This document shows, piece after piece, positions 1 to 64,000 of a DNA stretch of 64,000 bases (the first letter of the stretch is position 1; each line of letters starts with the position of its first letter). Source of the DNA: Acidobacteriota bacterium (GTDB lineage: Bacteria; Acidobacteriota; Blastocatellia; Chloracidobacteriales; Chloracidobacteriaceae); the NCBI GenBank assembly GCA_016208495.1, contig JACQXX010000063.1, positions 1-64,000 of the forward strand, written 5' to 3'. The translations under genes were made by a program, and so were the position numbers. The notes under the pieces were generated by a model. That model worked only from the letters and a program-made list of their open reading frames with translations, was not told where the DNA came from and searched no databases.

Positions 1-85
1 GATACGTCCACCCTTCTTTTCTCAATTCCAGCGCTTGTTTCCGTCGCCATTCTTTCATTTCGGTTGTGCTGTTTCTTTTTTTCAT
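1..85 (-). CDS. IS630-type transposase, N-terminal fragment (runs off the window edge)
   Basis: An ATG at 85 opens a 28-codon frame that stays open to the left edge. It starts M-K-K-R-N and continues with MKEWRRKQALELRKEGWTY. A basic stretch leading into a helix-turn-helix like this is typical of the DNA-binding N-terminus of IS630/Tc1-type transposases, which insert at TA dinucleotides. The call rests on 28 residues only, so another HTH protein is possible. It is relevant because three TA-flanked MITEs lie elsewhere in the window. Confidence 0.5.
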   Translation of the reverse strand, partial: MKKRNSTTEMKEWRRKQALELRKEGWTY

Positions 86-156
86 ACCCCTCATTCTAAC
101 CAGATTGTGGGGTTAAGCAAATTATGCAACGCTCTATAAAAACCCGGAATCCTGGA

Positions 157-303
157 CAGATGACAAGGTGACAAAATGACAAGGTGACCGAATGACAAGA
201 TGACAAAGTGACAGGATGACAAGGTGACAACGTGACAAGGGATTTTTTTCATCCCTCATCTCTCATCCCTCATCCTTTGGTTTCATCCTTCATCCTTCAT
301 CCT
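157..303. repeat. Two adjacent short-word arrays: GACAAGGTGACA type, then CATCCCTCATCC type
   Basis: Positions 157-239 are imperfect 9-bp copies of a GACAAGGTGA word. Positions 250-303 are copies of TCATCCCTCATCCTT. Both words recur in other intergenic spaces here: the first at 23.7-24.0 kb and 52.7 kb, the second at 19.1, 20.5, 44.5 and 61.5 kb. No gene is visible between 86 and 319. Confidence 0.85.
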
Positions 304-319
304 TTCCGAGCCTGAAACC

Positions 320-868
320 CTAATTCAGCAATTCATCATCGGCGGCTGATTCCGGCAGTGGATGGGCCGCCTGTTGCACAATACCGACAATCATCCGGCG
401 CTCAGCAAACAGGTTCGAATCAATCAGAGTTTGGACAATGAATTCCCCTGGCCGTTCAAAAGCCAGATTCATGAAAAAGGTGATGTTGTTGGCATACCCA
501 CCTTCCGGAACTTCAAACAGCGTTGGGGTTGAGTGTGCCACCACCTGCTGTTTTCCTGGGTAGAGGATGCGTACTTCGGACAAAAACTTGCCATTTCCGC
601 GCCAGTGATTAACCACGGCGATGCGGGGAAGTTGAACCGGAAGCTGTTGAACATAAATGTCTTGAAACACACCCATAAAGCTGAGTTTATTGCCTAGTTC
701 AAGCCGCACATCGTCACACAGGAGTTGATAGATTAATTCAAGATTTTGGGTTGATTTCACAGTCAAAGACTCCGTTGGGTTGATCGTCAGGTTGTGCCAA
801 TCAGGCGTTACGATGATTCTCAACGCAGGCCGGATATCGGCACTTTTAGAAAAGAGTGAAGAATTCAA
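320..868 (-). CDS. Hypothetical protein, DUF6941-like
   Basis: This is a 182-residue soluble protein with no signal peptide or membrane segment. Its central part (residues 40-100) reads like the DUF6941 family: LLCDDVRLELGNKLSFMGVF, followed by alternating beta-strand-like segments. Function is unknown. The first 40 residues are weakly conserved in style, and an internal start is possible because no clear ribosome site precedes the ATG at 868. It stands alone, with repeat arrays downstream and the PIG-L gene divergent upstream. The coding call is fairly safe; the family call is from memory of the motif pattern. Confidence 0.6.
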   Translation of the reverse strand: MNSSLFSKSADIRPALRIIVTPDWHNLTINPTESLTVKSTQNLELIYQLLCDDVRLELGNKLSFMGVFQDIYVQQLPVQLPRIAVVNHWRGNGKFLSEVRILYPGKQQVVAHSTPTLFEVPEGGYANNITFFMNLAFERPGEFIVQTLIDSNLFAERRMIVGIVQQAAHPLPESAADDELLN

Positions 869-1189
869 TACAGGCTGGGGAAAACGGCGTTTGGAAATGC
901 CTGAAAACTATGCCACGGCTCGCCGTGCAAGTCCAGAAACGTAAAAATTAGGGGGGGGCATCAATTGGGGCGAAGAGTTCAATGTCAGGTCCCAAAAAAC
1001 AGCCATTTCCAAGTCGAATTGCACAGTCCAGCAGATTTCACTAACGTTGCCTGACTCAGGTTCACACATTGCCTTGCACCAACGAAGGTCTAATTCACAT
1101 ACCTTACTTCAATGGCTATAAAATCTTTATTTGTCAGTAGTTACTTCTGGCAAAGCGATGCTTCAGACATCAAAAGGAAATTTGCCCGC
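869..1189. other. Divergent intergenic region with no recognisable feature
   Basis: It holds the promoters of both flanking genes if they are independently transcribed, but no convincing -35/-10 pair was found. A small palindrome (CACGGC-TC-GCCGTG) near 917 and a run of eight Gs near 952 are the only notable marks. Confidence 0.4.
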
Positions 1190-3838
1190 ATGAAAGATCA
1201 ATCCAGCCTGACTCACGAAAGAATTGCCGCGCCGCGCCTTTGGCCCACAGTGGTTACCCGGTGGAGCTTGTTCGGAATACTTATTCTAACTTTGATCAGT
1301 GGTATGGTGGGGCAACTGCCCTCCGGCCAGGCATTTCAAACGCACCCGCCGCCAGCCACGACCAGCAAAACTCCATCAAGCAAGGATATTGCCTGTTACC
1401 AGGCGCTGCTCAACCTTGAATCACCCTCTTCGCTGCTCTGTGTGGCAGCGCATCCGGATGATGAAGACGGTGCCTCGCTGGTCTATTACCGGATGAAATA
1501 TGGCGTCAACACCGCCTCCATCACGGCCACACGCGGTGAAGGCGGGCAAAATGCGGTCGGGACGGAATTGAACGAGGCGCTCGGGGTTATTCGGTCTTAT
1601 GAAATGCAGGCAGCCGCGGCCCACCAGGAATCTCCGAATTACAATCTGGGGTTGGAAGATTTTGGGTTTTCCAAAACTTCGCGCGAGGCACTGGCCCGAT
1701 GGGGACACGACGAAGCGCTCAGGCGGCTGGTGGGATTGATTCGAAAATTGCGGCCAGACGTGGTGATTACCAACCATGATACCAAAACCGGGCATGGCCA
1801 CCATCAGGCAGTTGGGGTTTTGTTGCAGGAAGCATTTGATGCCGCCGCCGATCCAAATCAGTTTTCCGATCAGATTATCGGAGGAGTCTTGCCCTGGCAA
1901 ATTCGCCGGCTGTATGAACGGGCAATTGGGGAAACCAAACCGGATGTTACTTTTGAAGTCAATCAGGTAGATCCCTATCGGCAGGTCAGTTATGTCCAGA
2001 TTACCTATGATGCGCTCAAGATGCACGCAACCCAGGGGCCCTGGCCAAATGCCGATCTGAGTCGTCCCGTGACCCGCCGCTATCGCCTGATCAAAAGCAA
2101 GAATGCCGGAGACCTGCCAGCCGGCGGCGACAATCTGTTTGCTGGATTAGAAAGTCAATCAAAGCCGGATTTTTCCGATGTCTATGCCGGAGTGGTGAAA
2201 GCCAGCTTTCAAGGTGTGATGCCGTCTGAGCGGTGGCGACAGATCCAAAGCCTGACAAAATCGGAAGAACGTGAAGCCGCCCGGCGCAAATTGGGTGACG
2301 AGGTGCTGGGGGCCCTGCGGTCAGTTCGGACCCAGGCGCTGAATTCCAAAGACCAGTCACGGGTTTTTGAACAACTGGCCGACCGACTGGCCCATGCCTA
2401 TGTCGTGCTCTCAGGGATTGAGATCCAGGTTCAGGCCACGCCGCAGTTGATTGTTCCTGGCGAAACCGCCTTTGTCCGGCTGACAATTGTCAATGGAAGT
2501 TCACAGCCAGTCAGTTTGCGTCAGGTGCAGATCAAGCTGGCCGATGGCTGGCAGTCGAGTGGTGATTATTCAGCCGCTGGCAATGATGTTCAGATTGAAC
2601 CTGGGAATCAAACTGATGTGAGTTTTCGATTGACGGCTTTCCCTGCGCTTCCGCCAACTCAACCTGCCCCTGAGCACCTGTATGATGCTGATTTCTTGCA
2701 ACCTCAGGCCCGGTTTACAGTGACCCTGGCGCGAAATGGCATCCGGTTCCAAGTTCCGGTACCGGCTCGACTCGAAGTTGCGCACCCAGTTGTGGTGCAA
2801 GGAGTTCCACGCGAAATCCCGGCTATTTTGAAAGAAGGCGATATCAGAGGTCCCGAGCCACAAATCTTCACCGCCACCATCACGCGCAATTCGGCTCGGG
2901 TTCAGGCGGGCGAGATCAAGTTTCATATTTTGGGTGGAGTAGTGGTTTCTCCAAATAAAATCAGCGTGCAATTTGGACCAAACCAGATTCAGGTTCAGGC
3001 CAAAGTGATTGTAACCTTTTTGCAGCCGCTGGATCCGAAACAAACCCGGATTGATATGGTCTGGACGGATCTTTCTGCTCCACCGCCGCTGCCGGTCCCC
3101 AAAAAAGCAGCCTATGACCCAGAGGAACCCAAACCCGCCACGGCTCCGCTTCAACTGGCAAGCATTCAAGTGATTCCGGTTTCAGTGGCCCTGCCGGCAA
3201 AGCTCCGGGTTGGGTATGTGCGCAGCTTTGAATTTACTCTGCCGCAAACCTTGAAATTACTGGGTGTGGAGCATCGTGAACTCCAGGAATCTGACTGGAA
3301 GCCAGGGGCGCTCAAAGAAAACTTTGACACGATTGTGCTCGACAATCGGGTGTATCTGGCGGCACCGGATCTGGCCAAACATCAATCACAACTCATGGAA
3401 TTTGTCGAACAGGGTGGCCATCTGGTGGTTTTCTACCATAAAACCGGCGAGTTCAAACCCGAATGGGCGGCGCTGCCGCTCAAGGTTGGGGATCGTCGGG
3501 TGGCTGAAGAAACCGCCCCTGTGACATTCCTGCTGCCAGAGCACCCGTTGCTCAACTGGCCAAATAAACTGAGCCAGACTGATTTCGACAACTGGGTCCA
3601 GGAACGCGGTTTGTACTTTCCGTCTGAGTGGGATAGCGGCTATCAGGCCCTTTTGGCGTCACACGACACGGGTGAGGAGGAACTGCGTGGCGGGTATCTG
3701 GTTGCGCACCGAGGGAAGGGAAGTTACGTCTATACGAGCTATGCCTGGTATCGCCAGTTGCGAGTCTATCATCAGGGGACATTCCGGACTTTCTCAAATA
3801 TGATTGCCTATCCGGTCCGACCAAACCAAAGCGAGTAG
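1190..3838 (+). CDS. PIG-L family deacetylase with large C-terminal extension, secreted or membrane-anchored
   Basis: The protein has 882 residues from the ATG at 1190, which has an AAAAGGAAA ribosome site nine bases upstream. A longer frame from 1112 lacks one and would bury the hydrophobic anchor (about residues 25-42). The LmbE/PIG-L catalytic motif AHPDDE is at 87-92 and the second metal-binding segment GHGHH at 201-205. PIG-L enzymes are zinc-dependent N-deacetylases of GlcNAc-type sugars and related amides. The rest (about 400-880) consists of beta-sandwich-like domains and a C-terminal region resembling ThuA/GATase-like folds, as in the roughly 900-aa PIG-L proteins of acidobacteria. 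The substrate is probably extracytoplasmic glycan, but this is inferred. It is monocistronic and is followed by a repeat element. Confidence 0.88.
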   Translation: MKDQSSLTHERIAAPRLWPTVVTRWSLFGILILTLISGMVGQLPSGQAFQTHPPPATTSKTPSSKDIACYQALLNLESPSSLLCVAAHPDDEDGASLVYYRMKYGVNTASITATRGEGGQNAVGTELNEALGVIRSYEMQAAAAHQESPNYNLGLEDFGFSKTSREALARWGHDEALRRLVGLIRKLRPDVVITNHDTKTGHGHHQAVGVLLQEAFDAAADPNQFSDQIIGGVLPWQIRRLYERAIGETKPDVTFEVNQVDPYRQVSYVQITYDALKMHATQGPWPNADLSRPVTRRYRLIKSKNAGDLPAGGDNLFAGLESQSKPDFSDVYAGVVKASFQGVMPSERWRQIQSLTKSEEREAARRKLGDEVLGALRSVRTQALNSKDQSRVFEQLADRLAHAYVVLSGIEIQVQATPQLIVPGETAFVRLTIVNGSSQPVSLRQVQIKLADGWQSSGDYSAAGNDVQIEPGNQTDVSFRLTAFPALPPTQPAPEHLYDADFLQPQARFTVTLARNGIRFQVPVPARLEVAHPVVVQGVPREIPAILKEGDIRGPEPQIFTATITRNSARVQAGEIKFHILGGVVVSPNKISVQFGPNQIQVQAKVIVTFLQPLDPKQTRIDMVWTDLSAPPPLPVPKKAAYDPEEPKPATAPLQLASIQVIPVSVALPAKLRVGYVRSFEFTLPQTLKLLGVEHRELQESDWKPGALKENFDTIVLDNRVYLAAPDLAKHQSQLMEFVEQGGHLVVFYHKTGEFKPEWAALPLKVGDRRVAEETAPVTFLLPEHPLLNWPNKLSQTDFDNWVQERGLYFPSEWDSGYQALLASHDTGEEELRGGYLVAHRGKGSYVYTSYAWYRQLRVYHQGTFRTFSNMIAYPVRPNQSE

Positions 3839-4158
3839 CGAACAAGAGCGAGTAGCGAGTAGCGAGTAGTCAATCCTGAGCGGGGAGTGAGTAGAATCAA
3901 CTAAAAGATTCAGAGGTCATTCCTATTACTAAATTAAGGTTGAAAAGTAGTTCTGTTAACATGAAAAATATTTTGGCTTGACTATTCGCTACTCGCTTTG
4001 GTTCGCTACTTGCTGATTTGGCTTGACTATTCGCTACTCGCTTTGGTTCGCTACTTGCTGATTTGGCTTGACTACTCGCTACTCGCTACTCGCTCTTGTT
4101 CGCTACTCGCTCTTGTTCGCTACTCGCTCTTGTTCGCTACTCGCTTTGGTTCGCTACT
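3836..4158. repeat. Inverted pair of GCGAGTAGCGAGTAG arrays around a 100-bp core
   Basis: The left arm (3838-3872) carries GCGAGTA words. The right arm (3976-4158) carries the reverse complement, first as two 45-bp units (CGCTACTCGCTTTGG plus spacer) and then as three CGCTACTCGCTCTTGTT units. The junctions match (AGTAGTCAATC against GGCTTGACTATTCGC), so a long hairpin can form. The right arm runs directly into the stop of the next gene. The same word pair recurs at 27.8 kb. Confidence 0.9.
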
Positions 4159-4429
4159 CTTCAGGTTCTTCTTCAGGTGGGGGGAGGTTGCGGGAATCAA
4201 TCATAAAGGTCGTGCGGAAGTGGTGAATTTCTTCCTCTCTTTGAGTTCGGGTCTTCATCATGGCCATAAATTCATCCAGGCTATAATCTTCGGCCACCAG
4301 GTAGGTCCGGACAGTCAACGAGATCCCCAGATTGAACTCAGGGTCGAGTTGGTAGCCAAAGGACGCTTTTGAGGCAGGTTCGTAGCTCAGTGACCCGCGT
4401 AACCTGATAACCCGATCATATTTAGCCAT
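4154..4429 (-). CDS. Small hypothetical protein
   Basis: This is a 91-residue soluble, acidic protein ending in a proline/glutamate tail (PPPEEEPEE). I do not recognise the family. Codon use and the beta-strand-rich central part look like a real gene. Its last codons overlap the end of the GCGAGTAG array, so the acidic tail may have been shaped by the repeat. It is transcribed convergently with the PIG-L gene and divergently from the PhaC-like gene. No signal peptide or cysteine motif is present. Confidence 0.6.
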   Translation of the reverse strand: MAKYDRVIRLRGSLSYEPASKASFGYQLDPEFNLGISLTVRTYLVAEDYSLDEFMAMMKTRTQREEEIHHFRTTFMIDSRNLPPPEEEPEE

Positions 4430-4443
4430 AAGTGATCCAATTG

Positions 4444-4593
4444 CGAATTATGAATTATGAAGATTGAAGTGCTTATTATTCAATGAAATAGATTCTCTGG
4501 TTTTTGTTTTCCTTGTCTGGGTTGGACAAAGAAATGACAGACACATTCAATGCTGGCTATTTCATTTCTTCATAATTCATAATTCATAATTCC
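4444..4593. repeat. Inverted pair of GAATTATGAA arrays
   Basis: The left arm 4444-4462 (GAATTATGAATTATGAAG) and right arm 4567-4593 (CTTCATAATTCATAATTCAT) are reverse complements separated by about 104 bp of AT-rich core. The core includes ATTCAATGAAATAG, a phrase that recurs near 23222. The same word pair flanks another core at 50974-51117. Confidence 0.8.
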
Positions 4594-4632
4594 TCCACAT
4601 TCCCCTCAAAATCTAACACGAAGCCAGGAAAA

Positions 4633-5823
4633 ATGTTTTTCGAATTTGCTGAAGTTCTCCTGTCGTTGCTCATCCGCGAAACCGCGCGTGGTATTTTGCG
4701 GGCATACAATGGCGTCAAATTATTCACCACCGGCGAGTTTGCGGTGGTGAACCGGGCGTCCCACCGGCTTTTGATTGAGCAGCGTTTGCTCAAGTTGCGT
4801 CGTTATTCATCGCGCCGCCGGAGTCGTTCCCGGATTCCAGTGCTTCTGATTCCACCGCTCATGGTCAGACCTGATGTGTTTGATCTGTTGCCGGAACGAA
4901 GCCTGGTACGGGCATTACTTGATCAAGGGTTTGATGTGTTTTTGGTGGATTTGGGCGAACCTCTGCGGCGAGATCGTCGGCTGTCAATGGATGATTATAT
5001 CACGAAGCGAATCCACCGATCAGTTCGAAAAATCAAGCAAGTGACTGGACATCAAGAGCTTACATTGATTGGTTACTGTATGGGCGGCATTTTCGCTAAC
5101 CTCTACGGGGCGCTGTATCCACACGAAGGCGTCCGCAATATCATCAATCTGGCGGCACCAACTGATTTTGAAGTCATGTCGGGATACCAGCATCTGGGAA
5201 CGGTGATTGGCTCACCGTTATGGACGCTGGTCGAGCAACGGGGAATGGTCCCGGCTGCGGTCTGTCAGTCCGTGTTCCAACTCAGCCAGCCCTTGAAAAC
5301 GCTGACCCAGCCGCTGAAATTGCTCTGGAATCTCTGGAACACCGAATATGTCCTGACACAGCGGGCCATCAGCCACTGGATGAACAACTTTCTCAATCTG
5401 CCTGAAGCCACGTTTAAGCAATTCTGGACGCAGATTTTCCGCGAAAACCGACTCTATCAGGGCACGTTTGTCATCAATGGGACGGAGGTGGATTTTCAGA
5501 ATATTCAGGGATCCTACCTGGCGCTTGCTGGTGAAAGTGACCACCTGATTTCGTCTGAAAGTGTTTTTTCAATTCTGGATTTGATCGGAAGCCAGGATAA
5601 GACCTGTGATTTTGTCCCCGGTGGTCATCTTGGCGTCCTGGTCGGTGAAGACTCAGCCACCACCGCTCGCCTGATTGGAGACTGGCTGACACCACGGTCA
5701 CGCACCAGGGCAACGTTGTCATTTCAGAGTGCGACCCGCCGCTCATATTCTAAAAAGCAGCCAGTCTCAGACGCTGTACCCGCAAACCATCCAATTGATG
5801 TGAGTAGAGTTGCGAATTATTAG
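4633..5823 (+). CDS. phaC: PhaC-like poly(3-hydroxyalkanoate) synthase / alpha-beta hydrolase
   Basis: The protein has 396 residues. The modified lipase box G-Y-C-M-G-G is at 147-152, with Cys149 replacing the usual nucleophilic Ser, which is the hallmark of PHA synthases. A GESDH aspartate lies near residue 300 and the catalytic-His segment PGGHLGVL near 334. Length and layout resemble class III PhaC, which normally needs PhaE; no phaE, phaA or phaB gene is nearby. The start is supported by AGGA five bases before the ATG. PHA synthases polymerise (R)-3-hydroxyacyl-CoA into storage granules. Without partners, a divergent acyltransferase or hydrolase role cannot be excluded. Confidence 0.75.
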   Translation: MFFEFAEVLLSLLIRETARGILRAYNGVKLFTTGEFAVVNRASHRLLIEQRLLKLRRYSSRRRSRSRIPVLLIPPLMVRPDVFDLLPERSLVRALLDQGFDVFLVDLGEPLRRDRRLSMDDYITKRIHRSVRKIKQVTGHQELTLIGYCMGGIFANLYGALYPHEGVRNIINLAAPTDFEVMSGYQHLGTVIGSPLWTLVEQRGMVPAAVCQSVFQLSQPLKTLTQPLKLLWNLWNTEYVLTQRAISHWMNNFLNLPEATFKQFWTQIFRENRLYQGTFVINGTEVDFQNIQGSYLALAGESDHLISSESVFSILDLIGSQDKTCDFVPGGHLGVLVGEDSATTARLIGDWLTPRSRTRATLSFQSATRRSYSKKQPVSDAVPANHPIDVSRVANY

Positions 5824-6139
5824 GAAAAAAAGCAGATAAAGCTCTTTTCCTGGCGAAAATTCGGATGGTATACTGGCACTTTCCTTTGCTGTCTGAAATA
5901 ATTCCACATCCACTATGTACAGTTAGAAAGGATAGTTTGAAGCCTCCTCCTTCATCTATCTCCTGCATCTGCTTCCTGCACGTAGAAGGACTTTCGTGAA
6001 CGTGACGAACCAGGAGCACGCCGTTCCTTCGGTCGCCTGTCAAGTTGCCCCAAATCCGTTCCCCATCCGGGAAAATCAGCCGCCGCCTAAAAATCAACTC
6101 GTCAGCCGTACTGTCTCCAGGCAGTACCAACTCATCTAA

Positions 6140-6545
6140 GAGGTGTGGCCGAAAGTACTTGTCAACAGACTCGGTCTTCAAGGGCCGGGCTTGAGTCGCG
6201 TCGCCACGACGCCATCCTGCCGGATGGCCGGTGTGGGGAGATCGGTCCAAGCTCCGGTTGACCAGACCCCCGTGCAAATCACGGGAAACGATTGGGAAGA
6301 ATTCATAGGTACCTGCGGATGCCGCCTCAGTCCGCTGCCCTACGGTGACCGGTTAAACAGGCATGGGAGTCAGTGCCAGTGCTGGTCACGGCAAACCTTC
6401 CCAAATCCGGTCGAGAGGAAGCCGAATCCGGTCGGCGGTCACAGTCAGACCGGTACGCACTACCCGACGCAAGTCGGTGCGTGATGTACTCTTTTCACAT
6501 CACATCGAGGGCGGGAAGGATTCGTTCTTCCCGCTTTCGTATCAA
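6140..6545 (+). ncRNA. Candidate structured RNA of the IscB omega-RNA (HEARO) type, without its nuclease gene
   Basis: No protein-like frame fits this stretch, but it is dense in hairpins: GCGTCG/CGACGC (6198-6212), CCATCC/GGATGG (6212-6227), CCCGTG/CACGGG (6269-6285), CCGAC-GCAA-GTCGG with a GNRA loop (6464-6477), GTGATGT/ACATCAC (6481-6503) and GCGGGAA/TTCCCGC (6511-6534). It is followed at once by an IS200/IS605-type right end. The layout left end, structured RNA, right end is what remains of an IscB/IS605 element after loss of the ORF. The identity is inferred from layout and structure; no covariance-model score is available. Confidence 0.4.
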
Positions 6546-6549
6546 CTCA

Positions 6550-6602
6550 AAAAGGAGCGGCGTTTCCTCCCGGCCCAACCAGGACCGGGTCTCCACGCCG
6601 AA
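6550..6602 (+). mobile_element. IS200/IS605-type right-end hairpin
   Basis: A two-level hairpin pairs CGGCG (6558-6562) with CGCCG (6596-6600) and CCCGG (6569-6573) with CCGGG (6585-6589). The connecting phrases TTTCCTCC and TCTCCACGCC resemble the right ends of IS605-family and IscB/TnpB elements that I know. No transposase or tnpB/iscB gene is present. The element ends about 7 bases before the patatin start codon, so it supplies that gene's 5' leader. Confidence 0.5.
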
Positions 6603-6608
6603 GATAGG

Positions 6609-7973
6609 ATGAAGCATGAGTCGACAACGAACGTCCAGCGCATCAAAATTACCCCCGTTCCGTCCTCAACCAAAGCCAAAAAACGCTCCAAAACCGCTCT
6701 GGTCCTGGCCGGTGGCGGTGTGACAGGTGTGGTGTATGAAGTCGGTGTCTTACAGGCACTCACTCATTTCCTGACCGGCGAATTTACCCTCAATGATTTT
6801 GATATGGTCATGGGGTTGTCAGCCGGGTCGCTGGTTGGCTCGCTTCTGGTCAATGGCATCACCCCAGCCGAAATGATGGGTGCCATGGGCGAGCACCCCT
6901 CAACCACGCTCACAAAATTCTCAAAATGGGATGTCTTTCGACCAAATTTTGGTGAATTCTTTGAACGGGCCATGGGGTTGCCCTTTACGCTCACGCAGAA
7001 TCTCTGGAGAAATATTTCAAACTACACGCTGGGGAAAAATCCATACTCGGAACTGCTGGATGAAATTTTGCCGTCAGCCATTTTTACCAACAGCAAAGTC
7101 GCTGATTTTGTCCGCACCAATTTGCAGAATTTGGGCCGCACTAATGATTTTCGGGAACTGGCGAAAAAGTTCTATGTGATTGCCACTGAACTGGATACCG
7201 GCGACCGTGTGATTTTTGGCGATGAAGGCTATGACCACATTCCGATTTCAAAAGCGGTTCAGGCATCAACCGCGATTCCATTGTTTTACCGCCCGGTTCG
7301 GATTGGACGTCGTGACTATGTGGATGGCGCCATGCGCAAAACACTCCACATTGACATTGCGATTGAGAAGGGCGCTGAATTGATCATTTGTATTAATCCG
7401 GTGGTGCCCTTGCGCAATGACACTGAAAAGAAATCCATTCCGATGTTTGGCCATAAAGGGCGCTACATTTCGGACAAGGGATTTCAGCATGTCTGGCGGC
7501 AGATGCTGCGCTTGATGTTGCATTCGCGGATTCCCGCCGGGTTGGAACGCTATCGCCGGTTTTATCCCAATGTGGATATTATTTTGATTGAACCACGCGA
7601 AGACGACTACAAGATGTTCTTCCACAACATTATGGACTATGACGCACGCGTATCGGTTGCCGAGCACGGATACAAGACCATGATCGCCCGATTGTCGGAA
7701 CATTTTGAAGAATACGCCGCCATTTTCGCCCGTCACGGCATTGATATTCACCCACCCCGCAAGTCCGCCCACCACGCCACACCGCGCAGTTTTGACAACA
7801 CGCCACCTGCCCTTCGGCGAGTTCGCATTGCACAAGCCAACCATCGTGAGTTAAATCGGTTGCATTCGGTGCTGCAAAAACTTGACTCCAGGCTCGATTC
7901 ACTGGCTGAAGAGTCAGCCAAGCCTCCGATTCATCCTGAAGGAGAGTTCAAGAGTCGAGTCGCCAATGTATAG
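6609..7973 (+). CDS. Patatin-like phospholipase family protein
   Basis: The protein has 454 residues from the ATG at 6609; the frame is open further upstream but runs through the structured element. The patatin Ser-Asp dyad is intact: oxyanion-hole glycines G35-G37, nucleophile box GLSAG with Ser71, and DGA with Asp239. Members are cytoplasmic or peripheral lipid acyl hydrolases (phospholipase A or lysophospholipase activity). The C-terminal 100 residues are charged and variable. No signal peptide is visible. The gene overlaps the DUF512 gene by 8 bases (ATGTATAG), so the two are probably co-translated. The immediate leader is mobile-element sequence and lacks a strong ribosome site. Confidence 0.85.
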   Translation: MKHESTTNVQRIKITPVPSSTKAKKRSKTALVLAGGGVTGVVYEVGVLQALTHFLTGEFTLNDFDMVMGLSAGSLVGSLLVNGITPAEMMGAMGEHPSTTLTKFSKWDVFRPNFGEFFERAMGLPFTLTQNLWRNISNYTLGKNPYSELLDEILPSAIFTNSKVADFVRTNLQNLGRTNDFRELAKKFYVIATELDTGDRVIFGDEGYDHIPISKAVQASTAIPLFYRPVRIGRRDYVDGAMRKTLHIDIAIEKGAELIICINPVVPLRNDTEKKSIPMFGHKGRYISDKGFQHVWRQMLRLMLHSRIPAGLERYRRFYPNVDIILIEPREDDYKMFFHNIMDYDARVSVAEHGYKTMIARLSEHFEEYAAIFARHGIDIHPPRKSAHHATPRSFDNTPPALRRVRIAQANHRELNRLHSVLQKLDSRLDSLAEESAKPPIHPEGEFKSRVANV

Positions 7974-9339
7974 TCTGCAGTTTGAAACGATTTATCCGAT
8001 TGCCGAATTAAAACGCCGCCGGGGTGTGACCGTGACGGCGGTGGACGAAGGCGGCATCGGCGCCGCGCTTGGGTTGGTGCCAGGAGACCGCATCCTGGCC
8101 ATTAATGACCGTAAAGTCCGTGATTACCTGGATTTCCAGTTTTACACCGGCTCTGAGGAACACTTGAAACTGGCCGTTGCCAGGGTTGACGGCAAAAACG
8201 TTGATTTCGAAGTCGCGCTGGACGAAGGGGAAATCTGGGGCCTTGATTTCGAGCAGTTTGTCCCGCGCCAGTGCGGCAACGAATGCTTATTCTGTTTCTG
8301 TGAGCAAAACCCGGAAGATGCCCGCCCATCGCTCTTTTTCCGGGACGAAGACATTCGGCTATCATTTCTGCACGGCAACTACACGACAATGACCACGCTC
8401 ACGAGTGACGAATTTGAGCGCATTGTCGAGCAACGGCTTTCTCCACAGTATGTTTCAGTTCACGCGACTGACCCTGAAGTTCGGCGTCATTTGCTGGGGC
8501 GCAACAAAGCCGATGATATTTTGGGGACGATGCGGCGCTTGCTTGAGCACGATATCGAACTCCACGCCCAGATTGTGCTTTGCCCGCGCATCAACGACGG
8601 AGAAGTGCTTCGCCAGTCAATTTATGAACTGGCGGAACTCTATCCCGGTCTGGTTTCAGTGGCGATTGTGCCGCTTGGATTGACGAAGCACCATCGCAAG
8701 CGTCACCTGCTGACTCCGGTGTGGGACGAATGGTTTGCCGAAATCATTGAGTTGGTCACCCCGTGGCAGAAAGATTTGAACAAGCGGCTCGGTACGAACT
8801 TTGCTTTTTTGGGCGACGAGTTTTATATCCGGGCCAAACAGCCGATTCCGTCAACGCGTCACTATGGGCCGTACCCACAGATTGAAGACGGCGTTGGCAT
8901 GGTCCGGCGGTTTCTCAATAGCTTTCGAACCACGTTGAAGCAGCGCCTGAAACGACCTGGCCTTGCCGACGAGTTACGCCAGGTGACGACGCTGGCCACC
9001 GGGACACTGTTTTACCCAACGCTGGCTGCCGCCGCCGAGGAAATCAATCAGGCGTTTGGAACGCAACTGCACGTGGTCCCGGTCACAAATGAATATTTCG
9101 GCCCGGAAGTGAATGTGTCGGGATTGCTGACCGCCACTGATTTTCTGGCGGCACGCGATCAGTTCAAAGGCCAGAAGTTGTTCATCCCCGGCGAATCAGT
9201 GATGGGAGAGAACCAGATTTTCCTCGACGGTATGACGCTGGCGGATTTGCGAACCAAGCTTGGGATGGATATCCAGCTCGGAGGCATTACGGGGAAGGAT
9301 TTTGTGCTGACAATGTTGGGAAATCGTTCGAAGGGGTAA
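7966..9339 (+). CDS. DUF512 family radical-SAM-like protein with N-terminal PDZ
   Basis: The protein has 457 residues. A PDZ-like segment (about 20-85, including GLVPGDRILAIN) precedes the iron-sulfur site C103-x3-C107-x2-C110 (CGNECLFC), then a TIM-barrel-like body and the C-terminal DUF512 domain. This is the standard architecture of the family annotated as NifB/MoaA-like Fe-S oxidoreductase; the biochemical role is unknown. The ATG at 7966 lies inside the end of the patatin gene and was preferred over an earlier in-frame start because the PDZ begins right after it. An AAGGAGAG about 19 bases upstream is rather far, consistent with coupling to the upstream gene. Confidence 0.88.
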   Translation: MYSLQFETIYPIAELKRRRGVTVTAVDEGGIGAALGLVPGDRILAINDRKVRDYLDFQFYTGSEEHLKLAVARVDGKNVDFEVALDEGEIWGLDFEQFVPRQCGNECLFCFCEQNPEDARPSLFFRDEDIRLSFLHGNYTTMTTLTSDEFERIVEQRLSPQYVSVHATDPEVRRHLLGRNKADDILGTMRRLLEHDIELHAQIVLCPRINDGEVLRQSIYELAELYPGLVSVAIVPLGLTKHHRKRHLLTPVWDEWFAEIIELVTPWQKDLNKRLGTNFAFLGDEFYIRAKQPIPSTRHYGPYPQIEDGVGMVRRFLNSFRTTLKQRLKRPGLADELRQVTTLATGTLFYPTLAAAAEEINQAFGTQLHVVPVTNEYFGPEVNVSGLLTATDFLAARDQFKGQKLFIPGESVMGENQIFLDGMTLADLRTKLGMDIQLGGITGKDFVLTMLGNRSKG

Positions 9340-9409
9340 AAACTGGCCAAAATTTTTGAACAAGGTAGTTGACAAACAGGCATTTCGTGACGATAATGCC
9401 CGTTCCTTT

Positions 9410-9493
9410 GCGGATGTGGCGGAATTGGCAGACGCGCATGGCTCAGGACCATGTGGGCTTCGGCCCTTGGAGGTTCAAGTCCTCTCATCCGCA
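9410..9493 (+). tRNA. tRNA-Leu (anticodon CAG)
   Basis: This is a full class II tRNA cloverleaf: acceptor GCGGATG/CATCCGC with discriminator A, D-arm around AATTGGCAGAC, anticodon stem CATGG/CCATG with loop CTCAGGA, long variable arm GGGCTTCGGCCC, and T-loop GTTCAAGTC. The 3' CCA is not encoded. Confidence 0.96.
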
Positions 9494-9503
9494 TTCCCCA
9501 TTT

Positions 9504-9577
9504 GCACCCGTAGCTCAGTTGGATAGAGCGCTTGACTACGAATCAAGAGGTCGGAAGTTCGAGTCTTCCCGGGTGTA
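9504..9577 (+). tRNA. tRNA-Arg (anticodon ACG)
   Basis: The acceptor GCACCCG pairs with CGGGTGT (one G-U), D-arm is AGCTCAGTTGGATAGAGC, anticodon stem CTTGA/TCAAG with loop CTACGAA, and T-loop GTTCGAGTC. The CCA is not encoded. It follows tRNA-Leu by 10 bases and was probably transcribed with it. The A34 wobble base implies TadA editing to inosine. Confidence 0.96.
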
Positions 9578-9596
9578 CTTTTAGAATCAAGGATTT

Positions 9597-9622
9597 AGCC
9601 CGCTTGCCAAAGCGGGCTTTTT
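9597..9622 (+). terminator. Rho-independent terminator of the tRNA pair
   Basis: The stem GCCCGCTT/AAGCGGGC has a four-base loop and is followed by TTTTT, 20 bases after tRNA-Arg. Confidence 0.9.
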
Positions 9623-9633
9623 GCTTTTTGGGT

Positions 9634-9894
9634 TCAGGAAAAACCAGTCAGGGAGTTCAAGACGCCTGTGGCCGCTTGAATCTGATTGAGTGCGTCCCAG
9701 TATTCGGCGTCGCTTCGAATCATAACGAAACTCCACATCCGACAGGTCAGTTTCCCTGGTTCAATAATAGGGAATATCAGCTTGATGTATGAGTCAAGTT
9801 TTTCATTTCTTGAATCTATGCCAACTCGAATAGCGCTCTCGATAGGAAGTTTTTGAAAGTACGGCTCAGGAACTTTCGGAATTCGAACGTTGAA
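9634..9894 (-). pseudogene. Protein-like open frame without a start codon (possible broken small gene)
   Basis: On the minus strand an 86-codon frame runs from just after an in-frame stop (9897-9895) to a TGA at 9636-9634. It encodes a plausible protein (FNVRIPKVPEPYFQKL, later MWSFVMIRSDAEYWDALNQ). It has no ATG, GTG or TTG in its first two thirds. An ATG at 9911 is open in another frame, so a single frameshift near 9890 would join them. It may be a decayed gene or a chance frame; no family was recognised. Confidence 0.35.
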
Positions 9895-9941
9895 TCAAGG
9901 ACACTTCTCATTTTTCAATAGCACGAAAGATTTTAAACAAA

Positions 9942-10442
9942 ATGTACAAGCTTGCGCCTCAAATCGAATCCTTCGCCGATGCGGCCAGCCGCTACTGCGC
10001 GTGGGTGGAAGCGGTTGAAACCTATTCCTTTGAAGAAGTCTCCCACCTGCGGCTTCTCCTGGCGGAGTTGCATCTGGGTGTGTTGCGATTGTGGCCGGTC
10101 AAACATGGTGCTGATATCCGGATTGAAGCGCTTTCTCACGAGGAATGGAAAGTGATTTACTCCAGACTGGCCCAGTTTGAACTCAATTACTACTGGGATG
10201 TGTTTAACCCGCTCGATTCTGAAAACACAACTTCCATCTGCAGTAGCCTGGCCGACGATCTGGCTGACATCTATCGGGATGTAAAGAAAGGACTTGCTTG
10301 CTATGACCAGGGACGTTTGACTGAAGCTGCCTGGGAATGGCGCTTTTTGTTTGAAATCCATTGGGGACAACATTTGACCGGGGCGCAACGGGCGCTTCAC
10401 TGGTATTTTACCAGGGTGGATATTCTGGATTTGATGGGCTGA
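9942..10442 (+). CDS. DUF5063 domain-containing protein
   Basis: This is a 166-residue soluble, helical protein with the DUF5063 pattern: an N-terminal F-A-D-A-A-x-x-Y-C-x-W-V-E helix, a central LLAELHLGVL helix, and the C-terminal WEWRFLFEIHWGQHL helix around residues 136-150. The family is short and cytoplasmic, and its function is unknown. The gene is monocistronic and converges with the GNAT gene, with only 26 bases between stops. No strong ribosome site precedes the ATG. Confidence 0.8.
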   Translation: MYKLAPQIESFADAASRYCAWVEAVETYSFEEVSHLRLLLAELHLGVLRLWPVKHGADIRIEALSHEEWKVIYSRLAQFELNYYWDVFNPLDSENTTSICSSLADDLADIYRDVKKGLACYDQGRLTEAAWEWRFLFEIHWGQHLTGAQRALHWYFTRVDILDLMG

Positions 10443-10468
10443 GGAACCCGTGAGTTGAAAGCCAGGTT

Positions 10469-10972
10469 TCACAATCTCAACCCGGCACGATATTCGCGGG
10501 CCAGGATGGACATAATCACCAGTGAACCAAAGTTCCCATCTCGCTTGACCACGGCTTCGCGCAGTGTTCCTTCTTCATAAAACCCAGTTGCCTGATAGGT
10601 GTGACGGGCACGAACGTTGTCATCAAAGACGTCCAGCCAGAGGCGATTGGCGTTCAGTTCAGAAAACGCCAGCTCAATTACTTTGTATAAAACCGGCTTC
10701 CCAAACCCAGTTCCGGGTTGGGAGACCACAATCCGGGCCAGTTCGATGCTTCGGGCGGGTGAGGTGAGCCCGGCCAGGATCACGTAGGCGCCGGGCTGTC
10801 CGGCTTCGTCAGTCGCCATCAGGTAGCGTTTATCGGGGTCTGTCAGGTTTTTCAGGTGTGTTTCAGCCGACCAGTGACCGATAAATGCTTCAAATTCAGA
10901 GCGTTGTTCCTGGGCTACGATCCAGGCAATATCTTCCGGAGTTGCAGGGCGGAGAATTGGTTGAAATGTCAT
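10469..10972 (-). CDS. GNAT family N-acetyltransferase
   Basis: The protein has 167 residues covering one complete GNAT fold. Landmarks are the N-terminal LRPATPEDI strand-turn, the acetyl-CoA loop region around IVVSQPGTGFGKPVL (residues 84-97), and the C-terminal RLWLDVFDDNVRARHTYQATGFYEEG segment, typical of RimI/RimL-like acetyltransferases. The loop reads QPGTGFG instead of the canonical Q/R-x-x-G-x-G/A. The acceptor is unknown. A GGGTTGCT minisatellite lies right upstream. Confidence 0.85.
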   Translation of the reverse strand: MTFQPILRPATPEDIAWIVAQEQRSEFEAFIGHWSAETHLKNLTDPDKRYLMATDEAGQPGAYVILAGLTSPARSIELARIVVSQPGTGFGKPVLYKVIELAFSELNANRLWLDVFDDNVRARHTYQATGFYEEGTLREAVVKRDGNFGSLVIMSILAREYRAGLRL

Positions 10973-10980
10973 ATCTTTTA

Positions 10981-11019
10981 GGGTTGCTGGGTTGCTGGGT
11001 TCGGGGTTGCTAGGAAATC
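10981..11019. repeat. Short GGGTTGCT array
   Basis: GGGTTGCT is repeated two to three times with drift to GGGTTCGGGGTTGCT. It lies in the promoter region of the GNAT gene and is related to the GGGTTC-type words elsewhere. Confidence 0.7.
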
Positions 11020-11050
11020 TAGTTTTTTCAGTTATTGAGATTCAATGGTG

Positions 11051-11629
11051 TTATGTTTTTTGTCCGATTGTCTGTTGAATCCCTGGTGCGACCAGTTCGT
11101 GGAATATTTCATCCATTCGCTCTGGAGAATAGGGCATGTTGCTTTCAAGCCACCATTTCAGCATGGAAAAAAGTGTGCTGGCGATGTGGTGTGCCAGAAT
11201 CGCCGGCGGCACGGATATCGAGACAGATTGTGACACCAGCTTGTGTTCGATCTTTTTGCTCAGGTAGTCCGTCCCGGTTTTTAGGATCAACTCCATTTTT
11301 CGCGACATCGCCAGGGCTCGATACAGGTGATGAAAGTCCTGAAGGTGGCTAAAGAGCTGTCGAACGGGGACGATTTGAGCTTTGCCAGCCTGCTCCAACT
11401 GGATGTGCCGGTTGACTCCATCCAGAAGATTTTCGAAATCGCTCAGAAAGAGGTCTTCTTTGTCGCGGAAATGGGCGTAAAACGTCGCCCGTCCGACATT
11501 GGCGCGGTCAATTACATTCTGCACCGTGATTTCGTCATAGTGCTTTTCCAGAATCAGCTCAATCAGTGCGTCTCCCAACATATCGCGAGTGCGACGGGTT
11601 CGCCGGTCTTTTTTCTGTTTTTCCATCAT
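11051..11629 (-). CDS. TetR/AcrR family transcriptional regulator
   Basis: The protein has 192 residues from the ATG at 11629, chosen because AGGAG lies four bases upstream. The N-terminal TetR helix-turn-helix (residues 15-60) is clear: TVQNVIDRANVGRATFYAHF. The ligand-binding half is helical and has no assigned inducer. It is transcribed divergently from the four-helix membrane protein at 11774, and the spacer holds a tripartite inverted/direct repeat (11648-11682) that is a good operator candidate, so local autoregulation and control of the neighbour are likely. Confidence 0.9.
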   Translation of the reverse strand: MMEKQKKDRRTRRTRDMLGDALIELILEKHYDEITVQNVIDRANVGRATFYAHFRDKEDLFLSDFENLLDGVNRHIQLEQAGKAQIVPVRQLFSHLQDFHHLYRALAMSRKMELILKTGTDYLSKKIEHKLVSQSVSISVPPAILAHHIASTLFSMLKWWLESNMPYSPERMDEIFHELVAPGIQQTIGQKT

Positions 11630-11647
11630 CAAGCTCCTCACGTTTTC

Positions 11648-11682
11648 GAACAATCCGGGCCTGGTTGTTCAGTTTGGAACAA
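11648..11682. promoter_or_regulatory. Candidate TetR operator
   Basis: Three half-sites are present: GAACAA (11648-11653), TTGTTC (11665-11670) and GAACAA (11677-11682). The last two form a perfect inverted repeat with a 6-base spacer. The flanks also repeat (GAACAATCCGGGCCTGG and GAACAAATCCGGCCAGG). The site lies between the divergent regulator and membrane-protein starts. Confidence 0.5.
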
Positions 11683-11773
11683 ATCCGGCCAGGCTGTTTG
11701 GTGACCTGATTTCATCTGCTGGATAGACTTACGGTCAACCTTTTATTTTTTGATATCAGAAGGACGTTGACCC

Positions 11774-12442
11774 ATGAAACAGCAGTCAATCTATGGAATT
11801 GCTCTGATTGTCGGTTCTCTGGCCGGTGTTGTAACCCTGATTTTCCATCCATCGGGACTGAGCCACACTGCGTCACCTGATCAAATGGGGCATCTGGCTC
11901 AAGTGGCGGTGGTCACCCATGCCCTGGCGCTGGTCAGTCTTCCAATCCTGGTCTTTGGGTTTCTTGGATTTACCCTCAAACAAGGGGGAGGTCGTCCGTT
12001 GATCCAGGCTGGTTTTGTGGCCTATGTCTTTGCTTCTTTTTGGGTTTCAATTTCAGCCGTTTCCAGCGGGCTGATTGCACCACAACTCATTCGGCAAATG
12101 GTTGGAGCGGATGAATCAGCCCAGAAAGTTCTGCAAACCATTTTATCGTACAATTTCCAACTCAATCAGGGATTTGCAAAGCTCTTTGTGATTGGTTCAT
12201 CCGTGGCGGTGATCCTCTGGTCAATTTCTTTGTTGAAATCAGGGACCATTCGCTGGCTGGGGATTCTTGGGTGTGTGATTGGACTGGTCAACCTGTTTGT
12301 TTTTGGTCTGGGGCATCTCCGGCTCAATGTGCATGGGTTTGGTCTGTTTACTTTTATCCAGTCAACCTGGGTGATTTTGTTGGGGGCGATGATGTGTCGA
12401 GTTATTGATTTCTTTCCAGGCGAGTCAGGTCGGATGGAATGA
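11774..12442 (+). CDS. Integral membrane protein, DUF4386-like
   Basis: The protein has 222 residues with about six hydrophobic helices (approximately 5-25, 45-70, 78-100, 135-155, 160-180, 190-215) and short polar loops. It resembles the small DUF4386-type membrane proteins, but the match is only by style. An AGAAGGA ribosome site precedes the ATG. It is likely regulated by the divergent TetR protein, which would fit a membrane function induced by a small molecule. No transport motif was recognised. Confidence 0.7.
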   Translation: MKQQSIYGIALIVGSLAGVVTLIFHPSGLSHTASPDQMGHLAQVAVVTHALALVSLPILVFGFLGFTLKQGGGRPLIQAGFVAYVFASFWVSISAVSSGLIAPQLIRQMVGADESAQKVLQTILSYNFQLNQGFAKLFVIGSSVAVILWSISLLKSGTIRWLGILGCVIGLVNLFVFGLGHLRLNVHGFGLFTFIQSTWVILLGAMMCRVIDFFPGESGRME

Positions 12443-12572
12443 AAGCCTTGTGTAATCAATGGATTGCAAGGATAAAGATTACAAAAAGACTTGTCTTGAC
12501 AAATCCTGTAATCAACCCTTACCCTCAACACACAGCCACAAAACATATTTTGATATTTCCTTCTGGATGTTT

Positions 12573-12860
12573 ATGACAAATGAAGAACTTTTAGCTGCTG
12601 TTTTGACGGCACTGGATGTAAAACTTAAACCCATACAAGAAGACATTGCTCAACTCAAGGGTGATGTGAATCAACTCAAGGGTGATGTGAATCAACTCAA
12701 GGGTGATGTGAATCAACTCAAGTCCAAAATCCAAACCACGTTTAACGCAGTTCTGGATGTTGGTCGGGATGTTCGAGAGTTGAAAGCTCAATATCGTTCA
12801 ATGGAAGCCCGCATGGATTTACTCGAATCACGAGTTGAGAAACTTGAAGCACGCCCGTAG
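12573..12860 (+). CDS. Small coiled-coil protein with heptad-encoding DNA repeat
   Basis: The protein has 95 residues from the ATG at 12573 (an ATG at 12567 and a longer frame from 12459 are alternatives; none has a strong ribosome site). The whole chain after residue 15 is coiled-coil-like: QLKGDVN repeated three to four times, then further heptads to the end (MEARMDLLESRVEKLEAR). No membrane segment is present. It resembles short unannotated coiled-coil proteins in cyanobacteria and acidobacteria; the function is unknown. The gene has its own terminator. Confidence 0.65.
   Translation: MTNEELLAAVLTALDVKLKPIQEDIAQLKGDVNQLKGDVNQLKGDVNQLKSKIQTTFNAVLDVGRDVRELKAQYRSMEARMDLLESRVEKLEARP
12651..12722 (+). 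repeat. 21-bp in-frame tandem repeat (3.4 copies)
   Basis: The unit begins CAACTCAAGGGTGATG and is repeated perfectly at 12651, 12672 and 12693, with a partial fourth copy to 12722. Each unit encodes one heptad, QLKGDVN. Confidence 0.95.
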
Positions 12861-12887
12861 TGGCTTAATGAATATTATTCTTGAATT

Positions 12888-12916
12888 AAGCCCGTCAGAA
12901 TGTTCTGACGGGCTTT
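12888..12916 (+). terminator. Rho-independent terminator after the coiled-coil gene
   Basis: The stem AAGCCCGTCAGAA / TTCTGACGGGCTT has a 2-base loop followed by TT. Confidence 0.9.
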
Positions 12917-13019
12917 TGCATTTCAGAAACAAGATTCCAAGCTCCAAACTCTGGCCTTCAATTTGCACCTGCTCAGGATCAAAGAAATTAAATTTAACTC
13001 TCTGGTAGGAACGAAGGCG

Positions 13020-15692
13020 ATGAATGTCAATCTTAAATCACTCATTGGTAAATTAAATCCAACGTGCCGGGCGGTGCTCGAAGCATCAGCCGGTTTGTGT
13101 ATGCAACGAACCCACTACGACGTGGAAATCGAGCACTTCCTGATGAAGCTTCTGGATGTGCCCAACACCGATTGCGTCGCGATCTTTCGGGCGTTTGAAG
13201 TCAATCAGGCCCAGCTCGGACGCGATATTTTGCGGACGCTGGACCGCTTCAAGACCGGCAATGGGCGGACTCCGGCGCTCTCTCCGCGCATTCCACAACT
13301 GATTCAGGAAGCCTGGCTGGTGGCTTCGGTCGAGTTTGGTGTGACTTCCATTCGTACTGGTCACCTGCTGCTGGCACTGCTCCGAAATGAGCAACTGGCC
13401 CGTATTGGCCGCGAAACATCGCGCGAATTGCTCCAAATCTCAGTTGAACAGTTGCAGCGCAAGTTCACTGAAGTCACCGCTGGCTCGCTTGAAGCCCAGG
13501 CTGCCACAACTGAATTGAATTCACCGGCAGATCAAACTCAATTAAATTCGCAAAACCAAAATTCAATTAAATCAGCCGCGTTGGATCAATTCACGATTGA
13601 TTTGACGGCGAAAGCACGCAAAGGCGATATTGATCCAGTGTTGGGCCGCGATTTCGAAATCCGGCAGGTGATTGATATTTTGACCCGTCGGCGACAAAAC
13701 AACCCCATTTTGACGGGTGAAGCCGGGGTTGGTAAAACCGCGGTTGTCGAAGGGTTGGCGCTCCGGGTGGCCAAAGGCGATGTGCCCGAAATTCTGAAAA
13801 AAGTGGCGATTCGGACACTCGACCTGGGGCTCTTACAAGCTGGCGCTGGAATTAAAGGCGAATTTGAAAGCCGACTCAAGTCGGTCATTGACGAAGTGAA
13901 AGCGTCGCCGCAGCCAATCATTCTGTTTATTGACGAAGCGCACACCATGATTGGGGCTGGCGGTCAGGCTGGTCAAAACGATGCCGCCAACCTGCTCAAG
14001 CCCGCACTGGCTCGTGGGGAACTGCGCACGATTGCCGCCACAACCTGGGCGGAGTACAAAAAATATTTCGAAAAAGATGCCGCGCTGGCGCGACGCTTCC
14101 AGGTGGTCAAGGTCGAAGAACCAACCGAAGCCAAAGCCATGGTGATGATGCGAGGCATTGTTGAATCACTCGAAACCCACCACAACGTTCGGATTCTGGA
14201 CGAAGCGATTGAAGCCGCCGTGAAACTTTCGCACCGTTACATTACCGGGCGGCAACTTCCAGATAAATCGGTGAGCGTGCTTGATACCGCCTGTGCCCGT
14301 GTCGCCATTGGACAGATGGCGACACCGCCAGCGATTGAAGATGCCGAACGCCAGATTGAGCAGTTGACGACCGAAATCCGTGTTTTGGAACGCGAAACCG
14401 CGACGGGTGCTGCGCATGACCAACGCATCAGCGACCTGACTGCTCAACGTGCCCAGGTCGAAGAAACGCTTTCACGTTTGAAAGATCAATTGGACAAGGA
14501 ATCAGCCCTCATCAATCGAATTCGCGATATTCGAACCCACCTGGAAGCGCTTCATCACGGAGAGCCCACCTCAGACCGCGAACTGGCAAAACAAAGTCCA
14601 GACTCACTCCGCACCGATTTGCAGTGGCTCCAGGAAGAACTGGAAGCCGTTCAGGGAGAAACACCGCTGATGCAGGTTTGTGTGACCGGTCAAACCATTG
14701 CCGAAGTCATTTCCGGCTGGACTGGTATCCCGGTTGGTCGCATGGTCACCGATGAAATCAATGCCGTGCTGGCGCTCAAAGATCGTCTGGAACAACGCGT
14801 CGTGGGCCAGAGCCATGCCCTGGAAAGTATTGCCCAGCGAATTCGGACTTCACGGGCCAGTCTGACTGACCCACGGCGTCCGGTTGGGGTTTTCCTGCTG
14901 GTTGGGCCAAGCGGCGTCGGAAAAACCGAGACCGCGCTGACACTGGCCGAAACGCTCTATGGCGGCGAACGCAACCTGATCACGATCAATATGAGCGAAT
15001 ATCAGGAAGCCCACACCGTTTCATCGCTCAAGGGCTCGCCTCCAGGCTATGTCGGATATGGTGAAGGTGGCGTGCTGACCGAAGCCGTTCGCCGCAAACC
15101 CTATTCGGTGGTGCTGCTTGATGAAGTCGAAAAAGCCCATCCGGATGTGATGGAACTCTTTTATCAGGTCTTTGATAAAGGAATACTGGAAGATGGCGAA
15201 GGCCGCGAAATTGACTTCAAGAACACCGTGATTTTGCTGACCTCGAATGTGGCGAGCGATTCGATGATGCTGCTGTGTACCGATCCAGAAGAGCCACGAC
15301 CGGAACCAGAAGTGCTGGTTGAAGCCATTCGCCCGGCACTGATCAAAACCTTCAAACCGGCCCTGCTTGGTCGAATGGTGGTTGTCCCTTATTATCCAAT
15401 CGCAGATGATGTGATGCGCCAGATTGTGACGCTCCAACTGGGTCGGATTGGTCGTCGGCTGGCCGAAAATCACAATGCGGCTTTCAGTTATGACGAAGCC
15501 GTGGTGGATGAAATCGTCAAACGCTGCACCGAAGTCGAAAGTGGTGCTCGCAATGTAGATAACATTTTGACTGGAACCATGCTGCCGGAAATGGCGGAAG
15601 AAGTTCTGGCCAGAATGGCTGCCGGAGAGACCCTGGCTCAGGTTCATGTCGGTATGACTGAAACGGGTCAATTTACCTATCAGGTGCGGTAA
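13020..15692 (+). CDS. clpV: ClpV-type AAA+ ATPase (type VI secretion ATPase TssH-like)
   Basis: The protein has 890 residues from the ATG at 13020, where an AAGG site fits; the earlier start at 12963 adds an unlikely leader. It has an N-terminal Clp_N double repeat (1-150), AAA1 with Walker A GEAGVGKT at 233-240, a coiled M-domain (about 420-540), AAA2 with Walker A GPSGVGKT near 632-639, and a ClpB-type D2-small domain. The Clp_N sequence and 890-aa length match ClpV rather than ClpB or ClpC. ClpV disassembles the contracted VipA/VipB sheath of type VI secretion systems. No other T6SS gene is in the window, so the partners are elsewhere or the protein has a different unfoldase role. Confidence 0.82.
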   Translation: MNVNLKSLIGKLNPTCRAVLEASAGLCMQRTHYDVEIEHFLMKLLDVPNTDCVAIFRAFEVNQAQLGRDILRTLDRFKTGNGRTPALSPRIPQLIQEAWLVASVEFGVTSIRTGHLLLALLRNEQLARIGRETSRELLQISVEQLQRKFTEVTAGSLEAQAATTELNSPADQTQLNSQNQNSIKSAALDQFTIDLTAKARKGDIDPVLGRDFEIRQVIDILTRRRQNNPILTGEAGVGKTAVVEGLALRVAKGDVPEILKKVAIRTLDLGLLQAGAGIKGEFESRLKSVIDEVKASPQPIILFIDEAHTMIGAGGQAGQNDAANLLKPALARGELRTIAATTWAEYKKYFEKDAALARRFQVVKVEEPTEAKAMVMMRGIVESLETHHNVRILDEAIEAAVKLSHRYITGRQLPDKSVSVLDTACARVAIGQMATPPAIEDAERQIEQLTTEIRVLERETATGAAHDQRISDLTAQRAQVEETLSRLKDQLDKESALINRIRDIRTHLEALHHGEPTSDRELAKQSPDSLRTDLQWLQEELEAVQGETPLMQVCVTGQTIAEVISGWTGIPVGRMVTDEINAVLALKDRLEQRVVGQSHALESIAQRIRTSRASLTDPRRPVGVFLLVGPSGVGKTETALTLAETLYGGERNLITINMSEYQEAHTVSSLKGSPPGYVGYGEGGVLTEAVRRKPYSVVLLDEVEKAHPDVMELFYQVFDKGILEDGEGREIDFKNTVILLTSNVASDSMMLLCTDPEEPRPEPEVLVEAIRPALIKTFKPALLGRMVVVPYYPIADDVMRQIVTLQLGRIGRRLAENHNAAFSYDEAVVDEIVKRCTEVESGARNVDNILTGTMLPEMAEEVLARMAAGETLAQVHVGMTETGQFTYQVR

Positions 15693-15700
15693 GGAAAAAC

Positions 15701-15769
15701 GGGTTCCGGGTTCCGGGTTCCGGGTTCCGGGTTCCGGGTTCCGGGTTCCGGGTTCCGGGTTCCGGGTTT
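15701..15769 (+). repeat. GGGTTCC tandem array (about 10 copies), G-quadruplex type
   Basis: This is a near-perfect 7-bp repeat lying between the clpV stop codon and its terminator, so it is part of the clpV 3' UTR. Runs of GGG with TTCC loops satisfy the quadruplex pattern. It ends in GGGTTTTCGAATC, the phrase that opens the core of the related elements at 34.4, 44.5, 52.7 and 62.5 kb. Confidence 0.95.
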
Positions 15770-15783
15770 TCGAATCAACTACA

Positions 15784-15822
15784 ACGGGCAGAGACCAGTC
15801 TGGTTTCTGCCCGTTTTGTTTT
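15784..15822 (+). terminator. Rho-independent terminator of clpV
   Basis: The stem ACGGGCAGAGACC / GGTTTCTGCCCGT has a 5-base loop followed by TTTGTTTTG. It is separated from the clpV stop by the GGGTTCC array. Confidence 0.85.
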
Positions 15823-15921
15823 GTATCGAAATGCAAACCAATGAGTGGTACTCTGGTGTAAGGATTCTTACCTTATATTCAATCTCACTGATCCAAGCTT
15901 TCATTCTGTCACTCCTTTCAA

Positions 15922-15968
15922 GGGTTCAAAGGTTTTGAACCCCACCTGCTTACGCGGGTGGTACTGAC
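15922..15968. repeat. Two adjacent palindromes, the second REP-like
   Basis: GGGTTCAAA-GGT-TTTGAACCC (15922-15942) is a perfect hairpin. It runs into CCCACCTGCTTACGCGGGTGG plus TACTGAC (15941-15968). The reverse complement of the second element reappears with two changes at 31603-31630. Confidence 0.8.
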
Positions 15969-16011
15969 TATTTTGCTACTTTGTTATTCAGCTATGTGCA
16001 GGGGGATCAAT

Positions 16012-19000
16012 ATGATACGACGATTTTATTCATCTACTGTGGTTTTTGTGTTCAGTCTGTTACTGGTCGGGGTAGGATTTTTTTGGACAACTGGAATACC
16101 ATTTCACAAGGTTGTTCTGGCGAAAAAACAATCTGCTCAGCCGGCATCCCCAACCATCACCTCCATCACACCCAATCAAACACCAAAGGGAACTGTTCCA
16201 GCCAAAATACGCATTGCGGGGACTGGTTTGGTGGCTGGTTCAAAAGTGCTTTTCAACCAGCGTGAAGTCATCGGCAAGGTAAAACCCACCACCAAAAAAT
16301 TGATTATCAAAGACCTTCCGGCTGATTTGCTGGTCGAAGACCGGACCTATGACGTCGCGGTGGTCACACCAGAAGGGCTTCGGTCAAACACGGTCAGTTT
16401 TAAAGTTGGTACGGGAGTTGGTAGAACTCCGTCTGATATTGAAATTACCGAACCGAATTCGCTCCTCATCAACACGAATGCGCCGACCCAACTTCGGGTC
16501 AGGGTCCTGGATGGCACTGGCGTCGAAATTCCAAACCCATCACTCACTTTTGAAACAGAAGACCAGACGCTGGCCAGCATTACCGCTGAAGGAAAGTTGA
16601 CGGCTCTGGGCCCTGGCGTGGTGGCGATTCGCATTCGCTCTGGGGAATTGAGCAAAACCTTTTCATTCCAAATCAGTTCGGTGGCGACTGTATCGTCAGG
16701 GATTTTTGCCGAGAGCGATATGGTTTTGCAGGGAACAACCATTTTTGCCTCTGATTTTGCCAATCACGTCATTCGGCGTAGTCAGGCGTTCCAACCGATG
16801 AGCGATTTTGCCGGGCGGTCAGGACTCTCAGGTGATACTGATGGAACAGGTGAATCCGCCCGCTTCAATGCGCCGCTTGGAATTGGGCTTCGCAATGGAA
16901 CTGTCTATCTGGTGGATACGGCCAATCGTGCCATTCGCCAGATTGAAGTTGCTTCTGGGTCCGTGAAAACCATTCTGACCGAAGATGATCTGGTTGCTGC
17001 CGGGCTGGCGACCAGTTGGGAACCACGTGATATTGAAATTGATGGAAACGAGGACCTCTTTATCACTGATGCCGCCAATCACGTCATCTGGCAGGCAACA
17101 CCCAAAGGCAACGGCTATCGGCTTGGGTTGCTGGCTGGGACTTTAGGGCAGGCCGGAACTCTGGATGGAACCGGTGTTTCAGCTCAATTTGACACGCCGC
17201 AACGACTTACGCTGGTTGGGAGGCTTCTTTCCGTCACGCAGGCCACCGACCAAATTCGTCAGGTGGCTTTACCCGGCGGGGCCGTAAAAACGATTCAATC
17301 ACAGATTGGAGTGCGGCGGTCTGACACCGCTTTGCCGTTGACGGATCCGCGCGGCATTACTGCTGATGCGGATGGAACCCTGTATGTGGCGGTTCCAGGC
17401 AACGTCAAAGTCGTAACAATTGTGGATGAACAGGTTACGGTTCGGGATTTGCTGCCGCCTGGGACCGTGGCCCAACCGGTTGCGGTTGCTCTGGATGAAA
17501 CCGGGTTTTATATCCTGGATCGGGCCAATGGGCAGCTCGTTCGGGCAATTTTTGGAAAACCAGCCATCACGACACTCGCCCCACCTCAGGTCACTGCGGG
17601 CAATGGAAGCACCGAAATTACCATCCAGGGGAAAAATTTCTCGCCAGGGACACAGGTTTTTGTTGGAAGTGATCCGGTTTCAATCGTCAAGGTGGTCAGC
17701 CCAACCCAGCTTCAATTTACCCTGCCGCCACAACTCTTTGGCGAATCGGTGACGATTCGGGTTCGAACTTCAGGTGGGGTGACGGCAACAACCCTGAATA
17801 TCACCGGTCCCAACCGGCCAGATGCCGTTTCGCTTGAAGGTTATCCCGAAAGCCGCTCGCTCAAACCTGGGGAACAGACGACCTTTACCATCAATATTCA
17901 GCGGGTGAATTTCACCGGCAGCGTCGGGCTTTCGGTGAGTGGCTTGCCCACCGGCGTGACCGCCCAGTTTTTGCCAAATCCAGCTATTTCAGAAACCGCA
18001 AAACTGGTGGTAACCGCTTCACAGACCGTTCCGGCTGGAACTTTTTCATTGCAGGTTCGCGGAACTGCCTCTGGTGTATCGGTTCAATCAGCCGTGCTTT
18101 CACTTGGGGTCAATGTGGATGCCAGGGTGATTCTGGGGGCGACTCCGACATTCCAAACCGTAACCCAGGGGAAAGGCACCTTTTTCAATATTTCGCTCAG
18201 CCGGACAAACTACACCGGCACGGTCAATTTCTCAGTGACCGGGGCACCAGCAGGTTCAAATCCATTTTTCACGCTCAATCAAATTACTGGTAATTCCACA
18301 TCGCTTCGGCTTGAGCTTCGCCCAGATGTCGTACCCGGAACCTATCAACTTAAAATCGAAGGAACTGGTGCTGGTGAAATCAATGTGGTGCCAGTGGTCG
18401 TGACCATGCGGGTGCTGCCGATCCAGCCAAGTGTCAGGCTTATTGTGGAGCCGCCGCAATGGTCAGTGCTGGCCGGGCAGGGAACGACCTATCTCGTGAT
18501 TTTGAATCGAACCGAGTACCTGTTGCCGATTCGGTTGAAGCTTGAACAAATCGGAGGCAGCCAGGATGCTGGGGTTGAAGCCGTCCTGGGTGGAAATGAC
18601 ACCACCGCGTTTCGATTACCAGCCTTTGTGACTTCATCTCCTGAAACTCCACCTGGTGCCTATCGGTTTCGAATCACGGGAACGGCTGAAGGGGCAATCA
18701 TTTATGACTCGAATGATTTTGTATTTAATGTTGTCCCGCCCCCACCGATTGTTCAGTTGAGCGTGGATCCATTAAGCCAAACGGTTGTCCAGGGCCAAAG
18801 CACCAGCTATGACGTGACGATTACCAAAGTCAATTATACCGGTGACGTCGCGTTGATCATTTCGGGTGAGATTCCCCCAGGTACCCAAATTGCCCCCACC
18901 CCAACCGGTTTTCAAGACCGCGGCCTGTTGCAGGTCAGAACCAGTGCTGATACCCCGGTGGGAGAATATCAACTATTCCTCAATGGACTGGCCGATGGTG

Positions 19001-19065
19001 TTGGTATCCAGTCCATTCCTTTCCGCTTGATTGTCGAAGCCCCTTCTGGCGTGCCACGACCTTAA
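16012..19065 (+). CDS. Large secreted protein with IPT/TIG, NHL-propeller and Ig-like domains
   Basis: The protein has 1017 residues from the ATG at 16012, preceded by AGGGGG. A signal peptide (residues 1-30) is followed by an IPT/TIG domain (about 45-130), a Big-type domain (about 140-225), an NHL-type beta-propeller region with DTANRAIRQIE and DAANHVIWQA repeats (about 230-515), a second IPT/TIG domain (about 525-600), and four or more related Ig-like repeats each opening with a TV-x-QG or TF-type segment (600-1010). These modules are surface adhesion and scaffolding folds; no catalytic motif is seen. There is no sorting signal or membrane anchor at the C-terminus, so it is probably secreted or outer-surface-bound. 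It is monocistronic. Confidence 0.85.
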   Translation: MIRRFYSSTVVFVFSLLLVGVGFFWTTGIPFHKVVLAKKQSAQPASPTITSITPNQTPKGTVPAKIRIAGTGLVAGSKVLFNQREVIGKVKPTTKKLIIKDLPADLLVEDRTYDVAVVTPEGLRSNTVSFKVGTGVGRTPSDIEITEPNSLLINTNAPTQLRVRVLDGTGVEIPNPSLTFETEDQTLASITAEGKLTALGPGVVAIRIRSGELSKTFSFQISSVATVSSGIFAESDMVLQGTTIFASDFANHVIRRSQAFQPMSDFAGRSGLSGDTDGTGESARFNAPLGIGLRNGTVYLVDTANRAIRQIEVASGSVKTILTEDDLVAAGLATSWEPRDIEIDGNEDLFITDAANHVIWQATPKGNGYRLGLLAGTLGQAGTLDGTGVSAQFDTPQRLTLVGRLLSVTQATDQIRQVALPGGAVKTIQSQIGVRRSDTALPLTDPRGITADADGTLYVAVPGNVKVVTIVDEQVTVRDLLPPGTVAQPVAVALDETGFYILDRANGQLVRAIFGKPAITTLAPPQVTAGNGSTEITIQGKNFSPGTQVFVGSDPVSIVKVVSPTQLQFTLPPQLFGESVTIRVRTSGGVTATTLNITGPNRPDAVSLEGYPESRSLKPGEQTTFTINIQRVNFTGSVGLSVSGLPTGVTAQFLPNPAISETAKLVVTASQTVPAGTFSLQVRGTASGVSVQSAVLSLGVNVDARVILGATPTFQTVTQGKGTFFNISLSRTNYTGTVNFSVTGAPAGSNPFFTLNQITGNSTSLRLELRPDVVPGTYQLKIEGTGAGEINVVPVVVTMRVLPIQPSVRLIVEPPQWSVLAGQGTTYLVILNRTEYLLPIRLKLEQIGGSQDAGVEAVLGGNDTTAFRLPAFVTSSPETPPGAYRFRITGTAEGAIIYDSNDFVFNVVPPPPIVQLSVDPLSQTVVQGQSTSYDVTITKVNYTGDVALIISGEIPPGTQIAPTPTGFQDRGLLQVRTSADTPVGEYQLFLNGLADGVGIQSIPFRLIVEAPSGVPRP

Positions 19066-19067
19066 TA

Positions 19068-19232
19068 CAAGGGCTGAAGACTCGCAGGCTCGGGGCAACT
19101 GAAGGGATGAGGGATGAAGGATGAGGGATGAAATCAAGGGATGAGGGATGAAGGATGAGGGATGAAAGAAAACCAATTCTTCAACCCGATGTTTTCAGCC
19201 CGCTTTCTTCAGCCCGACTTCTTCAGCCTTGA
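19068..19232 (-). repeat. GGGCTGAAG-type composite repeat element, copy 1 (inverted)
   Basis: Read on the minus strand it runs GGCTGAAG words, AATTGGTTTTCTTTCATCC, CATCCCTCATCCTT words (19103-19166), then CGAGCCTGCGAGTCTTCAG. The same order is found at 20437-20635, so this copy and that one form a long inverted pair around the desaturase gene. The element ends are themselves inverted (GGGCTGAAG ... CTTCAGCCC). Confidence 0.85.
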
Positions 19233-19243
19233 GCCCTAAACCG

Positions 19244-19290
19244 AAAATCCAGTCGAATTCAGGTTAAACCAAATTCGGCTGGATTTTTTT
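19244..19290 (+). terminator. Terminator between the NHL protein and the desaturase
   Basis: The stem AAATCCAGTCGAATT / AATTCGGCTGGATTT has a 15-base loop, with seven Ts on the plus side and AAAA on the other. It can serve both converging genes, but is stronger for the plus strand. Confidence 0.85.
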
Positions 19291-19311
19291 GATAAACAGA
19301 TTGTGACCTGC

Positions 19312-20142
19312 TCAGGCTTTATTGGATTGCACAACTTTTCGAATCAATCCAATTTTTTCCATGCCCCAAATCAAATAGGCGGAAGGGTCAATCTCCCACC
19401 AGTGGAAGTTATGAATGGCCGCTTTCGGGTGAAAATGGTGGTTGTTGTGCCAGCCTTCACCGAGGGCCCATAACCCAACCCACCAGACATTTCCGCTATT
19501 TTCACGGGTGTCGTGTGGCCGACTCCCCCAGCGATGGCAAACGCTGTTGACGCACCAGGTCGCGTGCCAGACCCAAATGGTGCGCAGCACACCGCCCCAA
19601 ATCACACCAGCCCAGCCATCAACGGCAAAACAGATGATCATGGTGAGCACCCACGGGAGAAGTGGGCTAAAACCACCGGTGCCACGGTCAAGCCAGTTAA
19701 TAAACCGGTCAGAGGCCAGATCCCGAGCCAGTATCCGATGGCGGGACAGTGAGGAACGCACCAGCATCCAGCCCATATGGCCATGGAAGAAGCTATCCTT
19801 GGGTGAATGTGGATCTTCATCACGGTCACTTGCGGCATGGTGCTTTCGGTGTAATCCGACCCACCAGACTGGACCCCCTTGCAAAGCTGCCGTGCCAAGA
19901 AACGCCCACAGACGAAGCAGAAACTTGGAGCATTCAAACCCACGATGGGCCAGCAGGCGATGAAACCCAATGGTAATCCCAAACCCGGTCAATAAATAAA
20001 AAGCCACGAAAAGTGCCAGTGAAGTCCAGGTTGGACGCACAAAAAATGCCGCGAATGCAGCCAGATGAACCAAAGAAAAAACCGTAATATTGACCCAATT
20101 TAAGCGGGGACGGACGGAAACAGTAGCAGCAACTGAACTCAT
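19312..20142 (-). CDS. Acyl-CoA (delta-9) fatty acid desaturase
   Basis: The protein has 276 residues from the ATG at 20142 (a longer frame begins at 20193). The three histidine boxes of membrane desaturases are intact: H61-x4-H66 (HRLLAH), H98-x2-HH (HRKHH, to 102) and H232-x2-HH (HNNHH, to 236). About four membrane helices surround them. The enzyme introduces a cis double bond into saturated acyl chains using a di-iron centre, O2 and an electron donor, and so adjusts membrane fluidity. The gene stands alone and is bracketed by two inverted copies of the GGGCTGAAG composite repeat. Confidence 0.92.
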   Translation of the reverse strand: MSSVAATVSVRPRLNWVNITVFSLVHLAAFAAFFVRPTWTSLALFVAFYLLTGFGITIGFHRLLAHRGFECSKFLLRLWAFLGTAALQGGPVWWVGLHRKHHAASDRDEDPHSPKDSFFHGHMGWMLVRSSLSRHRILARDLASDRFINWLDRGTGGFSPLLPWVLTMIICFAVDGWAGVIWGGVLRTIWVWHATWCVNSVCHRWGSRPHDTRENSGNVWWVGLWALGEGWHNNHHFHPKAAIHNFHWWEIDPSAYLIWGMEKIGLIRKVVQSNKA

Positions 20143-20436
20143 AAACTCGCCGATCTGCTCAACGACCCTCCAAAAAAGAGCGGTCACAAGCACAAAAAGA
20201 TAATATTCAGAGAAAAGCGTCCACGGACGTCTCTGGGGAAACTCAAGATTCTATGACTGAGGTAACTGTTGCGAAGCGATTCAAGAGGGGCAACCTGACA
20301 ACTGAGGAAAGGATCACCAAAATGATTGAATCTTTTCTCAAAAGAGCCTGCCAACAATACTGGATAGCGCTGCTTTTGCCAAGAGAGAATCGAGGTGATT
20401 GGCGGCTGGAATTGAAGAAAGTGGGACTGAAAAAAC

Positions 20437-20635
20437 CAGGGCTGAAAACATCGGGCTGAAGACATCGGGCTGAAGAAGGCGGGCTGAAGAATTGGTTTTA
20501 TTTCATCCCTCATCCTTCATCCCTCATCCCTTGATTTCATCCCTCATCCTTCATCCCTCATCCCTTGATTTCATCCCTCATCCTTCATCCCTCATCCCTT
20601 CTTTTGCTCCGAGCTTGCGAGTCTTCAGCCCGAGG
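20437..20635 (+). repeat. GGGCTGAAG-type composite repeat element, copy 2
   Basis: The order is GGGCTGAAGACATC words, GAAGAATTGGTTTTATTTCATCC, an array of CCCTCATCCTTCAT (20503-20602), then CTCCGAGCTTGCGAGTCTTCAGCCC. The 3' end touches the stop of the M20 peptidase gene. The rest of 20143-20624 contains no convincing gene. Confidence 0.9.
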
Positions 20636-21902
20636 TTTTATCGGCTAACCCAACCAGTCCAAGCAACAACAGGATACCGCGTTGAAGGCTGAGTTCGCGT
20701 TCGGTAGGTTCATACCACTCATCGAGTGTATGACATCCGTTGCAGCGTCCTCCTGCTCCAATTGTAATTGCGGGGATTGAAAGCGAGATCGGCAAATTTG
20801 AATCCGTCGAAGAACAATCCAGCAACGGACGACAGCCGCAAATCATGGTCGCCGCCTGAGCCAGCCGGACCAGTCGGGCGGTGGTTGGTGTTTCTCCTGA
20901 AGGCCGATTCCCCATTGGGGTCACGGTCAACTTGAGCCGGGTTCGGCTAAGGGCTGCCGACCGCTCTTCTTCTTCCCAGGCTTGTTTGACTGCCTCACGC
21001 AGATGCTGTTCCAGATGATCCAGCTCACCTTCGGAAACTGACCGTAGATCAACTTCGCACCGGGCTGACCGAGGGATGGTGTTCACCGAGGTGCCGCCTT
21101 CGACCACACTGACGCTGTAGGTTGTTCGCGGAATCGTGGGTGGATGATAACTCGTCATGTAATGAATGAATTTTCCAAGGGCATGGACCGGGTTCACAAT
21201 CCCGTAATCGCCCCACGAATGACCACCGGGACCTTCAAATTTGACTTCATAGCGCCGTGAGCCAAGTGCCTGATGGGTAATGCGCTCGATTCCCGGCCCG
21301 TCATAGGCAATAAATTCAGTGATTTGTTTGCCATAGGGGTTTTCCTGAAACAGGTATCTGACACCCCGTAAATTTCCTGGACCTTCTTCACCAACCGTAC
21401 CGACAAACAAAATTGACTGTTTAGTTTTCAAAGGGGCCTGGGTGAAACATCGGGCCAGGGTCAGTACGCCAGTCAGGCCGCTGGCATTGTCACCAATACC
21501 AGGTGCGTACAGTCGGCCATCCCGCTCATGGACCGTCACATCCGTTCCTTCCGGGAACACACTGTCCACATGGGCGGCCAGTGCCAGAAATGGTCCGGTT
21601 CCATCGGGATCATTTACCCCCGGAAAAACGCCCAGTACGTTTCCTTCTTCATCAATATGGGCATGAACGAGCCCAAATTCACGAAACCGGTTCAGCACAT
21701 AGGTTGCCCGTTGATGCTCTTTAAATGGCGGGGCCGGAATTTCATTCACCGTAATGAGTTCGCGTGTTGCCTGATCGGCTGTTTCATCAAGGTACTGAAA
21801 AGCCCGTTTGACGGCAGGCTCCTGCATTAAGTCACGCAAGTGGTTGGTCACTTCAGTTGATTGAAAGGCAAATGACGGCATGCGGAAGAGTGAAAATGAC
21901 AT
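20625..21902 (-). CDS. M20/M25/M40 family metallopeptidase
   Basis: The protein has 425 residues from the ATG at 21902; the frame is open for 27 more codons but these are translated GAATGAAG array (FILNSSFSILHS). Family metal-site motifs are present: AAHVDSVFPE near 98 (His, Asp ligand), GIGDNASG near 124-131, the catalytic/metal pair GEEG near 160, and a late H near CHTLDEW. The layout is like M20 tripeptidase/carboxypeptidase-type aminoacyl hydrolases, with a catalytic domain interrupted by a dimerisation domain (about 200-320, GPGGHSWGDYG). It is cytoplasmic, with no signal peptide. It probably hydrolyses short peptides or N-acylated amino acids. Confidence 0.85.
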   Translation of the reverse strand: MSFSLFRMPSFAFQSTEVTNHLRDLMQEPAVKRAFQYLDETADQATRELITVNEIPAPPFKEHQRATYVLNRFREFGLVHAHIDEEGNVLGVFPGVNDPDGTGPFLALAAHVDSVFPEGTDVTVHERDGRLYAPGIGDNASGLTGVLTLARCFTQAPLKTKQSILFVGTVGEEGPGNLRGVRYLFQENPYGKQITEFIAYDGPGIERITHQALGSRRYEVKFEGPGGHSWGDYGIVNPVHALGKFIHYMTSYHPPTIPRTTYSVSVVEGGTSVNTIPRSARCEVDLRSVSEGELDHLEQHLREAVKQAWEEEERSAALSRTRLKLTVTPMGNRPSGETPTTARLVRLAQAATMICGCRPLLDCSSTDSNLPISLSIPAITIGAGGRCNGCHTLDEWYEPTERELSLQRGILLLLGLVGLADKTSG

Positions 21903-21904
21903 AG

Positions 21905-21960
21905 CAGCAAAATGAAGAGAATGAAGAATTGAGAATGAAGAATTGAGAATGAAGAATGAT
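21905..21960. repeat. GAATGAAGAATTGA array
   Basis: This array overlaps the 5' flank of the M20 gene. Its reverse complement lies at 22441-22494, so the two arrays bracket the nested elements between them. Confidence 0.85.
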
Positions 21961-21964
21961 CTGA

Positions 21965-22335
21965 ATTTCGCCCAAAATAGCACCCTGTTGCTCCAAGATT
22001 AGTGCCGACCAGTCCGGGACCTTGCTCGCAACGGGAAATTTCGTCGAGCCGTACCTGGCATCAAACTTCACCACATGCTCTCGATGACTCCCACAAAACT
22101 GACTTCCATCTGGGCTTTTATGTCCTTTATGTCCTTTATGTCCTTTATGTCCTTTGGTTCTGGCTCAATCAACTGCATTTGAGAGCCAAACTGAGCAAGT
22201 GGTCAGTAAGTACCTTACCGAAAATTTCCAGACATTTTGAACCACGAAACACACGAAATACACGAAAAGAATCAAATACTTACCAAATTCAATATCTCAG
22301 GAAATTTATGACAAGGTACTTATTTTGGGCGAAAT
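21965..22335. mobile_element. Inverted-repeat element E, copy 1, interrupted by a MITE
   Basis: It is bounded by perfect 15-bp inverted repeats ATTTCGCCCAAAATA (21965-21979) and TATTTTGGGCGAAAT (22321-22335). It contains GTGCCGACCAGTCCGGGAC, CTCCCACAAAACTGACTTCC, an ATGTCCTTT array, and GGCTCAATCAAC. All are shared in the same order with the 250-bp copy at 30146-30395. The MITE at 22209-22320 accounts for most of the extra length. Confidence 0.85.
22209..22320 (+). mobile_element. TA-flanked MITE, copy A
   Basis: It has 112 bp, starts AGTACCTTACCGAAAATTTCC and ends AAGGTACT, with TA on both sides (22207-22208, 22321-22322). The core carries ACCACGAAACACACGAAATA. It is inserted within element E, whose other copy has no insert at this point. 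Confidence 0.85.
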
Positions 22336-22483
22336 CTGGGGAATGAAGAATTGACCCAAGATTCTACAATAAATGTGCTCTAAACTATTTTTGTTTTAAA
22401 ATCAATGGTTTAGAAGTCTTCAGCAAGCAAAAACGAGCAATTTCCTCATTCTTCATTCTTCATTCTTCATTCTGCCTTTTGCT

Positions 22484-23044
22484 TCATTCTTCCTTAAAGC
22501 TCCATTGGTCAAGGATATCCATGGCCTGTTCAACTGTGGCGACGCATTGCACAAGGTTGACGTCAGCTTCTGAAACAACCAGGTTTTGTTTGAAGGCTTC
22601 AACAATTGGGGGCCAGCAGTCACCAATCAGGATCAGAGGGCGTGGAGGAATAACCCCAGTATACAGTTTGTTCCAGACCAGAGAAATTTCAGTTACCGTT
22701 CCCATCCCGCCACGGAGCGCCATATAGGCGACTGATGACTGAATCAATTTTTGCAGCCGGGCATAAAAATCATCAGTTGGCCAGGTTTCTTTGAGAAAAG
22801 GGTTGGGCTTGCCTTTCAACTGGCTCAGCGTAACACCGACCACATGCCCGTCCACTTCGTGAGCGCCCCGGCTGATGGCTTCCATCACCCCGGCATATCC
22901 GCCAGTGCAGACTGTATACCCAGCTTCAGCCAGACTCCGGCCTAGCTGGAGCGCCTGGTTATATTCGAGTGTTTCCGGCGAACAGCGAGCCCCGCCAAAA
23001 ACAGTGATCATCGGAGCGGTTTGGTGGCGATGTGGATGGCTCAT
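22484..23044 (-). CDS. LOG family (TIGR00725-like) nucleotide-binding protein
   Basis: The protein has 186 residues with a Rossmann-like SLOG fold. The N-terminal strand ITVFGGARC, the GGYAGVMEAISRGA loop (about 48-61), and the PGGxGTxxE-type motif present as RGGMGTVTE are the family marks. Relatives with this motif are cytokinin-nucleotide phosphoribohydrolases (LOG) or MoCo-carrier-like proteins; TIGR00725 members have no agreed function. The protein is cytoplasmic. GAATGAAG arrays lie just downstream. Substrate assignment from sequence is not possible. Confidence 0.82.
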   Translation of the reverse strand: MSHPHRHQTAPMITVFGGARCSPETLEYNQALQLGRSLAEAGYTVCTGGYAGVMEAISRGAHEVDGHVVGVTLSQLKGKPNPFLKETWPTDDFYARLQKLIQSSVAYMALRGGMGTVTEISLVWNKLYTGVIPPRPLILIGDCWPPIVEAFKQNLVVSEADVNLVQCVATVEQAMDILDQWSFKEE

Positions 23045-23259
23045 GATGTCGGCTTACCTATTGAAATCAGGGGAAATGGATTGGAATGAAGAATGAAGCC
23101 TTGTTAATACCATTTTAGAATGAAGCTATCGTATCAGAGAACAGTTAAATTATTTGATCAAATAGAGTTAGTGGACTGCTGACTACGATCTACTGACTAC
23201 AAACTGGTATAAGTATATGCTATTCAATGAAATAGCTTTTTCATCATTCATAATTCATT

Positions 23260-23553
23260 TTAGCGATGAGGAGCGGCTGAGTCAGCTTCTTCCAGTATTT
23301 GATGTTCAAGTTGACGGGACTCACAAATAATACATTCAAAAATGCGTTGCAAGGCGTCGGGTTTGAGCGGTCCAGGGTTGGTCGTCCGAATCCGCGCATG
23401 GATTTGTGCTTCTCGTTCTGGAATATGAACCGGAAGGTGGGCCATCTGCTTCAACCGGGCAATTTCGGCGACAAACACCGCGCGCTGGTTGATCAGTTTG
23501 ACCAGTTCATCATCTATTGCATCAATCTGTTCTCGCCAATGTTGAAGATCCAT
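23260..23553 (-). CDS. Chorismate mutase (AroQ type)
   Basis: The protein has 97 residues from the ATG at 23553. The three-helix AroQ pattern is clear: long helix 1 WREQIDAIDDELVKLINQRA with the catalytic Arg and Leu-Ile register, a central segment with EREAQI, and helix 3 ending IICESRQLEHQ. It converts chorismate to prephenate for Phe and Tyr synthesis. The open frame continues for 95 codons upstream, but that part is translated GTCACCTTG array and is not coding. The aroDE gene of the same pathway lies 28 kb away. No ribosome site is obvious. Confidence 0.85.
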   Translation of the reverse strand: MDLQHWREQIDAIDDELVKLINQRAVFVAEIARLKQMAHLPVHIPEREAQIHARIRTTNPGPLKPDALQRIFECIICESRQLEHQILEEADSAAPHR

Positions 23554-23702
23554 AATTTCGGGCCACAAAAATGACCAGTCAGCCAGAACGCACATTGGTT
23601 CTGGAAGTACAGGTTTGACTGACAGGATAAAGAAGATGATTGAGAGGGAGGTGGTCGCGTTTTCAAACGATACGCACCCTGGTTTCAGAAGGCAAGGCCG
23701 CC

Positions 23703-24023
23703 AGGTGACCAAAATGACAAGGTGACCAAATGACAAATGACAAGGTGACAAGGTGACAAGGTGACAAGGTGACAGGGTGACAGGGTGACAAGGTGACCAG
23801 AGGAAGAGGACTGTCCAAATTTTTCTGTAACCAGTCAATTTAACCTGGAAAAACCAGGTGATCGGCTTATCTAAGCTTGAAAAACGAGCTAAAAATCCAG
23901 TTTAGCCATTTAAACAAAAAACTGAAAAGTCTCCAGAGGAAAAAGCATCATTTTGGTATTTGTCACCTTGTCACCTTGTCACCTTGTCAGTTGTCACCTT
24001 GTCACCTTGTCACCCTGTCACCT
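23703..24023. repeat. Inverted pair of GACAAGGTGACAAGGTGAC arrays
   Basis: The left arm (23703-23800) is about ten 9-bp GACAAGGTG words. The right arm (23961-24023) is CACCTTGTCACCTTGTC in reverse complement. The core of about 160 bp (23801-23960) has no gene. The left arm lies in the leader region of the chorismate mutase gene. Confidence 0.9.
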
Positions 24024-24155
24024 CTGTGGCATCTCGCCCCACCCGATACAAGTTTGCCTCAGGTACAACCGTGAATCATCGAATCGCACAGTTGGTTGAT
24101 TCGCTTACTTCTTTGGAACGAAGCAGTTGTAGCCATTGGCCAGTTCTTGGAATGA

Positions 24156-24172
24156 TTGGCACGACAGTTGCT
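24156..24172 (+). promoter_or_regulatory. Sigma-54 (RpoN) promoter for the HtrA gene
   Basis: TTGGCACGACAGTTGCT matches the -24/-12 consensus TTGGCACG-N4-TTGCT at every defined position, with GG and GC separated by exactly 10 bases. The expected start is near 24183, leaving a 160-base leader before the HtrA ATG at 24345. A 14-codon frame (24199-24243) sits in the leader. An NtrC-type activator is encoded at 26373-27755. Confidence 0.65.
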
Positions 24173-24344
24173 CTTATGCCTGGCGAAAGAAGAAATTGAT
24201 GTTTGGAAATGCTGATGAAGACGATTCGGTGTGGGAACTATAAGCCTGGTTTGGTCTATACAGGTTTTGCTAGACACAACTCAGGTGAGTGCCGCCGCCG
24301 TCAAAAAACAAAATCTTTTAACATCGTCGAGGAGACTCAACTGT

Positions 24345-25538
24345 ATGCGAACATTTTCATTTCGACAGGTTTTATTGATTGTTTTGCTGGCTGTGGCTGC
24401 CAATACCATTGTCTCACATACCTTGATCGAGTATCGAACCCGGCCAACATGGGCAGCCTCGCCGGTGACTACGCCCGCCCGTGAAATCACCAGTCCAACG
24501 GTTGCCTCAGATGAGCAAAACAACGTGGAAATCTACCGCCTGGCCAGTCCGGGTGTCGTTCACATTACCAGCACGGTGAATGTTCAGAGCTTTTTTGGGG
24601 CGGTTCCCCAGCAAGGAACCGGTTCCGGGTCAATTATTGATGAGAAAGGACATATTCTGACCAATTATCATGTCGTGCGGGATGCCAATAACCTCGATGT
24701 GACGTTGTCTGACAAGAGTACCTACAAGGCGCGTCTGGTGGGAGCTGATCCAGATAATGACCTTGCAGTTATCCAAATTGATGCTCCGGTCAATAAGTTG
24801 AATGTCATGCAACTGGGGACATCCGGCAGTCTCGAAGTCGGTCAAAAAGTACTGGCCATTGGAAACCCCTTTGGGCTGGATCGAACTTTGACCACCGGTG
24901 TCATCAGCGGGTTGAATCGCCCACTTCAGACTGAAGACGGACGTACCATCGAAAATGTGATTCAGACGGATGCTTCAATTAACCCTGGGAATTCCGGTGG
25001 GCCGCTGCTCAATAAATTTGGTCAGATTATTGGAATCAACACCGCTATTTACAGTCCAACCGGCTCCAGCGTTGGGATTGGGTTTGCCGTGCCAATTGAC
25101 ACGGCGAAACAGATTATTCCGGAACTGATTGCTTCAGGGAAAATTCGACGTGGCTACCTTGGCGTGACCACGGCGCCGCTGACTCCGAAAATTGCCGAAC
25201 AATTTAATGTCCCAACCAAACAGGGTGTCGTGGTAGTCAGCGTTCAACCAAACAGCCCGGCCAGTCAGGCTGGATTGCTGGGAGTCCAACAAGATCAGGA
25301 TCAACTGGGTGATGTGATTGTAAAAGCTGATGGGAAACCAATCGAAACGCCTGATTCACTGGTCAAAACGATTGGAACCCGCAAACCAGGAGACCGCGTG
25401 ACCTTAACCGTGCTGCGTGATGGGCGTGAACGTCAGGTCGAAGTCACGCTGGCTGATCGCCCGCTCCAGATTTCTCAAAATCGCCCCCAACAACGCGTCC
25501 AGCCTCGGGGCAATTTGTTTGATTGGTTTCGCAAATAA
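24345..25538 (+). CDS. HtrA/DegP-like trypsin-type serine protease with PDZ domain
   Basis: The protein has 397 residues from the ATG at 24345 (GAGGAGA upstream). An N-terminal membrane anchor or signal (5-26) and a linker precede the S1C protease domain, with the triad His109 (TNYHVV), Asp139 (DNDLAV) and Ser217 (GNSGGP). One PDZ domain follows (about 285-375), with GYLGVTTAPL at its entry. One PDZ and one anchor match DegS/HhoB-like and PDZ-S1C periplasmic proteases, which handle misfolded envelope proteins. A strong sigma-54 promoter lies upstream, which is unusual for this family. Confidence 0.93.
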   Translation: MRTFSFRQVLLIVLLAVAANTIVSHTLIEYRTRPTWAASPVTTPAREITSPTVASDEQNNVEIYRLASPGVVHITSTVNVQSFFGAVPQQGTGSGSIIDEKGHILTNYHVVRDANNLDVTLSDKSTYKARLVGADPDNDLAVIQIDAPVNKLNVMQLGTSGSLEVGQKVLAIGNPFGLDRTLTTGVISGLNRPLQTEDGRTIENVIQTDASINPGNSGGPLLNKFGQIIGINTAIYSPTGSSVGIGFAVPIDTAKQIIPELIASGKIRRGYLGVTTAPLTPKIAEQFNVPTKQGVVVVSVQPNSPASQAGLLGVQQDQDQLGDVIVKADGKPIETPDSLVKTIGTRKPGDRVTLTVLRDGRERQVEVTLADRPLQISQNRPQQRVQPRGNLFDWFRK

Positions 25539-25542
25539 GCCT

Positions 25543-25758
25543 GAAGAATGAAGAATGAAGAATGAAGAATGAAGGGGTGAAATTGAGATTTTAAAATCAG
25601 CCACTCACCGGCAGCAGATTCAGCGACTGAAATTCGGGGAGGTTGATAAATCGTTTGTTTCCAATAAAATTTTTTCAACCCTTGACTGGCATCACGAATC
25701 ATCAGGTGGTTTCTCAATTCTTCATTCTTCATTCTCAATTCTTCATTCTTCTTCATTC
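25543..25758. repeat. Inverted pair of GAATGAAGAAT arrays
   Basis: Left arm 25543-25575, right arm 25712-25758 (TTCTTCATTCTTCATTC and variants), with a core of 136 bp. It starts immediately after the HtrA stop codon, in the 3' UTR. Confidence 0.9.
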
Positions 25759-25829
25759 CAGCATGGGGTGATGGTGTGATGTCACCGGTAACAACTCAGG
25801 AAAAAAACAGAAAACTTTTTTGGAGAAGG

Positions 25830-26327
25830 ATGAAAATTGTTTGTTTTGCCGGGCTGGTTTGTATTCGCCTGGCTACCTGTGCCCGTCATAAACCGGTTGA
25901 GGAGATTGTCACCATCAATGCTGGTCGCCCAATCGTAACCGAGCCAGTTTCAGTCTCCCTCAACTCACCTTCTGCTCAAATATCCCCCCAGGTCTCAACC
26001 ATTGAACTGATCGGTGATTATCTGGCTGAAACCACGGTGTATCTTCAAGAAGAACAACAGCTTGAAGCTCTGACCACCCTGACGAAAGCGGAACAAGTCA
26101 CTCGCCAGATGATGGATGAGAACCAGACAAAAGGTCCATTTGAAATATCGTTGCAAACTCTGATTCAAGAGCAAGAGCAAACTGAGCGTGAAATCCGTGG
26201 AGGCAATATTGAGGCGGCACTCCAAAATCTTGACCGTCTGTCACAAAGCCTGAGCCAGCTTGAATCGTCAATGCTCCCAGATCTTCAAGGGGCTCCGCCG
26301 CCAGCCATGGCTGTTTCCCGCAAGTAG
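25830..26327 (+). CDS. Small secreted protein or lipoprotein of unknown function
   Basis: The protein has 165 residues from the ATG at 25830, chosen because GGAG lies four bases upstream and a signal peptide begins there. The signal ends in RLATC-A, a weak lipobox with Thr at -1, so lipidation is uncertain. The mature part is helical and rich in Gln and Glu (about 75-150), with coiled-coil-like stretches such as EEQQLEALTTLTKAEQ. No family was recognised. It converges with the NtrC-type regulator and lies just upstream of that two-component system. Confidence 0.65.
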   Translation: MKIVCFAGLVCIRLATCARHKPVEEIVTINAGRPIVTEPVSVSLNSPSAQISPQVSTIELIGDYLAETTVYLQEEQQLEALTTLTKAEQVTRQMMDENQTKGPFEISLQTLIQEQEQTEREIRGGNIEAALQNLDRLSQSLSQLESSMLPDLQGAPPPAMAVSRK

Positions 26328-26372
26328 TCTCCGGTGGTGGCTACAAAAGCGGCGTCAAGCCGCCGCACTCCA

Positions 26373-27755
26373 TTAAGTTTCTCCATCCAGCTTGATTCCA
26401 AAGCGTTCGGCCATTCGATACAGCGTCCGGCGATCAATTCCCAAAATCTCAGCCGCACGGGTCCGGTTACCGCCAACCTGTTCCAGGACGTGAAGTAAAT
26501 AGCGACGTTCCAGTTCATCCAGCGTTGGAAGGTCCGCATACAGCACAAGCAGCGGCGATGGTGATCGGGTAGCTCGATGCCGGAGTTCGCTGCTTTGTAA
26601 TTTGGGCGGCAGGTCTTCTGGGGCGATTTCATTGCCACGGGCGTGAAGGGCGGCATATTCAACCGCTGCTTCAAGTTCACGCACATTTCCCGGCCAGTCA
26701 TATGCCACAAAAATAGCCAGGGCCGACTCTGAAACCCGGAGTCGGCGACCAACCGAGACCGCCGCCTTTTGTAGAAACCGCTCGACCAAAACCGGAATAT
26801 CCATTCGACGGTCACGCAGGGGAGGGACATTCAGGGTGACCACACTCAGCCGATAAAACAGATCTTCGCGAAAAGTACCGGCTTTCACTTCTTTTTCCAG
26901 GTCGCGATTGGTCGCCGCCACGATGCGGGCGTCCACTTTGGTCGTCCGTGACGACCCAACCCGTTTAATTTCACCTTCCTGGAGCGCCCGCAGAAGTTTG
27001 ACCTGCAAGGCGGGTGTCGTTTCCCCAATTTCATCGAGAAACAAGGTGCCACCTTCGGCTTCTTCCCAGAGACCTTTGCGATCACTGGCGGCACCTGTAA
27101 ATGCTCCTCGAACGTGGCCAAAGAGTTCGGCTTCCAGCAGGGTTTCGGTCAGCGCGCCGCAATTCACGGCAATAAATGGTTTATCAGAGCGAGGACTATG
27201 CGTGTGAATTGCACGGGCGACCAGTTCCTTCCCCGTGCCGGATTCGCCCGTAATCAGAACCGTTGATCGTGCCGGAGACACCCGCGCAATTTCCTTATAC
27301 AACTCAATCATTGCCGGGGCTCGCCCAACCATGCCGGAACCGGCATACCGTGCCAGCAGTGATTCGGAATCAGGTGCGGAACCTGCCTGGTTTTTTTGGC
27401 TGTGGTGTTCAAGGGCACGGCTGGCCGTGGCAATCACTTCGTCCACTTTGAACGGCTTGGAAATAAAGTCCCAGGCGCCCTCGCGTGAGGCATCCACCGC
27501 TGTTTCCAGGGTGCCAAACGCCGTGACCAGAACCACCGGGCAGCGATCCCGAAACTGCCTGACCAGATCCAGGCCGGTTTGCGCTGCCTCTAAATTAAAA
27601 TCGGTAATCACCAAATCAAACTGTTTTTTCTGAAACAATTGAATGGCCTGCTCCGGGAGTTGAGCGGTTTCAACCTGCCAGCCCTGATCGGTCAAAATTT
27701 CTTTGAGCAATTCACACGATGCCGGATCATCATCAATGACAAGTATTTGTTTCAT
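26373..27755 (-). CDS. NtrC-family sigma-54-dependent response regulator
   Basis: The protein has 460 residues. A receiver domain (1-120) with acidic pocket D9-D10 and phospho-acceptor Asp52 is followed by the AAA+ sigma-54 interaction domain: Walker A GESGTGKE at 170-177, the sigma-54-contact loop GAFTGA at 217-222, Walker B GGTLFLDEIG, and arginine-finger segments. The C-terminal Fis-type helix-turn-helix ends NRTRAAEILGIDRRTLYRM. It activates transcription at -24/-12 promoters. Its partner kinase is at 28468 on the same strand, separated by a small protein gene and a repeat element. The sigma-54 promoter of HtrA, 2.2 kb away, is a plausible target, but this is inferred. Confidence 0.95.
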   Translation of the reverse strand: MKQILVIDDDPASCELLKEILTDQGWQVETAQLPEQAIQLFQKKQFDLVITDFNLEAAQTGLDLVRQFRDRCPVVLVTAFGTLETAVDASREGAWDFISKPFKVDEVIATASRALEHHSQKNQAGSAPDSESLLARYAGSGMVGRAPAMIELYKEIARVSPARSTVLITGESGTGKELVARAIHTHSPRSDKPFIAVNCGALTETLLEAELFGHVRGAFTGAASDRKGLWEEAEGGTLFLDEIGETTPALQVKLLRALQEGEIKRVGSSRTTKVDARIVAATNRDLEKEVKAGTFREDLFYRLSVVTLNVPPLRDRRMDIPVLVERFLQKAAVSVGRRLRVSESALAIFVAYDWPGNVRELEAAVEYAALHARGNEIAPEDLPPKLQSSELRHRATRSPSPLLVLYADLPTLDELERRYLLHVLEQVGGNRTRAAEILGIDRRTLYRMAERFGIKLDGET

Positions 27756-27780
27756 ATGAGTTTAGTGAAGACGTGAAAAA

Positions 27781-27970
27781 TAGCGAGATAGTGAGTAGCG
27801 AGTAGCGAGTAGTCAATCAAATCCAGTGTACTCAGATTGAGGTAATTGATAACAATTTATCGCTGACAAGATAAGATCAGTTGAAGGATCAACCAAATTT
27901 GAGATGTTTGGTTTACTACTCGCTATCTCGCTACCTCGCTACCTCGCTATTTCGCTATCTCGCTATTTCG
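27781..27970. repeat. Inverted pair of GCGAGTAGCGAGTAG arrays
   Basis: Left arm 27781-27815, right arm 27914-27970 (ACTACTCGCTATCTCGC and CGCTACCTCG words), core about 98 bp. The left arm and its TAGTCAATC junction are the same as at 3838-3872, but the core differs. It lies between two genes of the two-component cluster. Confidence 0.9.
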
Positions 27971-27975
27971 CCCAT

Positions 27976-28452
27976 TTAATTCAGGACACCTTCAACACCA
28001 ATGTGGCTTTGGATTGAAAAGACCGGTTTCCATGGGTACTTGTGCATATCCAGAAATGTCCGGCATTCGACCGGTACATAGAGTTTGATTTCATGGCCAG
28101 CGGCTGAAATATCAACCCGGATGGTGTTTTCAAATAGCGGTTCGCCTGAAGCAAGCCCGGTGACACAGGAAAACGGGATGAGCAACGGCGGATGTGCAAT
28201 TCTGAAAAAGAGTAAAGGTTCAATATAAATTCCTTGATTGCCAAGGGTTACATTGAGACAACGTTTATAGCGGGTCCGGGAATTGATAAAGGCTGAACAC
28301 CGTGGATAGGTCGTTCCCGGAGGACGACGTTCGCACCCGTAGTGTTTGGCAATGGTCGCCCATCCGGATTGAGCCAGAAGCACAAAGATCGAACTCCAAA
28401 ACAGGGGAAAGACCACCAAAACTGCCAGGAAAATTACAATTGAAGGCCACAT
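27976..28452 (-). CDS. Hypothetical protein with one N-terminal membrane helix
   Basis: The protein has 158 residues. A hydrophobic helix (about 5-27) is followed by a soluble, beta-rich domain with no recognised family; five cysteines are scattered. The start is 15 bases after the histidine-kinase stop, so the two are probably one transcript. Position between kinase and response regulator suggests an accessory or sensor-linked membrane protein, but nothing in the sequence shows this. Confidence 0.65.
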   Translation of the reverse strand: MWPSIVIFLAVLVVFPLFWSSIFVLLAQSGWATIAKHYGCERRPPGTTYPRCSAFINSRTRYKRCLNVTLGNQGIYIEPLLFFRIAHPPLLIPFSCVTGLASGEPLFENTIRVDISAAGHEIKLYVPVECRTFLDMHKYPWKPVFSIQSHIGVEGVLN

Positions 28453-28467
28453 GAGGATTGCCCTTGT

Positions 28468-30018
28468 TCAAATTGGAAAAGAAAGCCGGAAACACGTTCC
28501 TTGCCCAGGGGTGCTTTCGACATCAATTTGACCGTGGTGGTCGCGCATGATCTGGTGAACCACAACCAGTCCAAGGCCAGTTCCACGACCTTTTTCTTTG
28601 GTGGTATAGAGCGGATCAAAGATCCGGGCTCGAACCTCATCCGTCATTCCACACCCAGTATCAATCACGGAAACAACCACTTGCAATGGGTCACCGCAGT
28701 CTGATGATTTGAGTTCGGTTTGAATCGTCAGCGAACCCCCCTCTGTCATGGCATCCATTGCGTTGTTGATCAGGTTGAAAAAAACCTGCTGGAGTCGGTC
28801 AGGATTTCCCATCACGGCTGGGAGCGGGGATGTAAAGTGGGTGATCAGGTGAATATCACGTTGGTGAAGGGTTGGCGTCACCACGTCAATGATTCGGTTG
28901 AGCAGGGTTTCAAGATCAACCGGGGCCACTGGTGTGGCTTCTGAGCGGGTCCGATCCAGCATGGACCGCACAATGCGCTCAATCCGCGCAATCTGAATAT
29001 TGATGGTTTCAAGCCGTGAGAGGGCTTTCGGGTCTTGTTTGAGGTTGTTTTGCAGAAGTTGCACGTGCCCACTGATCAGGTTGAGCGGTGTCCCGACTTC
29101 GTGGGCAAACTGGGCGGCGGTTTGACCTGCCACCGCCAGACGCTCCATTTCCGAAAGGCGGCGTGAGAGTTGCCATAATTCACGGTTGGCCGATTCCAGT
29201 TGCTGGTTGCGTTCAGAAAGTTCCTGGGTCGCTTCGTTCACCTGTTCCTGGAGCAGCAGTTTTTGGGCTTCGCGTTCCTCAGTCATCTGCCGGACTCGCT
29301 GAATCATTCCATTAAAATTTCGGGTCAGGAGGCCAAGTTCATCAACCCTGGTTTCCGAGATTTCAACGGCCAAATTGCCGGCTTCCACTTCATTCATGGC
29401 CTGTAAAAGTTGTCCAATCGGACGATAAATCAGGCGGTCAAAGAGCGTGAATGTTCCAATCGTAATCACCATGACCGCGCCCAGGGCAATCCAAATTGAC
29501 ATTTTTTCCGACTGGGCGGCAATGGAGGGCGTGTCGTCAAGTCGTTCGATCAACTCGACGGCACCGCTTAACCTGGAGCCGGTAAACACCGGGGCAAAGA
29601 CTCGATACAGCGAGGCATGGGTGCCTTCGGGGCGTTGTTGAACGGTCCGCGACGGTAATCCGCTGCGCAGCAAGGTGATTGTTTCTTCAGGGATATTCTC
29701 GGACGGAGCTTCGCCGGCAGCGGCCACTTTGACATACACCGCCCCGACCCGTTCCCAGATGCGAACGGCATTGACGCCGGAGCGGGCATTTTGCATTAAA
29801 ACCACCGCCCGCTCCAAAATTTGGGGATCGCGTGGGTAGGGAAGCTGACTGATTTGCGAAGCCAGAAAACTGGCCTGGAGTTCAGCTCGGGCACGCTGTT
29901 CATTGCGGAGGAGTTCCGCCGTGTGCGAACTGCTGATGAATCCGCTCAAAATCAACACCGCAACTGTGATGGCCGAGGTGAGGAGTGTGGTTTTTTGATG
30001 CAATTTAAGTGGTGGCAT
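28468..30018 (-). CDS. Membrane sensor histidine kinase (HAMP, HisKA, HATPase)
   Basis: The protein has 516 residues. TM1 (10-30), a periplasmic sensor domain of about 140 residues, TM2 (174-193), HAMP (about 194-246), a coiled linker, then HisKA with the phospho-acceptor His306 in QFAHEVGTPLNLISG, and an HATPase with N-box NLINNAMDAM, DTGCGM and GTGLGL. It is the natural partner of the NtrC-type regulator at 26373. The GTP in place of NPL-type residues after the His is seen in many NtrB-like kinases. The signal sensed is unknown. Confidence 0.95.
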   Translation of the reverse strand: MPPLKLHQKTTLLTSAITVAVLILSGFISSSHTAELLRNEQRARAELQASFLASQISQLPYPRDPQILERAVVLMQNARSGVNAVRIWERVGAVYVKVAAAGEAPSENIPEETITLLRSGLPSRTVQQRPEGTHASLYRVFAPVFTGSRLSGAVELIERLDDTPSIAAQSEKMSIWIALGAVMVITIGTFTLFDRLIYRPIGQLLQAMNEVEAGNLAVEISETRVDELGLLTRNFNGMIQRVRQMTEEREAQKLLLQEQVNEATQELSERNQQLESANRELWQLSRRLSEMERLAVAGQTAAQFAHEVGTPLNLISGHVQLLQNNLKQDPKALSRLETINIQIARIERIVRSMLDRTRSEATPVAPVDLETLLNRIIDVVTPTLHQRDIHLITHFTSPLPAVMGNPDRLQQVFFNLINNAMDAMTEGGSLTIQTELKSSDCGDPLQVVVSVIDTGCGMTDEVRARIFDPLYTTKEKGRGTGLGLVVVHQIMRDHHGQIDVESTPGQGTCFRLSFPI

Positions 30019-30029
30019 ATTCTTTGGGG

Positions 30030-30145
30030 CTGAGGGCTGAGGGCTGAAGACATCGAGCTGAGAAAATCAGGGCTGAGGGCTTGGGGCTGAAGAAGATAGG
30101 CTGAAGTCTTTGGATTGAATTGCTTCTTCATTCTTCATTCCCTAA
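30030..30145. repeat. GGGCTGAGGGCTGAAG array followed by a CATTCTTCATTCC array
   Basis: Words of GGGCTGAG/GGGCTGAAGA type (30030-30110) run into TTCTTCATTCTTCATTC. It is a shorter relative of the composite element at 20.4 and 61.4 kb and lies just upstream of the kinase start. Confidence 0.8.
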
Positions 30146-30395
30146 ATTTCGCCCAAAATACTGATCTCTTCCCTGGGTTTGGTGATGTCCAGAGGGTTGA
30201 TTGAGCCAAAACCAAAGGACATAAAGGACATAAAGGACGAAAAGGACCTGGTGGAAGTCAGTTTTGTGGGAGTGACCAGGAGAGTTCGGTACAGTGTGAG
30301 AGCGGTCATCGCTTGACCGACGCTCCATTGGCGAGCGATGTCCCGGACTGGTCGGCACTGATCTTTGATCAAGGTGGTGCTATTTTGGGCGAAAT
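30146..30395. mobile_element. Inverted-repeat element E, copy 2 (uninterrupted)
   Basis: The ends ATTTCGCCCAAAATA (30146-30160) and TATTTTGGGCGAAAT (30381-30395) are a perfect 15-bp inverted repeat. The interior, read on the minus strand, has the same order of segments as 21965-22335, including AAGGACATA words and GTCCCGGACTGGTCGGCAC. It lacks the MITE found in copy 1. Its 250 bp encode nothing. Confidence 0.85.
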
Positions 30396-30640
30396 TCAGG
30401 TCATTCTTCATTCTCAATTCTTCATTCTCAATTCTTCATTCCGCTCTTCATCTTCAGCCGTTTTCTTCAGCCCGAAGTTCTTTTATGATGTCGGTACATC
30501 ATTGACAAGGGATGAAGCATCCATCGTGCCACGTCTCTTCTCAATTCAAGTTGTTCATTTCACATAATCATTCATTTTGACGCCAGACTATCAAGGCTCG
30601 GCGTCACAACCTGTGTATTGCACCTTTCGAAGGAGTTTGT

Positions 30641-31594
30641 ATGTTGCTCAAAGCACGTCGTGCCGCGTGGGGAACCGCGCTGATCTGCCTGGTATTGTTC
30701 GCTCTCCCGTTTTCAAGTCTCTTTTTATATCCCGTATCCGCCGGACAAGCGAAGAAAGATGATGATGGTCGCAAACGCGTGGCGGTCATTCCCCAGGATG
30801 ATAGCCGCACCTGGACCAAAGACATCACCGTTGCTTCGCTTGAAGACGCCCTCAAGAAAACCGGTCGGTTCACAATCCTCACCCGTTCTGAACTCGATGC
30901 CGTGATGTCGGAACTCAAAATTGCCAATTCCGATGTCGTCAACCCAAAAGACGCCGTTCGCATCGGCAAGGCGCTCTCGGCTCAGTATGTGATCCTCGCC
31001 CGTTGCCTGGGTGTGGAAAACAAGTCGAAATCTGGCGGTTTTGGGGGCATCAAAATCGGCAGCAGTGAAATGACCTGTGCCCTTCAGATGCAGATGATCA
31101 ACACGGAAACGACGGAAATTCTGGCCTCGGAATCCTACAACAAAAAGAAAAAGACCGGGTCGTCGTTCTCTGGCACTTTTGGCGCCTCAAAGGATGCGGA
31201 TGCTGACACGTTGAAAGCCTTTACCGAAGCTGTCAGCGAATCTGCCACTGACTTTGCCGAAAAACTGGCTCTCGCCACCCCGCTGGAAGGTCTGGTGGTA
31301 CTGGTCAAAGCCGACCGGGTCGCCATCAATGCCGGCGCTGATAAAGGCGTGGTTGAAGGCCAGGAATTTGAAGTCATGATCGAAGGCGACCCGATCACGG
31401 ATGAAAATGGAAACACCATTGGCTATGACCGAACCAAAGTTGGCGTGATCCGCGTGGTCCAGGTCGAACCCAAGCTGGCCTGGTGTACGCTGGTTCAAAC
31501 CTTTGACGCCAAGGGCACACCGGATGCCGCACCAAGCACCAGCCGAATCGAAAAATTCCATAAGGTCCGCCAGATTGGCAAAGGCCACCGCTAA
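30641..31594 (+). CDS. CsgG/HfaB-like secreted protein
   Basis: The protein has 317 residues with a GAAGGAG ribosome site. A signal peptide (1-35, ending VSAGQA) has no lipobox cysteine. The mature part resembles the CsgG domain: RVAVIP, a LEDALKKTGRFTILTRSEL segment, and LSAQYVILARCLG (about 45-125), then membrane-region-like hydrophilic strands. The C-terminal 100 residues look like a FlgT/SH3-like extension (VAINAGADKGVVEGQEFEV). CsgG forms the curli-export pore; these longer homologues in acidobacteria are periplasmic or outer-membrane proteins of unknown cargo. It is followed by its own terminator and the FlgT-like gene. Confidence 0.75.
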   Translation: MLLKARRAAWGTALICLVLFALPFSSLFLYPVSAGQAKKDDDGRKRVAVIPQDDSRTWTKDITVASLEDALKKTGRFTILTRSELDAVMSELKIANSDVVNPKDAVRIGKALSAQYVILARCLGVENKSKSGGFGGIKIGSSEMTCALQMQMINTETTEILASESYNKKKKTGSSFSGTFGASKDADADTLKAFTEAVSESATDFAEKLALATPLEGLVVLVKADRVAINAGADKGVVEGQEFEVMIEGDPITDENGNTIGYDRTKVGVIRVVQVEPKLAWCTLVQTFDAKGTPDAAPSTSRIEKFHKVRQIGKGHR

Positions 31595-31602
31595 AGAGAT
31601 GG

Positions 31603-31630
31603 GTCAGTACCACCTGCGTAAGCGGGTGGG
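31603..31630. repeat. REP-like palindrome, second copy
   Basis: GTCAGTACCACCTGCGTAAG followed by CGGGTGGG forms a CCACCTGC/GCGGGTGG stem with a GTAA loop. It matches the reverse complement of 15941-15968 with two compensating changes in the stem. Confidence 0.8.
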
Positions 31631-31678
31631 TATTTTCCCAGTCGAAATGGCGATACTGACAAATCCTTTTCGTCATAA

Positions 31679-31715
31679 GGGCACAGGTTGAGACTGTGCC
31701 CGTTTGTTATTTTCC
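31679..31715 (+). terminator. Terminator of the CsgG-like gene
   Basis: GGGCACAG (31679-31686) pairs with CTGTGCCC (31694-31701) across a 7-base loop, followed by GTTTGTTATTTT. Confidence 0.75.
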
Positions 31716-31731
31716 GAAGGAGGAAGTAGTT

Positions 31732-33027
31732 GTGAAACCATTGATGAAGTATGCAACCCTCGCGCTTGTCATCCTGCTCGGATGGGCCATGTCAGCCCAG
31801 GCTGAAACCCTCAAACGTCGTTACACACTGCCCTTTAAAGGTGGAGCGATGCGCACTGCCTCTCGCAGTCAGGCGCTCAATCAAGCCAAACAACGCTTTT
31901 TAGCCGATTTTCTCAAAGACAAATTTTCGGAAACCGTTATTCAAGAACATCAAGAAGAAATTGATATTGCCCTTGATCCGCCAACTGATTACGTGCTCGA
32001 TTTTCAGGTGAAATCAGAAAAAATTAATCCTGACGAAACTCAAATCACTCTCACGGTGGAAGGAAACCTGGATTTGCCCAAAATGGTCGCCGCCCTGGTC
32101 AATAACGATGTGTTGAGTTTTGGCGACAAGCCGCCACGGGTGATGGTTATTCCAGCCGGGAGTTTTACCGATCCGCTCACCGCAAAAAAACTGCGGGCCA
32201 TGATTTATGACCAGCTCAAACAGGCTGGCCTCCAGCCAGTGGCCTTTGAAGGCATTACCGAAGTGACCGCCGCCCAGATCAAATCGTCTCCGGAAGGCGT
32301 GCGGATGTTGGCCAAAAAAGCGCTTGAGTACAAAGCTGATTACCTGATGCACTTTGATGTCGAAGCCGATAATCGTCCGTTTAGCCAGGGCGGGTATGTC
32401 TGCGATGCCAATTTCATCTACACCTTGATGCGGCCCTATGACAACACCATCCTCGGTGAATCGCTGTTTTCAGAGCGCGGAGGCGGAAATTCATCAATGG
32501 TGGCGTTTACCAATGCCCTTGAAACCGTGAAGGATCAACTGGTGCTGCAAGCGGTTGGCCAGCTCTTTCGGTCAGTTTTTGAAGACAGCGATGTGATTAC
32601 CGACACCAAACAGCTCAAAAATGCGTTTACCCTGACCGTCTTCTTTAAAGATAACCCCGGTCAGGTTCAGGCAATTATTGATGGTTTGCAGGCACTTGGC
32701 GCCAATGTCCAGCTCGGTGTTGGTGCCGGGGCAGGTGACCGGCTGCAAATTGAAACCACGATGGATCAACTGACGCTGTATAACTACCTGAATGACCAAA
32801 CGTTTAGTGCGAATGGAGTGAAATTCAAGTCGCCAGTGGTGGACTATACTGAAAACACAATTTCAGTTGAAATCGTCAAAGTCGGGGCGCCGGCGAAAAA
32901 ACCGGTTGTCAAAAACACCCCACCACCTCGGAAGGAGCAGCAGGCTGACCTTGGTTCAACCGGCAAAAAAGGGAAACCCATCATTTTGAAGCTCAAAGGA
33001 AACGTTCGCCCACCGTCATTTGCGTAG
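31732..33027 (+). CDS. Secreted FlgT-like protein
   Basis: The protein has 431 residues from GTG at 31732, which has AAGGAGG seven bases upstream. The signal peptide ends MSAQAE (residues 1-25). The N-terminal part (about 30-110) looks like FlgT_N/LPP20-type repeats of charged strands. The middle (about 130-270) resembles the FlgT_M or CsgG-like alpha-beta fold: PRVMVIPAGSF, ALEYKADYLMHFDVE. Two predicted beta/alpha modules end the protein. No flagellar genes lie nearby. It pairs with the CsgG-like gene upstream, suggesting one envelope complex. The family call is moderate. Confidence 0.65.
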   Translation: MKPLMKYATLALVILLGWAMSAQAETLKRRYTLPFKGGAMRTASRSQALNQAKQRFLADFLKDKFSETVIQEHQEEIDIALDPPTDYVLDFQVKSEKINPDETQITLTVEGNLDLPKMVAALVNNDVLSFGDKPPRVMVIPAGSFTDPLTAKKLRAMIYDQLKQAGLQPVAFEGITEVTAAQIKSSPEGVRMLAKKALEYKADYLMHFDVEADNRPFSQGGYVCDANFIYTLMRPYDNTILGESLFSERGGGNSSMVAFTNALETVKDQLVLQAVGQLFRSVFEDSDVITDTKQLKNAFTLTVFFKDNPGQVQAIIDGLQALGANVQLGVGAGAGDRLQIETTMDQLTLYNYLNDQTFSANGVKFKSPVVDYTENTISVEIVKVGAPAKKPVVKNTPPPRKEQQADLGSTGKKGKPIILKLKGNVRPPSFA

Positions 33028-33029
33028 TC

Positions 33030-33165
33030 GGGCTGAAGAAAACGGGCTGAACAAACCAGGGCTGAGGGCTGAAGACATTGGGCTTGGGGCTGAGGGCTGA
33101 AGAACTGATTTTATTCATCGCTTGCTTTGCTCCGAGCTTGTGAGTCTTTCTACCCCAAGCCCCAA
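33030..33165 (+). repeat. GGGCTGAAG-type composite repeat element, copy 3 (degenerate)
   Basis: GGGCTGAAGAAAAC and GGGCTGAGGGCTGAAG words, then GAACTGATTTTATTCATC and GCTCCGAGCTTGTGAGTCTT. It lacks the long CATCC array present in copies 2 and 4 but keeps both ends and the TGATTTTATTCATC linker. Confidence 0.75.
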
Positions 33166-33212
33166 GCCTGGTTTTCAGTTCCAAGCCCTGGTCTGAATTC
33201 CACTAAGCCCGG

Positions 33213-33243
33213 TTTACGAACCGCATGGTTCGAATGCTATAAT
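33213..33243 (+). promoter_or_regulatory. Sigma-70-type promoter of the MoxR gene
   Basis: The -10 is TATAAT (33238-33243) with a TGC just before it, and the -35 candidate is TTTACG or TTACGA (33213-33219) at 18-19 bp. It lies 110 bases ahead of the MoxR GTG start. A small palindrome GAACC-GCAT-GGTTC lies inside the spacer. Confidence 0.45.
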
Positions 33244-33352
33244 CCTGACCCTCTGCCTTCATTTTATATTTCGCATACCGCCAGGAATCATCCGGTCATA
33301 AAATTTTCCGATGCAGAGACACCATCAGAGCCAAGGGTTGAAGGAGACATTT

Positions 33353-34333
33353 GTGAATCAACAGGCAGACGTAGCGACTCGAATGAGCAAGGCCGAAACG
33401 ACCCGCCAGTTACGCCAGTTAGAAGAATCAATTGAATCAGTTATTCGTGGTAAACGTGAAGTTGTCCGTCTGGCGCTGATGACGTTGCTAGCCGGAGGTC
33501 ATCTTTTAATTGAAGACGTTCCCGGTGTCGGCAAAACAACGCTTGCCCAGGCGATGGCTAAATCATTTGATTGTTCTTTTCAACGCATTCAATTTACCAG
33601 TGATCTGCTCCCGTCCGATATCGTGGGCTTGAATGTGTTCAATCAACAAAACAACCAGTTCGAGTTTCGTCCAGGCCCTATTTTCGCCAATGTGATTCTG
33701 GCGGATGAAATCAACCGGACAACGCCCAAAACCCAAAGCTGTCTGCTTGAAGCCATGTCTGAAGGGCGGGTCACCGTTGAAAATCGAACGTTTCATCTGC
33801 CCCAACCTTTTATCGTGCTGGCGACCCAAAATCCGGTTGAGCACCATGGCACTTATCCCTTGCCTGAGTCTCAGCTTGATCGCTTTTTGGTGCGGTTACG
33901 GATCGGCTATCCGGATGCCAAAGAAGAAAAGCAGATTCTGCTCAGTCAGATGCAGGTACACCCAATCGAAGCTCTGACTTCAGTCATGCACTCAGATCAA
34001 GTGGTTCACTTTCAGGAAATTACCCGAAACATTCAGGTGGATGACACACTGGTGGATTACCTGCTGCGAATTATCAACGCCACCCGCGAATCGGAACTTC
34101 TGGAACTCGGGGTCAGCCCACGTGGCAGTCTGGCGCTGTTTCGGGCGGCTCAGGCCATGGCGGTACTCGACGGACGGGACTTCTGTTTACCGGACGATAT
34201 CAAACAAATTGCGATTCCAGTCCTTTCACATCGGGTGATGATCAACCCGCATTATTCGAGTGGTCGTCGCCAGACAGATGAAGCCGAGTCCGCACTGGAA
34301 GAAATTTTAAAAGGCGTTGCTGTTCCAGTCTAA
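33353..34333 (+). CDS. MoxR family AAA+ ATPase
   Basis: The protein has 326 residues from GTG at 33353 (AAGGAG six bases upstream). Walker A is EDVPGVGKTT (54-63), Walker B VILADEINR near 118-126, sensor-1 ATQNPVEHHGTYPLPESQLDRF near 165-185, and the C-terminal AAA_lid (ISPRGSLALFRAAQ-like, GVSPRGS). MoxR ATPases are chaperones that act with VWA-domain proteins on cofactor or complex assembly. Here no DUF58, VWA or transglutaminase neighbour follows, unlike most MoxR operons. A CbbO/NorD-like VWA gene lies at 58.3 kb. Downstream is a long compound repeat. Confidence 0.93.
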   Translation: MNQQADVATRMSKAETTRQLRQLEESIESVIRGKREVVRLALMTLLAGGHLLIEDVPGVGKTTLAQAMAKSFDCSFQRIQFTSDLLPSDIVGLNVFNQQNNQFEFRPGPIFANVILADEINRTTPKTQSCLLEAMSEGRVTVENRTFHLPQPFIVLATQNPVEHHGTYPLPESQLDRFLVRLRIGYPDAKEEKQILLSQMQVHPIEALTSVMHSDQVVHFQEITRNIQVDDTLVDYLLRIINATRESELLELGVSPRGSLALFRAAQAMAVLDGRDFCLPDDIKQIAIPVLSHRVMINPHYSSGRRQTDEAESALEEILKGVAVPV

Positions 34334-34335
34334 GG

Positions 34336-34634
34336 AAATTGGGTTCGGGGTTGGGGGTTCGGGGTTCGGGGTTCGGGGTTCGGGGTTCGGGGCTTCGGGG
34401 TTCCGGGTTCCGGGTTCCGGGTTTTCCGGGTTCCGGGTTCCGGGTTCCGGGTTTTCGGATTTATGTCCTTTTCGTCCTTTTCGTCCTTTTCGTTATTTCT
34501 CTAACCTCTAACCCCAAACCCTGAACCCCAAATCCTGAACCCCAAACCCTGAACCCCAAACCCTGAACCCCAAACCCTGAACCCCAAACCCTGAACCCCA
34601 AACCCTGAACCCTGAACCCTGAGCCCTGAACCCT
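34336..34634. repeat. Compound array: GGGGTTC, GGGTTCC, TCGTCCTTT and AACCCTGAACCCCAA words
   Basis: Four word types fill the whole MoxR-hslO gap: 34336-34400 GGGGTTC, 34398-34455 CCGGGTTCCGGG, 34462-34495 GTCCTTTTC, and 34505-34634 CCCCAAACCCTGAA. The left half is G-rich and the right half C-rich, so a long hairpin can form, and the left half is G-quadruplex-prone. The array ends about 8 bases before the hslO start codon. Confidence 0.95.
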
Positions 34635-34641
34635 ATCTTTC

Positions 34642-35556
34642 ATGGTAGTTTCAACCTCATCTCAACCAGATTCTTTACTTTATGCCCTGGCCGCCAGCGA
34701 TACCGTTCGTTGCGTGACGGCGGTAACCACCCATCTGGTGCAGGAAGCCTGCAACCGTCACCTGACGTGGAAAACAGCCTCGGTTGCACTGGGCCGGGCC
34801 TTGACCGGCGGTGCACTGATTGCCAGTCAGCTCAAGGAGTTGGAACGGTTGACCCTCCAGTTTCAAGGACGCGGGCCGCTTGGTTCAATCACGGTTGATG
34901 CTGATGCCCACGGGCGGGTCCGTGGGTTCATCCAAAACCCCCAAACTGATGTGCCGCTCCGAGAAGATGGCAAGTTTGATGTCGGCGGCGCGGTTGGGAA
35001 GGGCGTGTTGCACGTGATGCGGGATGCGGGTTTTGAAATCGGCTTTATGAAGGATCCGTATCGAGGATCGGTGCCGCTGGTTACCGGCGAAATCGCGGAG
35101 GATCTGACCTTCTATCTGACCAACTCCGAACAAATCCCGTCGGCCATGGGGCTTGGTGTCTACATGGATCGTGGGAGCGGGCACGTTCGGGCGGCGGGTG
35201 GTTTTCTGGTTCAGGTTTTGCCTGGAACCAGTGATGAGGTAATTTCACATCTGGAGCAGGCCATTCTCCAGGCTCCCCCGAGTACGGAACTTGTCAGTGC
35301 CGGAGCCAAACCGGAAGATATTATGAACATTATTCTGGGCGGGATGGATTACCGGGTTCTGGCTGAAAAACCGCTCAAATTTGAATGTACCTGCTCATAT
35401 GAACGTGCCCTGACGATTATTTCAGCTCTGGGAGATGTCGAAGTCTGCGACATGCTCGAAAAAGATGGGCAGGCTGAAATGACCTGCCACTATTGCAACG
35501 CCGTGTATCATCTTGATGCGGAAACCCTTGCCCGTATTTTGAGCGGCGAGATTTGA
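34642..35556 (+). CDS. hslO: Hsp33 family redox-regulated chaperone
   Basis: The protein has 304 residues, the normal Hsp33 length. The core (20-230) has the family's VTADADAHGRVRGFIQNP-type strands. The zinc-binding redox switch at the C-terminus is intact: C249-x-C251 (ECTCS) and C282-x2-C285 (CHYC). Under oxidative stress the cysteines form disulfides, zinc is released and the protein becomes a holdase. Unlike its relatives, translation begins straight after a repeat array, with no Shine-Dalgarno sequence within 15 bases of the ATG. The next gene on this strand is far downstream after a terminator. Confidence 0.95.
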   Translation: MVVSTSSQPDSLLYALAASDTVRCVTAVTTHLVQEACNRHLTWKTASVALGRALTGGALIASQLKELERLTLQFQGRGPLGSITVDADAHGRVRGFIQNPQTDVPLREDGKFDVGGAVGKGVLHVMRDAGFEIGFMKDPYRGSVPLVTGEIAEDLTFYLTNSEQIPSAMGLGVYMDRGSGHVRAAGGFLVQVLPGTSDEVISHLEQAILQAPPSTELVSAGAKPEDIMNIILGGMDYRVLAEKPLKFECTCSYERALTIISALGDVEVCDMLEKDGQAEMTCHYCNAVYHLDAETLARILSGEI

Positions 35557-35629
35557 CTTGTTCAGTAGCTTAGGGACTGTAAACATACAACTTCCCGTTT
35601 TTATCGAAAGTCACCCGGAGAGATCCAAT

Positions 35630-35848
35630 TTCAGAACAGGAAACCACGAAATACACGAAAAACACGAAAAAGAAATCCAAAGACTTCAATGGGGTCTGAG
35701 CTTGTGTCAGAGGTACTTATCCCATTCTGCAATAAATACCTTGTATATTGGGACGGCTAAACTATTGAAAAAACCGTATTTTCCTGAACCCTGAACCCTG
35801 AACCCTAAATGGTAGAAAAACCCTGATTCGCTCAGGGTTTTCTTTTTT
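35630..35848. repeat. CACGAAATACACGAAAAACA segment and CTGAACCCTGAACCC array
   Basis: At 35644-35670 lies the ACGAAATACACGAAA core seen in the MITEs, without their AGTACCTTA ends except a possible GGTACTTATC at 35712. At 35784-35806 is a CTGAACC array. No gene was found in 35557-36058; the rest looks like leader and promoter sequence for the next gene. Confidence 0.6.
35816..35848 (+). terminator. Rho-independent terminator after hslO
   Basis: AAAAACCCTGA / TCAGGGTTTT with a TTCGC loop and a following CTTTTTT. It lies 260 bases beyond the hslO stop. Confidence 0.85.
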
Positions 35849-36058
35849 AGCCGCATGGCGAATGAGCATTTTTTGCAAAATTCTTCGCGTTTAAGAGTAA
35901 GGCCGGCTAAGGAAAAACCTCACCCGTAATGACCTTCGATGTTTTGACAGGTTTTCATCTTCTTTAGAGCCGGCTCATTTCATTACATTGAGCCGTAGCC
36001 AGAGGTTACTCAGCGAGATTTCTTATTTTCATTTGTTTTTGTAAGGAAAATTTGTGTT

Positions 36059-39000
36059 ATGGATATTCGTTTCCGAATTGTTTTATGCTTTTTTGGAATC
36101 ATGCTTACTGCCTGGTTCCTGAATCAGGCGGTTTCAAGTAATACCGCAACTCCTTTATCAGTGGCGACACCCGCACCTGTTGGTGTGATTTCCAGTTTGC
36201 CATATCACCAACCTCTGGTTTTCAAAACTGATTTATCAAAGCCCTCATTGTCGCTAACCGCCAGAGCTTCGACTTCGACATTGGTAAAAGATCTTACCGG
36301 AGATGGCAAGGCTGATTTGATCCAACTGGTCAATGGGCAACTGTCAATTCGTCCTGGAGGTGGAGAGGCAACATTTGCTGATGCCACCCTACTTGATCTC
36401 GGTCACACGGCTTCACTTCTGGCTGTAAGCGATGCGAACGAGACTGGTAAGCCTGTGGTGCTGGTGTTACACACAATTGGTCAACTCGAAGCCTTTCAGG
36501 TTTCCTGGACATCACCTGAATCCAGGCTGCAATCCGACGTGTCATCGGTGGCTACCTTTTCAACGCTGGCTGATGGTCGCTCACTGACGGTGAGTGATGT
36601 GAATCACGACGGATATGACGACATCGTGGTTGCCTTTGACCATCAGGTGATGGTCTGGTTCGGAAGTATGGACGGATATGACCGTTCTCAGACTATCACC
36701 TTGCCCATCAATGGGTTAACTCATATCGACAAGAAAACAGGGCGATTGCTGGCATTTGACGAATTGACTCAGGTCATTCATTCCTGGAGCTGGCAAGATG
36801 ACGAATTCCGGCAGGGAAGCCCCCTTCCGTTGCTGGCGAATAGGGCTGTTTTGACCACCTCTGATTTGAATTTTGATGGGTATTCTGACGTCGTGGCAGC
36901 AACTGATGACGGCCAGTTGAATCTCTGGCTGGGCGATGAAGTTGGCGAATTTACCTTCTTTCATCAATTTCCAGTCGTGCCAGGAATTACCCGAATGGAG
37001 TGCGGTCATCTCAACCTGGATGGTCTTTCTGATCTGGTGTTTGAGACGGCAACTGGTCAGTTGGGAGTGATGTGGGGTGATTCAACTGGAATGTTCAATC
37101 ATCGGCAATTCCTTGAGCTGTCAGAACCGGCCCAGGATTGGGCGGTTGGCGAACTTGATGGCGATACTTTGACCGATCTTGTGCTCAATGAACCAGCCGC
37201 ACTCAAAATCTTTGTTTCACAACAAAAGGCGGCGCTTTTGGTGACCACCACCGACGATGCCGGGCCTGGTTCGCTCCGGGAAGCTATTTTGGGAGCGACC
37301 GCAGCCGGTGGGGCCAATACCATTGCCTTTAACATTCCAGGTCCATCGAGCGGGCCGTTTGTGATCAAACTGGCGACGGCCTTGCCGCAGATTCCACGAG
37401 GAACGGTCATTGATGGCACCACTCAGGTGAGTAATTCAAAAGTTGACCCTAATCCAAATGGACCCGATATTTTTATTGATGCAACGACCACTGGCGTCGG
37501 TATCGGATTCAATCTGCCGAGCGGACAAAATATCATTCGGGGAATTGGAATTTTTGGCGCCAATGGTGTCGCGATTCAGATTTCAGGTGCCAGCGCCACC
37601 GGAAACCGGGTTGAAGGGTGCTATCTTGGAACGAATGCCGATGCCTCAACCGTGGCGGTTCGAGGAAACAATACCGGGATTTTGATCAATGCTGGGGCGA
37701 CGAACAATACCATCGGCGGGGCATCTCTGAGTACCCGGAACATTATTTCGGGAAATTCGGGGTCCGGTGTGGTGTTAGATGGTACGGCGACCCGGTCCAA
37801 TCTGGTCACCAACAACATCATTGGATTGAATCGGTTGGCAACTGCCGGCATCAGCAACGGCGGCAGTGGCGTTGTGCTTCAAAATGGTGCTTCAACCAAC
37901 CAGATTGGAAATGCGAGTGGAGCAACCGGCTCCGGAAATATAATTGGGAAAAATGGAAATCATGGCATCCTGGTAACTGGGACTGGAACCGCGTCAAATG
38001 CCATTCAGGCAAACCTGATTGGCACCAATCAGTCGCGTGCCAGTTTGGGGAACACTGGCGATGGGATCCGCATCATCAGTGGCGCCACCCGAATCTTTAT
38101 CGGCGGTGTGGCAGGCAATACCGGAAATACCATTGCGTTTAACACGGGGAGCGGCGTCAAAATTGGAACAGATAACGCTGATACAAACACCCAACGCAAT
38201 ACTATTTCTCAAAATAGCATCTTTGGAAATACTGGTCTGGGGATTGATTTGGGAAATACTGGGGCCACGGTCAATGATACGGGTGATGTGGACACTGGTC
38301 CCAATAGTCTGGTCAATAAACCGGTGATTACCAGTGTGATTGCCACGGGGACAAACCTGACCATCACGGGCACGGTGGATACTCCAAATCCTAGAGGCAC
38401 CGTGGAGTTGTACGCGAACACGCTGACCAGCACCAATCCACCGACGACGACCGATCAACGGTTTTTGACCCTGGCGAACGCTGCTTCCACTTTTACGGTG
38501 ACCATCAGTGTGCCGTCTGGGGCTTTTGCCGTGACGGCGATCTTTACGGATGACCAGGGAAATTCCTCGGAATTTGCCGATCTGATGTCAGTCAATTCTG
38601 GGGTGGCTGACCTCGTGGCGCAGAATTTGGTGGTTTCGCCAGCTTCAGCACCAATTGGTGGAACGATCAACGTGGGGTTTTCAATCCGCAATCAAGGGGC
38701 CGCCACGGCTGGCGCCAGTAGCGCGGCGATTGTATATTCCTCAGATGCCACAATTGATGCCAACGATCAGGTCGTGGCCAGAGTCAATGTGGCCAGTTTG
38801 GCAGCGTCGGGAACCTCAAGTTTTCCGACCAATTCAGTAACAATTCCTGCCGGCGCCGTGGTTGGATCACGATTTATCGCCGTGATTGCTGATTCCCAAA
38901 ATGCGGTGACTGAAGGAAATGAAGCCAACAATACGGTTTCAATCGGATTGAATGTTTTGCTGCCGAAACCTGATTTGGCCGTGACAAATCTTTCAACTTC

Positions 39001-40291
39001 AACAACTTCGGGGACTCCCGGCTCGACGGTTTCGGTGAGTTTTAATGCGGCAAACCGTGGCAGCGCGGTTGCCAGTACCTCCGTTGCCCAGATCTATCTC
39101 TCGACCGATTCAACGATTACGGTCGGAGACACGCTGGTTGGAATGGCTACGATTCAGTCCGTTGCCCCAAATACCTCGCTCCCGGCAACCACCACGGTGA
39201 CGATTCCTGGGACATTGACTGTGGGCAGTTATTTCCTGGGCGTGATTCTTGATCCAAACGGGCAGATTGACGAAATGGACGAAACCAACAACACTGCGTC
39301 CAGTGCATTTTCAATCACGGGACAACCTGATCTGGTGGTTGATTCGGTCACCATTTCACCGACCAGTGTCGCCCCTGGCGCTACGGTTTCAATTAACCTG
39401 ATCATCCGCAACCAGGGACCGGTGGCTGCCGGGAATGCTTCACACGACATTGTCTTTTCAAACGATGCCACCATTCGGAGCGGAGAAGATGTGATCCTGG
39501 TCAGCCGGTCGGTTGGTCCATTGCCTCCAAATCAAACTGTACCCATCAGTGTCACCGTTGTGATTCCGACGAATCAAACCAGCCTGGGAATGAAGTTTAT
39601 TGGTGTGATTGCCGACTCTGGAAACGCTGTGGCTGAAGTTTCGGAAACCAATAACACCGGGAGTACTGCTCTCACGCTCATTGATATCGTTGCCCCGTCT
39701 GGAAGTATCATCCGACCCAATGGCGGGGAAGCCCTTGCTGCCGGACGGGCTTTCGAGACGATTGAATGGACCGCAACCGACAATCTGAGCATTGCCAGTC
39801 AGGAACTCCGGCTTTCAACCGACGGAGGCGCTACCTTCCCAACCGTGATTATGACGGGGCTTGCGCCGGAAGTTCGAACCCTGCGCTGGGACGTTCCAGT
39901 GGGAATCAACACCAGTGCCGCCCGCGTTCAAATCGTGATCCGAGATGCGTCTGGAAATGAAGGACAGGCGAGCAGCTCAGCCAATTTTACAGTTGCGCCA
40001 CCACCCGTCATTGTTCCCACGCCGAAGCTCAAAGCAACCGGAAAGCTCGTGTTTTCGGCAGTCGGTTCAAATATTGTGCCTGGAGCGAAATTGCAGGTGA
40101 CCGTAAACGGAGCGGTGGAAACGTTTGATCTGGCCGTCAGCCAAAAGAACGTGATTGTGAAAAACAGTGCCCGCAGTACACCCGGAGGCCGTTCGATCCG
40201 GCAACTGCTTCCAAAAGGGACGTCTGCCACACTCGTGATTCAAAACCCAAACAATGTGACTTCAACTCCATTTGTGTTTGTAGTTCAATAA
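36059..40291 (+). CDS. Very large secreted protein: FG-GAP repeats, right-handed beta-helix and CARDB domains
   Basis: The protein has 1410 residues. A signal peptide (1-30) is followed by FG-GAP/VCBS-type repeats (about 75-400) with calcium-like DxNHDGYDD and DLNFDGYSD loops, a right-handed beta-helix resembling pectate-lyase or polymorphic-membrane-protein folds (about 410-800, NxxxGxxxx rungs such as GNNTGILINAGATNNTIGG), then three CARDB domains (about 850-1215, DLVVDSVTISPTSVAPG-type starts) and C-terminal Ig-like modules. It has no sorting motif. The roles of such proteins are surface attachment or glycan interaction; no catalytic residue was seen. It is monocistronic with a terminator. 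Confidence 0.88.
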   Translation: MDIRFRIVLCFFGIMLTAWFLNQAVSSNTATPLSVATPAPVGVISSLPYHQPLVFKTDLSKPSLSLTARASTSTLVKDLTGDGKADLIQLVNGQLSIRPGGGEATFADATLLDLGHTASLLAVSDANETGKPVVLVLHTIGQLEAFQVSWTSPESRLQSDVSSVATFSTLADGRSLTVSDVNHDGYDDIVVAFDHQVMVWFGSMDGYDRSQTITLPINGLTHIDKKTGRLLAFDELTQVIHSWSWQDDEFRQGSPLPLLANRAVLTTSDLNFDGYSDVVAATDDGQLNLWLGDEVGEFTFFHQFPVVPGITRMECGHLNLDGLSDLVFETATGQLGVMWGDSTGMFNHRQFLELSEPAQDWAVGELDGDTLTDLVLNEPAALKIFVSQQKAALLVTTTDDAGPGSLREAILGATAAGGANTIAFNIPGPSSGPFVIKLATALPQIPRGTVIDGTTQVSNSKVDPNPNGPDIFIDATTTGVGIGFNLPSGQNIIRGIGIFGANGVAIQISGASATGNRVEGCYLGTNADASTVAVRGNNTGILINAGATNNTIGGASLSTRNIISGNSGSGVVLDGTATRSNLVTNNIIGLNRLATAGISNGGSGVVLQNGASTNQIGNASGATGSGNIIGKNGNHGILVTGTGTASNAIQANLIGTNQSRASLGNTGDGIRIISGATRIFIGGVAGNTGNTIAFNTGSGVKIGTDNADTNTQRNTISQNSIFGNTGLGIDLGNTGATVNDTGDVDTGPNSLVNKPVITSVIATGTNLTITGTVDTPNPRGTVELYANTLTSTNPPTTTDQRFLTLANAASTFTVTISVPSGAFAVTAIFTDDQGNSSEFADLMSVNSGVADLVAQNLVVSPASAPIGGTINVGFSIRNQGAATAGASSAAIVYSSDATIDANDQVVARVNVASLAASGTSSFPTNSVTIPAGAVVGSRFIAVIADSQNAVTEGNEANNTVSIGLNVLLPKPDLAVTNLSTSTTSGTPGSTVSVSFNAANRGSAVASTSVAQIYLSTDSTITVGDTLVGMATIQSVAPNTSLPATTTVTIPGTLTVGSYFLGVILDPNGQIDEMDETNNTASSAFSITGQPDLVVDSVTISPTSVAPGATVSINLIIRNQGPVAAGNASHDIVFSNDATIRSGEDVILVSRSVGPLPPNQTVPISVTVVIPTNQTSLGMKFIGVIADSGNAVAEVSETNNTGSTALTLIDIVAPSGSIIRPNGGEALAAGRAFETIEWTATDNLSIASQELRLSTDGGATFPTVIMTGLAPEVRTLRWDVPVGINTSAARVQIVIRDASGNEGQASSSANFTVAPPPVIVPTPKLKATGKLVFSAVGSNIVPGAKLQVTVNGAVETFDLAVSQKNVIVKNSARSTPGGRSIRQLLPKGTSATLVIQNPNNVTSTPFVFVVQ

Positions 40292-40349
40292 TTACAAAGA
40301 GTCAGGTCGCACGGAGAAAGCTCGATCTGGTTTTGTAAAGTAATAAAAA

Positions 40350-40387
40350 CAAGAGGCGATAGATGAGCAATCATCTATCGCCTTGTT
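40350..40387 (+). terminator. Rho-independent terminator of the 1410-aa protein gene
   Basis: AGGCGATAGATGA pairs perfectly with TCATCTATCGCCT across a GCAA tetraloop, followed by TGTT. The flanking CAAG/CTTG extends the stem. Confidence 0.8.
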
Positions 40388-40504
40388 GCATGCAATAAGG
40401 CTGGAACTCTTTATCAAAGTGTTGATGAATTTTAAGTTAATCATACCATTTTGGAATGAATTGCTTATAAATGAGCTTCGATTGGGAGCGGCGGAATGAG
40501 ACTA

Positions 40505-40616
40505 AGTACCTTTCCATAAGTTTACTGAGAAATTGAATTTTGTAAGCGGTTGATTTTTTTCGTGTTTTTCGTGTATTTCGTGGTTAAAAATGTCTTGGAA
40601 TTTTCGGTAAGGTACT
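40505..40616 (-). mobile_element. TA-flanked MITE, copy B (inverted)
   Basis: It has 112 bp with ends AGTACCTTTCC and GGTAAGGTACT, flanked by TA on both sides (40503-40504, 40617-40618). Its interior, read on the minus strand, matches copies A and C (CGAAAATTCCAAGACATTTT, CACGAAATACACGAAAAACA). Confidence 0.85.
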
Positions 40617-40740
40617 TATCAAATGTGTCTCTCTGTTCCCTTGTCCAGATCAGGTATTGTTCCCTTATCCTGGCACTTATGAAGGATTCCCCTGTGGTAA
40701 GATAGTTTCCAAACTTGAAGTGAACACTATGAGGTGAGAT

Positions 40741-42318
40741 ATGAAATTCTTCAACACCGCAGGGCCGATGCAACCGGATATTCATTATGTGCTTCCACCA
40801 GTGAATCGCTTGAATCGAAATGAATTATTGTCCTTAATTGACGAGCGTAAATATTTCATCCTGCATGCCCCGCGCCAGACGGGAAAAACGAGTTGTATGC
40901 TGGCGCTGGTTGAAGAATTGAACCGGAGTGGAAAATACCGGGCGGTGTACGCCAACATCGAGGCCGCCCAGGCTCAACGCAACCAGGTGGAGCGGGCGAT
41001 GCGCGTCATCATCAATGAAATCGCCCGGCAGTCAGCGTTGATACTGAATGACAAATTCCCATTGAGTCGAATGAAGAACATCCTGGAGCAGTTTGGGGCA
41101 GATGATGCCCTCACGGCATTACTCACGGAATGGAGCGCCGCCGAATCAATCCCACTGGTCCTGATTTTCGATGAAATTGATGCACTGATTGGAGATACTT
41201 TAATCTCAGTCTTACGCCAGTTGCGGGCTGGATATGCCAAACGACCAGCCGCGTTTCCCCAAACCGTGATTTTGTGCGGCGTGCGTGATGTGCGCGATTA
41301 CCGGATTCATACCTCGAACCAGGAAATCATCACGGGAGGAAGTGCGTTCAACATCAAGGCAGAGTCATTGCGGTTGGAAAATTTCAGCCGGGAAGAAATC
41401 CAGGCGCTTTACGAACAGCACACCGCCGAAACGGGTCAGGTGTTTGATGACGCGATTTACCCGCTGGTGTGGGAATTGACCACCGGGCAGCCGTGGTTGG
41501 TAAATGCGCTGGCCTACGAAATTTGTTTTCGGAAAGGGCGGGGGAATGACCGAACGCAGCCGGTAACGGTTGAACTGGTCCAGGAAGCGAAGGAAAAACT
41601 CATTGAACGGCGTGACACTCATCTGGACCAGTTGACCGACAAGCTGCGCGAAGATCGGGTTCGGCGGGTGATTGCTCCGATTCTGTCTGGACTGACCAGT
41701 CCAGAAACAATTCCAAATGATGACATCAGTTATGTCTATGACCTGGGTTTAATCACGACAGAAGGTGGGCAAATCGCAATTGCCAACCGAATTTACCAGG
41801 AAGTCATTCCACGTGATTTGACCTATTCGACCCAGGTGACAATTTCCCATCAGACGGCCTGGTATATCGGTGCGGATGGTCGGTTGGAGATGAACCGGCT
41901 TCTGACGGCCTTCCAGCAATTCTTTCGGGAACATTCGGAGCATTGGGTAGAGCGGTTTGACTACAAGGAAGCCGGGCCACAGTTGTTGCTTCAGGCATTC
42001 CTCCAACGCATCGTCAACGGCGGAGGTCGAATCGAGCGGGAATATGGGCTGGGACGTCAACGGACAGATTTGCTGGTGATTTGGAATCATCCGCAGGGAA
42101 TCCAGCGCGTGGTGCTCGAACTCAAGCTCCGAACCACCAGGCTTGAAACGGTGATTGAGGCGGGACTCCAGCAAACCTGGGAATACCTTGACCGCTGTGC
42201 TGGTGACGAAGGCCATCTGGTCATTTTCGACCGTGACCCAGGTAAACCCTGGGAAGAAAAGATCTTTCATCGGACTGAAACAGTTCACGGACGCACACTG
42301 GAGATTTGGGGAATGTGA
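40741..42318 (+). CDS. AAA ATPase with C-terminal PD-(D/E)XK nuclease-like domain
   Basis: The protein has 525 residues. The N-terminal P-loop is APRQTGKT (43-50), with Walker B LVLIFDEIDAL near 140-150, an AAA-35/STAND-like module and a winged helix region (about 290-350). The C-terminal 100 residues carry a PD-(D/E)XK signature: Asp443 (RTDLLV), then Glu460-x-Lys462 (LELKL). This architecture (AAA-ATPase-like plus PDDEXK_9) is common in environmental bacteria and its role is unsettled; defence or DNA maintenance has been suggested. A MITE inserts just upstream. It is probably cytoplasmic. Confidence 0.8.
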   Translation: MKFFNTAGPMQPDIHYVLPPVNRLNRNELLSLIDERKYFILHAPRQTGKTSCMLALVEELNRSGKYRAVYANIEAAQAQRNQVERAMRVIINEIARQSALILNDKFPLSRMKNILEQFGADDALTALLTEWSAAESIPLVLIFDEIDALIGDTLISVLRQLRAGYAKRPAAFPQTVILCGVRDVRDYRIHTSNQEIITGGSAFNIKAESLRLENFSREEIQALYEQHTAETGQVFDDAIYPLVWELTTGQPWLVNALAYEICFRKGRGNDRTQPVTVELVQEAKEKLIERRDTHLDQLTDKLREDRVRRVIAPILSGLTSPETIPNDDISYVYDLGLITTEGGQIAIANRIYQEVIPRDLTYSTQVTISHQTAWYIGADGRLEMNRLLTAFQQFFREHSEHWVERFDYKEAGPQLLLQAFLQRIVNGGGRIEREYGLGRQRTDLLVIWNHPQGIQRVVLELKLRTTRLETVIEAGLQQTWEYLDRCAGDEGHLVIFDRDPGKPWEEKIFHRTETVHGRTLEIWGM

Positions 42319-42329
42319 CGGAATAAATC

Positions 42330-42462
42330 AGGGTTCAGGGTTCAGGGTTCAGGGTTCCTAATCCCCCCGGATTTTGTGGGGTAAGCTCAAAAATGAGTCC
42401 AAAAGCCCTAAAAATGGCCTGTTTTGAGCTGTTTTACCTGTTACCCACAAAAACGTGGGTTA
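42330..42462. repeat. GGGTTCA triplet array and a CCCAC/GTGGG hairpin
   Basis: Four GGGTTCA words follow the AAA gene (42330-42357). A loose hairpin ACCCAC/GTGGGT (near 42440-42458) precedes the next gene. No gene is visible in this gap. Confidence 0.7.
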
Positions 42463-42497
42463 GCTAAGTCATTTGTTTTCAATTTCTTTTCGGATTG

Positions 42498-44444
42498 ATG
42501 ATGGTTTGCGCGCTTCTCTATGGATGGGTGCGCTATCAGGCCAAACGCGCCGTTGATGAATCCTCCATCGAAGCCCAGGCTGAAAATCAGGTTACAGTGA
42601 CCACCACGCCGGTGACTCCGCCACGGATGGATGGCATTGGACTGTGGTTGCAACCGATGGAAAGCCGGGCGCTGGCTGAGTTTCAGGGGCGGCTCTATGT
42701 TGCAACTGCTGGCGGACTTGTCGCTTATGAGCCGTCAGGGAAGCTGGTGCGGCACTACACGGCAGCAGATGGTCTGCCCGAACACGACCTGACGTCGCTG
42801 GCGGTCTTCCAAAACAAGCTCTATCTCGGCACCCGGACTCAGGGCTTGCTGAGCTTTGACGGAACAGCGTTTACCCAATATACCATTCGCAAACCGCAGG
42901 CTCGCTCGGTGAGCGCTCTCTGTTCGACGCCACGCTATCTGCTGATTGGAACGCTTGACGCCGGGCTCTTTGATTTTGACGGACTGGTTTTTAGTCAGCG
43001 GTTTCAACCATCGAAAGGGCCGGAAATCGCCGGTGTGACTGCGATCTGGGCCGATCAGTCCCGTCTGTATGTCGGCACGCAAAAAAATGGGCTTTTTGTC
43101 TGGCGCGATGGCGAACTCCGGGTATTTGGCACGACTGACGGGTTGCCTTCGCCGAGGGTGACGGCGATTGTCTCAAGCGGTGGCGATATCCTGGTTGCAA
43201 CCGATATTGGTGTGGTGCAACTGACTGATAATCCCCCGTTTCCGGTGCTTTCAAAACAGCCGAATTTGACTTCGCTGGCTGAATTTCAGGGGAAAATCTG
43301 GGGTGGACTTGTGACAGGCGGCGCGGTTGAAATTTCGCGGACGCCGACACCAGTCGAACGCGCCAGTTCGCGCTTTTTTGCCGGAGGCGTGTCGTTGGGC
43401 GGCACCAACCCAAGTCATACCGTGCTGGCCGTCGCTGACAACCATCTCTGGGCATTGACCGAAGCCGGACTGTTTCAGCTTGAACCGCAGCCCAACCAGA
43501 AAGCCTCTGAGTGGAAACGTTGGGGAAGCGTCCCCGCCGGGAAAACGCCGCTGGCTTCGCCGCATGTGATTTCACTGGCCGTTGACGAACGGGGCTTGCT
43601 CTGGATTGGATACTTTGAACGCGGTCTGGATGTTGTGTCACTGACGACTGGCGAGCGCGAGCACCATTTCCAGGATGAAGCAGTTCGGGAAATCAATTTT
43701 TTGACTTCCGACCCGGACACGGGAAGTATGCTGGCCGCTACATCAGCCGGACTGGTGGTCTATGACGCCGGATTTAAGCCGCGCCGCTATGATGAAAAAT
43801 CCGCCAGTCTAATTGGTAACAATGTTGCGCAGGTGCTGCGGGTGCCGGGGTACAAAACCGGGCCTCATGTTGCTCCGTCAAGTGACGTGCCGCTGGTGCT
43901 GGCAACCGCCCGTGGTTTGACTGTCATGCAATCGGGCATCAGCCGGAGTTTGACCGCGTTTCACGGACTGGCAAGCAATTATCTCTACTGTGCGGAAATG
44001 GTTGGAGGAAAGCTCTATCTGGGCAGCCTCGGTGGTCTGATGGAACTCGACGGGCTGCGGGTGGTGCGTACCTGGAAAACAGATAATTCTAAACTGAGCG
44101 CCAACTGGATCAACGCTTTAAAAGCGGTCAATGGCACGCTCTATGTCGGAACCTATGGCGGCGGTGTGTGTGCCCTGACACCGACCGGCGACATCATTCC
44201 ATTTGAAGAAACCGCCAAAATCGAAGTCAACCCAAATGCCATGGCGAGCGATGGGGAACGGCTCTACGTTGGGACGCTTGATCAGGGGCTGTTGCTTTTT
44301 GACCTGACCCGTCGTGAATGGCGGCGCTGGCGCACAGGGCTGGCTTCGCCCAATGTGACCAGTATCGCTATTCACAACGGAATTGCCTATTGCGGAACAA
44401 CTGGCGGTCTGACTCAGGTTGAGGTGAAGCGATTGGTGGAATAG
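42498..44444 (+). CDS. Membrane-anchored two-component-regulator-propeller protein
   Basis: The protein has 648 residues from the ATG at 42498. One N-terminal membrane helix (2-14) precedes a periplasmic region made of Reg_prop-type beta-propeller blades: RLYVATAGGLVAYEP, NKLYLGTRTQGLLSFDG, SRLYVGTQKNGLFVW and others, covering two propellers. Such propellers normally belong to hybrid two-component sensors, but here no kinase domain follows. The protein could be a sensor lacking output, or a secreted binding protein. No ribosome site is clear. It stands alone. Confidence 0.8.
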   Translation: MMVCALLYGWVRYQAKRAVDESSIEAQAENQVTVTTTPVTPPRMDGIGLWLQPMESRALAEFQGRLYVATAGGLVAYEPSGKLVRHYTAADGLPEHDLTSLAVFQNKLYLGTRTQGLLSFDGTAFTQYTIRKPQARSVSALCSTPRYLLIGTLDAGLFDFDGLVFSQRFQPSKGPEIAGVTAIWADQSRLYVGTQKNGLFVWRDGELRVFGTTDGLPSPRVTAIVSSGGDILVATDIGVVQLTDNPPFPVLSKQPNLTSLAEFQGKIWGGLVTGGAVEISRTPTPVERASSRFFAGGVSLGGTNPSHTVLAVADNHLWALTEAGLFQLEPQPNQKASEWKRWGSVPAGKTPLASPHVISLAVDERGLLWIGYFERGLDVVSLTTGEREHHFQDEAVREINFLTSDPDTGSMLAATSAGLVVYDAGFKPRRYDEKSASLIGNNVAQVLRVPGYKTGPHVAPSSDVPLVLATARGLTVMQSGISRSLTAFHGLASNYLYCAEMVGGKLYLGSLGGLMELDGLRVVRTWKTDNSKLSANWINALKAVNGTLYVGTYGGGVCALTPTGDIIPFEETAKIEVNPNAMASDGERLYVGTLDQGLLLFDLTRREWRRWRTGLASPNVTSIAIHNGIAYCGTTGGLTQVEVKRLVE

Positions 44445-44469
44445 TTGGGTTCCGCGCTTCCGAGGTTTC

Positions 44470-44610
44470 TGAAGGGATGAGGGATGAAGGATGAGGGATG
44501 AAAAAAATCCCTCTTTTCATCTTGTCACTCTGTCCGGGTTTTCGAATTTATGTCCCTTTCGTCCTTTATGTCCCTTATGTCCTTTTCTTCACCAAACCCT
44601 GAACCCCGCA
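44470..44610. repeat. GGGATGAAGGATGA array and GGGTTTTCGAATTT / TCGTCCTTT element
   Basis: GATGAGGGATGAAGGATGAG words (44473-44500) are followed by CCGGGTTTTCGAATTTATG, repeats of TCCTTTATGTCC (44550-44585), and CAAACCCTGAACCCC. The second part is a copy of the composite seen at 34.4, 52.7 and 62.5 kb. It fills the gap to the deacetylase gene. Confidence 0.85.
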
Positions 44611-44613
44611 GTC

Positions 44614-45363
44614 CTATTTCACTAGATCATTCACCGTTACAAAGGTATAGCCTTGAGCCCGTAACTTTGTGATGATCGGTTCGACGGCTTCCATTGACGC
44701 TTCGCGGCCACGGTACATCACGTGGAGCAGAATGATCGAACCTGGACGAACATTCGTGGTGACGTGATTCACAATGTTCTGAACATTACCTTCAATTCCG
44801 GAGAAGCTTTCCGGCTCGACATCCCACATCAGCGTGGTGCGCCCGGTCTGGCTTAAATAGTAGGGAAGTCCAAACAGCTTCTTGCCATACGGCGGCCTGA
44901 AGAGAATTTCACCCTGGTAGCCAGCCTGACGAATCAACGCATCGGTGCGCTCAACTTCATTCCGAATAAAGTTTTGTGATTGAAGCACCATCCGGTCATG
45001 CGAAAACGAGTGGTTCGCGACTTGATGGCCAGCCGCGACGATTTTGCGACCCAGGTCCGGATACTGGGTCAGTTCCGCACCCGTCAGGCAGAAAGTCGCT
45101 TTGACTTGATTTCGAGCCAGAATGTCCAGGATTTTGTCGGTTCCGACCGGGTTTGGGCCATCGTCAAAGGTTAAGGCAACAACTTTTTGCGTGGTTTCGA
45201 CGCGGGCAACGAGTTTGCCGAAGAGTTGGAAAGTCCGCGAGCGACTGAGCGTCCAAAGCGTGTAAAATGTCGTGAGAAAGAGTACCAACCCAATTCCAAG
45301 CACCAGCCATTTTCTCGACCAGATTTTGGTGCTCCAAAAAGCCTTCAATTGATTGAAAATCAC
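44614..45363 (-). CDS. Polysaccharide deacetylase family protein (NodB domain)
   Basis: The protein has 249 residues from GTG at 45363 (AAGGAA nine bases upstream); a TTG at 45408 is another choice. One N-terminal anchor helix (about 18-38) precedes the NodB domain: motif 1 TFDDGP (65-70), motif 2 HSFSH (118-122), motif 3 RPPYG (156-160), and motif 4 around LHV near the end. These metal-dependent enzymes remove N- or O-acetyl groups from peptidoglycan, chitin or exopolysaccharide. The anchor suggests periplasmic action. It diverges from the zinc-ribbon gene at 45483. Confidence 0.92.
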   Translation of the reverse strand: MIFNQLKAFWSTKIWSRKWLVLGIGLVLFLTTFYTLWTLSRSRTFQLFGKLVARVETTQKVVALTFDDGPNPVGTDKILDILARNQVKATFCLTGAELTQYPDLGRKIVAAGHQVANHSFSHDRMVLQSQNFIRNEVERTDALIRQAGYQGEILFRPPYGKKLFGLPYYLSQTGRTTLMWDVEPESFSGIEGNVQNIVNHVTTNVRPGSIILLHVMYRGREASMEAVEPIITKLRAQGYTFVTVNDLVK

Positions 45364-45482
45364 TTCATTGAGTTCCTTTTTCCAGGAATGCGTCGGGTCA
45401 AATCCCAACCTATACCAAAAGATAAATCAAATTCAATTGATCCCTATCCAAACCCTGAACCCTGAACCCGAAATGGTTTCAT

Positions 45483-45926
45483 ATGCTCAAAATCAAAGAC
45501 GAACGGTTACCAACGCGCTGCGACATTTGCCATCAAGCCGATCAATTCGACCCGGCAACGGGCAGTTGTCAGCGGTGTGAGGGAGTTGAACCCATTACCA
45601 TCAACCGTGAAATTGCCTTTGGTCCACTGGTCGAAATTCCTGGATTTGGTCAAGCTATTCGCTGGCAAGAACCAGCCGAAGACCTGGCACTGCTCCCAAT
45701 TGTCGTCAGTGCCTGTGAAATCTGTGGAACGGGTGAGTTTTTAGACGAACGAACCGGCGAATGCCTCGTTTGCGGGCAGAACTTTCGGGAAATTGATGAC
45801 CCTGAGCAGGCAGTTTTAGAAACACGGGTAATGATTGTGCTTGCTCTGGCTGTAATTCTTGGACTGGTGATCCTGATTCTTCGCTTATGTCAGATCGGAA
45901 TAGGTCATTCACCAGAGAACTTATGA
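45483..45926 (+). CDS. Hypothetical membrane protein with two CxxC zinc-ribbon-like pairs
   Basis: The protein has 147 residues. Cysteine pairs CDIC...CQRC (13-32) and CEIC...CLVC (about 78-97) are like zinc ribbons or rubredoxin-type knuckles, followed by one C-terminal membrane helix (about 116-136). It may be a tail-anchored zinc-binding protein. No family was recognised. The ATG lacks a clear ribosome site. The gene lies next to the divergent deacetylase. Confidence 0.65.
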   Translation: MLKIKDERLPTRCDICHQADQFDPATGSCQRCEGVEPITINREIAFGPLVEIPGFGQAIRWQEPAEDLALLPIVVSACEICGTGEFLDERTGECLVCGQNFREIDDPEQAVLETRVMIVLALAVILGLVILILRLCQIGIGHSPENL

Positions 45927-46002
45927 TTTGGAGAAACAGGTAAAAGCACCTATACTTGGTTGTTCTCTTGAAAGTCAATAAAATCAGGGAAAGGAACAGG
46001 TT

Positions 46003-46404
46003 ATGGCCACAATCGTGTCTGAAATTGAAGCCTCGGACATTGCAATTTCTCAACTTGAAAAATGGATTGAGAGATTCCAAACCAAAATTGAGGTAACAGG
46101 CCGTCACGCTTCTCCCGATGAAAAAACAATCCGGGTTGATTTGAAATTGACGGTACCACAGAACACGGAACGTTCCCTTGAGGTTGGAATCATTATTGAT
46201 CGGGAAACAGGAAAAATCGTCTCATCTCCGTCCAGGTCAGTGCTTGTTGCATCCCTCGTGCAATTATTTCCTCCCAGATATGCTCCAAAAACTGGAATTT
46301 CTGGAGAAAAACTGTACGGGATTTTGAAAAGTGAAAATCCACTGCCAGCCGATGAAGAACTCAAGGAAGAGTATTCGAATTACCTGATGGAGAAGTATCG
46401 TTGA
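46003..46404 (+). CDS. Hypothetical protein upstream of a PIN-domain gene (antitoxin-like position)
   Basis: The protein has 133 residues with a good AAAGGAAC ribosome site. It has no recognised family; the sequence is charged, alpha-beta, with KLYGILKSENPLPADEELKEE near the C-terminus. Its stop overlaps the PIN-gene ATG by one base (TGATG), which is the typical arrangement of an antitoxin preceding its toxin. It lacks the usual AbrB, Phd or RHH pattern, so if it is an antitoxin it is of a new type. Confidence 0.65.
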   Translation: MATIVSEIEASDIAISQLEKWIERFQTKIEVTGRHASPDEKTIRVDLKLTVPQNTERSLEVGIIIDRETGKIVSSPSRSVLVASLVQLFPPRYAPKTGISGEKLYGILKSENPLPADEELKEEYSNYLMEKYR

Positions 46405-46799
46405 TGCGGATCTTACTGGACGCAAATGTGCTCTTAGATCTTTTTCTTGCACGCTCGCCCTGGGACGAAGATGCACGAATGATTTGGGATCTTCATTTAT
46501 CTGGCCATGTTGAGGCTTTTGTCTGTGCCATCACGCCTGATAATCTTCATTACATAATTCGAAAAGAAAAAGCCAAACAGGTAGGTCCTGACTCTTCTCA
46601 ACAACATGTATCGCTTCAGTTTGCACATCAGGTGATTTCAGATGTGGTCACAACTTTGCTGGTCGCCCCGGTTGATAAATCCGTTTTGCAAGCTGCCGTT
46701 GCTTTAAACTGGAAAGATTTTGAAGACGCCATTCACAGTGTCTGTGCAACGGAAATGGCTTTAGACGCGATTGTCACTCGCAATAAGAAGGATTTTTAG
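46404..46799 (+). CDS. PIN-domain protein (VapC-like RNase candidate)
   Basis: The protein has 131 residues, the usual PIN toxin length. The N-terminal MRILLDANVLLDLF carries acidic residues Asp6 and Asp12, the C-terminal part carries WKDFEDAIHSVCA and DAIVTRNKKDF, typical of PIN metal-binding nucleases. It starts at the stop of the previous gene and is probably translated with it. VapC toxins cleave tRNA or rRNA; specificity cannot be read from the sequence. A TA-flanked MITE follows downstream. Confidence 0.85.
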   Translation: MRILLDANVLLDLFLARSPWDEDARMIWDLHLSGHVEAFVCAITPDNLHYIIRKEKAKQVGPDSSQQHVSLQFAHQVISDVVTTLLVAPVDKSVLQAAVALNWKDFEDAIHSVCATEMALDAIVTRNKKDF

Positions 46800-46894
46800 T
46801 CACCCTCTGTACAAATTTTTCAGCCAGGCGAGTTTCTGAACTTCCTGGCCAGTCAGTACCCTGAACCACCACCGAACCAATAAGTTACCTCATA

Positions 46895-47005
46895 AGTACC
46901 TTACCGAAAATTTCCAGACATTTTAACCACGAAAAACACGAAAAATACGAAAAAGATCAACCACTTACCAAACCCAATATCTCAGGAAACTTATGATAAG
47001 GTACT
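46895..47005 (+). mobile_element. TA-flanked MITE, copy C
   Basis: It has 111 bp, begins AGTACCTTACCGAAAATTTCC and ends ATAAGGTACT with TA on both sides (46893-46894, 47006-47007). It matches copy A closely (TATCTCAGGAAA, ATGATAAGGTACT) and lies in the gap after the PIN gene. Confidence 0.88.
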
Positions 47006-47034
47006 TAGGGAGTCGGATGGAAATATCATACCAC

Positions 47035-47170
47035 CAGGGTTCAGGGTTCAGGGTTCAGGGTTCAGGGCCAGATACTCCACGTTGAGTGGTACCCGCCAGT
47101 TCCCCAGTCTTCATCTTGAGTCGGATCAGTCAACTCATCGCCGAAACCCTGAACCCTGAACCCTGAACCC
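47035..47170. repeat. Inverted pair of GGGTTCA arrays
   Basis: Left arm 47035-47069 (GGGTTCA, five copies), right arm 47144-47170 (CCCTGAA in reverse complement). The 74-bp core contains TACTCCACGTTGAGTGG. It lies in the 3' region of the BMP-family gene and is quadruplex-prone. Confidence 0.9.
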
Positions 47171-47174
47171 GATT

Positions 47175-48173
47175 TCAGTGGGTAATGTTGGTGACTTTGA
47201 TTTCTTGCTTGATGATTTTCTGACGGGCAGCATCCACTTCGTCAATGACTGTTTGGGGAATTAGCTTCTGATTGTATTGATCGAGGGCAAACGTAATGCC
47301 ATCGTTTTGGAGTCCGTAGGAGTGAATTCCGGCTTTGAATTTCTTTTCGACGACTTCTTTGACCGTGCTGTACACGGCGACATCAACGCGTTTGACCATA
47401 CTGGTCAGGATAATGCCCGGCTTCATCCAGTTTTGATTTGAATCAACGCCAATGGCAAAGTGGTTGACTTCTTCAGCCGCATCAAAGACGCCAATCCCCG
47501 AGTTTCCAGCCGCCTGAAAGACAATATCCGCCCCTTTGTCAAACTGTGCTTTGGCTAACTCTTTGCCTTTGCCGGGGTTGTTCCAGGCCGCGTCGTTGAT
47601 GCCGACAAAGTTTTCATAGACTTCGCACTTTGGATTGACATAGTGGATGCCTTCTTCATACCCCTTGGCAAATTTGCGGATCAACGGAATATCCATACCG
47701 CCAACAAACCCAATCTTGTTGGTTTTGGTGGTTCGCGCGGCAATCATTCCCACCAGGAAGCAGCCTTCGTGTTCGTCAAAGACCAGGGAGGCCACGTTGG
47801 GCAGTTCAATCACTGAATCCACAATCGCAAAGTTCAAATTCGGATAGTCTTTGGCGACGCTTTCCATAATCGGTGATTGGGCAAACCCGATGCCGATGAT
47901 CAGGTCATATCCACGTTCGGCAAAAGCCCGCATCGAAGGTTCAAGCGAGGTGGGTTCACCGGGTTCAACATCCCGGAGCACAATCGGGAAGTCTTTCGCC
48001 GCCCGTTTGACACCCTCCCAGGCTGCGGCATTAAACGACTTATCGTCTTTTCCGCCAATGTCAAAGACGATTCCGACCCGAATTTTCCCAGCTTCTTCCG
48101 GACTCGGGCCAGTTTTGCAAGCCAGACCTAAAAACAAAGAACTGAGTAGCACCAGGATGATCAAACGTCGCAT
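47175..48173 (-). CDS. BMP family ABC transporter substrate-binding lipoprotein (nucleoside type)
   Basis: The protein has 332 residues from the ATG at 48173; the frame is open 30 codons further but that stretch is translated GAATGAAG array. The signal peptide ends in the lipobox LGLAC with Cys19. The mature protein has the BMP/PnrA pattern: VGIVFDIGGKDDKSFNAAAW (about 33-52), FAERGYDLIIGIGFAQ, and DKGADIVFQAAGNSG, typical of purine-nucleoside-binding proteins like PnrA/TmpC. No permease or ATPase gene is next to it, so the rest of the transporter is elsewhere. Confidence 0.9.
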   Translation of the reverse strand: MRRLIILVLLSSLFLGLACKTGPSPEEAGKIRVGIVFDIGGKDDKSFNAAAWEGVKRAAKDFPIVLRDVEPGEPTSLEPSMRAFAERGYDLIIGIGFAQSPIMESVAKDYPNLNFAIVDSVIELPNVASLVFDEHEGCFLVGMIAARTTKTNKIGFVGGMDIPLIRKFAKGYEEGIHYVNPKCEVYENFVGINDAAWNNPGKGKELAKAQFDKGADIVFQAAGNSGIGVFDAAEEVNHFAIGVDSNQNWMKPGIILTSMVKRVDVAVYSTVKEVVEKKFKAGIHSYGLQNDGITFALDQYNQKLIPQTVIDEVDAARQKIIKQEIKVTNITH

Positions 48174-48184
48174 AAAACCCCACT

Positions 48185-48325
48185 GAGAATGAAGAATTGA
48201 GAATGAAGAATTGAGAATGAAGAATTGAGAAAATTCTTGGTTTTTGGACGGTATTGGTTCCAAGTCACCAGTTACCAGGTAAGCACTGGATCATTTCTTC
48301 ATTCTCAATTCTTCATTCTTCATTG
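48185..48325. repeat. Inverted pair of GAATGAAGAATTGA arrays
   Basis: Left arm 48185-48231 (three copies), right arm 48295-48325 in reverse complement, core about 63 bp. The left arm forms the 5' leader of the BMP gene. Confidence 0.9.
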
Positions 48326-48327
48326 CT

Positions 48328-50823
48328 TTAGAGCAGGCAGGTAGACATATCAACCGTCACCGGAGAGGCATCCCAGATTTCCTCGGCATACTGCCGGATC
48401 GTACGGTCGCTAGAGAATTTACCGACATTGGCGACGTTCAAAATCGAACGCCGGGTCCATTCTTCCTGATCGCGGTAGACTTCAGACACGCGGTCCTGGC
48501 ATTCAATATAGGCAGCATAATCGGCCAGCAGCATATATTGATCGCCCGAATACAGCAGGGAATGGATGATTGGGTCAAACAGATCACGATGCAGCGGGCT
48601 GAAGTACCCGTTCTGGATCATATCCAGCACCTGTTTGAGTTCAGTATTTTGGTTGTAGTAGTCCTTTGGGTTATAGGTTTTCCGAAGTTCTCGAACTTCA
48701 TCCGCCTTGAGCCCAAAAATGAACATGTTGTCTTCGCCGATTTCTTCGAGCATTTCGATGTTGGCACCATCGAGCGTACCGATGGTGAGGGCGCCATTGA
48801 GGGCAAATTTCATGTTGCCGGTGCCGGAAGCTTCAGTCCCGGCAGTTGAAATCTGTTCGGAAAGATCGGTTCCAGGAATGATTCGTTCTGCCAGCGAGAC
48901 GCGGTAATTTGGCAAAAAGACGACTTTGAGCAATCCACGAACGGCTGGATCCTGATTGACGACTTCACCCACCGCATGGATCAGCTTGATAATCAGCTTG
49001 GCCATGGCATACCCCGGTGCCGCTTTGCCGCCAAAGATGACGGTTCGAGGAACATACTCCACATTGCGATTTTCACGAATCCGATTGTAAGCGGTAATGA
49101 CGTGTAACACATTGAGCAACTGGCGCTTGTATTCGTGGAGCCGCTTGACCTGGGTGTCAAAAATCGAGTCCAGGCTGGTATCGCCCTTGATGAGCCCGGC
49201 CAGTCGTTTTTTGTTATGGCGTTTGACAGCCTGCCATTGCTTGCGAAATTCAGCATCTTCAGCGAATGGGATCAGTTTTTTCAAATGATCGAGGTTGGTG
49301 GTCCATTCATCGCCAATCGCATCGTTGATGAGCGCTGACAGTTTCATATTACACATCTTGAGCCAGCGACGCTGGGTAATGCCATTGGTTTTGTTGTTAA
49401 ATTTCTCGGGAAACATCTGGTAGAAATCCTTAAAGAGGTCATTTTTGAGGATTTCAGTATGCAAGGCAGCCACGCCGTTGGTGCTATGGCTGCCGACAAT
49501 CGCCAGATAGGCCATCCGAACATGTTTTTCACCGCCGGGCTGGGCGGGTTCTTCGATGAGTGACATGCGGGCGCATAGATTGTCGTCATTGGGATGAAGT
49601 GCCCGGACTTGCTGCAAAAACTGGTGGTTGACTTCATAAATGATTTGCAGGTGGCGGGGGAGGACTTTTCCAAGCAAGGTCACCGGCCATCGTTCCAGGG
49701 CTTCGGGCATCACCGTGTGGTTGGTGTAGCCAAACACCTGCGTGGTCATTTTCCAGGCTTTGTCCCATTCCAGATGTTCCTGATCCAGCAAAATTCGCAT
49801 AAATTCGGCAATCGCAATTGCCGGATGGGTGTCATTGAGTTGGATGGCAATCTTTTCAGGTATCTGGTCAAACGTGGTATGGACTTTTTTATACCGCCGC
49901 ATGATGTCTTGCAGCGTGGCCGAAACGAAGAAGTACTCCTGTTTGAGCCGCAGCTCTTTTCCAGAAACCCGGTTGTCATTGGGATAGAGCACTTTAGAGA
50001 TGGTTTCAGAGTCGTTTTTGGCTTCAACCGCACCGATGTAATCACCTTCGTTAAAGTAGGTGAAGTCAAAGTCACGCGAGGCTTTGGCTGACCAGAGCCG
50101 CAGTGTGTTGACCGTATTGGTCTGGTAGCCAGGAACTGGAATGTCATAAGCCATGGCCATAACTTCGGTGGTTTCAAGCCACTCGCTCACCAGATGGCCT
50201 TTGCGGTCAACATATTGCAGCACATGACCATAAAAATTGATGGGATAGAGCACCTGTGGCCGGGGAATTTCCCAGGGGTTGCCAAATCGAAGCCAGTTGT
50301 CAGGTCGCTCAACCTGATTCCCGTTTTTGATGCGCTGATTGAAGATCCCATATTCATAGCGAATCCCATATCCGTACCCTGGCAACCCGAGGGTGGCCAT
50401 TGAATCGAGAAAACAGGCCGCCAGTCGGCCCAGACCACCATTTCCAAGCCCGGCATCCCATTCCAATTCGGCCACTGATTCAAGCTCAAGGTCCATTTCT
50501 TCCAGGGCTTTCCGGCATTCATCATAGAGGCCCAGGTTGATCAGGCTATTGGTCAGGGTGCGCCCAATCAGAAACTCCATCGAAAGGTAATACACACGCT
50601 TGGAATCATGCTGGTAATAGGTATCCTGGGTTCGCAGCCAGCGTTCAATCAGGCGATCCCGAATGGTATAGCTCAGTGCCATATAGCGGTCGAGATCAGT
50701 GGTTGAAAAGCGGTCTTTGGCAAGGGTGTATTCAAGATGGTCCTGAAACGCGGTTGAGATTGCTTGAGCATCCATGCCGTGATAGAGGGCATGCACATTG
50801 AGTTCTTGCTTTGAGTTGGCCAT
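48328..50823 (-). CDS. glgP: Glycogen/starch/alpha-glucan phosphorylase
   Basis: The protein has 831 residues from the ATG at 50823, where AAAGGTGA sits five bases upstream (the frame is open nine codons further). It is a complete GT35 enzyme: an N-terminal region with LSMEFLIGRTL, the catalytic core with NDTHPAIAIAE and KRLHEYKRQLLN, and the pyridoxal-phosphate lysine in GTGNMKFALNG. It releases glucose-1-phosphate from storage glucan. The C-terminus ends DMSTCLL. No other glycogen gene (glgA, glgB, glgC) is in the window, so it acts alone here. It is cytoplasmic. Confidence 0.97.
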   Translation of the reverse strand: MANSKQELNVHALYHGMDAQAISTAFQDHLEYTLAKDRFSTTDLDRYMALSYTIRDRLIERWLRTQDTYYQHDSKRVYYLSMEFLIGRTLTNSLINLGLYDECRKALEEMDLELESVAELEWDAGLGNGGLGRLAACFLDSMATLGLPGYGYGIRYEYGIFNQRIKNGNQVERPDNWLRFGNPWEIPRPQVLYPINFYGHVLQYVDRKGHLVSEWLETTEVMAMAYDIPVPGYQTNTVNTLRLWSAKASRDFDFTYFNEGDYIGAVEAKNDSETISKVLYPNDNRVSGKELRLKQEYFFVSATLQDIMRRYKKVHTTFDQIPEKIAIQLNDTHPAIAIAEFMRILLDQEHLEWDKAWKMTTQVFGYTNHTVMPEALERWPVTLLGKVLPRHLQIIYEVNHQFLQQVRALHPNDDNLCARMSLIEEPAQPGGEKHVRMAYLAIVGSHSTNGVAALHTEILKNDLFKDFYQMFPEKFNNKTNGITQRRWLKMCNMKLSALINDAIGDEWTTNLDHLKKLIPFAEDAEFRKQWQAVKRHNKKRLAGLIKGDTSLDSIFDTQVKRLHEYKRQLLNVLHVITAYNRIRENRNVEYVPRTVIFGGKAAPGYAMAKLIIKLIHAVGEVVNQDPAVRGLLKVVFLPNYRVSLAERIIPGTDLSEQISTAGTEASGTGNMKFALNGALTIGTLDGANIEMLEEIGEDNMFIFGLKADEVRELRKTYNPKDYYNQNTELKQVLDMIQNGYFSPLHRDLFDPIIHSLLYSGDQYMLLADYAAYIECQDRVSEVYRDQEEWTRRSILNVANVGKFSSDRTIRQYAEEIWDASPVTVDMSTCLL

Positions 50824-50973
50824 GAGGTCACCTTTGATTGGGGGGAACAAATGTTAATCTGCACCATGCACATTGCAGGAGATCGCCGTCAGGGAGAAAT
50901 TGTGGGCACTGCTGGGACGTCGGCTGCAACGACAAAGAGCAGGTGGCGAATTGAGATTGGGGCAACGCCGGGT

Positions 50974-51117
50974 GAATTATGAATTATGAATTATGGAATA
51001 TGAAATAGGCAGATCGGTGAAGTAGATGACCTGGGGTTTGCTCTGGTAGATTGTTTTGAGGTTATCTTATTGATTTGTCAATAGTTAAGAGTTCATAATT
51101 CTAATTCATAATTCATC
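50974..51117. repeat. Inverted pair of GAATTATGAA arrays, second locus
   Basis: Left arm 50974-50995, right arm 51091-51117 in reverse complement, core about 95 bp. It ends at the aroDE stop codon. The remainder of 50824-51112 contains no gene. Confidence 0.85.
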
Positions 51118-52705
51118 CTTTCTGTGCGGCGTCAAACATCAGGTCAAATGGAATCTCCTGCCCGGTCCAGGCAGCAAACTGGAGGCGAGCCTGCTCAACC
51201 AGCATTTCCAGCCCGTCCAGCGTGGCGATTCGCTGTGCCTGTGCCACCGCGAGAAGGGGTGTCAGGCGCGGGCGGTAAATCAAGTCATAGACCCAGTGCA
51301 GTCCAGAGAGTTGTTGCGGTGTCACAGGCATGGTAGCCGGGTTGGCTGTGCCATGCATTCCAATTGGGGTACAATTAACGGCGCCTTCAAACTGATGCCC
51401 GCGAAAATCTTCCAGCGAACGGCAATTGGTTCCAAATTTGTCGGCCAGCGCCTGAGCTTTTTCCTGATTGCGGGCAAAGAGCGTAACCTGTGCCTGACGC
51501 TGAACCAGCCCATACACGAGGGCGTGGGCTGATCCTCCAGCCCCAAGTACCGCCACCCGTGAACCAGCCAGTTTAAATCGTTTTTCAAGCGGAATCATGG
51601 CGCCATCCACGTCCGTGTTGTGGCCAATCAACCGGTTTCCTGCAATCAGCAATGTATTGACCGCCCCGACCGCTTCAGCGATTGTTGTCAGACTATCAAG
51701 CAACGGGATAACTGCCTGTTTATGTGGGATCGTGACACTAAATCCCATTGATTGAAATGGAACCTGACGGCTTTGAGGGTGGACAAGAAACTGGACAAAA
51801 TCAGCCAGATCAGTGCTTTGGGGTTGTACCTCAAACGGAAGATAGACCCAATCGAGCCCCAAGGCTTCAAACGCGGCATTGTGCATATGCGGCGAAAGCG
51901 AGTGCCCGACCGGTTTTCCGATCAATCCGGTGACTTTGGTCGCCGTTGAGAGTCGGTGGATGTGATACACCTGACGTAAATCAGCCGCTGAAAACTGGCC
52001 TGGTGCTGACAGATTCCCATCTGGCGCGGCAGAATAGGTTACCTGACTGCCAAGCGCCGGTCCCAAAATCCGGGTTGGTGCGCCAGGTGCTCCCATTCCA
52101 ATCAAAATAAACCGTTGCCTGGATTGCGCTGCCAGCAACTGAAAAGCAGTAAAGAGCGCCATCAGGTCACGAATCGAAGCTGTGCGGACCGCGAGTTTGA
52201 TGGTTGCCGCTTCGCGTGGAAACCGTTGCTCAATCAATGCCGGAAGATCCTCTGGGGTATGCTCAAACTCGTGCCAGGAAGCAATAATTTTGTCCCACGG
52301 AAGCGCCGCTGCTCCCAGTTTTTCAACCAGCATTGGCACAAAATCAGCTTCAAGATCAAACTGGACATCTGGAAGCGTCAAAACCTGGTGCCAGAAAGCC
52401 AGTCGTTCATCAAGGGAAATTTCCCGCTTGCCGCCCTGTTCTTTTGGGCGAAACGTGATAATCACTGGTTTTGAGCATTCGGCCACGAGCGTTTCAACCG
52501 TCAGGCGTGACTGACCTGGGTCAAGGTCTTCCAGAAAATCAAGCCGGAGTTCAATCCAGTCGGCATTCGGTTGAGCCTGGGCAATCGCCTGTCTTGCATC
52601 GCCAAGGGTTGGGGAGAGAATCGGGGTGCAGATTCGGGTTCCGGGTTCCGGGTTCCGGGTTCCGGGGTTAAAAGATGAAAAGGACATAAAGGACATAAAG
52701 GACAT
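51113..52705 (-). CDS. aroDE: Bifunctional 3-dehydroquinate dehydratase / shikimate dehydrogenase
   Basis: About 530 residues from the array-borne ATG at 52705; the conserved start of the enzyme is ICTPILSPTLGDAR, 24 codons later, with no normal start codon near it. Type I dehydratase (about 25-240): SWHEFEHTPE with the catalytic His and IKLAVRT with the Schiff-base Lys. Shikimate dehydrogenase (about 255-525): GLIGKPVGHSLSPHMHNAAF substrate loop and NADP motif GAGGSAHALVYGL. It carries steps 3 and 4 of the shikimate pathway. Chorismate mutase lies at 23.3 kb. The upstream 24 codons are repeat-derived: MSFMSFMSF, then NPGTRNPEPGTR. Confidence 0.92.
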   Translation of the reverse strand: MSFMSFMSFSSFNPGTRNPEPGTRICTPILSPTLGDARQAIAQAQPNADWIELRLDFLEDLDPGQSRLTVETLVAECSKPVIITFRPKEQGGKREISLDERLAFWHQVLTLPDVQFDLEADFVPMLVEKLGAAALPWDKIIASWHEFEHTPEDLPALIEQRFPREAATIKLAVRTASIRDLMALFTAFQLLAAQSRQRFILIGMGAPGAPTRILGPALGSQVTYSAAPDGNLSAPGQFSAADLRQVYHIHRLSTATKVTGLIGKPVGHSLSPHMHNAAFEALGLDWVYLPFEVQPQSTDLADFVQFLVHPQSRQVPFQSMGFSVTIPHKQAVIPLLDSLTTIAEAVGAVNTLLIAGNRLIGHNTDVDGAMIPLEKRFKLAGSRVAVLGAGGSAHALVYGLVQRQAQVTLFARNQEKAQALADKFGTNCRSLEDFRGHQFEGAVNCTPIGMHGTANPATMPVTPQQLSGLHWVYDLIYRPRLTPLLAVAQAQRIATLDGLEMLVEQARLQFAAWTGQEIPFDLMFDAAQKG

Positions 52706-52760
52706 AAGTTCGAAAACCCGGAACCCTGACAAGGTGACAAGGTGACAAGGTGACAAGGTG
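52634..52760. repeat. GGGTTCC array, AAGGACATA array and GACAAGGTG array at the aroDE start
   Basis: GGGTTCCGGGTTCC words (52637-52670), then AAGGACATA three times (52677-52706), AACCCGGAACCC, and GACAAGGTG four times (52727-52758). The minus-strand reading of the middle array gives the ATG-TCC-TTT codons that start aroDE. Confidence 0.95.
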
Positions 52761-52900
52761 ATTTTTTTCAGCCCTTATCTCTTAAAGGACCTGGAACCCG
52801 GAACCGCAATTTCCTGATAGTGTGAGACAGTAGTTTTGTAGATAATGTGCCACACACTCCACGACATCTACTTCACCACATCCAGGAAGGGAATTTCGCT

Positions 52901-53677
52901 ATGCAGACTGCTCCGCACGCTACTCCAAAATCCGTTCGTGAACAGGTATCAGCCGAAGAATGGCAGATTCGGGTTGATCTGGCCGCCTGCTACCGACTGG
53001 TGGCCCACTATCGCTGGGATGACCTCATCTTTACACACATTTCCGCCCGTGTTCCAGGTGCCGACCACCATTTCCTGATCAATCCCTATGGCATGATGTT
53101 TGACGAAATCACGGCCTCCAGCCTGGTTAAAGTTGACATCAATGGAAATATCGTCATGGAAACGCCATATCCGATTAACCCGGCGGGATTTACCATTCAT
53201 AGCGCTGTCCATGCCGCCCGCGAAGACGCCCGGTGTGTTTTACACGTCCACAGCTTGAATGGCGTCGCCGTGTCAGCCCAGAAAAACGGCTTGCTTCCGC
53301 TCTCGCAACAATCGCTGTTTGTGCTTTCAAGCCTTGGCTACCACAACTATGAAGGTGTGGCGCTTAACGAAGGGGAAAAACCCCGGTTGGTAGCGGATCT
53401 TGGGGAAAATAAATTCCTGATCCTGCGCAACCATGGCCTGTTGACCTGTGCTGAAACGATTGCCGATGCCTTTTTATATATGTACTTGATGGAAAGCGCC
53501 TGCACGATTCAGGTCCGTGCCCAGTCGGGAGGCGGCGAATTGATTCCCGTGCCGACGCCAATTTTGCAGGGAATCCAGGCTCAAGCCAAAGTCGTGACTA
53601 AAAGTGTTGGCGGTGCCCTGGCCTGGCCTGGGTTGTTGCGCAAACTTGATCGGATTGATCCATCATTTCGAGAGTAA
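52901..53677 (+). CDS. Class II aldolase/adducin family protein
   Basis: The protein has 258 residues from the ATG at 52901 (AAGGGAA nine bases upstream). The family zinc-binding motif HVHS (VLHVHSLNG, about 110-118) and a late RNHGLL (about 178-183) supply metal ligands, with THISARVP early on. Relatives include L-fuculose-phosphate aldolase, ribulose-phosphate epimerase-type and decarboxylase-type members. The sequence is closest in style to the adducin-like bacterial group whose reaction is not defined. It is probably a cytosolic oligomer. It is upstream of the DUF962 gene but spaced 78 bases. Confidence 0.88.
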   Translation: MQTAPHATPKSVREQVSAEEWQIRVDLAACYRLVAHYRWDDLIFTHISARVPGADHHFLINPYGMMFDEITASSLVKVDINGNIVMETPYPINPAGFTIHSAVHAAREDARCVLHVHSLNGVAVSAQKNGLLPLSQQSLFVLSSLGYHNYEGVALNEGEKPRLVADLGENKFLILRNHGLLTCAETIADAFLYMYLMESACTIQVRAQSGGGELIPVPTPILQGIQAQAKVVTKSVGGALAWPGLLRKLDRIDPSFRE

Positions 53678-53755
53678 CTATCGGAAAAGTTTAGAGTTCC
53701 GCCTTCAGGCAGGTATTGAATTGGAATTCTGATCGTGAACGACGAAGGAGAAATT

Positions 53756-54079
53756 ATGTCAGCGATTGCACCAGCGACGGTTCGCTACCAGAGTTTTCGA
53801 GAGTTTTATCCTTTTTATTTAGGCGAACATTCAAACCTGACCTGCCGGCGACTGCATTTTATTGGGAGTTGCCTGGTGCTGGTCCTGCTCGGCATTACGA
53901 TTGCCACGCGAAACCCGTGGCTGTTGCTGGCGGTACCGGTGTGCGGCTACGGGTTTGCCTGGGTTGGGCATTTCTTTTTTGAAAAGAATCGCCCGGCGAC
54001 TTTTACCTATCCAGTGTACAGTTTGATTGGTGACTGGGTGATGTTTGGGCAGATTCTGACCGGAAAGATTCCCTTTTGA
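53756..54079 (+). CDS. DUF962/Mpo1-like membrane protein
   Basis: The protein has 107 residues from the ATG at 53756 (AAGGAG five bases upstream). Hydrophobic helices at about 33-50 and 55-70, with conserved phrases FREFYPFYLGEHSN, RRLHFIGS and GHFFFEKNRPATF, identify DUF962. The yeast homologue Mpo1 is an iron-dependent dioxygenase of 2-hydroxy fatty acids; the histidines needed are present. It is followed after 11 bases by the hydrolase gene and is probably in one operon. Confidence 0.9.
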   Translation: MSAIAPATVRYQSFREFYPFYLGEHSNLTCRRLHFIGSCLVLVLLGITIATRNPWLLLAVPVCGYGFAWVGHFFFEKNRPATFTYPVYSLIGDWVMFGQILTGKIPF

Positions 54080-54090
54080 TGTGAGGTGTG

Positions 54091-54954
54091 ATGACCTATC
54101 AGACTGTTTGTGCCAATGGTATCAACTTTGCTTTTCTGGAAGCAGGGAAGGGGCCGACGGTGCTCTTGCTCCACGGGTTTCCGGACATTGCCGAGACCTG
54201 GGACTATCAAATCCCGGAACTGGTACAGGCCGGGTTTCGAGTCGTGGCCCCGTACCTGCGCGGCTATCCGCCAACTGAAATTCCTCAAGCCGGGTACTAT
54301 GACCGGGCGACCCTGGTGCTGGACATCAAAGAATTGATCCTGGCCGTCGGGAATGGCGAACCGGTCTTTCTGGTGGGGCAGGACTGGGGTGCCGCGATTG
54401 CCTACGGTGTGATCGCGGCCTTTCCCGAACTCATCCGCCGGGCAGTGGTGATGGCAATTCCACATCCAGCCATGATTTTGCAAAGTCTGGCCAATCCTGA
54501 ACAGGTGCATCGGGCTTTTCACTGGTGGTTTTTTCAGTTGCCCGATTTGCCTGAAAAATCAGTTGCCGCCAACAATTTTGCCTTTATTGATTACCTGTGG
54601 AAGTACTGGTCTCCTGGTCACGACGATGCCGACCATATCCGCCAGATTAAAACCATGCTTTCAGTTCCCGGCGTCATCTCATCAACCATTGGCTATTATC
54701 GGGCGATGTTAAATCCTGTGAACCAGGACCCGGCACTGGCTGAAATTCGGAAGGCACTTGAAAACCCAATCCAGGTTCCAACGCTGGCCATTTGCGGCTC
54801 AAAGGATATTCGCGGAGAAGTTCTGGAAGCCCAATCGGTCTTTTTCAAGGGCGAGTACCAGTCAGCTATCATTCCCGACTGTGGGCATTTTTTGCACCGT
54901 GAACAACCAGCCCAGGTCACCCGCCTGATCCTGAACTGGATTTCACAAACCTGA
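54091..54954 (+). CDS. Alpha/beta hydrolase, epoxide hydrolase-like
   Basis: The protein has 287 residues from the ATG at 54091 (GAGGTG nearby). Oxyanion motif HGFPD (about 33-37), nucleophile elbow GQDWGAA with Asp as nucleophile (about 98-104), and the final HFLHREQP with the catalytic His (near 270). An Asp in place of Ser is typical of epoxide hydrolases and haloalkane dehalogenases; the presence of HGFPD favours epoxide hydrolase. Cap-domain tyrosines that open the epoxide could not be assigned with certainty. It follows the DUF962 gene, which also acts on lipids. Confidence 0.88.
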   Translation: MTYQTVCANGINFAFLEAGKGPTVLLLHGFPDIAETWDYQIPELVQAGFRVVAPYLRGYPPTEIPQAGYYDRATLVLDIKELILAVGNGEPVFLVGQDWGAAIAYGVIAAFPELIRRAVVMAIPHPAMILQSLANPEQVHRAFHWWFFQLPDLPEKSVAANNFAFIDYLWKYWSPGHDDADHIRQIKTMLSVPGVISSTIGYYRAMLNPVNQDPALAEIRKALENPIQVPTLAICGSKDIRGEVLEAQSVFFKGEYQSAIIPDCGHFLHREQPAQVTRLILNWISQT

Positions 54955-55022
54955 GCCTCACAATGTTTATTCTGGTAAGGTGACCTTCATCCAAATATTC
55001 TAACTGCATTTCTTCAATACCT

Positions 55023-55661
55023 ATGAAACTTGCGAAAGCCCCAACTTCCGAAACACCTCTACCTCATCTCAATATTTTGGTGTTGGACGATGACCTTGAT
55101 TTCTGCCAGTACCTGGGGAATTTGCTGACGGATGACGGTCATCAGGTGCGGACGGCAAACGATCCGGATGCCTTCTGGCCGCTTGTTTCAAAACATCCGC
55201 CAGACCTGGTGTTGCTGGATATGAAAATGGGTGCCGTGCGAGGCGAAGAAATCCTGGCTGAACTGCTCCGGCGCGATCCTGAGTTGTGTGTGATTGTGGT
55301 AACAGGATTCCCAGATCTGGCCACCATGCGCGCCACATTTCAACTGGGTGTCTTTGACTATATTGCCAAGCCCTTTTCTTTGAGGCAGTTACGTGAATCA
55401 ATCCAGCGTGCGGTTGATGTGAAGGGACTTGGGAAAAATCCCTTAATCCTGTTGCGGGAACGATTGGGTCACCGGATCAAAATCCTGCGGGCTGAACGGC
55501 GGTGGGGGCTCAAAGATCTGGCTGAACACAGTGGGATCAGTATTTCCCAGTTGAGTTCGATTGAACGTGGCGTTCATCTCCCCAGCGTAGACGCGCTCTA
55601 TGCCATTTCCAAAGCCTTCAATAAGAAGATTTCAGTGTTGTTGGGGGAAATTGATTTTTAG
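55023..55661 (+). CDS. Response regulator with C-terminal XRE-type DNA-binding domain
   Basis: The protein has 212 residues. A receiver domain (about 16-130) has the acidic pair DDD in LVLDDDLD and the phospho-acceptor Asp in LVLLDMKMG, with the FDYIAKPF lysine. It is joined by a short linker to a Cro/C1 helix-turn-helix (about 150-210): LAEHSGISISQLSSIERGVHLPSVDALYAIS. Receiver-XRE fusions are uncommon; most receivers carry OmpR, NarL or Fis domains. No kinase is adjacent. The nearest kinases (28.5 and 62.6 kb) have their own partners. Confidence 0.92.
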   Translation: MKLAKAPTSETPLPHLNILVLDDDLDFCQYLGNLLTDDGHQVRTANDPDAFWPLVSKHPPDLVLLDMKMGAVRGEEILAELLRRDPELCVIVVTGFPDLATMRATFQLGVFDYIAKPFSLRQLRESIQRAVDVKGLGKNPLILLRERLGHRIKILRAERRWGLKDLAEHSGISISQLSSIERGVHLPSVDALYAISKAFNKKISVLLGEIDF

Positions 55662-55685
55662 GACGAGGTGCTTACCAGGCACTGA

Positions 55686-56159
55686 TCACAAAAGCGCCAG
55701 CATCCGGCGGCGGGTGGCGGCGACCAGTTCGGGAAGCGTCTCGACCGTTGGCACACCATAGCGCAGACACACCACCTCTACATTGCCCTTGCGCCAAAAC
55801 CCTTTGGGACAACACACAATCAGTTTTTGACTGGTGGCAAAGAGTCCCAGTTCGAGCAGTGTGATCGGAGCGTGCGTTTCCGGAGCAAAATACATTGCGA
55901 TGGCGTCTGCTTTTTCCTGGGCGTCGAGTTCCCATTCAACCTGTCCGCGAAAGTTTGGATTGCGGAGACTCTGCTCCCAACTGGCGTCCCAATCATCACG
56001 GCGCGGATTGAGGATGGTTACATCCAGGTCGCTCAGTTCTTGTTCGAACAGCGCCTGCCAGTGCACCGCCCGGCCCATTTCAATCGAGCCAGCCAGAAAG
56101 AGACCTGGCTGATTTGGGGCAAGATCAAGCGGTTGTGGAGGTTTCAAAATGAAAGCCAT
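55686..56159 (-). CDS. Nucleoside 2-deoxyribosyltransferase-like domain protein
   Basis: The protein has 157 residues of the Nuc_deoxyri_tr2 type. Landmarks are GLFLAGSIEMG (about 19-29), NPRRDDWD (about 51-58), QVEWELDAQEKADAIAMYFAPETHAPITLLELGL (72-106), including the catalytic-type Glu, and a C-terminal helix. These proteins are Rossmann-like and related to nucleoside glycosylases; the real substrate of this subgroup is unknown. The gene is convergent with the response-regulator gene, with 24 bases between stops. Confidence 0.8.
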   Translation of the reverse strand: MAFILKPPQPLDLAPNQPGLFLAGSIEMGRAVHWQALFEQELSDLDVTILNPRRDDWDASWEQSLRNPNFRGQVEWELDAQEKADAIAMYFAPETHAPITLLELGLFATSQKLIVCCPKGFWRKGNVEVVCLRYGVPTVETLPELVAATRRRMLALL

Positions 56160-56287
56160 AAGCGGATGTCCTTGAGTTGGAGAAGGGAACGAATGTAGTT
56201 GAAACAGCTTCTGGTTGATGGTAACAGTTGGGATTATCGCAAAAGTCGCTGGACTTGGAAAATTGAATCCATGGAAGTGAGGAATGT

Positions 56288-56986
56288 ATGTCTGAAAAAT
56301 TGCGGGAAGATGATGATTCAGGAAAGCACCCTGTCATAGAGGACTTACCCGAGACACCTGTCGAAGACGGGTTGGTGGTTGAATCTTCTAAAACTGATCT
56401 GGTTCCTATCGTTCGTCAGGGAAATATCGTCCGGCTAAGCACTGATGCCCTGAGTGCAGAGGCTCGGGCCGCGATTCACGCTGAACTGGCTGAAGAAAGC
56501 GGGCAGACATTTTTTATTGGAAGGGTTGAGAATGGGTATTCTCTCCAGTCAGCACGCCATCCAGACCAATGCCCCCAGTGCCAGTCGCCAACGAAACCCC
56601 ACATGGCGAGCTTGATCTATGCCACCGATCAGGGACCCAGAGTGATGACAACCAGAGGTGTCCATTTTTGTACTGCCTGTCCAACGGTGATTGTGGATGA
56701 AGACATGGTCGAGCGGAGTATGGCCGAAGAATTTGAATACCGGGGGCTCCTTGGGCTCGATTTTGATGGGAAGGCCAAACCCTGTTTCTTGAAGTATTGG
56801 AATGGTCAGGAGATGGTTGTCCTTGTGGACGAGGAAACCGGGTTCATGGAACTGGTGCCGAAAAACGAGTTAAAACTGTCCAAACCCACGATGGGCAAAG
56901 CGCCAACCCGTCAAGTGCCGAAAAAGAAATCAGGTCGAACCGCCATGGCCAAAAAATCCCGCAAACAAAACCGGAAGAAGAAGTAG
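56288..56986 (+). CDS. Hypothetical protein with CxxC pairs and a basic tail
   Basis: The protein has 232 residues. The N-terminus is acidic (DDDSGKHPVIED), the central region holds two CxxC pairs, CPQC (96-99) and CTAC, which may bind zinc, and the tail is strongly basic (KKKSGRTAMAKKSRKQNRKKK region). The family was not recognised. The acidic-to-basic switch is typical of nucleic-acid-binding or ribosome-associated proteins, but this is inferred. It precedes the DUF433 gene by 58 bases. Confidence 0.65.
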   Translation: MSEKLREDDDSGKHPVIEDLPETPVEDGLVVESSKTDLVPIVRQGNIVRLSTDALSAEARAAIHAELAEESGQTFFIGRVENGYSLQSARHPDQCPQCQSPTKPHMASLIYATDQGPRVMTTRGVHFCTACPTVIVDEDMVERSMAEEFEYRGLLGLDFDGKAKPCFLKYWNGQEMVVLVDEETGFMELVPKNELKLSKPTMGKAPTRQVPKKKSGRTAMAKKSRKQNRKKK

Positions 56987-57044
56987 ACCCGACTGTCTCT
57001 ATAGATGATTCTCTTTGCTGAAAGCCAATTGAGGAGGGTTCATT

Positions 57045-57383
57045 ATGTCAACGAAACAACTCCTGGACCGTGATCAGCCAGTTGGGGGTGAGTTTCAAGA
57101 AACCAACAACACTCTTGAAGCGACTGAAAAACCGCCAGGCTCTGATCAGAAACTATTGGAACGTATTTCAGTGAGTCCCGCCGTGATGGTTGGAAAGCCA
57201 GTGATTAAGGGAACACGAGTGACAGTTGAATATGTCTTGAATTTGCTGGCCCATGGTGCAACACAAGGCGAAATTCTTGAGGAATACGAAGGTCTTTGTG
57301 AGGAAGACATTCATGCCTGTTTTTTATTCGCCTCAAGATTCCTTGAAAAGTCGGGCACTCTTCAGACGAGAAGTGAAGGATAA
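57045..57383 (+). CDS. DUF433 domain protein (antitoxin of a DUF433/DUF5615 pair)
   Basis: The protein has 112 residues with a GGAGG ribosome site. The DUF433 core spans about 40-100: PAVMVGKPVIKGTRVTVEYV and LNLLAHGATQGEILEEYEGL, a HTH-like fold. The N-terminal 35 residues are a variable extension. DUF433 proteins usually precede a DUF5615 (PIN-like) gene, as here, and are regarded as its antitoxin. The two genes are separated by 5 bases. Confidence 0.9.
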   Translation: MSTKQLLDRDQPVGGEFQETNNTLEATEKPPGSDQKLLERISVSPAVMVGKPVIKGTRVTVEYVLNLLAHGATQGEILEEYEGLCEEDIHACFLFASRFLEKSGTLQTRSEG

Positions 57384-57388
57384 CGTCA

Positions 57389-57769
57389 ATGAGATTTCTC
57401 GTGGATGAATGCACTGGGCCTGCAGTGGCACGCTGGCTTCGTTCGTCAGGGCACGATGTGTATTCAGTTTTTGAGGAGTCCCGTGGAAGTGATGACGACG
57501 ACGTGATGAAAAAGGCGTTCGAGGAAAATCGAATTCTTATCACCAACGATAAAGATTTTGGGGAAAAGGTTTACCGTGAAGGAAAATCACATCACGGCAT
57601 TATTTTGCTGCGGTTATCTGATGAGCGCAGTCCCAACAAAATTGAACGACTCAGGATCTTGTTGGAAGAGAATGCCGATACCCTTCAAGATCAATATGTT
57701 GTGGTAACCGAAAGTAAGATCAAGTTTGCTGGTCGTCGGCTACCAGACGACCCAAATAGTTCAACCTGA
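57389..57769 (+). CDS. DUF5615 PIN-like protein (putative toxin)
   Basis: The protein has 126 residues. The family's acidic sites are Asp6-Glu7 (LVDECTG), an ITNDKDFGE segment (about 51-59) and the HHGIILLRL strand. DUF5615/Mut7-C-like proteins are PIN-fold RNases of type II toxin-antitoxin modules. It begins 5 bases after the DUF433 stop, so coupling is likely. Activity and target are unknown. Confidence 0.88.
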   Translation: MRFLVDECTGPAVARWLRSSGHDVYSVFEESRGSDDDDVMKKAFEENRILITNDKDFGEKVYREGKSHHGIILLRLSDERSPNKIERLRILLEENADTLQDQYVVVTESKIKFAGRRLPDDPNSST

Positions 57770-57791
57770 GAGAGCTGAAATTTGAATCAAC

Positions 57792-58268
57792 TCATGTTCC
57801 AGCCGTTAGCTGAAGTTCTAATGGTTTATTGGTTTTAGCCTTTGGAGAGATTGTGACGACAATTTGGACTGTATTCATTCCATTTGATTTCTTTTGTCCA
57901 GCCACCAAAAAATAACGACCCGGTGGAAGTTTTGGGAAGCAAAAACGGCCATCTGCTGCAGTTGTCCGCGCCGCAATCCGTTTGAAGGTGCTTGGGATTG
58001 CGTGATGTTTTGTTTGGGGAAAGTCTTTCGGGAGGGCATACACTTCAACCACCGCACCTTCAACTGAATCCAAAAATATCAGATCAACCACGCCATAAAT
58101 CCTTCGCTGATATGCGTCAGGGAGTTCAATATACTCATTGGCACCTTGTGGAACTTCATTCGGAGTTGCTTCCCGGCAATGACATTCCGACGATTGCCCC
58201 AACCACATCCACAAAAGAGCGAACAACAGAACCTGAATCATAGTGGTTGCCCCGTTCAAAAACTTCAT
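57792..58268 (-). CDS. Secreted protein with carboxypeptidase-regulatory-like domain
   Basis: The protein has 158 residues. The signal peptide (about 1-27) is followed by a beta-sandwich of the carboxypeptidase-regulatory-like (CarboxypepD_reg) type at about 50-150: GAVVEVYAL, TTAADGRFCFPKLPPGRYFLVA. These domains occur at the start of TonB-dependent receptors or alone as surface adhesion units. Here it is a lone domain. The gene converges with the DUF5615 gene. Confidence 0.75.
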   Translation of the reverse strand: MKFLNGATTMIQVLLFALLWMWLGQSSECHCREATPNEVPQGANEYIELPDAYQRRIYGVVDLIFLDSVEGAVVEVYALPKDFPQTKHHAIPSTFKRIAARTTAADGRFCFPKLPPGRYFLVAGQKKSNGMNTVQIVVTISPKAKTNKPLELQLTAGT

Positions 58269-58327
58269 CTCTGTCTTCAGCCCTTAGCCCCAAGCCCTCA
58301 GCCTGGTTTTCAACCCTGAACCCGATC

Positions 58328-61300
58328 TCACGTCGTCAAGCGTCGGTAAATCCCTGGCAGGCGTTCGGGCAGGCTCAAAATGTCGTCAATGATCGTGTAG
58401 CCCACCTCTCCGTACAAATCGGCCAGTTCTTTTTCTGATTCGCGTTCAATCGTGATGCAAAAACTGGTGATGCCCATCATCTGGGCCTGGCGGAGCGCGA
58501 CTTTGGTGTCTTCGCGGGCATAGCGGGCGTCGCCATAATCATGATCATACGGACGGCCATCCGAGAGCAAAATCAGCAGCTTGGTACGCGCTTCCTGGGT
58601 GGACAGCCGGTGGGCGGCGTGACGGACGGCAGCCCCGAGCCGGGTGTTGTTCTGATAGGTCATTGCTCCAATGCGTTTTTCGATCTCTTCGGAATAGCGT
58701 TCGTGAAAGTCCTTGATGACGTAAAACATCACGTTGCGGCGGCCTTCGCTGGTAAACCCGTTGATGGCATAGACATCGCCGACGGCTTCGAGGGCTTCGC
58801 TCATCAGCACCAGTCCTTCTTTTTCAAGATCAATAATGCGCTGGCCCGGCTTGGTGTAGGGCATTGACGGGAAACGGCTGATCGTTCGCGCCGTGGAACT
58901 CGACATATCCAGCAGAAATGACACCGCGACATCCCGCTGGCGACGAAGGCGGCGAATATAAATCCGTTCGTTGATCGAGCCCGAGGTCCGGCGGTCAATC
59001 ACGTTGTTGATCACGGCGTCGAATTCAAAGTCTTCGCCGTCGAGTTCGCCATAGATTTTGCGCAGGTTTTCGGGCTTCATCATCTGGAACTGATGCCGGA
59101 TTGACGTGATGATTCCGCTGTGTCGCGACCGGGCGACTTCGACAAAGATTCGCGAGCCGACCGGATGCCGCCGCTCCACGACCCGACACCAGTTGAGGCG
59201 ATAATCCTGGAGTTCACGATCCCATTCATCATAAGAAAACGCTTTGTCGCCAGCTTCAAGTGGGTGCTCTGATGTATCGCGGTCCTGCATAATGGATGAC
59301 ATCACGTCTTCGAGCGGCGGCGAGGCTTCGGTTCGGTCAGCGGCCCAAAAATCAAAGGCGCCGCCTTGCGGTACCTGCGCGGCTTCGCTTCGGAAAGACG
59401 ATTGTTCCGGCGTGGGTTCAGATTCATCCGATGGGCCGCCGTCTTCTTCGCTTTTGTGCTGGTCTGAATTTTCAGGAAGTTGCGGTTGTTTCTGGTCGCT
59501 AGATTTCTGCTCCTGAATCAGACGGTAGATTTCACGAACTGCCTGTACGGTATCAGCGACCGACGAATCCGGCTGGTCCAGGTAAGCCGCTACGATGTCT
59601 TCAAGTTGTGAAATCAGGAACGAGTGGTCGCGCCGGACATCATCAGTTGGGCCGCCACACAGCATCAGTTGAAATAAGATTTCGTGCCACACTTCGGCTG
59701 GCGGCAGGCTGTCAATTTTGGGCCGTGCCGCCCGCAACCGTTCACCCACAAAATTCAGGTCGCGCCGGATGCCTCGATAGGCATGCCGCAATCGGCGGTC
59801 AATGCGCCCATTTTCAAGGGTGATGAAGAGTCGTTGGGCAAGTTCGGCTTGCGGAAAGAGTTTTAACAGCGCGGCATAATTGACTACGGCTCGTTTTCGC
59901 AGCGTCGCCGGGTAATCCTGGGTGAGTTTGGTTTGAATCGCGAGCAGATCCGAGGTGTCTTCGACAAAGGTGCCGTATTCGAGTTGCCCGGCGGAGTGGG
60001 CAGCCAGCACTTTGTACAGCCGAAAATTGGTTTCTTCGTCTGGAAAATCAGCGATGACGGATGGCAGGTAGATTGTTTTTCCGTCGCTGATCCGGGCCTG
60101 TTCGGGCATGGCCGAGAGCGGGCTGATCGTCAGGCTTTTCCCGGTGAGTCCTTCGACATACATCCGGAGCACCTGTGAAACCCGGTCGAGCATCAGTCCA
60201 GTCTCACCACCCGTGAGCGTTTCGCGGCTGGCTCGTGACTGCAACCCATAGTACGCCTGCGCGTTACGGGTGTCTTTTCCATACAGTTCAATCCCTTTGA
60301 AGGCCCAGGTGCGAAATTGTTCGAGCGACGCCTGCTGCAGTGCCTGTGGACTGGCTTTAAAACAGGCAATCGCCGAAGCGGCATTAAACATGCTGATTTC
60401 GCTGAGCACTTCCATAATGCCGACGACCAGTTTACCGGTCTGATTGCGGTCACGATGATTGGCGAGTGCTCCGACAATTTTGGGGCTGATTTGCAAGAAC
60501 TGGTAGCTGGTGGCATTGCCCTGGGTCGAAATGGCAAAACTGAACCGTGTCCAGTTTTCAAAGGCTTCGTGGCCGGCCAGGGTCAGGACGCGGCTTCCGG
60601 CTCGAAAATATTGAAGGGCGAGCCCTCCGCTTCGGTCCAGAAAGTGCGACGTGTGGTGGAGGAGTCGCTCAGTACTGGTGCGGGTGTTGTCATTCAACGC
60701 ATCCGGGAGGGCGAGGAAGAACTCAGCCGCGGTTCCTCCCGAGCGGTGAACAAAGGCTGATGTCAACTCAAGTACCCGACTGGTCATCGCGCCGTCGGGT
60801 GAATCAAAGGCGGCCAGGTGAGCTGTGACCCGCGGCGCCTGCCGGAGCAGATCGTAGCTATGTTTGACCGAATGGCGGGCGACTTCGGTGGCAATGGTAA
60901 AAACTCGCTGTAGGGTTGGGGTATCGCCCATGCTGGTGACCACCTGGGGCATGATTTTAAAGCAATCCACTGCGACCTTCGTTGAAAGCGATGCCTGTCG
61001 CGAGCACAGGGTCAGGGCTCGCAACCGGTAGCTTTGCGGGAGTGCTGCCAGCGTTTCCGGGCTGGCGACAAAAAAATCATGAGCCGCGTCAATATTGGTT
61101 GAAGCCAGGCGTTTTCCGGCTTCGCCCCAGGTTTTGAGTTCAAAAGTATTGAGCAACCGACCGACTTCAGGCGCAACGGTCAGAAATTCTTTGGCAGTTT
61201 TCAGTGACATCCCGGCCAGGCCAGCGCCAATGCTGAGAATAAAAATCAGGCGTTCAGAGGGAATCCGAGCGAGTTTGGGCGCCAGGTCGCTGACGGTTTC

Positions 61301-61357
61301 CGGTTCTTCGCCTTTGAGCATGTGCAGGAGTTTTGATTTGAGCTGTCCATCTACCAT
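58328..61357 (-). CDS. CbbO/NorD-like VWA protein with long helical N-terminal domain
   Basis: The protein has 1009 residues from the ATG at 61357; the open frame continues 52 codons upstream through a GGGCTGAAG array (translated [13 protein letters not shown]). The first about 480 residues are degenerate helical repeats of HEAT-like style (such as [19 protein letters not shown]), the middle is charged (about 630-740), and the C-terminal 250 residues are a VWA domain with MIDAS DMSSST and [13 protein letters not shown]. CbbO/NorD proteins work with CbbQ/NorQ-type MoxR ATPases to activate enzymes. No CbbQ/NorQ gene is adjacent, although a MoxR gene is at 33.3 kb. Confidence 0.85.
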
Positions 61358-61373
61358 GATTTTTTTGAGGGCT

Positions 61374-61592
61374 AGAGGCTGAAGAAGTCGGGTTGAAGAC
61401 TTCAGGCTGAGAAAACCAGGGCTGAGGGTTGAAGACTTCGGGCTGAGAAAACCAGGGCTGAGGGCTTGGGGCTGAAGACTTGGTTTTATTTCATCCCTCA
61501 TCCCTGGTTTCATCCCTCATCCTTCATCCCTCATCCCTTGATTTCATCCCTCATCCCTTCCTTTGCCCCGAGCTTGCGAGTCTTCAGCCCTG
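61374..61592 (+). repeat. GGGCTGAAG-type composite repeat element, copy 4
   Basis: GGCTGAAGAAGTCG and GGGCTGAGGGTTGAAG words, then GACTTGGTTTTATTTCATCC, an array of CCCTCATCCTTCAT (61490-61560), and CCCCGAGCTTGCGAGTCTTCAGCCC. It is full length and ends close to the stop of the LytTR gene. On the minus strand it is the 5' leader of the VWA gene. Confidence 0.9.
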
Positions 61593-61596
61593 ATAA

Positions 61597-62370
61597 TTAA
61601 TGCAATCCCGTCACTTTCTTCAGTTGTGCCGCATAGCGACGAGACATTGGGATTTCGGTTCGGGGTTTATCAGCCAGCCGAATGACATATGAGCCTGAAA
61701 ACCAGGTCACCACTTCAGCAATATAGTTCAGATTGACAATGTATCCTTTGTGAACCCGCGCAAAGTTGTGTTTGCTGAGGCGGGCTTCGAGGTCCTTGAG
61801 CGTCTGACGGACGAGGAGCCGCTCCTGATTTGAAGTTTGCAGGTACACCATTTTGTCTTCGGCTTCGATCCAGAGAATGTTGCGGTAATCAACCAGGACC
61901 TGGATTTCATTTTCACGCTCAGCCCACAATTTGGTCATTTCGCTGAGGGCTTCATTTTTGACCAGGAACTCACGCAGCACCGTTTGTTTGCGGGTCAGCA
62001 GGGCTCGTTCATAGAGTGTCTGCTTGATCCGCTCGACCGTTTGAACCAGTCGCCGTTCGTCAAAAGGTTTGACGATGTAGTCAAGGGCGGCCAGTTCAAA
62101 TGCCTGGAGGGCATAATCGTCATAGGCCGTGGCAAACACAATCAGCGGGGGCTCGGGGCCGTCAAGCATGGCGGCAGCCGTTGCCAAACCATTCATTCCA
62201 GGCATATTAATATCAAGGAAGACCACTTCGATTGGCTCGCGCTCAATCATTTCCAGCGCTTCTTCGCCGTTGGTGGCTTCGGAAAAAATGGCTTCGGGAA
62301 TCAGCGTTCCGAGAATGTAGCGGAGTTCTCCGCGTGCGGGCATTTCATCATCAACGATCAAAATCCGCAT
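61597..62370 (-). CDS. LytTR family response regulator
   Basis: The protein has 257 residues from the ATG at 62370 (the frame is open 17 codons further upstream). The receiver (1-120) has DD at 8-9, the phospho-acceptor Asp53 (FLDINMPGMN) and the KPF lysine. The C-terminal LytTR DNA-binding domain (about 155-255) reads IEAEDKMVYLQTSNQERLLVRQTLKDLE and HKGYIVNLNYIAEV. LytTR regulators often govern cell-wall, biofilm or exopolysaccharide genes. The LytS-type kinase at 62554 is the evident partner, though the two are separated by a repeat. Confidence 0.95.
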   Translation of the reverse strand: MRILIVDDEMPARGELRYILGTLIPEAIFSEATNGEEALEMIEREPIEVVFLDINMPGMNGLATAAAMLDGPEPPLIVFATAYDDYALQAFELAALDYIVKPFDERRLVQTVERIKQTLYERALLTRKQTVLREFLVKNEALSEMTKLWAERENEIQVLVDYRNILWIEAEDKMVYLQTSNQERLLVRQTLKDLEARLSKHNFARVHKGYIVNLNYIAEVVTWFSGSYVIRLADKPRTEIPMSRRYAAQLKKVTGLH

Positions 62371-62454
62371 AGTATTCCTGCCTTGTGAAGGGGTTGAGTG
62401 CCTGGCCTGAGTTTTTATCAAACTTTAGGGGCAAGATAAACCAAACTTAGGGTT

Positions 62455-62548
62455 TGAGGGTTCAGGGTTTTAGAAGAATGACCCAAAGGACAAAAAGGAC
62501 GAAAAGGACATAAATTCGAAAACCCGGAACCCGGAACCCGGAACCCTC
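62455..62548. repeat. GGGTTCAGGGTTTT / AAAGGACA / AACCCGGAACCC inverted composite
   Basis: The left arm GAGGGTTCAGGGTTTT (62456-62472) and right arm AAAACCCGGAACCCGGAACCC (62519-62545) are inverted; the core has AAGGACAAAAAGGACGAAAAGG. It is a small member of the family at 34.4, 44.5 and 52.7 kb. It sits between kinase and regulator genes. Confidence 0.9.
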
Positions 62549-62553
62549 AAAAT

Positions 62554-63984
62554 TCAAAGCTTCATCTTTGGCTCGGTGACGCGAAACTTGGGCAGCGAGT
62601 CAAACCGACCACGCAATTCAAACGACCCGGCCTGACGCGTTTCAAGCGGAAGCTTGATTTGCACCCACGTTCCGCGTTTGGGTTCTGATTGGATTTCGAT
62701 TCGGAATTCCTCGCCATAGAGCACCCGCAATCGTCGGTCAACATTTCGAAGACCGATTGAACTCGTTTTGCTTTGATCTGGGCCCAGGATTTCAGTAATT
62801 CGCTCGGGTGACATTCCGACACCGGTATCACTGACCTGCAACAACAAATGACCATCAGCCTGATCAATTCCGATGCGGACTATGCCACCTTCCGGTTTTT
62901 TGGCTACGCCATGGATAATGGCATTTTCCACAATCGGTTGCAGAATCAGAGTTGGAACCGTGTATTCAAACAACGGAGAATCCTGAACCTGGCCTTCAAC
63001 CCCTTGAACCACCCACACCACCCGCAACCGTTTGTCGAGCCTGGCTTTCTCAAGTGACAGATAGGCTTCAACATAGCTGATTTCGCTTCGAAGCTGGACA
63101 AATTCACCAGCGCGGAGCGCCCGTTGGAAAACTTCAGACAGACTCAGTAACAGGCTTCGCGCGGCTTCAGGGTCAATTCGGACGAAATAGCGAATCGTAT
63201 TGAGGGCATTGAAGAGAAAATGAGGATTGATCTGGGCACGCAAGGCGCGCAGTTCCGATTGGGTGCGTGCCAGTTCGGCGGCTTCTACCCGCCGCTGGGA
63301 GACTTCAGCCAGGACACTGCGCACAATCAGCGCGACGGTAGTCATCACAAACGCCGAGACCAGAAAATTAGGAATCAGCGAGGTAAAAAACAATTTTGGA
63401 TTGTCACTTAACAGGCTGGAAAGCAGGCTGCCACCCAAATCCACCAGGAGACCAACCCAAAAAGCCACCGGGGGAATCAACCGGCGTTCATTCAGAATTT
63501 CAGCATACAGCCCTGTGCCCAACCCGGCCCAGAGCGCAGGAATCCCCCAGGAACAGGCGAGGAAATGCTTGAACACCAGCACGCCCCAAAAACTGAGGTT
63601 GATGAAGCTCCCGGTCCCAATCGTTTGCCACAGGCGCACCAGTTCCGGATGAGGTGAAATCAAAATACTGAGTGCTCCACGCAGAACCAGGGTAAACAGG
63701 CTTAACCCAAGTCCGATTCGCCACCCACCCAGCAACCCGCCAAACACAATCAGGACATAGCCCAGAACCGTGCCATGGCCGTCGGTGAGGAATTCAAGCG
63801 CCACAAAATACACCACGGCGATGGTCTGAATCGCCGCTAACCAGCTTCCAAGTTTTCGAGTCTCCTGCTGCGATGGGGGGTCACTGATGAGTTTGCGGAA
63901 AAAATCCGTGCGGCTAAAGGCATAAATCAAAATGACGGGCACAAAGAGAGATTGGACGGCATAGCCAACATCATAGGGGTTCAC
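62554..63984 (-). CDS. LytS-like sensor histidine kinase (His_kinase family), start near the window edge
   Basis: About 476 residues from GTG at 63984; the frame is open to the right edge, so the true start may lie outside. Several N-terminal membrane helices (about 8-225, five to six hydrophobic spans in the 5TM-5TMR_LYT style) precede the kinase: phospho-acceptor region RALRAQINPHFLFNALNTIRYF (His near 255), then HATPase with PIVENAIIHG, DTGVGM and GLRNVDRRL. It phosphorylates the LytTR regulator at 61597. The signal is not known; relatives sense envelope or metabolite changes. Confidence 0.92.
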   Translation of the reverse strand: MNPYDVGYAVQSLFVPVILIYAFSRTDFFRKLISDPPSQQETRKLGSWLAAIQTIAVVYFVALEFLTDGHGTVLGYVLIVFGGLLGGWRIGLGLSLFTLVLRGALSILISPHPELVRLWQTIGTGSFINLSFWGVLVFKHFLACSWGIPALWAGLGTGLYAEILNERRLIPPVAFWVGLLVDLGGSLLSSLLSDNPKLFFTSLIPNFLVSAFVMTTVALIVRSVLAEVSQRRVEAAELARTQSELRALRAQINPHFLFNALNTIRYFVRIDPEAARSLLLSLSEVFQRALRAGEFVQLRSEISYVEAYLSLEKARLDKRLRVVWVVQGVEGQVQDSPLFEYTVPTLILQPIVENAIIHGVAKKPEGGIVRIGIDQADGHLLLQVSDTGVGMSPERITEILGPDQSKTSSIGLRNVDRRLRVLYGEEFRIEIQSEPKRGTWVQIKLPLETRQAGSFELRGRFDSLPKFRVTEPKMKL

Positions 63985-64000
63985 CGTGCAGGCTTTAAGC

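Follow-up and report, generated by a model that had tools for sequence, protein, structure and literature searches.

The 64,000-nucleotide stretch of acidobacterial DNA analysed here (the window) very probably carries, directly 5' of the ATGAA that opens a patatin gene, a MITE-like, non-autonomous element derived from an IscB transposon. Judged by sequence, this stand-alone element (positions 6161-6608, + strand, 448 bp) begins with a left end and a complete omega RNA, then carries a module of hairpins where iscB would stand, and closes with an IS200/IS605-type right end. A sequence-only reading of the window had suggested a HEARO/omega-RNA-like element here, and scoring with the Rfam HEARO model (RF02033) by cmscan bears this out, as positions 6161-6426 (+) match the model over its full length (model positions 1-211) with 100.7 bits (E 1.6e-19; gathering cut-off 83 bits). 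We set the boundaries by aligning the 12 stand-alone copies of the genome and comparing them with its five iscB-bearing copies, which places the left edge at GTCAAC (6161) and the right edge at ..GAAGATAGG (6608), followed by ATGAA. The span proposed earlier, 6140-6602, starts 21 bases too early and ends 6 bases too soon.

Downstream of the omega RNA scaffold, the non-coding stretch from 6427 to 6550 proved as hairpin-dense as had been claimed (fold z-score -5.9, with none of 200 shuffles as good). It folds on the + strand into hairpin H1 (6428-6453), which lies 3' of the HEARO core and whose stem is also found in the iscB copies, H2 (6464-6477), which has the anticipated GNRA loop (GCAA), and H3 (6481-6503) and H4 (6506-6539), which are confined to stand-alone copies, the H3 region being without similarity to iscB elements. 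A Shine-Dalgarno-like AAGGAG (6552-6557, +) follows, 51 nt from the ATG when counted linearly and 8 nt when the adjoining right-end hairpin (6558-6600, +) is skipped. The hairpin expected at an IS605-type right end indeed folds there; by itself it is unexceptional among shuffles (z = -1.25), and the aligned parts of the right end are 86-93% identical to those of the five iscB elements. The ATGAA at 6609-6613 (+) is the target motif and presumed TAM, and its ATG, seven bases past 6602 as stated in the sequence-only reading, is the start codon of a gene for a patatin-like phospholipase of 454 aa (6609-7973, +; Pfam PF01734, 90.9 bits). Two tandem tRNA genes lie at 9410-9577 of the window.

The element belongs to a family. 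At E <= 0.001 the HEARO model matches the genome (8.4 Mb, 177 contigs) at 17 places, of which 14 exceed the cut-off; the 17 divide into 12 stand-alone copies of about 448-455 bp and five copies of 1594-1608 bp with intact iscB. The two kinds agree over ~285-335 bp at the left and ~33-74 bp at the right and differ in between. When the 12 stand-alones are aligned their edges are sharp, with unrelated sequence outside GTCAAC.. and ..GAAGATAGG (or close variants) plus ATGAA, so that there are, as in a MITE, 12 copies of ~450 bp with common ends before 12 different genes. There are five RRXRR (IscB) genes in the genome, and a HEARO lies immediately before every one of them. The proteins measure 414-425 aa (four are 83-89% identical to the first), all five have the RRXRR domain and four score over the cut-off for HNH (the fifth reaches 20.3 against 21.4 bits), and the protein of copy C19 aligns with solved IscB chains such as OgeuIscB. 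Since the window copy scores over the HEARO cut-off and same-ended copies stand beside intact iscB, it can be classed as an IscB-type element without its nuclease gene: an iscB with RRXRR/RuvC and HNH follows the RNA in five of the 17 same-ended copies and is lacking in the window copy. The sequence-only reading had called the element an orphan, which holds for this copy, but a search for iscB loci with the same right end, run as it had proposed, found five iscB-bearing relatives that have the left end in common as well. Its description as an IscB element that lost the nuclease gene likewise stands, amended in that the copy belongs to a stand-alone family of 12 members with a hairpin module of its own replacing iscB. 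A query with the whole element recovered the H3/H4 module in the genome only in the 12 stand-alones, besides a handful of short matches (16-36 bases, E > 0.02). Phages and plasmids yielded no DNA match. IscB is uncommon in the phylum (RRXRR in 6 of 396 genomes), and HEARO occurs in 8 of 58 relatives, the genome of the window included.

The fold of the RNA is conserved among the copies. Over all 17, 96.9% of the cells in HEARO base pairs can pair and double changes occur in 12 of 81 pairs, a number reached in none of 500 shuffles; three iscB copies contribute most of these double changes. In the 12 stand-alones taken alone only two cells are double changes, pairing is retained in 35 of 50 variant cells (random single changes would be expected to leave 28% paired), and variation is lower in paired columns (2.7%) than in unpaired ones (8.4%). 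This pattern fits selection on the omega RNA and could in part be inherited from (recent) masters. Double changes between copies also affect 15 of 31 predicted pairs in H1, H2 and H4, those of H1 falling between subtypes; the stem of H3 is kept in differing sequences, and because the alignment is shifted there we left H3 out of the pair count. For one member of each of the three sequence subtypes, the stretch after HEARO folds with z-scores of -5.9, -3.7 and -6.0. A clear hairpin plus T-run, making H4 terminator-like, was seen only in subtypes B and C and in three of eight stand-alones of relatives. In subtype A, to which the window copy belongs, the T-run is weak and a scan for consensus or standard terminators finds none, so we claim no terminator for the window element.

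Taken by itself, the ordinary right-end hairpin (21 of 200 shuffles fold as well) would agree with a chance fold, or with some other structured RNA mistaken for HEARO, but the full-length HEARO match and the 17 copies, five of them adjoining iscB, already refute this. It is rather unlikely that the element is an inert relic, i.e. a deletion derivative that is moved passively by transposase and whose RNA serves no nuclease. Such a relic would be in keeping with the fact that three of the 17 copies, including the stand-alones C85 and C119, fall below the HEARO cut-off, and that no cognate TnpA was found: none of the nine Y1 transposase matches in the genome lies beside these ends, and their loci share with the element only chance-level matches of 12-21 nt. 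The reduced variation of paired columns and the pairing retained in most variants speak against a relic, as does the presence in the same genome of five intact IscBs whose omega RNAs, where they align, share 75-94% identity with the stand-alones. Yet another possibility is that the RNA has been domesticated as a leader that regulates the patatin gene in cis; the position of the element between the promoter side and the start codon, with a Shine-Dalgarno-like motif and a hairpin, would suit this role, but the family also precedes 16 other, seemingly unrelated genes in the genome, and in G001, which belongs to the same family and another genus, the same two genes keep their order without an intervening HEARO, and the patatin ortholog (69% identical, likewise starting with ATGAAA) does without the element. 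We therefore see transposon-like behaviour, and domestication appears very improbable. G001 was also considered as a base-exact empty site and rejected, as its leader DNA does not align; it is accordingly an element-free locus with conserved gene order only.

In all 17 copies the right end abuts ATGAA; left flanks differ and have no common motif; a hairpin end next to a fixed short motif, with no target duplication, is what IS200/IS605 elements show. ATGA or GTGA next to HEARO has reportedly been noted by Weinberg. The position upstream of patatin given in the sequence-only reading can thus be sharpened to an insertion directly before the start codon, at the ATGAA that all copies abut. We scored an ATGAA as start-like when it opens an ORF of at least 100 aa and an in-frame stop lies within 40 codons upstream, joining the flanks of each copy by script. 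Nine of 17 copies passed, compared with 88 of 1426 ATGAA sites (6%) in 464 kb of the genome (P = 2e-7); with sites inside ORFs excluded the figures are 9 of 14 versus 88 of 444 (P = 4e-4), and a second comparison with a slightly different sample and threshold gave 9 of 17 versus 98 of 432 (P = 0.006). These P values are guides only, because the thresholds were picked after the copies had been seen and the 17 right ends are homologous. The remaining eight copies have no start-like ATG, and three of the 17 (C70b, C56 and C91) lie inside an ORF according to the ORF caller. By eye, the nine downstream proteins look like GatB, patatin, an HAD hydrolase, a zinc-ribbon protein, a sigma factor, a hybrid histidine kinase, a large repeat protein, an S41 protease and a MerR regulator; the Pfam scan covers patatin only. 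In all 17 copies an ORF of at least 90 aa in the same direction starts no more than ~330 nt from the right end, compared with 54% of 432 background sites (P = 3e-5). Sites inside ORFs are missing from this background, and a fairer figure is therefore the 14 of 14 copies that are not intragenic (~2e-4, calculated from the 54%). A site rich in Met-Lys/Asn starts, together with selection against gene breakage, explains part of these counts, and the excess suggests that leaders are favoured or better tolerated. At one copy (C91, L030) the insertion lies at the stop of an upstream ORF, which in the empty site also ended in the TGA of ATGA. Another (C85, L028) has a right-end hairpin with a perfect 19-bp stem and lies 18 nt before an ORF for an RseP-like protease.

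The right end can, we tentatively propose from its sequence context, supply a ribosome-binding site to the host gene. The right-end hairpin is immediately preceded by AGGAG or AAGGAG, and when the hairpin is skipped this motif lies 8-10 nt before the ATG in 14 of 17 copies (all except C47, C85 and C91); the same arrangement was found at 14 of 1422 background ATGAA sites and at two of the 88 start-like ones. The empty sites of C19, C103, C2 and C119 possess a normal linear motif that the insertion has displaced. Other right-end families show a comparable layout, ending exactly at ATGAAA starts (GGAGG at 7 nt in G013 C558 and G011 C109, GAGG at 7 nt in C57), and so do viral L119 and L120 (AAGGAGG at 8 nt, ATGG starts) and viral L118 (AAGGAGGT at 4 nt). 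In G013 C82 an AGGAG sits between hairpin and start, and by the same test C479, G004 and G005 C1b have no hairpin-skipped motif. Hairpins that bridge a Shine-Dalgarno sequence and the start codon are known from phage T4. A related theme occurs in IsrB, where the terminal omega-RNA hairpin contains the Shine-Dalgarno of isrB itself, in a different place from that in the window family (PMC9581776).

Alternatively, the GGAG of the right end could be kept for recognition by the transposase and not for translation. The exact 23-base right-end sequence recurs in four Micromonospora contigs (L056, L057, L058 and L059) that contain no HEARO at the Rfam cut-off, and in two of them (L056 and L059) it borders an opposite-strand ORF that is TnpB-like by eye, but these loci were found with a pattern that itself contained the motif. 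The adjoining ATGA begins a long ORF in three of the four (L056, L057 and L059), one of which looks like a D-Ala-D-Ala ligase. These TnpB elements are alike to the window family in end-hairpin sequence and ATGA flank and differ in phylum and in the opposite-strand TnpB-like ORF. It may be that ends and target are common to IscB and TnpB elements.

The target also appears to terminate the nuclease gene. In four of the five iscB copies the reading frame runs without a stop through the end of the element and terminates at the TGA within the target ATGA; in the fifth (C56) it ends at a TAA of its own. The stop is borrowed in the same way in G013 C82 (ATGA), G013 C479 (GTGA) and viral L118 (GTGA), which makes 7 of 22 iscB loci overall. 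The other 14 loci with readable frames have no clear borrowed stop; six are cellular, namely those of G001, G004, G005 (two) and G027 (two, of which L094 is ambiguous), and eight are viral. Among the nine viral loci in all, L118 alone borrows the stop and only L118-L120 occupy a start-codon position. An ATGA in which stop and start overlap is a familiar arrangement for translational coupling.

Several known systems resemble the window family in part. PATEs and MITEs are non-autonomous IS200/IS605 derivatives, and like them the family combines a length of ~450 bp, two retained ends, the absence of a protein and many copies; unlike them it has a complete guide RNA, and no TnpA with matching ends was found in the genome. 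With the IscB/HEARO (OMEGA) elements of the IS200/IS605 superfamily it has in common a HEARO RNA at the left end, an IS605-type hairpin at the right end, an RTGA-type right flank and a guide expected from the left flank, whereas the window copy lacks iscB and has H3 and H4 in its place. Two further stand-alone HEARO families turned up in relatives: one of ~390 bp in G013, of the same order (L078, L081, L082, L085 and L093), in which a pair of short hairpins with TAAC loops precedes the right-end hairpin, and another in G011 and G013 (L088, L092 and L096), with a terminator-like hairpin after the RNA and with all three copies ending at ATGAAA start codons. Ktedonobacter racemifer provides an example of stand-alone omega RNAs usable in trans by IscB. 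Such RNAs are already mentioned in PMC9581776, which cites earlier work, and they too have no nuclease of their own and an iscB elsewhere in the genome; the RNAs found here differ in that defined ends of a mobile element enclose them, their 3' module is structured and they often adjoin a start codon, and their trans activity is putative. HEARO, IscB, NTGA-type TAMs of IsrB and stand-alone omega RNAs usable by IscB are thus known. In the open-licence literature searched, which leaves the main IscB/HEARO papers outside, we found no account of start-codon docking, of iscB stop borrowing or of a ribosome site in the end.

By analogy with known IscB omega RNAs, whose 5' guide derives from the left flank, the predicted 16-nt guide of the window copy lies in the host leader just left of the element (6145-6160, +). 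It matches the genome exactly only at its own locus, and one other site has a single mismatch. We found no intact guide target followed by NTGA in the genome at up to two mismatches; at three mismatches there are three sites, as many as a backward-pattern control would give. NTGA-type TAMs are known for the sister family IsrB (PMC9581776), and in the occupied site the guide sequence is followed by GTCA. A Y1 transposase (TnpA) acting in trans would place the element before ATGAA, and the patatin promoter, to judge from position, would transcribe left flank (guide) and omega RNA as a single leader. An IscB encoded at another locus would then bind the stand-alone RNA and cut element-free alleles, in which the guide target adjoins ATGA. 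Whether the RNA is so used in trans seems to us evenly poised. The occupied site would be spared, because the inserted element separates guide target and TAM. After the cut the element would be copied back, if IscB has a retention or drive role such as PMC11870625 describes for TnpB. The right end would meanwhile keep the host gene translated, through the Shine-Dalgarno-like motif that comes to lie ~8 nt from the start codon across the hairpin.

Together these features allow a joint reading of start-codon docking, which we put forward as possible though somewhat less than probable: one ATGA would serve at once as insertion site and presumed TAM, as iscB stop in full copies and as host start codon, the right end would be a portable ribosome-binding site acting across the hairpin (7-10 nt), and the host promoter would transcribe guide and omega RNA. 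By docking in gene leaders the element would gain transcription of its guide and the host gene would be spared; the copies form a small transposon family that may travel in gene leaders and do the genes hardly any damage. With five nucleases and 12 nuclease-free guide RNAs of one family, the genome offers a natural test of one IscB serving many guides in trans. The start-codon position, if true, would offer an answer to two questions, namely how a guide outside the element comes to be transcribed and why an insertion before a gene does not silence it.

Follow-up and report, generated by a model that had tools for sequence, protein, structure and literature searches.

A composite tandem repeat abuts the aroDE coding sequence of an acidobacterial genome and may supply its translation start

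Results

The aroDE locus and its missing start codon

The window analysed here is a stretch of 64,000 nucleotides from contig JACQXX010000063.1 of a draft Acidobacteriota genome (GCA_016208495.1). Its minus strand carries aroDE (Table 1), the product of which has the Pfam domains PF01487 (from profile position 1), PF08501, PF18317 and PF01488 and aligns over its full length to the solved structure 2gpt. As in other bifunctional AroDE proteins, a DHquinase_I domain is followed by the N- and C-terminal domains of shikimate dehydrogenase with the conserved catalytic columns kept, including all of the invariant columns H162, K187, K346 and D382, which we take to have a catalytic role. The gene is present in single copy, no recognisable type II dehydroquinase was found when the genome was searched, and a chorismate synthase was found. 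Because of these features and the conserved columns, decay of aroDE is unlikely, and the enzyme looks both intact and needed. A search for related loci in a collection of genome contigs gave relatives of the shikimate dehydrogenase half only, and no second strain.

Table 1. Features of the aroDE locus, in window positions
Feature	Positions	Strand	Basis
aroDE core, encoding a bifunctional enzyme (type I 3-dehydroquinate dehydratase and shikimate dehydrogenase); ATC 52633 is the first of 506 codons, followed by a stop	51113..52633	-	Pfam, structure alignment
ATC codon, beginning of conserved protein (rival start)	52631..52633	-	Reading frame; mRNA prediction (mostly paired)
7-mer array CGGGTTC x4.6, left terminal arm, flush with aroDE coding sequence; minus strand reads PGTRNPEPGTR	52634..52666		Tandem Repeats Finder
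9-mer array AAAGGACAT x3.2; minus strand reads ATG-TCC-TTT three times	52679..52707		Tandem Repeats Finder
In-frame ATG 3, 18-residue leader, closest canonical start	52685..52687	-	Frame reading, mRNA folding
In-frame ATG 2, 21-residue leader	52694..52696	-	Frame reading
In-frame ATG 1, 24-residue leader	52703..52705	-	Frame reading
AACCCGGAACCC, inner inverted partner of left arm; mRNA pairing with left arm leaves three AUGs in loop (predicted)	52715..52726		
8-mer array TGACAAGG x4.4; minus strand provides in-frame TTGs 52756 and 52732	52727..52761		Tandem Repeats Finder
T-run and degenerate TCATCCC segment of composite repeat	52762..52792		Alignment with other copies
GGAACCCGGAACC, right terminal arm, inverted relative to left arm	52793..52805		Copy alignment, nhmmer
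Neighbouring gene, divergent from aroDE: protein with a class II aldolase/adducin domain, probable ATG start at 52902	52847..53677	+	ORF list, Pfam

On the minus strand, the conserved protein begins at position 52633 with CGA/ATC TGC ACC CCG ATT CTC ("ICTPILSP"), and position 1 of the DHquinase_I profile falls on the Cys that directly follows the Ile of this ATC. The upstream frame reads ...CTT ATG TCC TTT ATG TCC TTT ATG TCC TTT TCA TCT TTT AAC CCC GGA ACC CGG AAC CCG GAA CCC GGA ACC CGA / ATC TGC ACC CCG. No ATG, GTG or TTG was found in this frame at or after the aroDE-side edge of the 7-mer array, which confirms the first-pass annotation's claim that ICTPILSP has no start codon at or just before it. 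Upstream of the core, the in-frame ATGs (52687, 52696 and 52705) all lie within the 9-mer array; these were indeed the only ones, as had been noted, although two in-frame TTGs at 52756 and 52732, within the 8-mer array TGACAAGG and preceded by a stop codon, had been missed. The MSFMSFMSF leader was likewise confirmed as three ATG-TCC-TTT units, but the leader from the first array ATG is, in full, MSFMSFMSFSSFNPGTRNPEPGTR.

A composite repeat dispersed through the genome

Tandem Repeats Finder identified three perfect arrays, CGGGTTC x4.6 (52635-52666), AAAGGACAT x3.2 (52679-52707) and TGACAAGG x4.4 (52727-52761). The tract had been taken to end at 52760, but as a copy of a composite repeat dispersed through the genome it extends to 52805. 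The left end of this copy (52634-52805) is flush with the ATC codon, and inspection of the flanks at 52634 and 52805 by eye revealed no target-site duplication.

The tract has 57 DNA matches elsewhere in the genome. Twenty of these were compared, and most share one order of parts, some being partial: GGGTTCN heptamers, AAAGGACAT-type nonamers, TTCGAAAACCCGGAACCC, TGACAAGG octamers, TTTTTTTCA, TCATCCC heptamers and GAAAACCCGGAACCC. An nhmmer profile built from 14 copies found 79 matches in 1.49 Mb, with the aroDE copy, itself one of the 14, ranking second (52636-52805, E 1.3e-46). The same profile gave 7 matches in 0.35 Mb of the nearest large-genome relative (G001) and none in 0.4 Mb of a small-genome relative (G003). 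Of the longer copies, 42 of 43 are intergenic with respect to the predicted genes, and their gene contexts closely resemble the background. With its dispersed copies and inverted terminal arms, the composite repeat has the form of a MITE or REPIN. Further full or partial copies in the window lie at 44456-44610, 34434-34535, 62447-62540 and 202-279.

Two other dispersed elements were observed. One has AGTCAGT heptamer arms flanking a conserved core of about 100 bp that contains GATCGTTGAATCCGTGGAATTCTTGAAAAGAATTG (L072:3778-3965, L087:17999-18152, L112:17217-17433, L122:8210-8454 and L128:9270-9433). The other has GGGTTCA arms around a conserved core containing GATGAGTTGACTGATCCCACTCAAGATGAAGACTGGGGAAC, inside a larger shared flank (L038:5800-5928, L079:2568-2695, L105:13338-13459 and window 47035-47170).

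Short tandem arrays across the genome

Arrays were counted in 1.49 Mb, or 18%, of this genome (G000), the assembly of which is a draft in 177 contigs; genes in the sampled sequence were called with a simple codon model. With a threshold of at least three perfect copies, 345 arrays were found, 276 of period 7, 41 of period 8 and 18 of period 9, and almost none of any other period. The density over all periods was 23 per 100 kb in G000, 24 in G001 and 1 in G003, where every array had period 12; the G000 values are slightly high because a few of the sampled pieces were chosen for holding the 9-mer array. For periods 7-9 alone, the contrast was about 22 per 100 kb in G000 against 0 in 400 kb of G003, and the density here is far beyond chance. 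Similarly, the pattern GGGTTCN x3 has 2532 matches in G000 and 813 in G001, and none in the seven genomes of genus g4, which are small members of the same family (about 3.7 Mb, two replicons).

Within the G000 sample, 279 of the 335 arrays of period 7-9 are intergenic. In their 7-bp unit (276 of the 345), their three or more head-to-tail copies, their many sites and their mostly intergenic location, the arrays resemble the STRR class. Furthermore, as in Xanthomonas, the arrays form convergent inverted pairs: where two arrays of the same word lie in inverted orientation at most 500 bp apart, the G-richer strand comes first in 44 of 44 independent pairs in G000 and 27 of 27 in G001, a single polarity. 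This G-rich-first order holds for 16 different words in two genera.

Arrays within coding sequences

Fifteen arrays in G000 lie in frame within coding cores, and nearly all arrays within coding sequences other than aroDE are 7-mers. In several cases Pfam domains flank or enclose them, as where arrays at 800-858 stand between TPR and CHAT domains, or where arrays separate Trans_reg_C from PD40; further in-frame cases include propeller repeats and, in G001, a polyketide synthase and a CHAT domain. In the latter genome, two heptamer arrays at L133:16526-16608 lie within a CHAT domain with the frame unbroken.

The aroDE orthologue of G001 provides a close comparison. A heptamer array, (GAACCCT)n, ends directly at its ATG, which survives, and two more heptamer arrays lie within the dehydrogenase half. 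Since domains surround several of the in-frame arrays and the G001 aroDE carries arrays of its own, arrays are part of coding sequences in both G000 and G001, and by inference the in-frame arrays of these genomes are translated. The G001 gene (C59; L011:2530-2550 and L011:2775-2865) also has a run of nine A residues that breaks the frame. This is likely a sequencing indel rather than a sign of decay; alternatively, it is possibly a transcriptional slippage site.

Among 61 arrays near the N-terminal sides of genes in the 1.49 Mb sampled, aroDE is the sole gene left without a canonical start after its array. L092 was considered as a second gene with a repeat-supplied start and rejected, since an ATG follows its array. 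In L134 of G001, the array lies just after an upstream ATG, that is, within the N-terminus of a gene that keeps its own start.

Candidate translation starts

In all 24 relatives with an alignable N-terminus, a start codon precedes the residue aligned to Ile 52633 by 1-9 codons, and in none of the 24 does the protein begin at the equivalent residue itself; here, the nearest canonical start is 18 codons away. The start is at -1 in the closest comparisons, as GTG in 7 of 7 genomes of the small-genome sister genus and as ATG in G001. In the predicted mRNA fold, the 7-mer arms pair with each other, leaving the three AUGs in an open loop and placing the AUC in the stem, with unpaired probabilities of 0.75-0.84 around ATG2 and ATG3 versus 0.01-0.15 at the AUC.

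Shine-Dalgarno duplex energies were calculated with the standard anti-Shine-Dalgarno sequence, as the 16S rRNA is absent from the assembly. The ATGs gave -3.2, 0.1 and 1.5 kcal/mol, the TTGs -2.1 and 1.5, and the ATC -3.5, so that no candidate has a good ribosome site. Weak pairing is common in this genome: at their nearest ATG, 31% of genes form a duplex at least as stable as -5 kcal/mol, versus 9% of controls. A scan for promoters and terminators gave no match, and thus no recognised promoter upstream of aroDE. In the comparison with a Salmonella-type AroD, query residue 15 corresponds to residue 33 of the chain, an offset that puts about 18 residues ahead of the same strand; by this alignment, an N-terminal extension of the leader's length occurs in type I dehydroquinases with solved structures.

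Slippage of the arrays was also considered, the locus having been proposed as possibly phase-variable. Computed frames show that changes in 9-mer or 8-mer copy number are neutral to the ATG-initiated frame. Only the 7-mer array, which lies between the array ATGs and the enzyme core, could shift it: changes of +3n copies keep the ATGs, +1 leaves one TTG with a 38-residue leader, and +2 leaves no start at all.

Discussion

A repeat that probably overran a start codon

A copy of the composite repeat, one of many in this genome, is present at aroDE, and no canonical start lies at or after its edge. We consider it probable that the repeat overran the native start and that translation begins at an array AUG, adding a leader of 18-24 residues, with the repeat being tolerated. 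In this scenario, the copy at 52634-52805 would have reached codon 2 of aroDE, either by inserting there or by expanding up to it, and removed the native start, which in the nearest relatives directly precedes this codon. The gene would still be expressed, with the 9-mer array providing the start at one of its three in-frame AUGs; these have no clear Shine-Dalgarno site and would lie in an exposed, U-rich loop enclosed by the two paired 7-mer arms. In front of its first beta-strand, AroDE would gain a leader that is encoded by the repeat and probably disordered, and the last array ATG would be the simplest start, giving MSFSSFNPGTRNPEPGTR-ICTPIL.

The first-pass annotation had offered two options, a start and leader supplied by the array or initiation at ATC at the old position. 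An array AUG is favoured because of the start positions in relatives, the open AUG loop as opposed to the paired AUC, and the known N-terminal extensions; the in-frame arrays in other proteins also speak for it, making this the best-supported of the readings. Initiation at AUC 52633 with the repeat untranslated is unlikely. Such a start would be within one codon of that used by the nearest relatives, its duplex energy is marginally the best of the candidates, and the enzyme would then be unaffected by array slippage. However, AUC initiates translation very poorly, and this one is predicted to be paired; in-frame canonical AUGs are available a short distance upstream, and the N-terminus would be one residue shorter than in any of the 24 relatives compared.

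An assembly error, with the true chromosome having a canonical start between the repeat and ICTPIL, also appears unlikely. It is conceivable because aroDE is the sole case among the 61 arrays near N-termini, and because a repeat family that occurs dozens of times is, in a draft of this kind, a classic cause of mis-joins. Against this, the 7-mer array is only 33 bp long and adjoins the conserved codons with no gap, a junction that ordinary short reads should span; moreover, if repeat copies had collapsed, the bases next to unique aroDE sequence would not have been lost.

A start at either TTG of the 8-mer array, with a leader of 33-41 residues, is improbable. The TTGs are in frame and open, the automatic ORF listing begins there, and TTG is used by 77 of 574 genes in this genome under a crude start model; but their sites are weak, three ATGs follow within the next 24 codons, and the leader would be longer than in any relative. 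Equally improbable is a portable start-and-leader cassette, in which the 9-mers would offer in-frame AUGs in an exposed hairpin loop, the 8-mers TTG starts and the 7-mer arm the frame, such that insertion in front of a gene would replace its start and, through 7-mer slippage, make expression three-state (full, low or off).

Finally, very little weight attaches to a contingency locus, an addition to the array-AUG start in which 7-mer slippage would toggle AroDE between ATG-start, TTG-start and off, in line with the computed three-state frames and the neuO precedent (PMC3046976), since a biosynthetic enzyme that lacks a backup is unlikely to serve as a switch, the 7-mer has only 4.6 copies, changes in the 9-mer and 8-mer have no effect, and 7-mers are probably not hypermutable, given that they prevail among the in-frame arrays of other genes. 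A frame shift by 7-mer slippage thus stands as a computed possibility, while the short array and the in-frame 7-mers of other coding sequences make a functional switch unlikely. Most likely, the composite repeat is an overgrowth tolerated by aroDE rather than a dedicated switch.

Relation to known repeat systems

The locus is a clear candidate case of a short-repeat element that, as it spreads, overwrites the start of a housekeeping gene and provides a replacement start and leader. It belongs to a genome-wide system of ordered 7-, 8- and 9-bp arrays with an invariant inverted-pair polarity, which in this lineage enters coding sequences. As the arrays are absent from the small-genome sister genus, their origin and spread are open to study by comparison.

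Short, dispersed, non-coding, intergenic and bounded by inverted arms, the composite repeat is like REPINs and MITEs, from which it differs in being built from tandem arrays of variable copy number. In the Beggiatoaceae, TAACTGA direct repeats lie a few bases from start codons, including those of presumably essential genes, usually without a Shine-Dalgarno sequence, and some occur inside ORFs, mostly at protein ends (PMC4679880); that system, however, uses one word only and the start codons are kept downstream of the repeats. Intergenic heptamer arrays of the GGGAATC type are known from Xanthomonas and Nostoc, with convergent pairs in Xanthomonas (PMC4692102), and the cyanobacterial STRR sequences are also heptamer arrays (PMC2670836). 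The genome described here shares with these its many G-rich 7-bp arrays, mostly intergenic and often two close by in convergent orientation. It differs in that many words of 7, 8 and 9 bp are arranged in ordered composites, that the G-rich arm comes first in every inverted pair, and that some arrays enter coding sequences.

For an array within a gene, the nearest likeness is neuO of the E. coli K1 prophage, where phase variation has been demonstrated for an AAGACTC heptanucleotide array of 2-93 copies, which encodes an N-terminal leader with a period of seven residues, dispensable for activity (PMC3046976). With an array start, aroDE would share with neuO a 7-bp array at the 5' end of its coding region, the copy number of which determines the frame. 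In neuO, however, a native start precedes the array and the product is a capsule-modifying enzyme, whereas aroDE is a housekeeping gene with a start apparently taken from a second, 9-mer array. The aroDE case is a variation on the known heptamer arrays and on 5' coding arrays like that of neuO.
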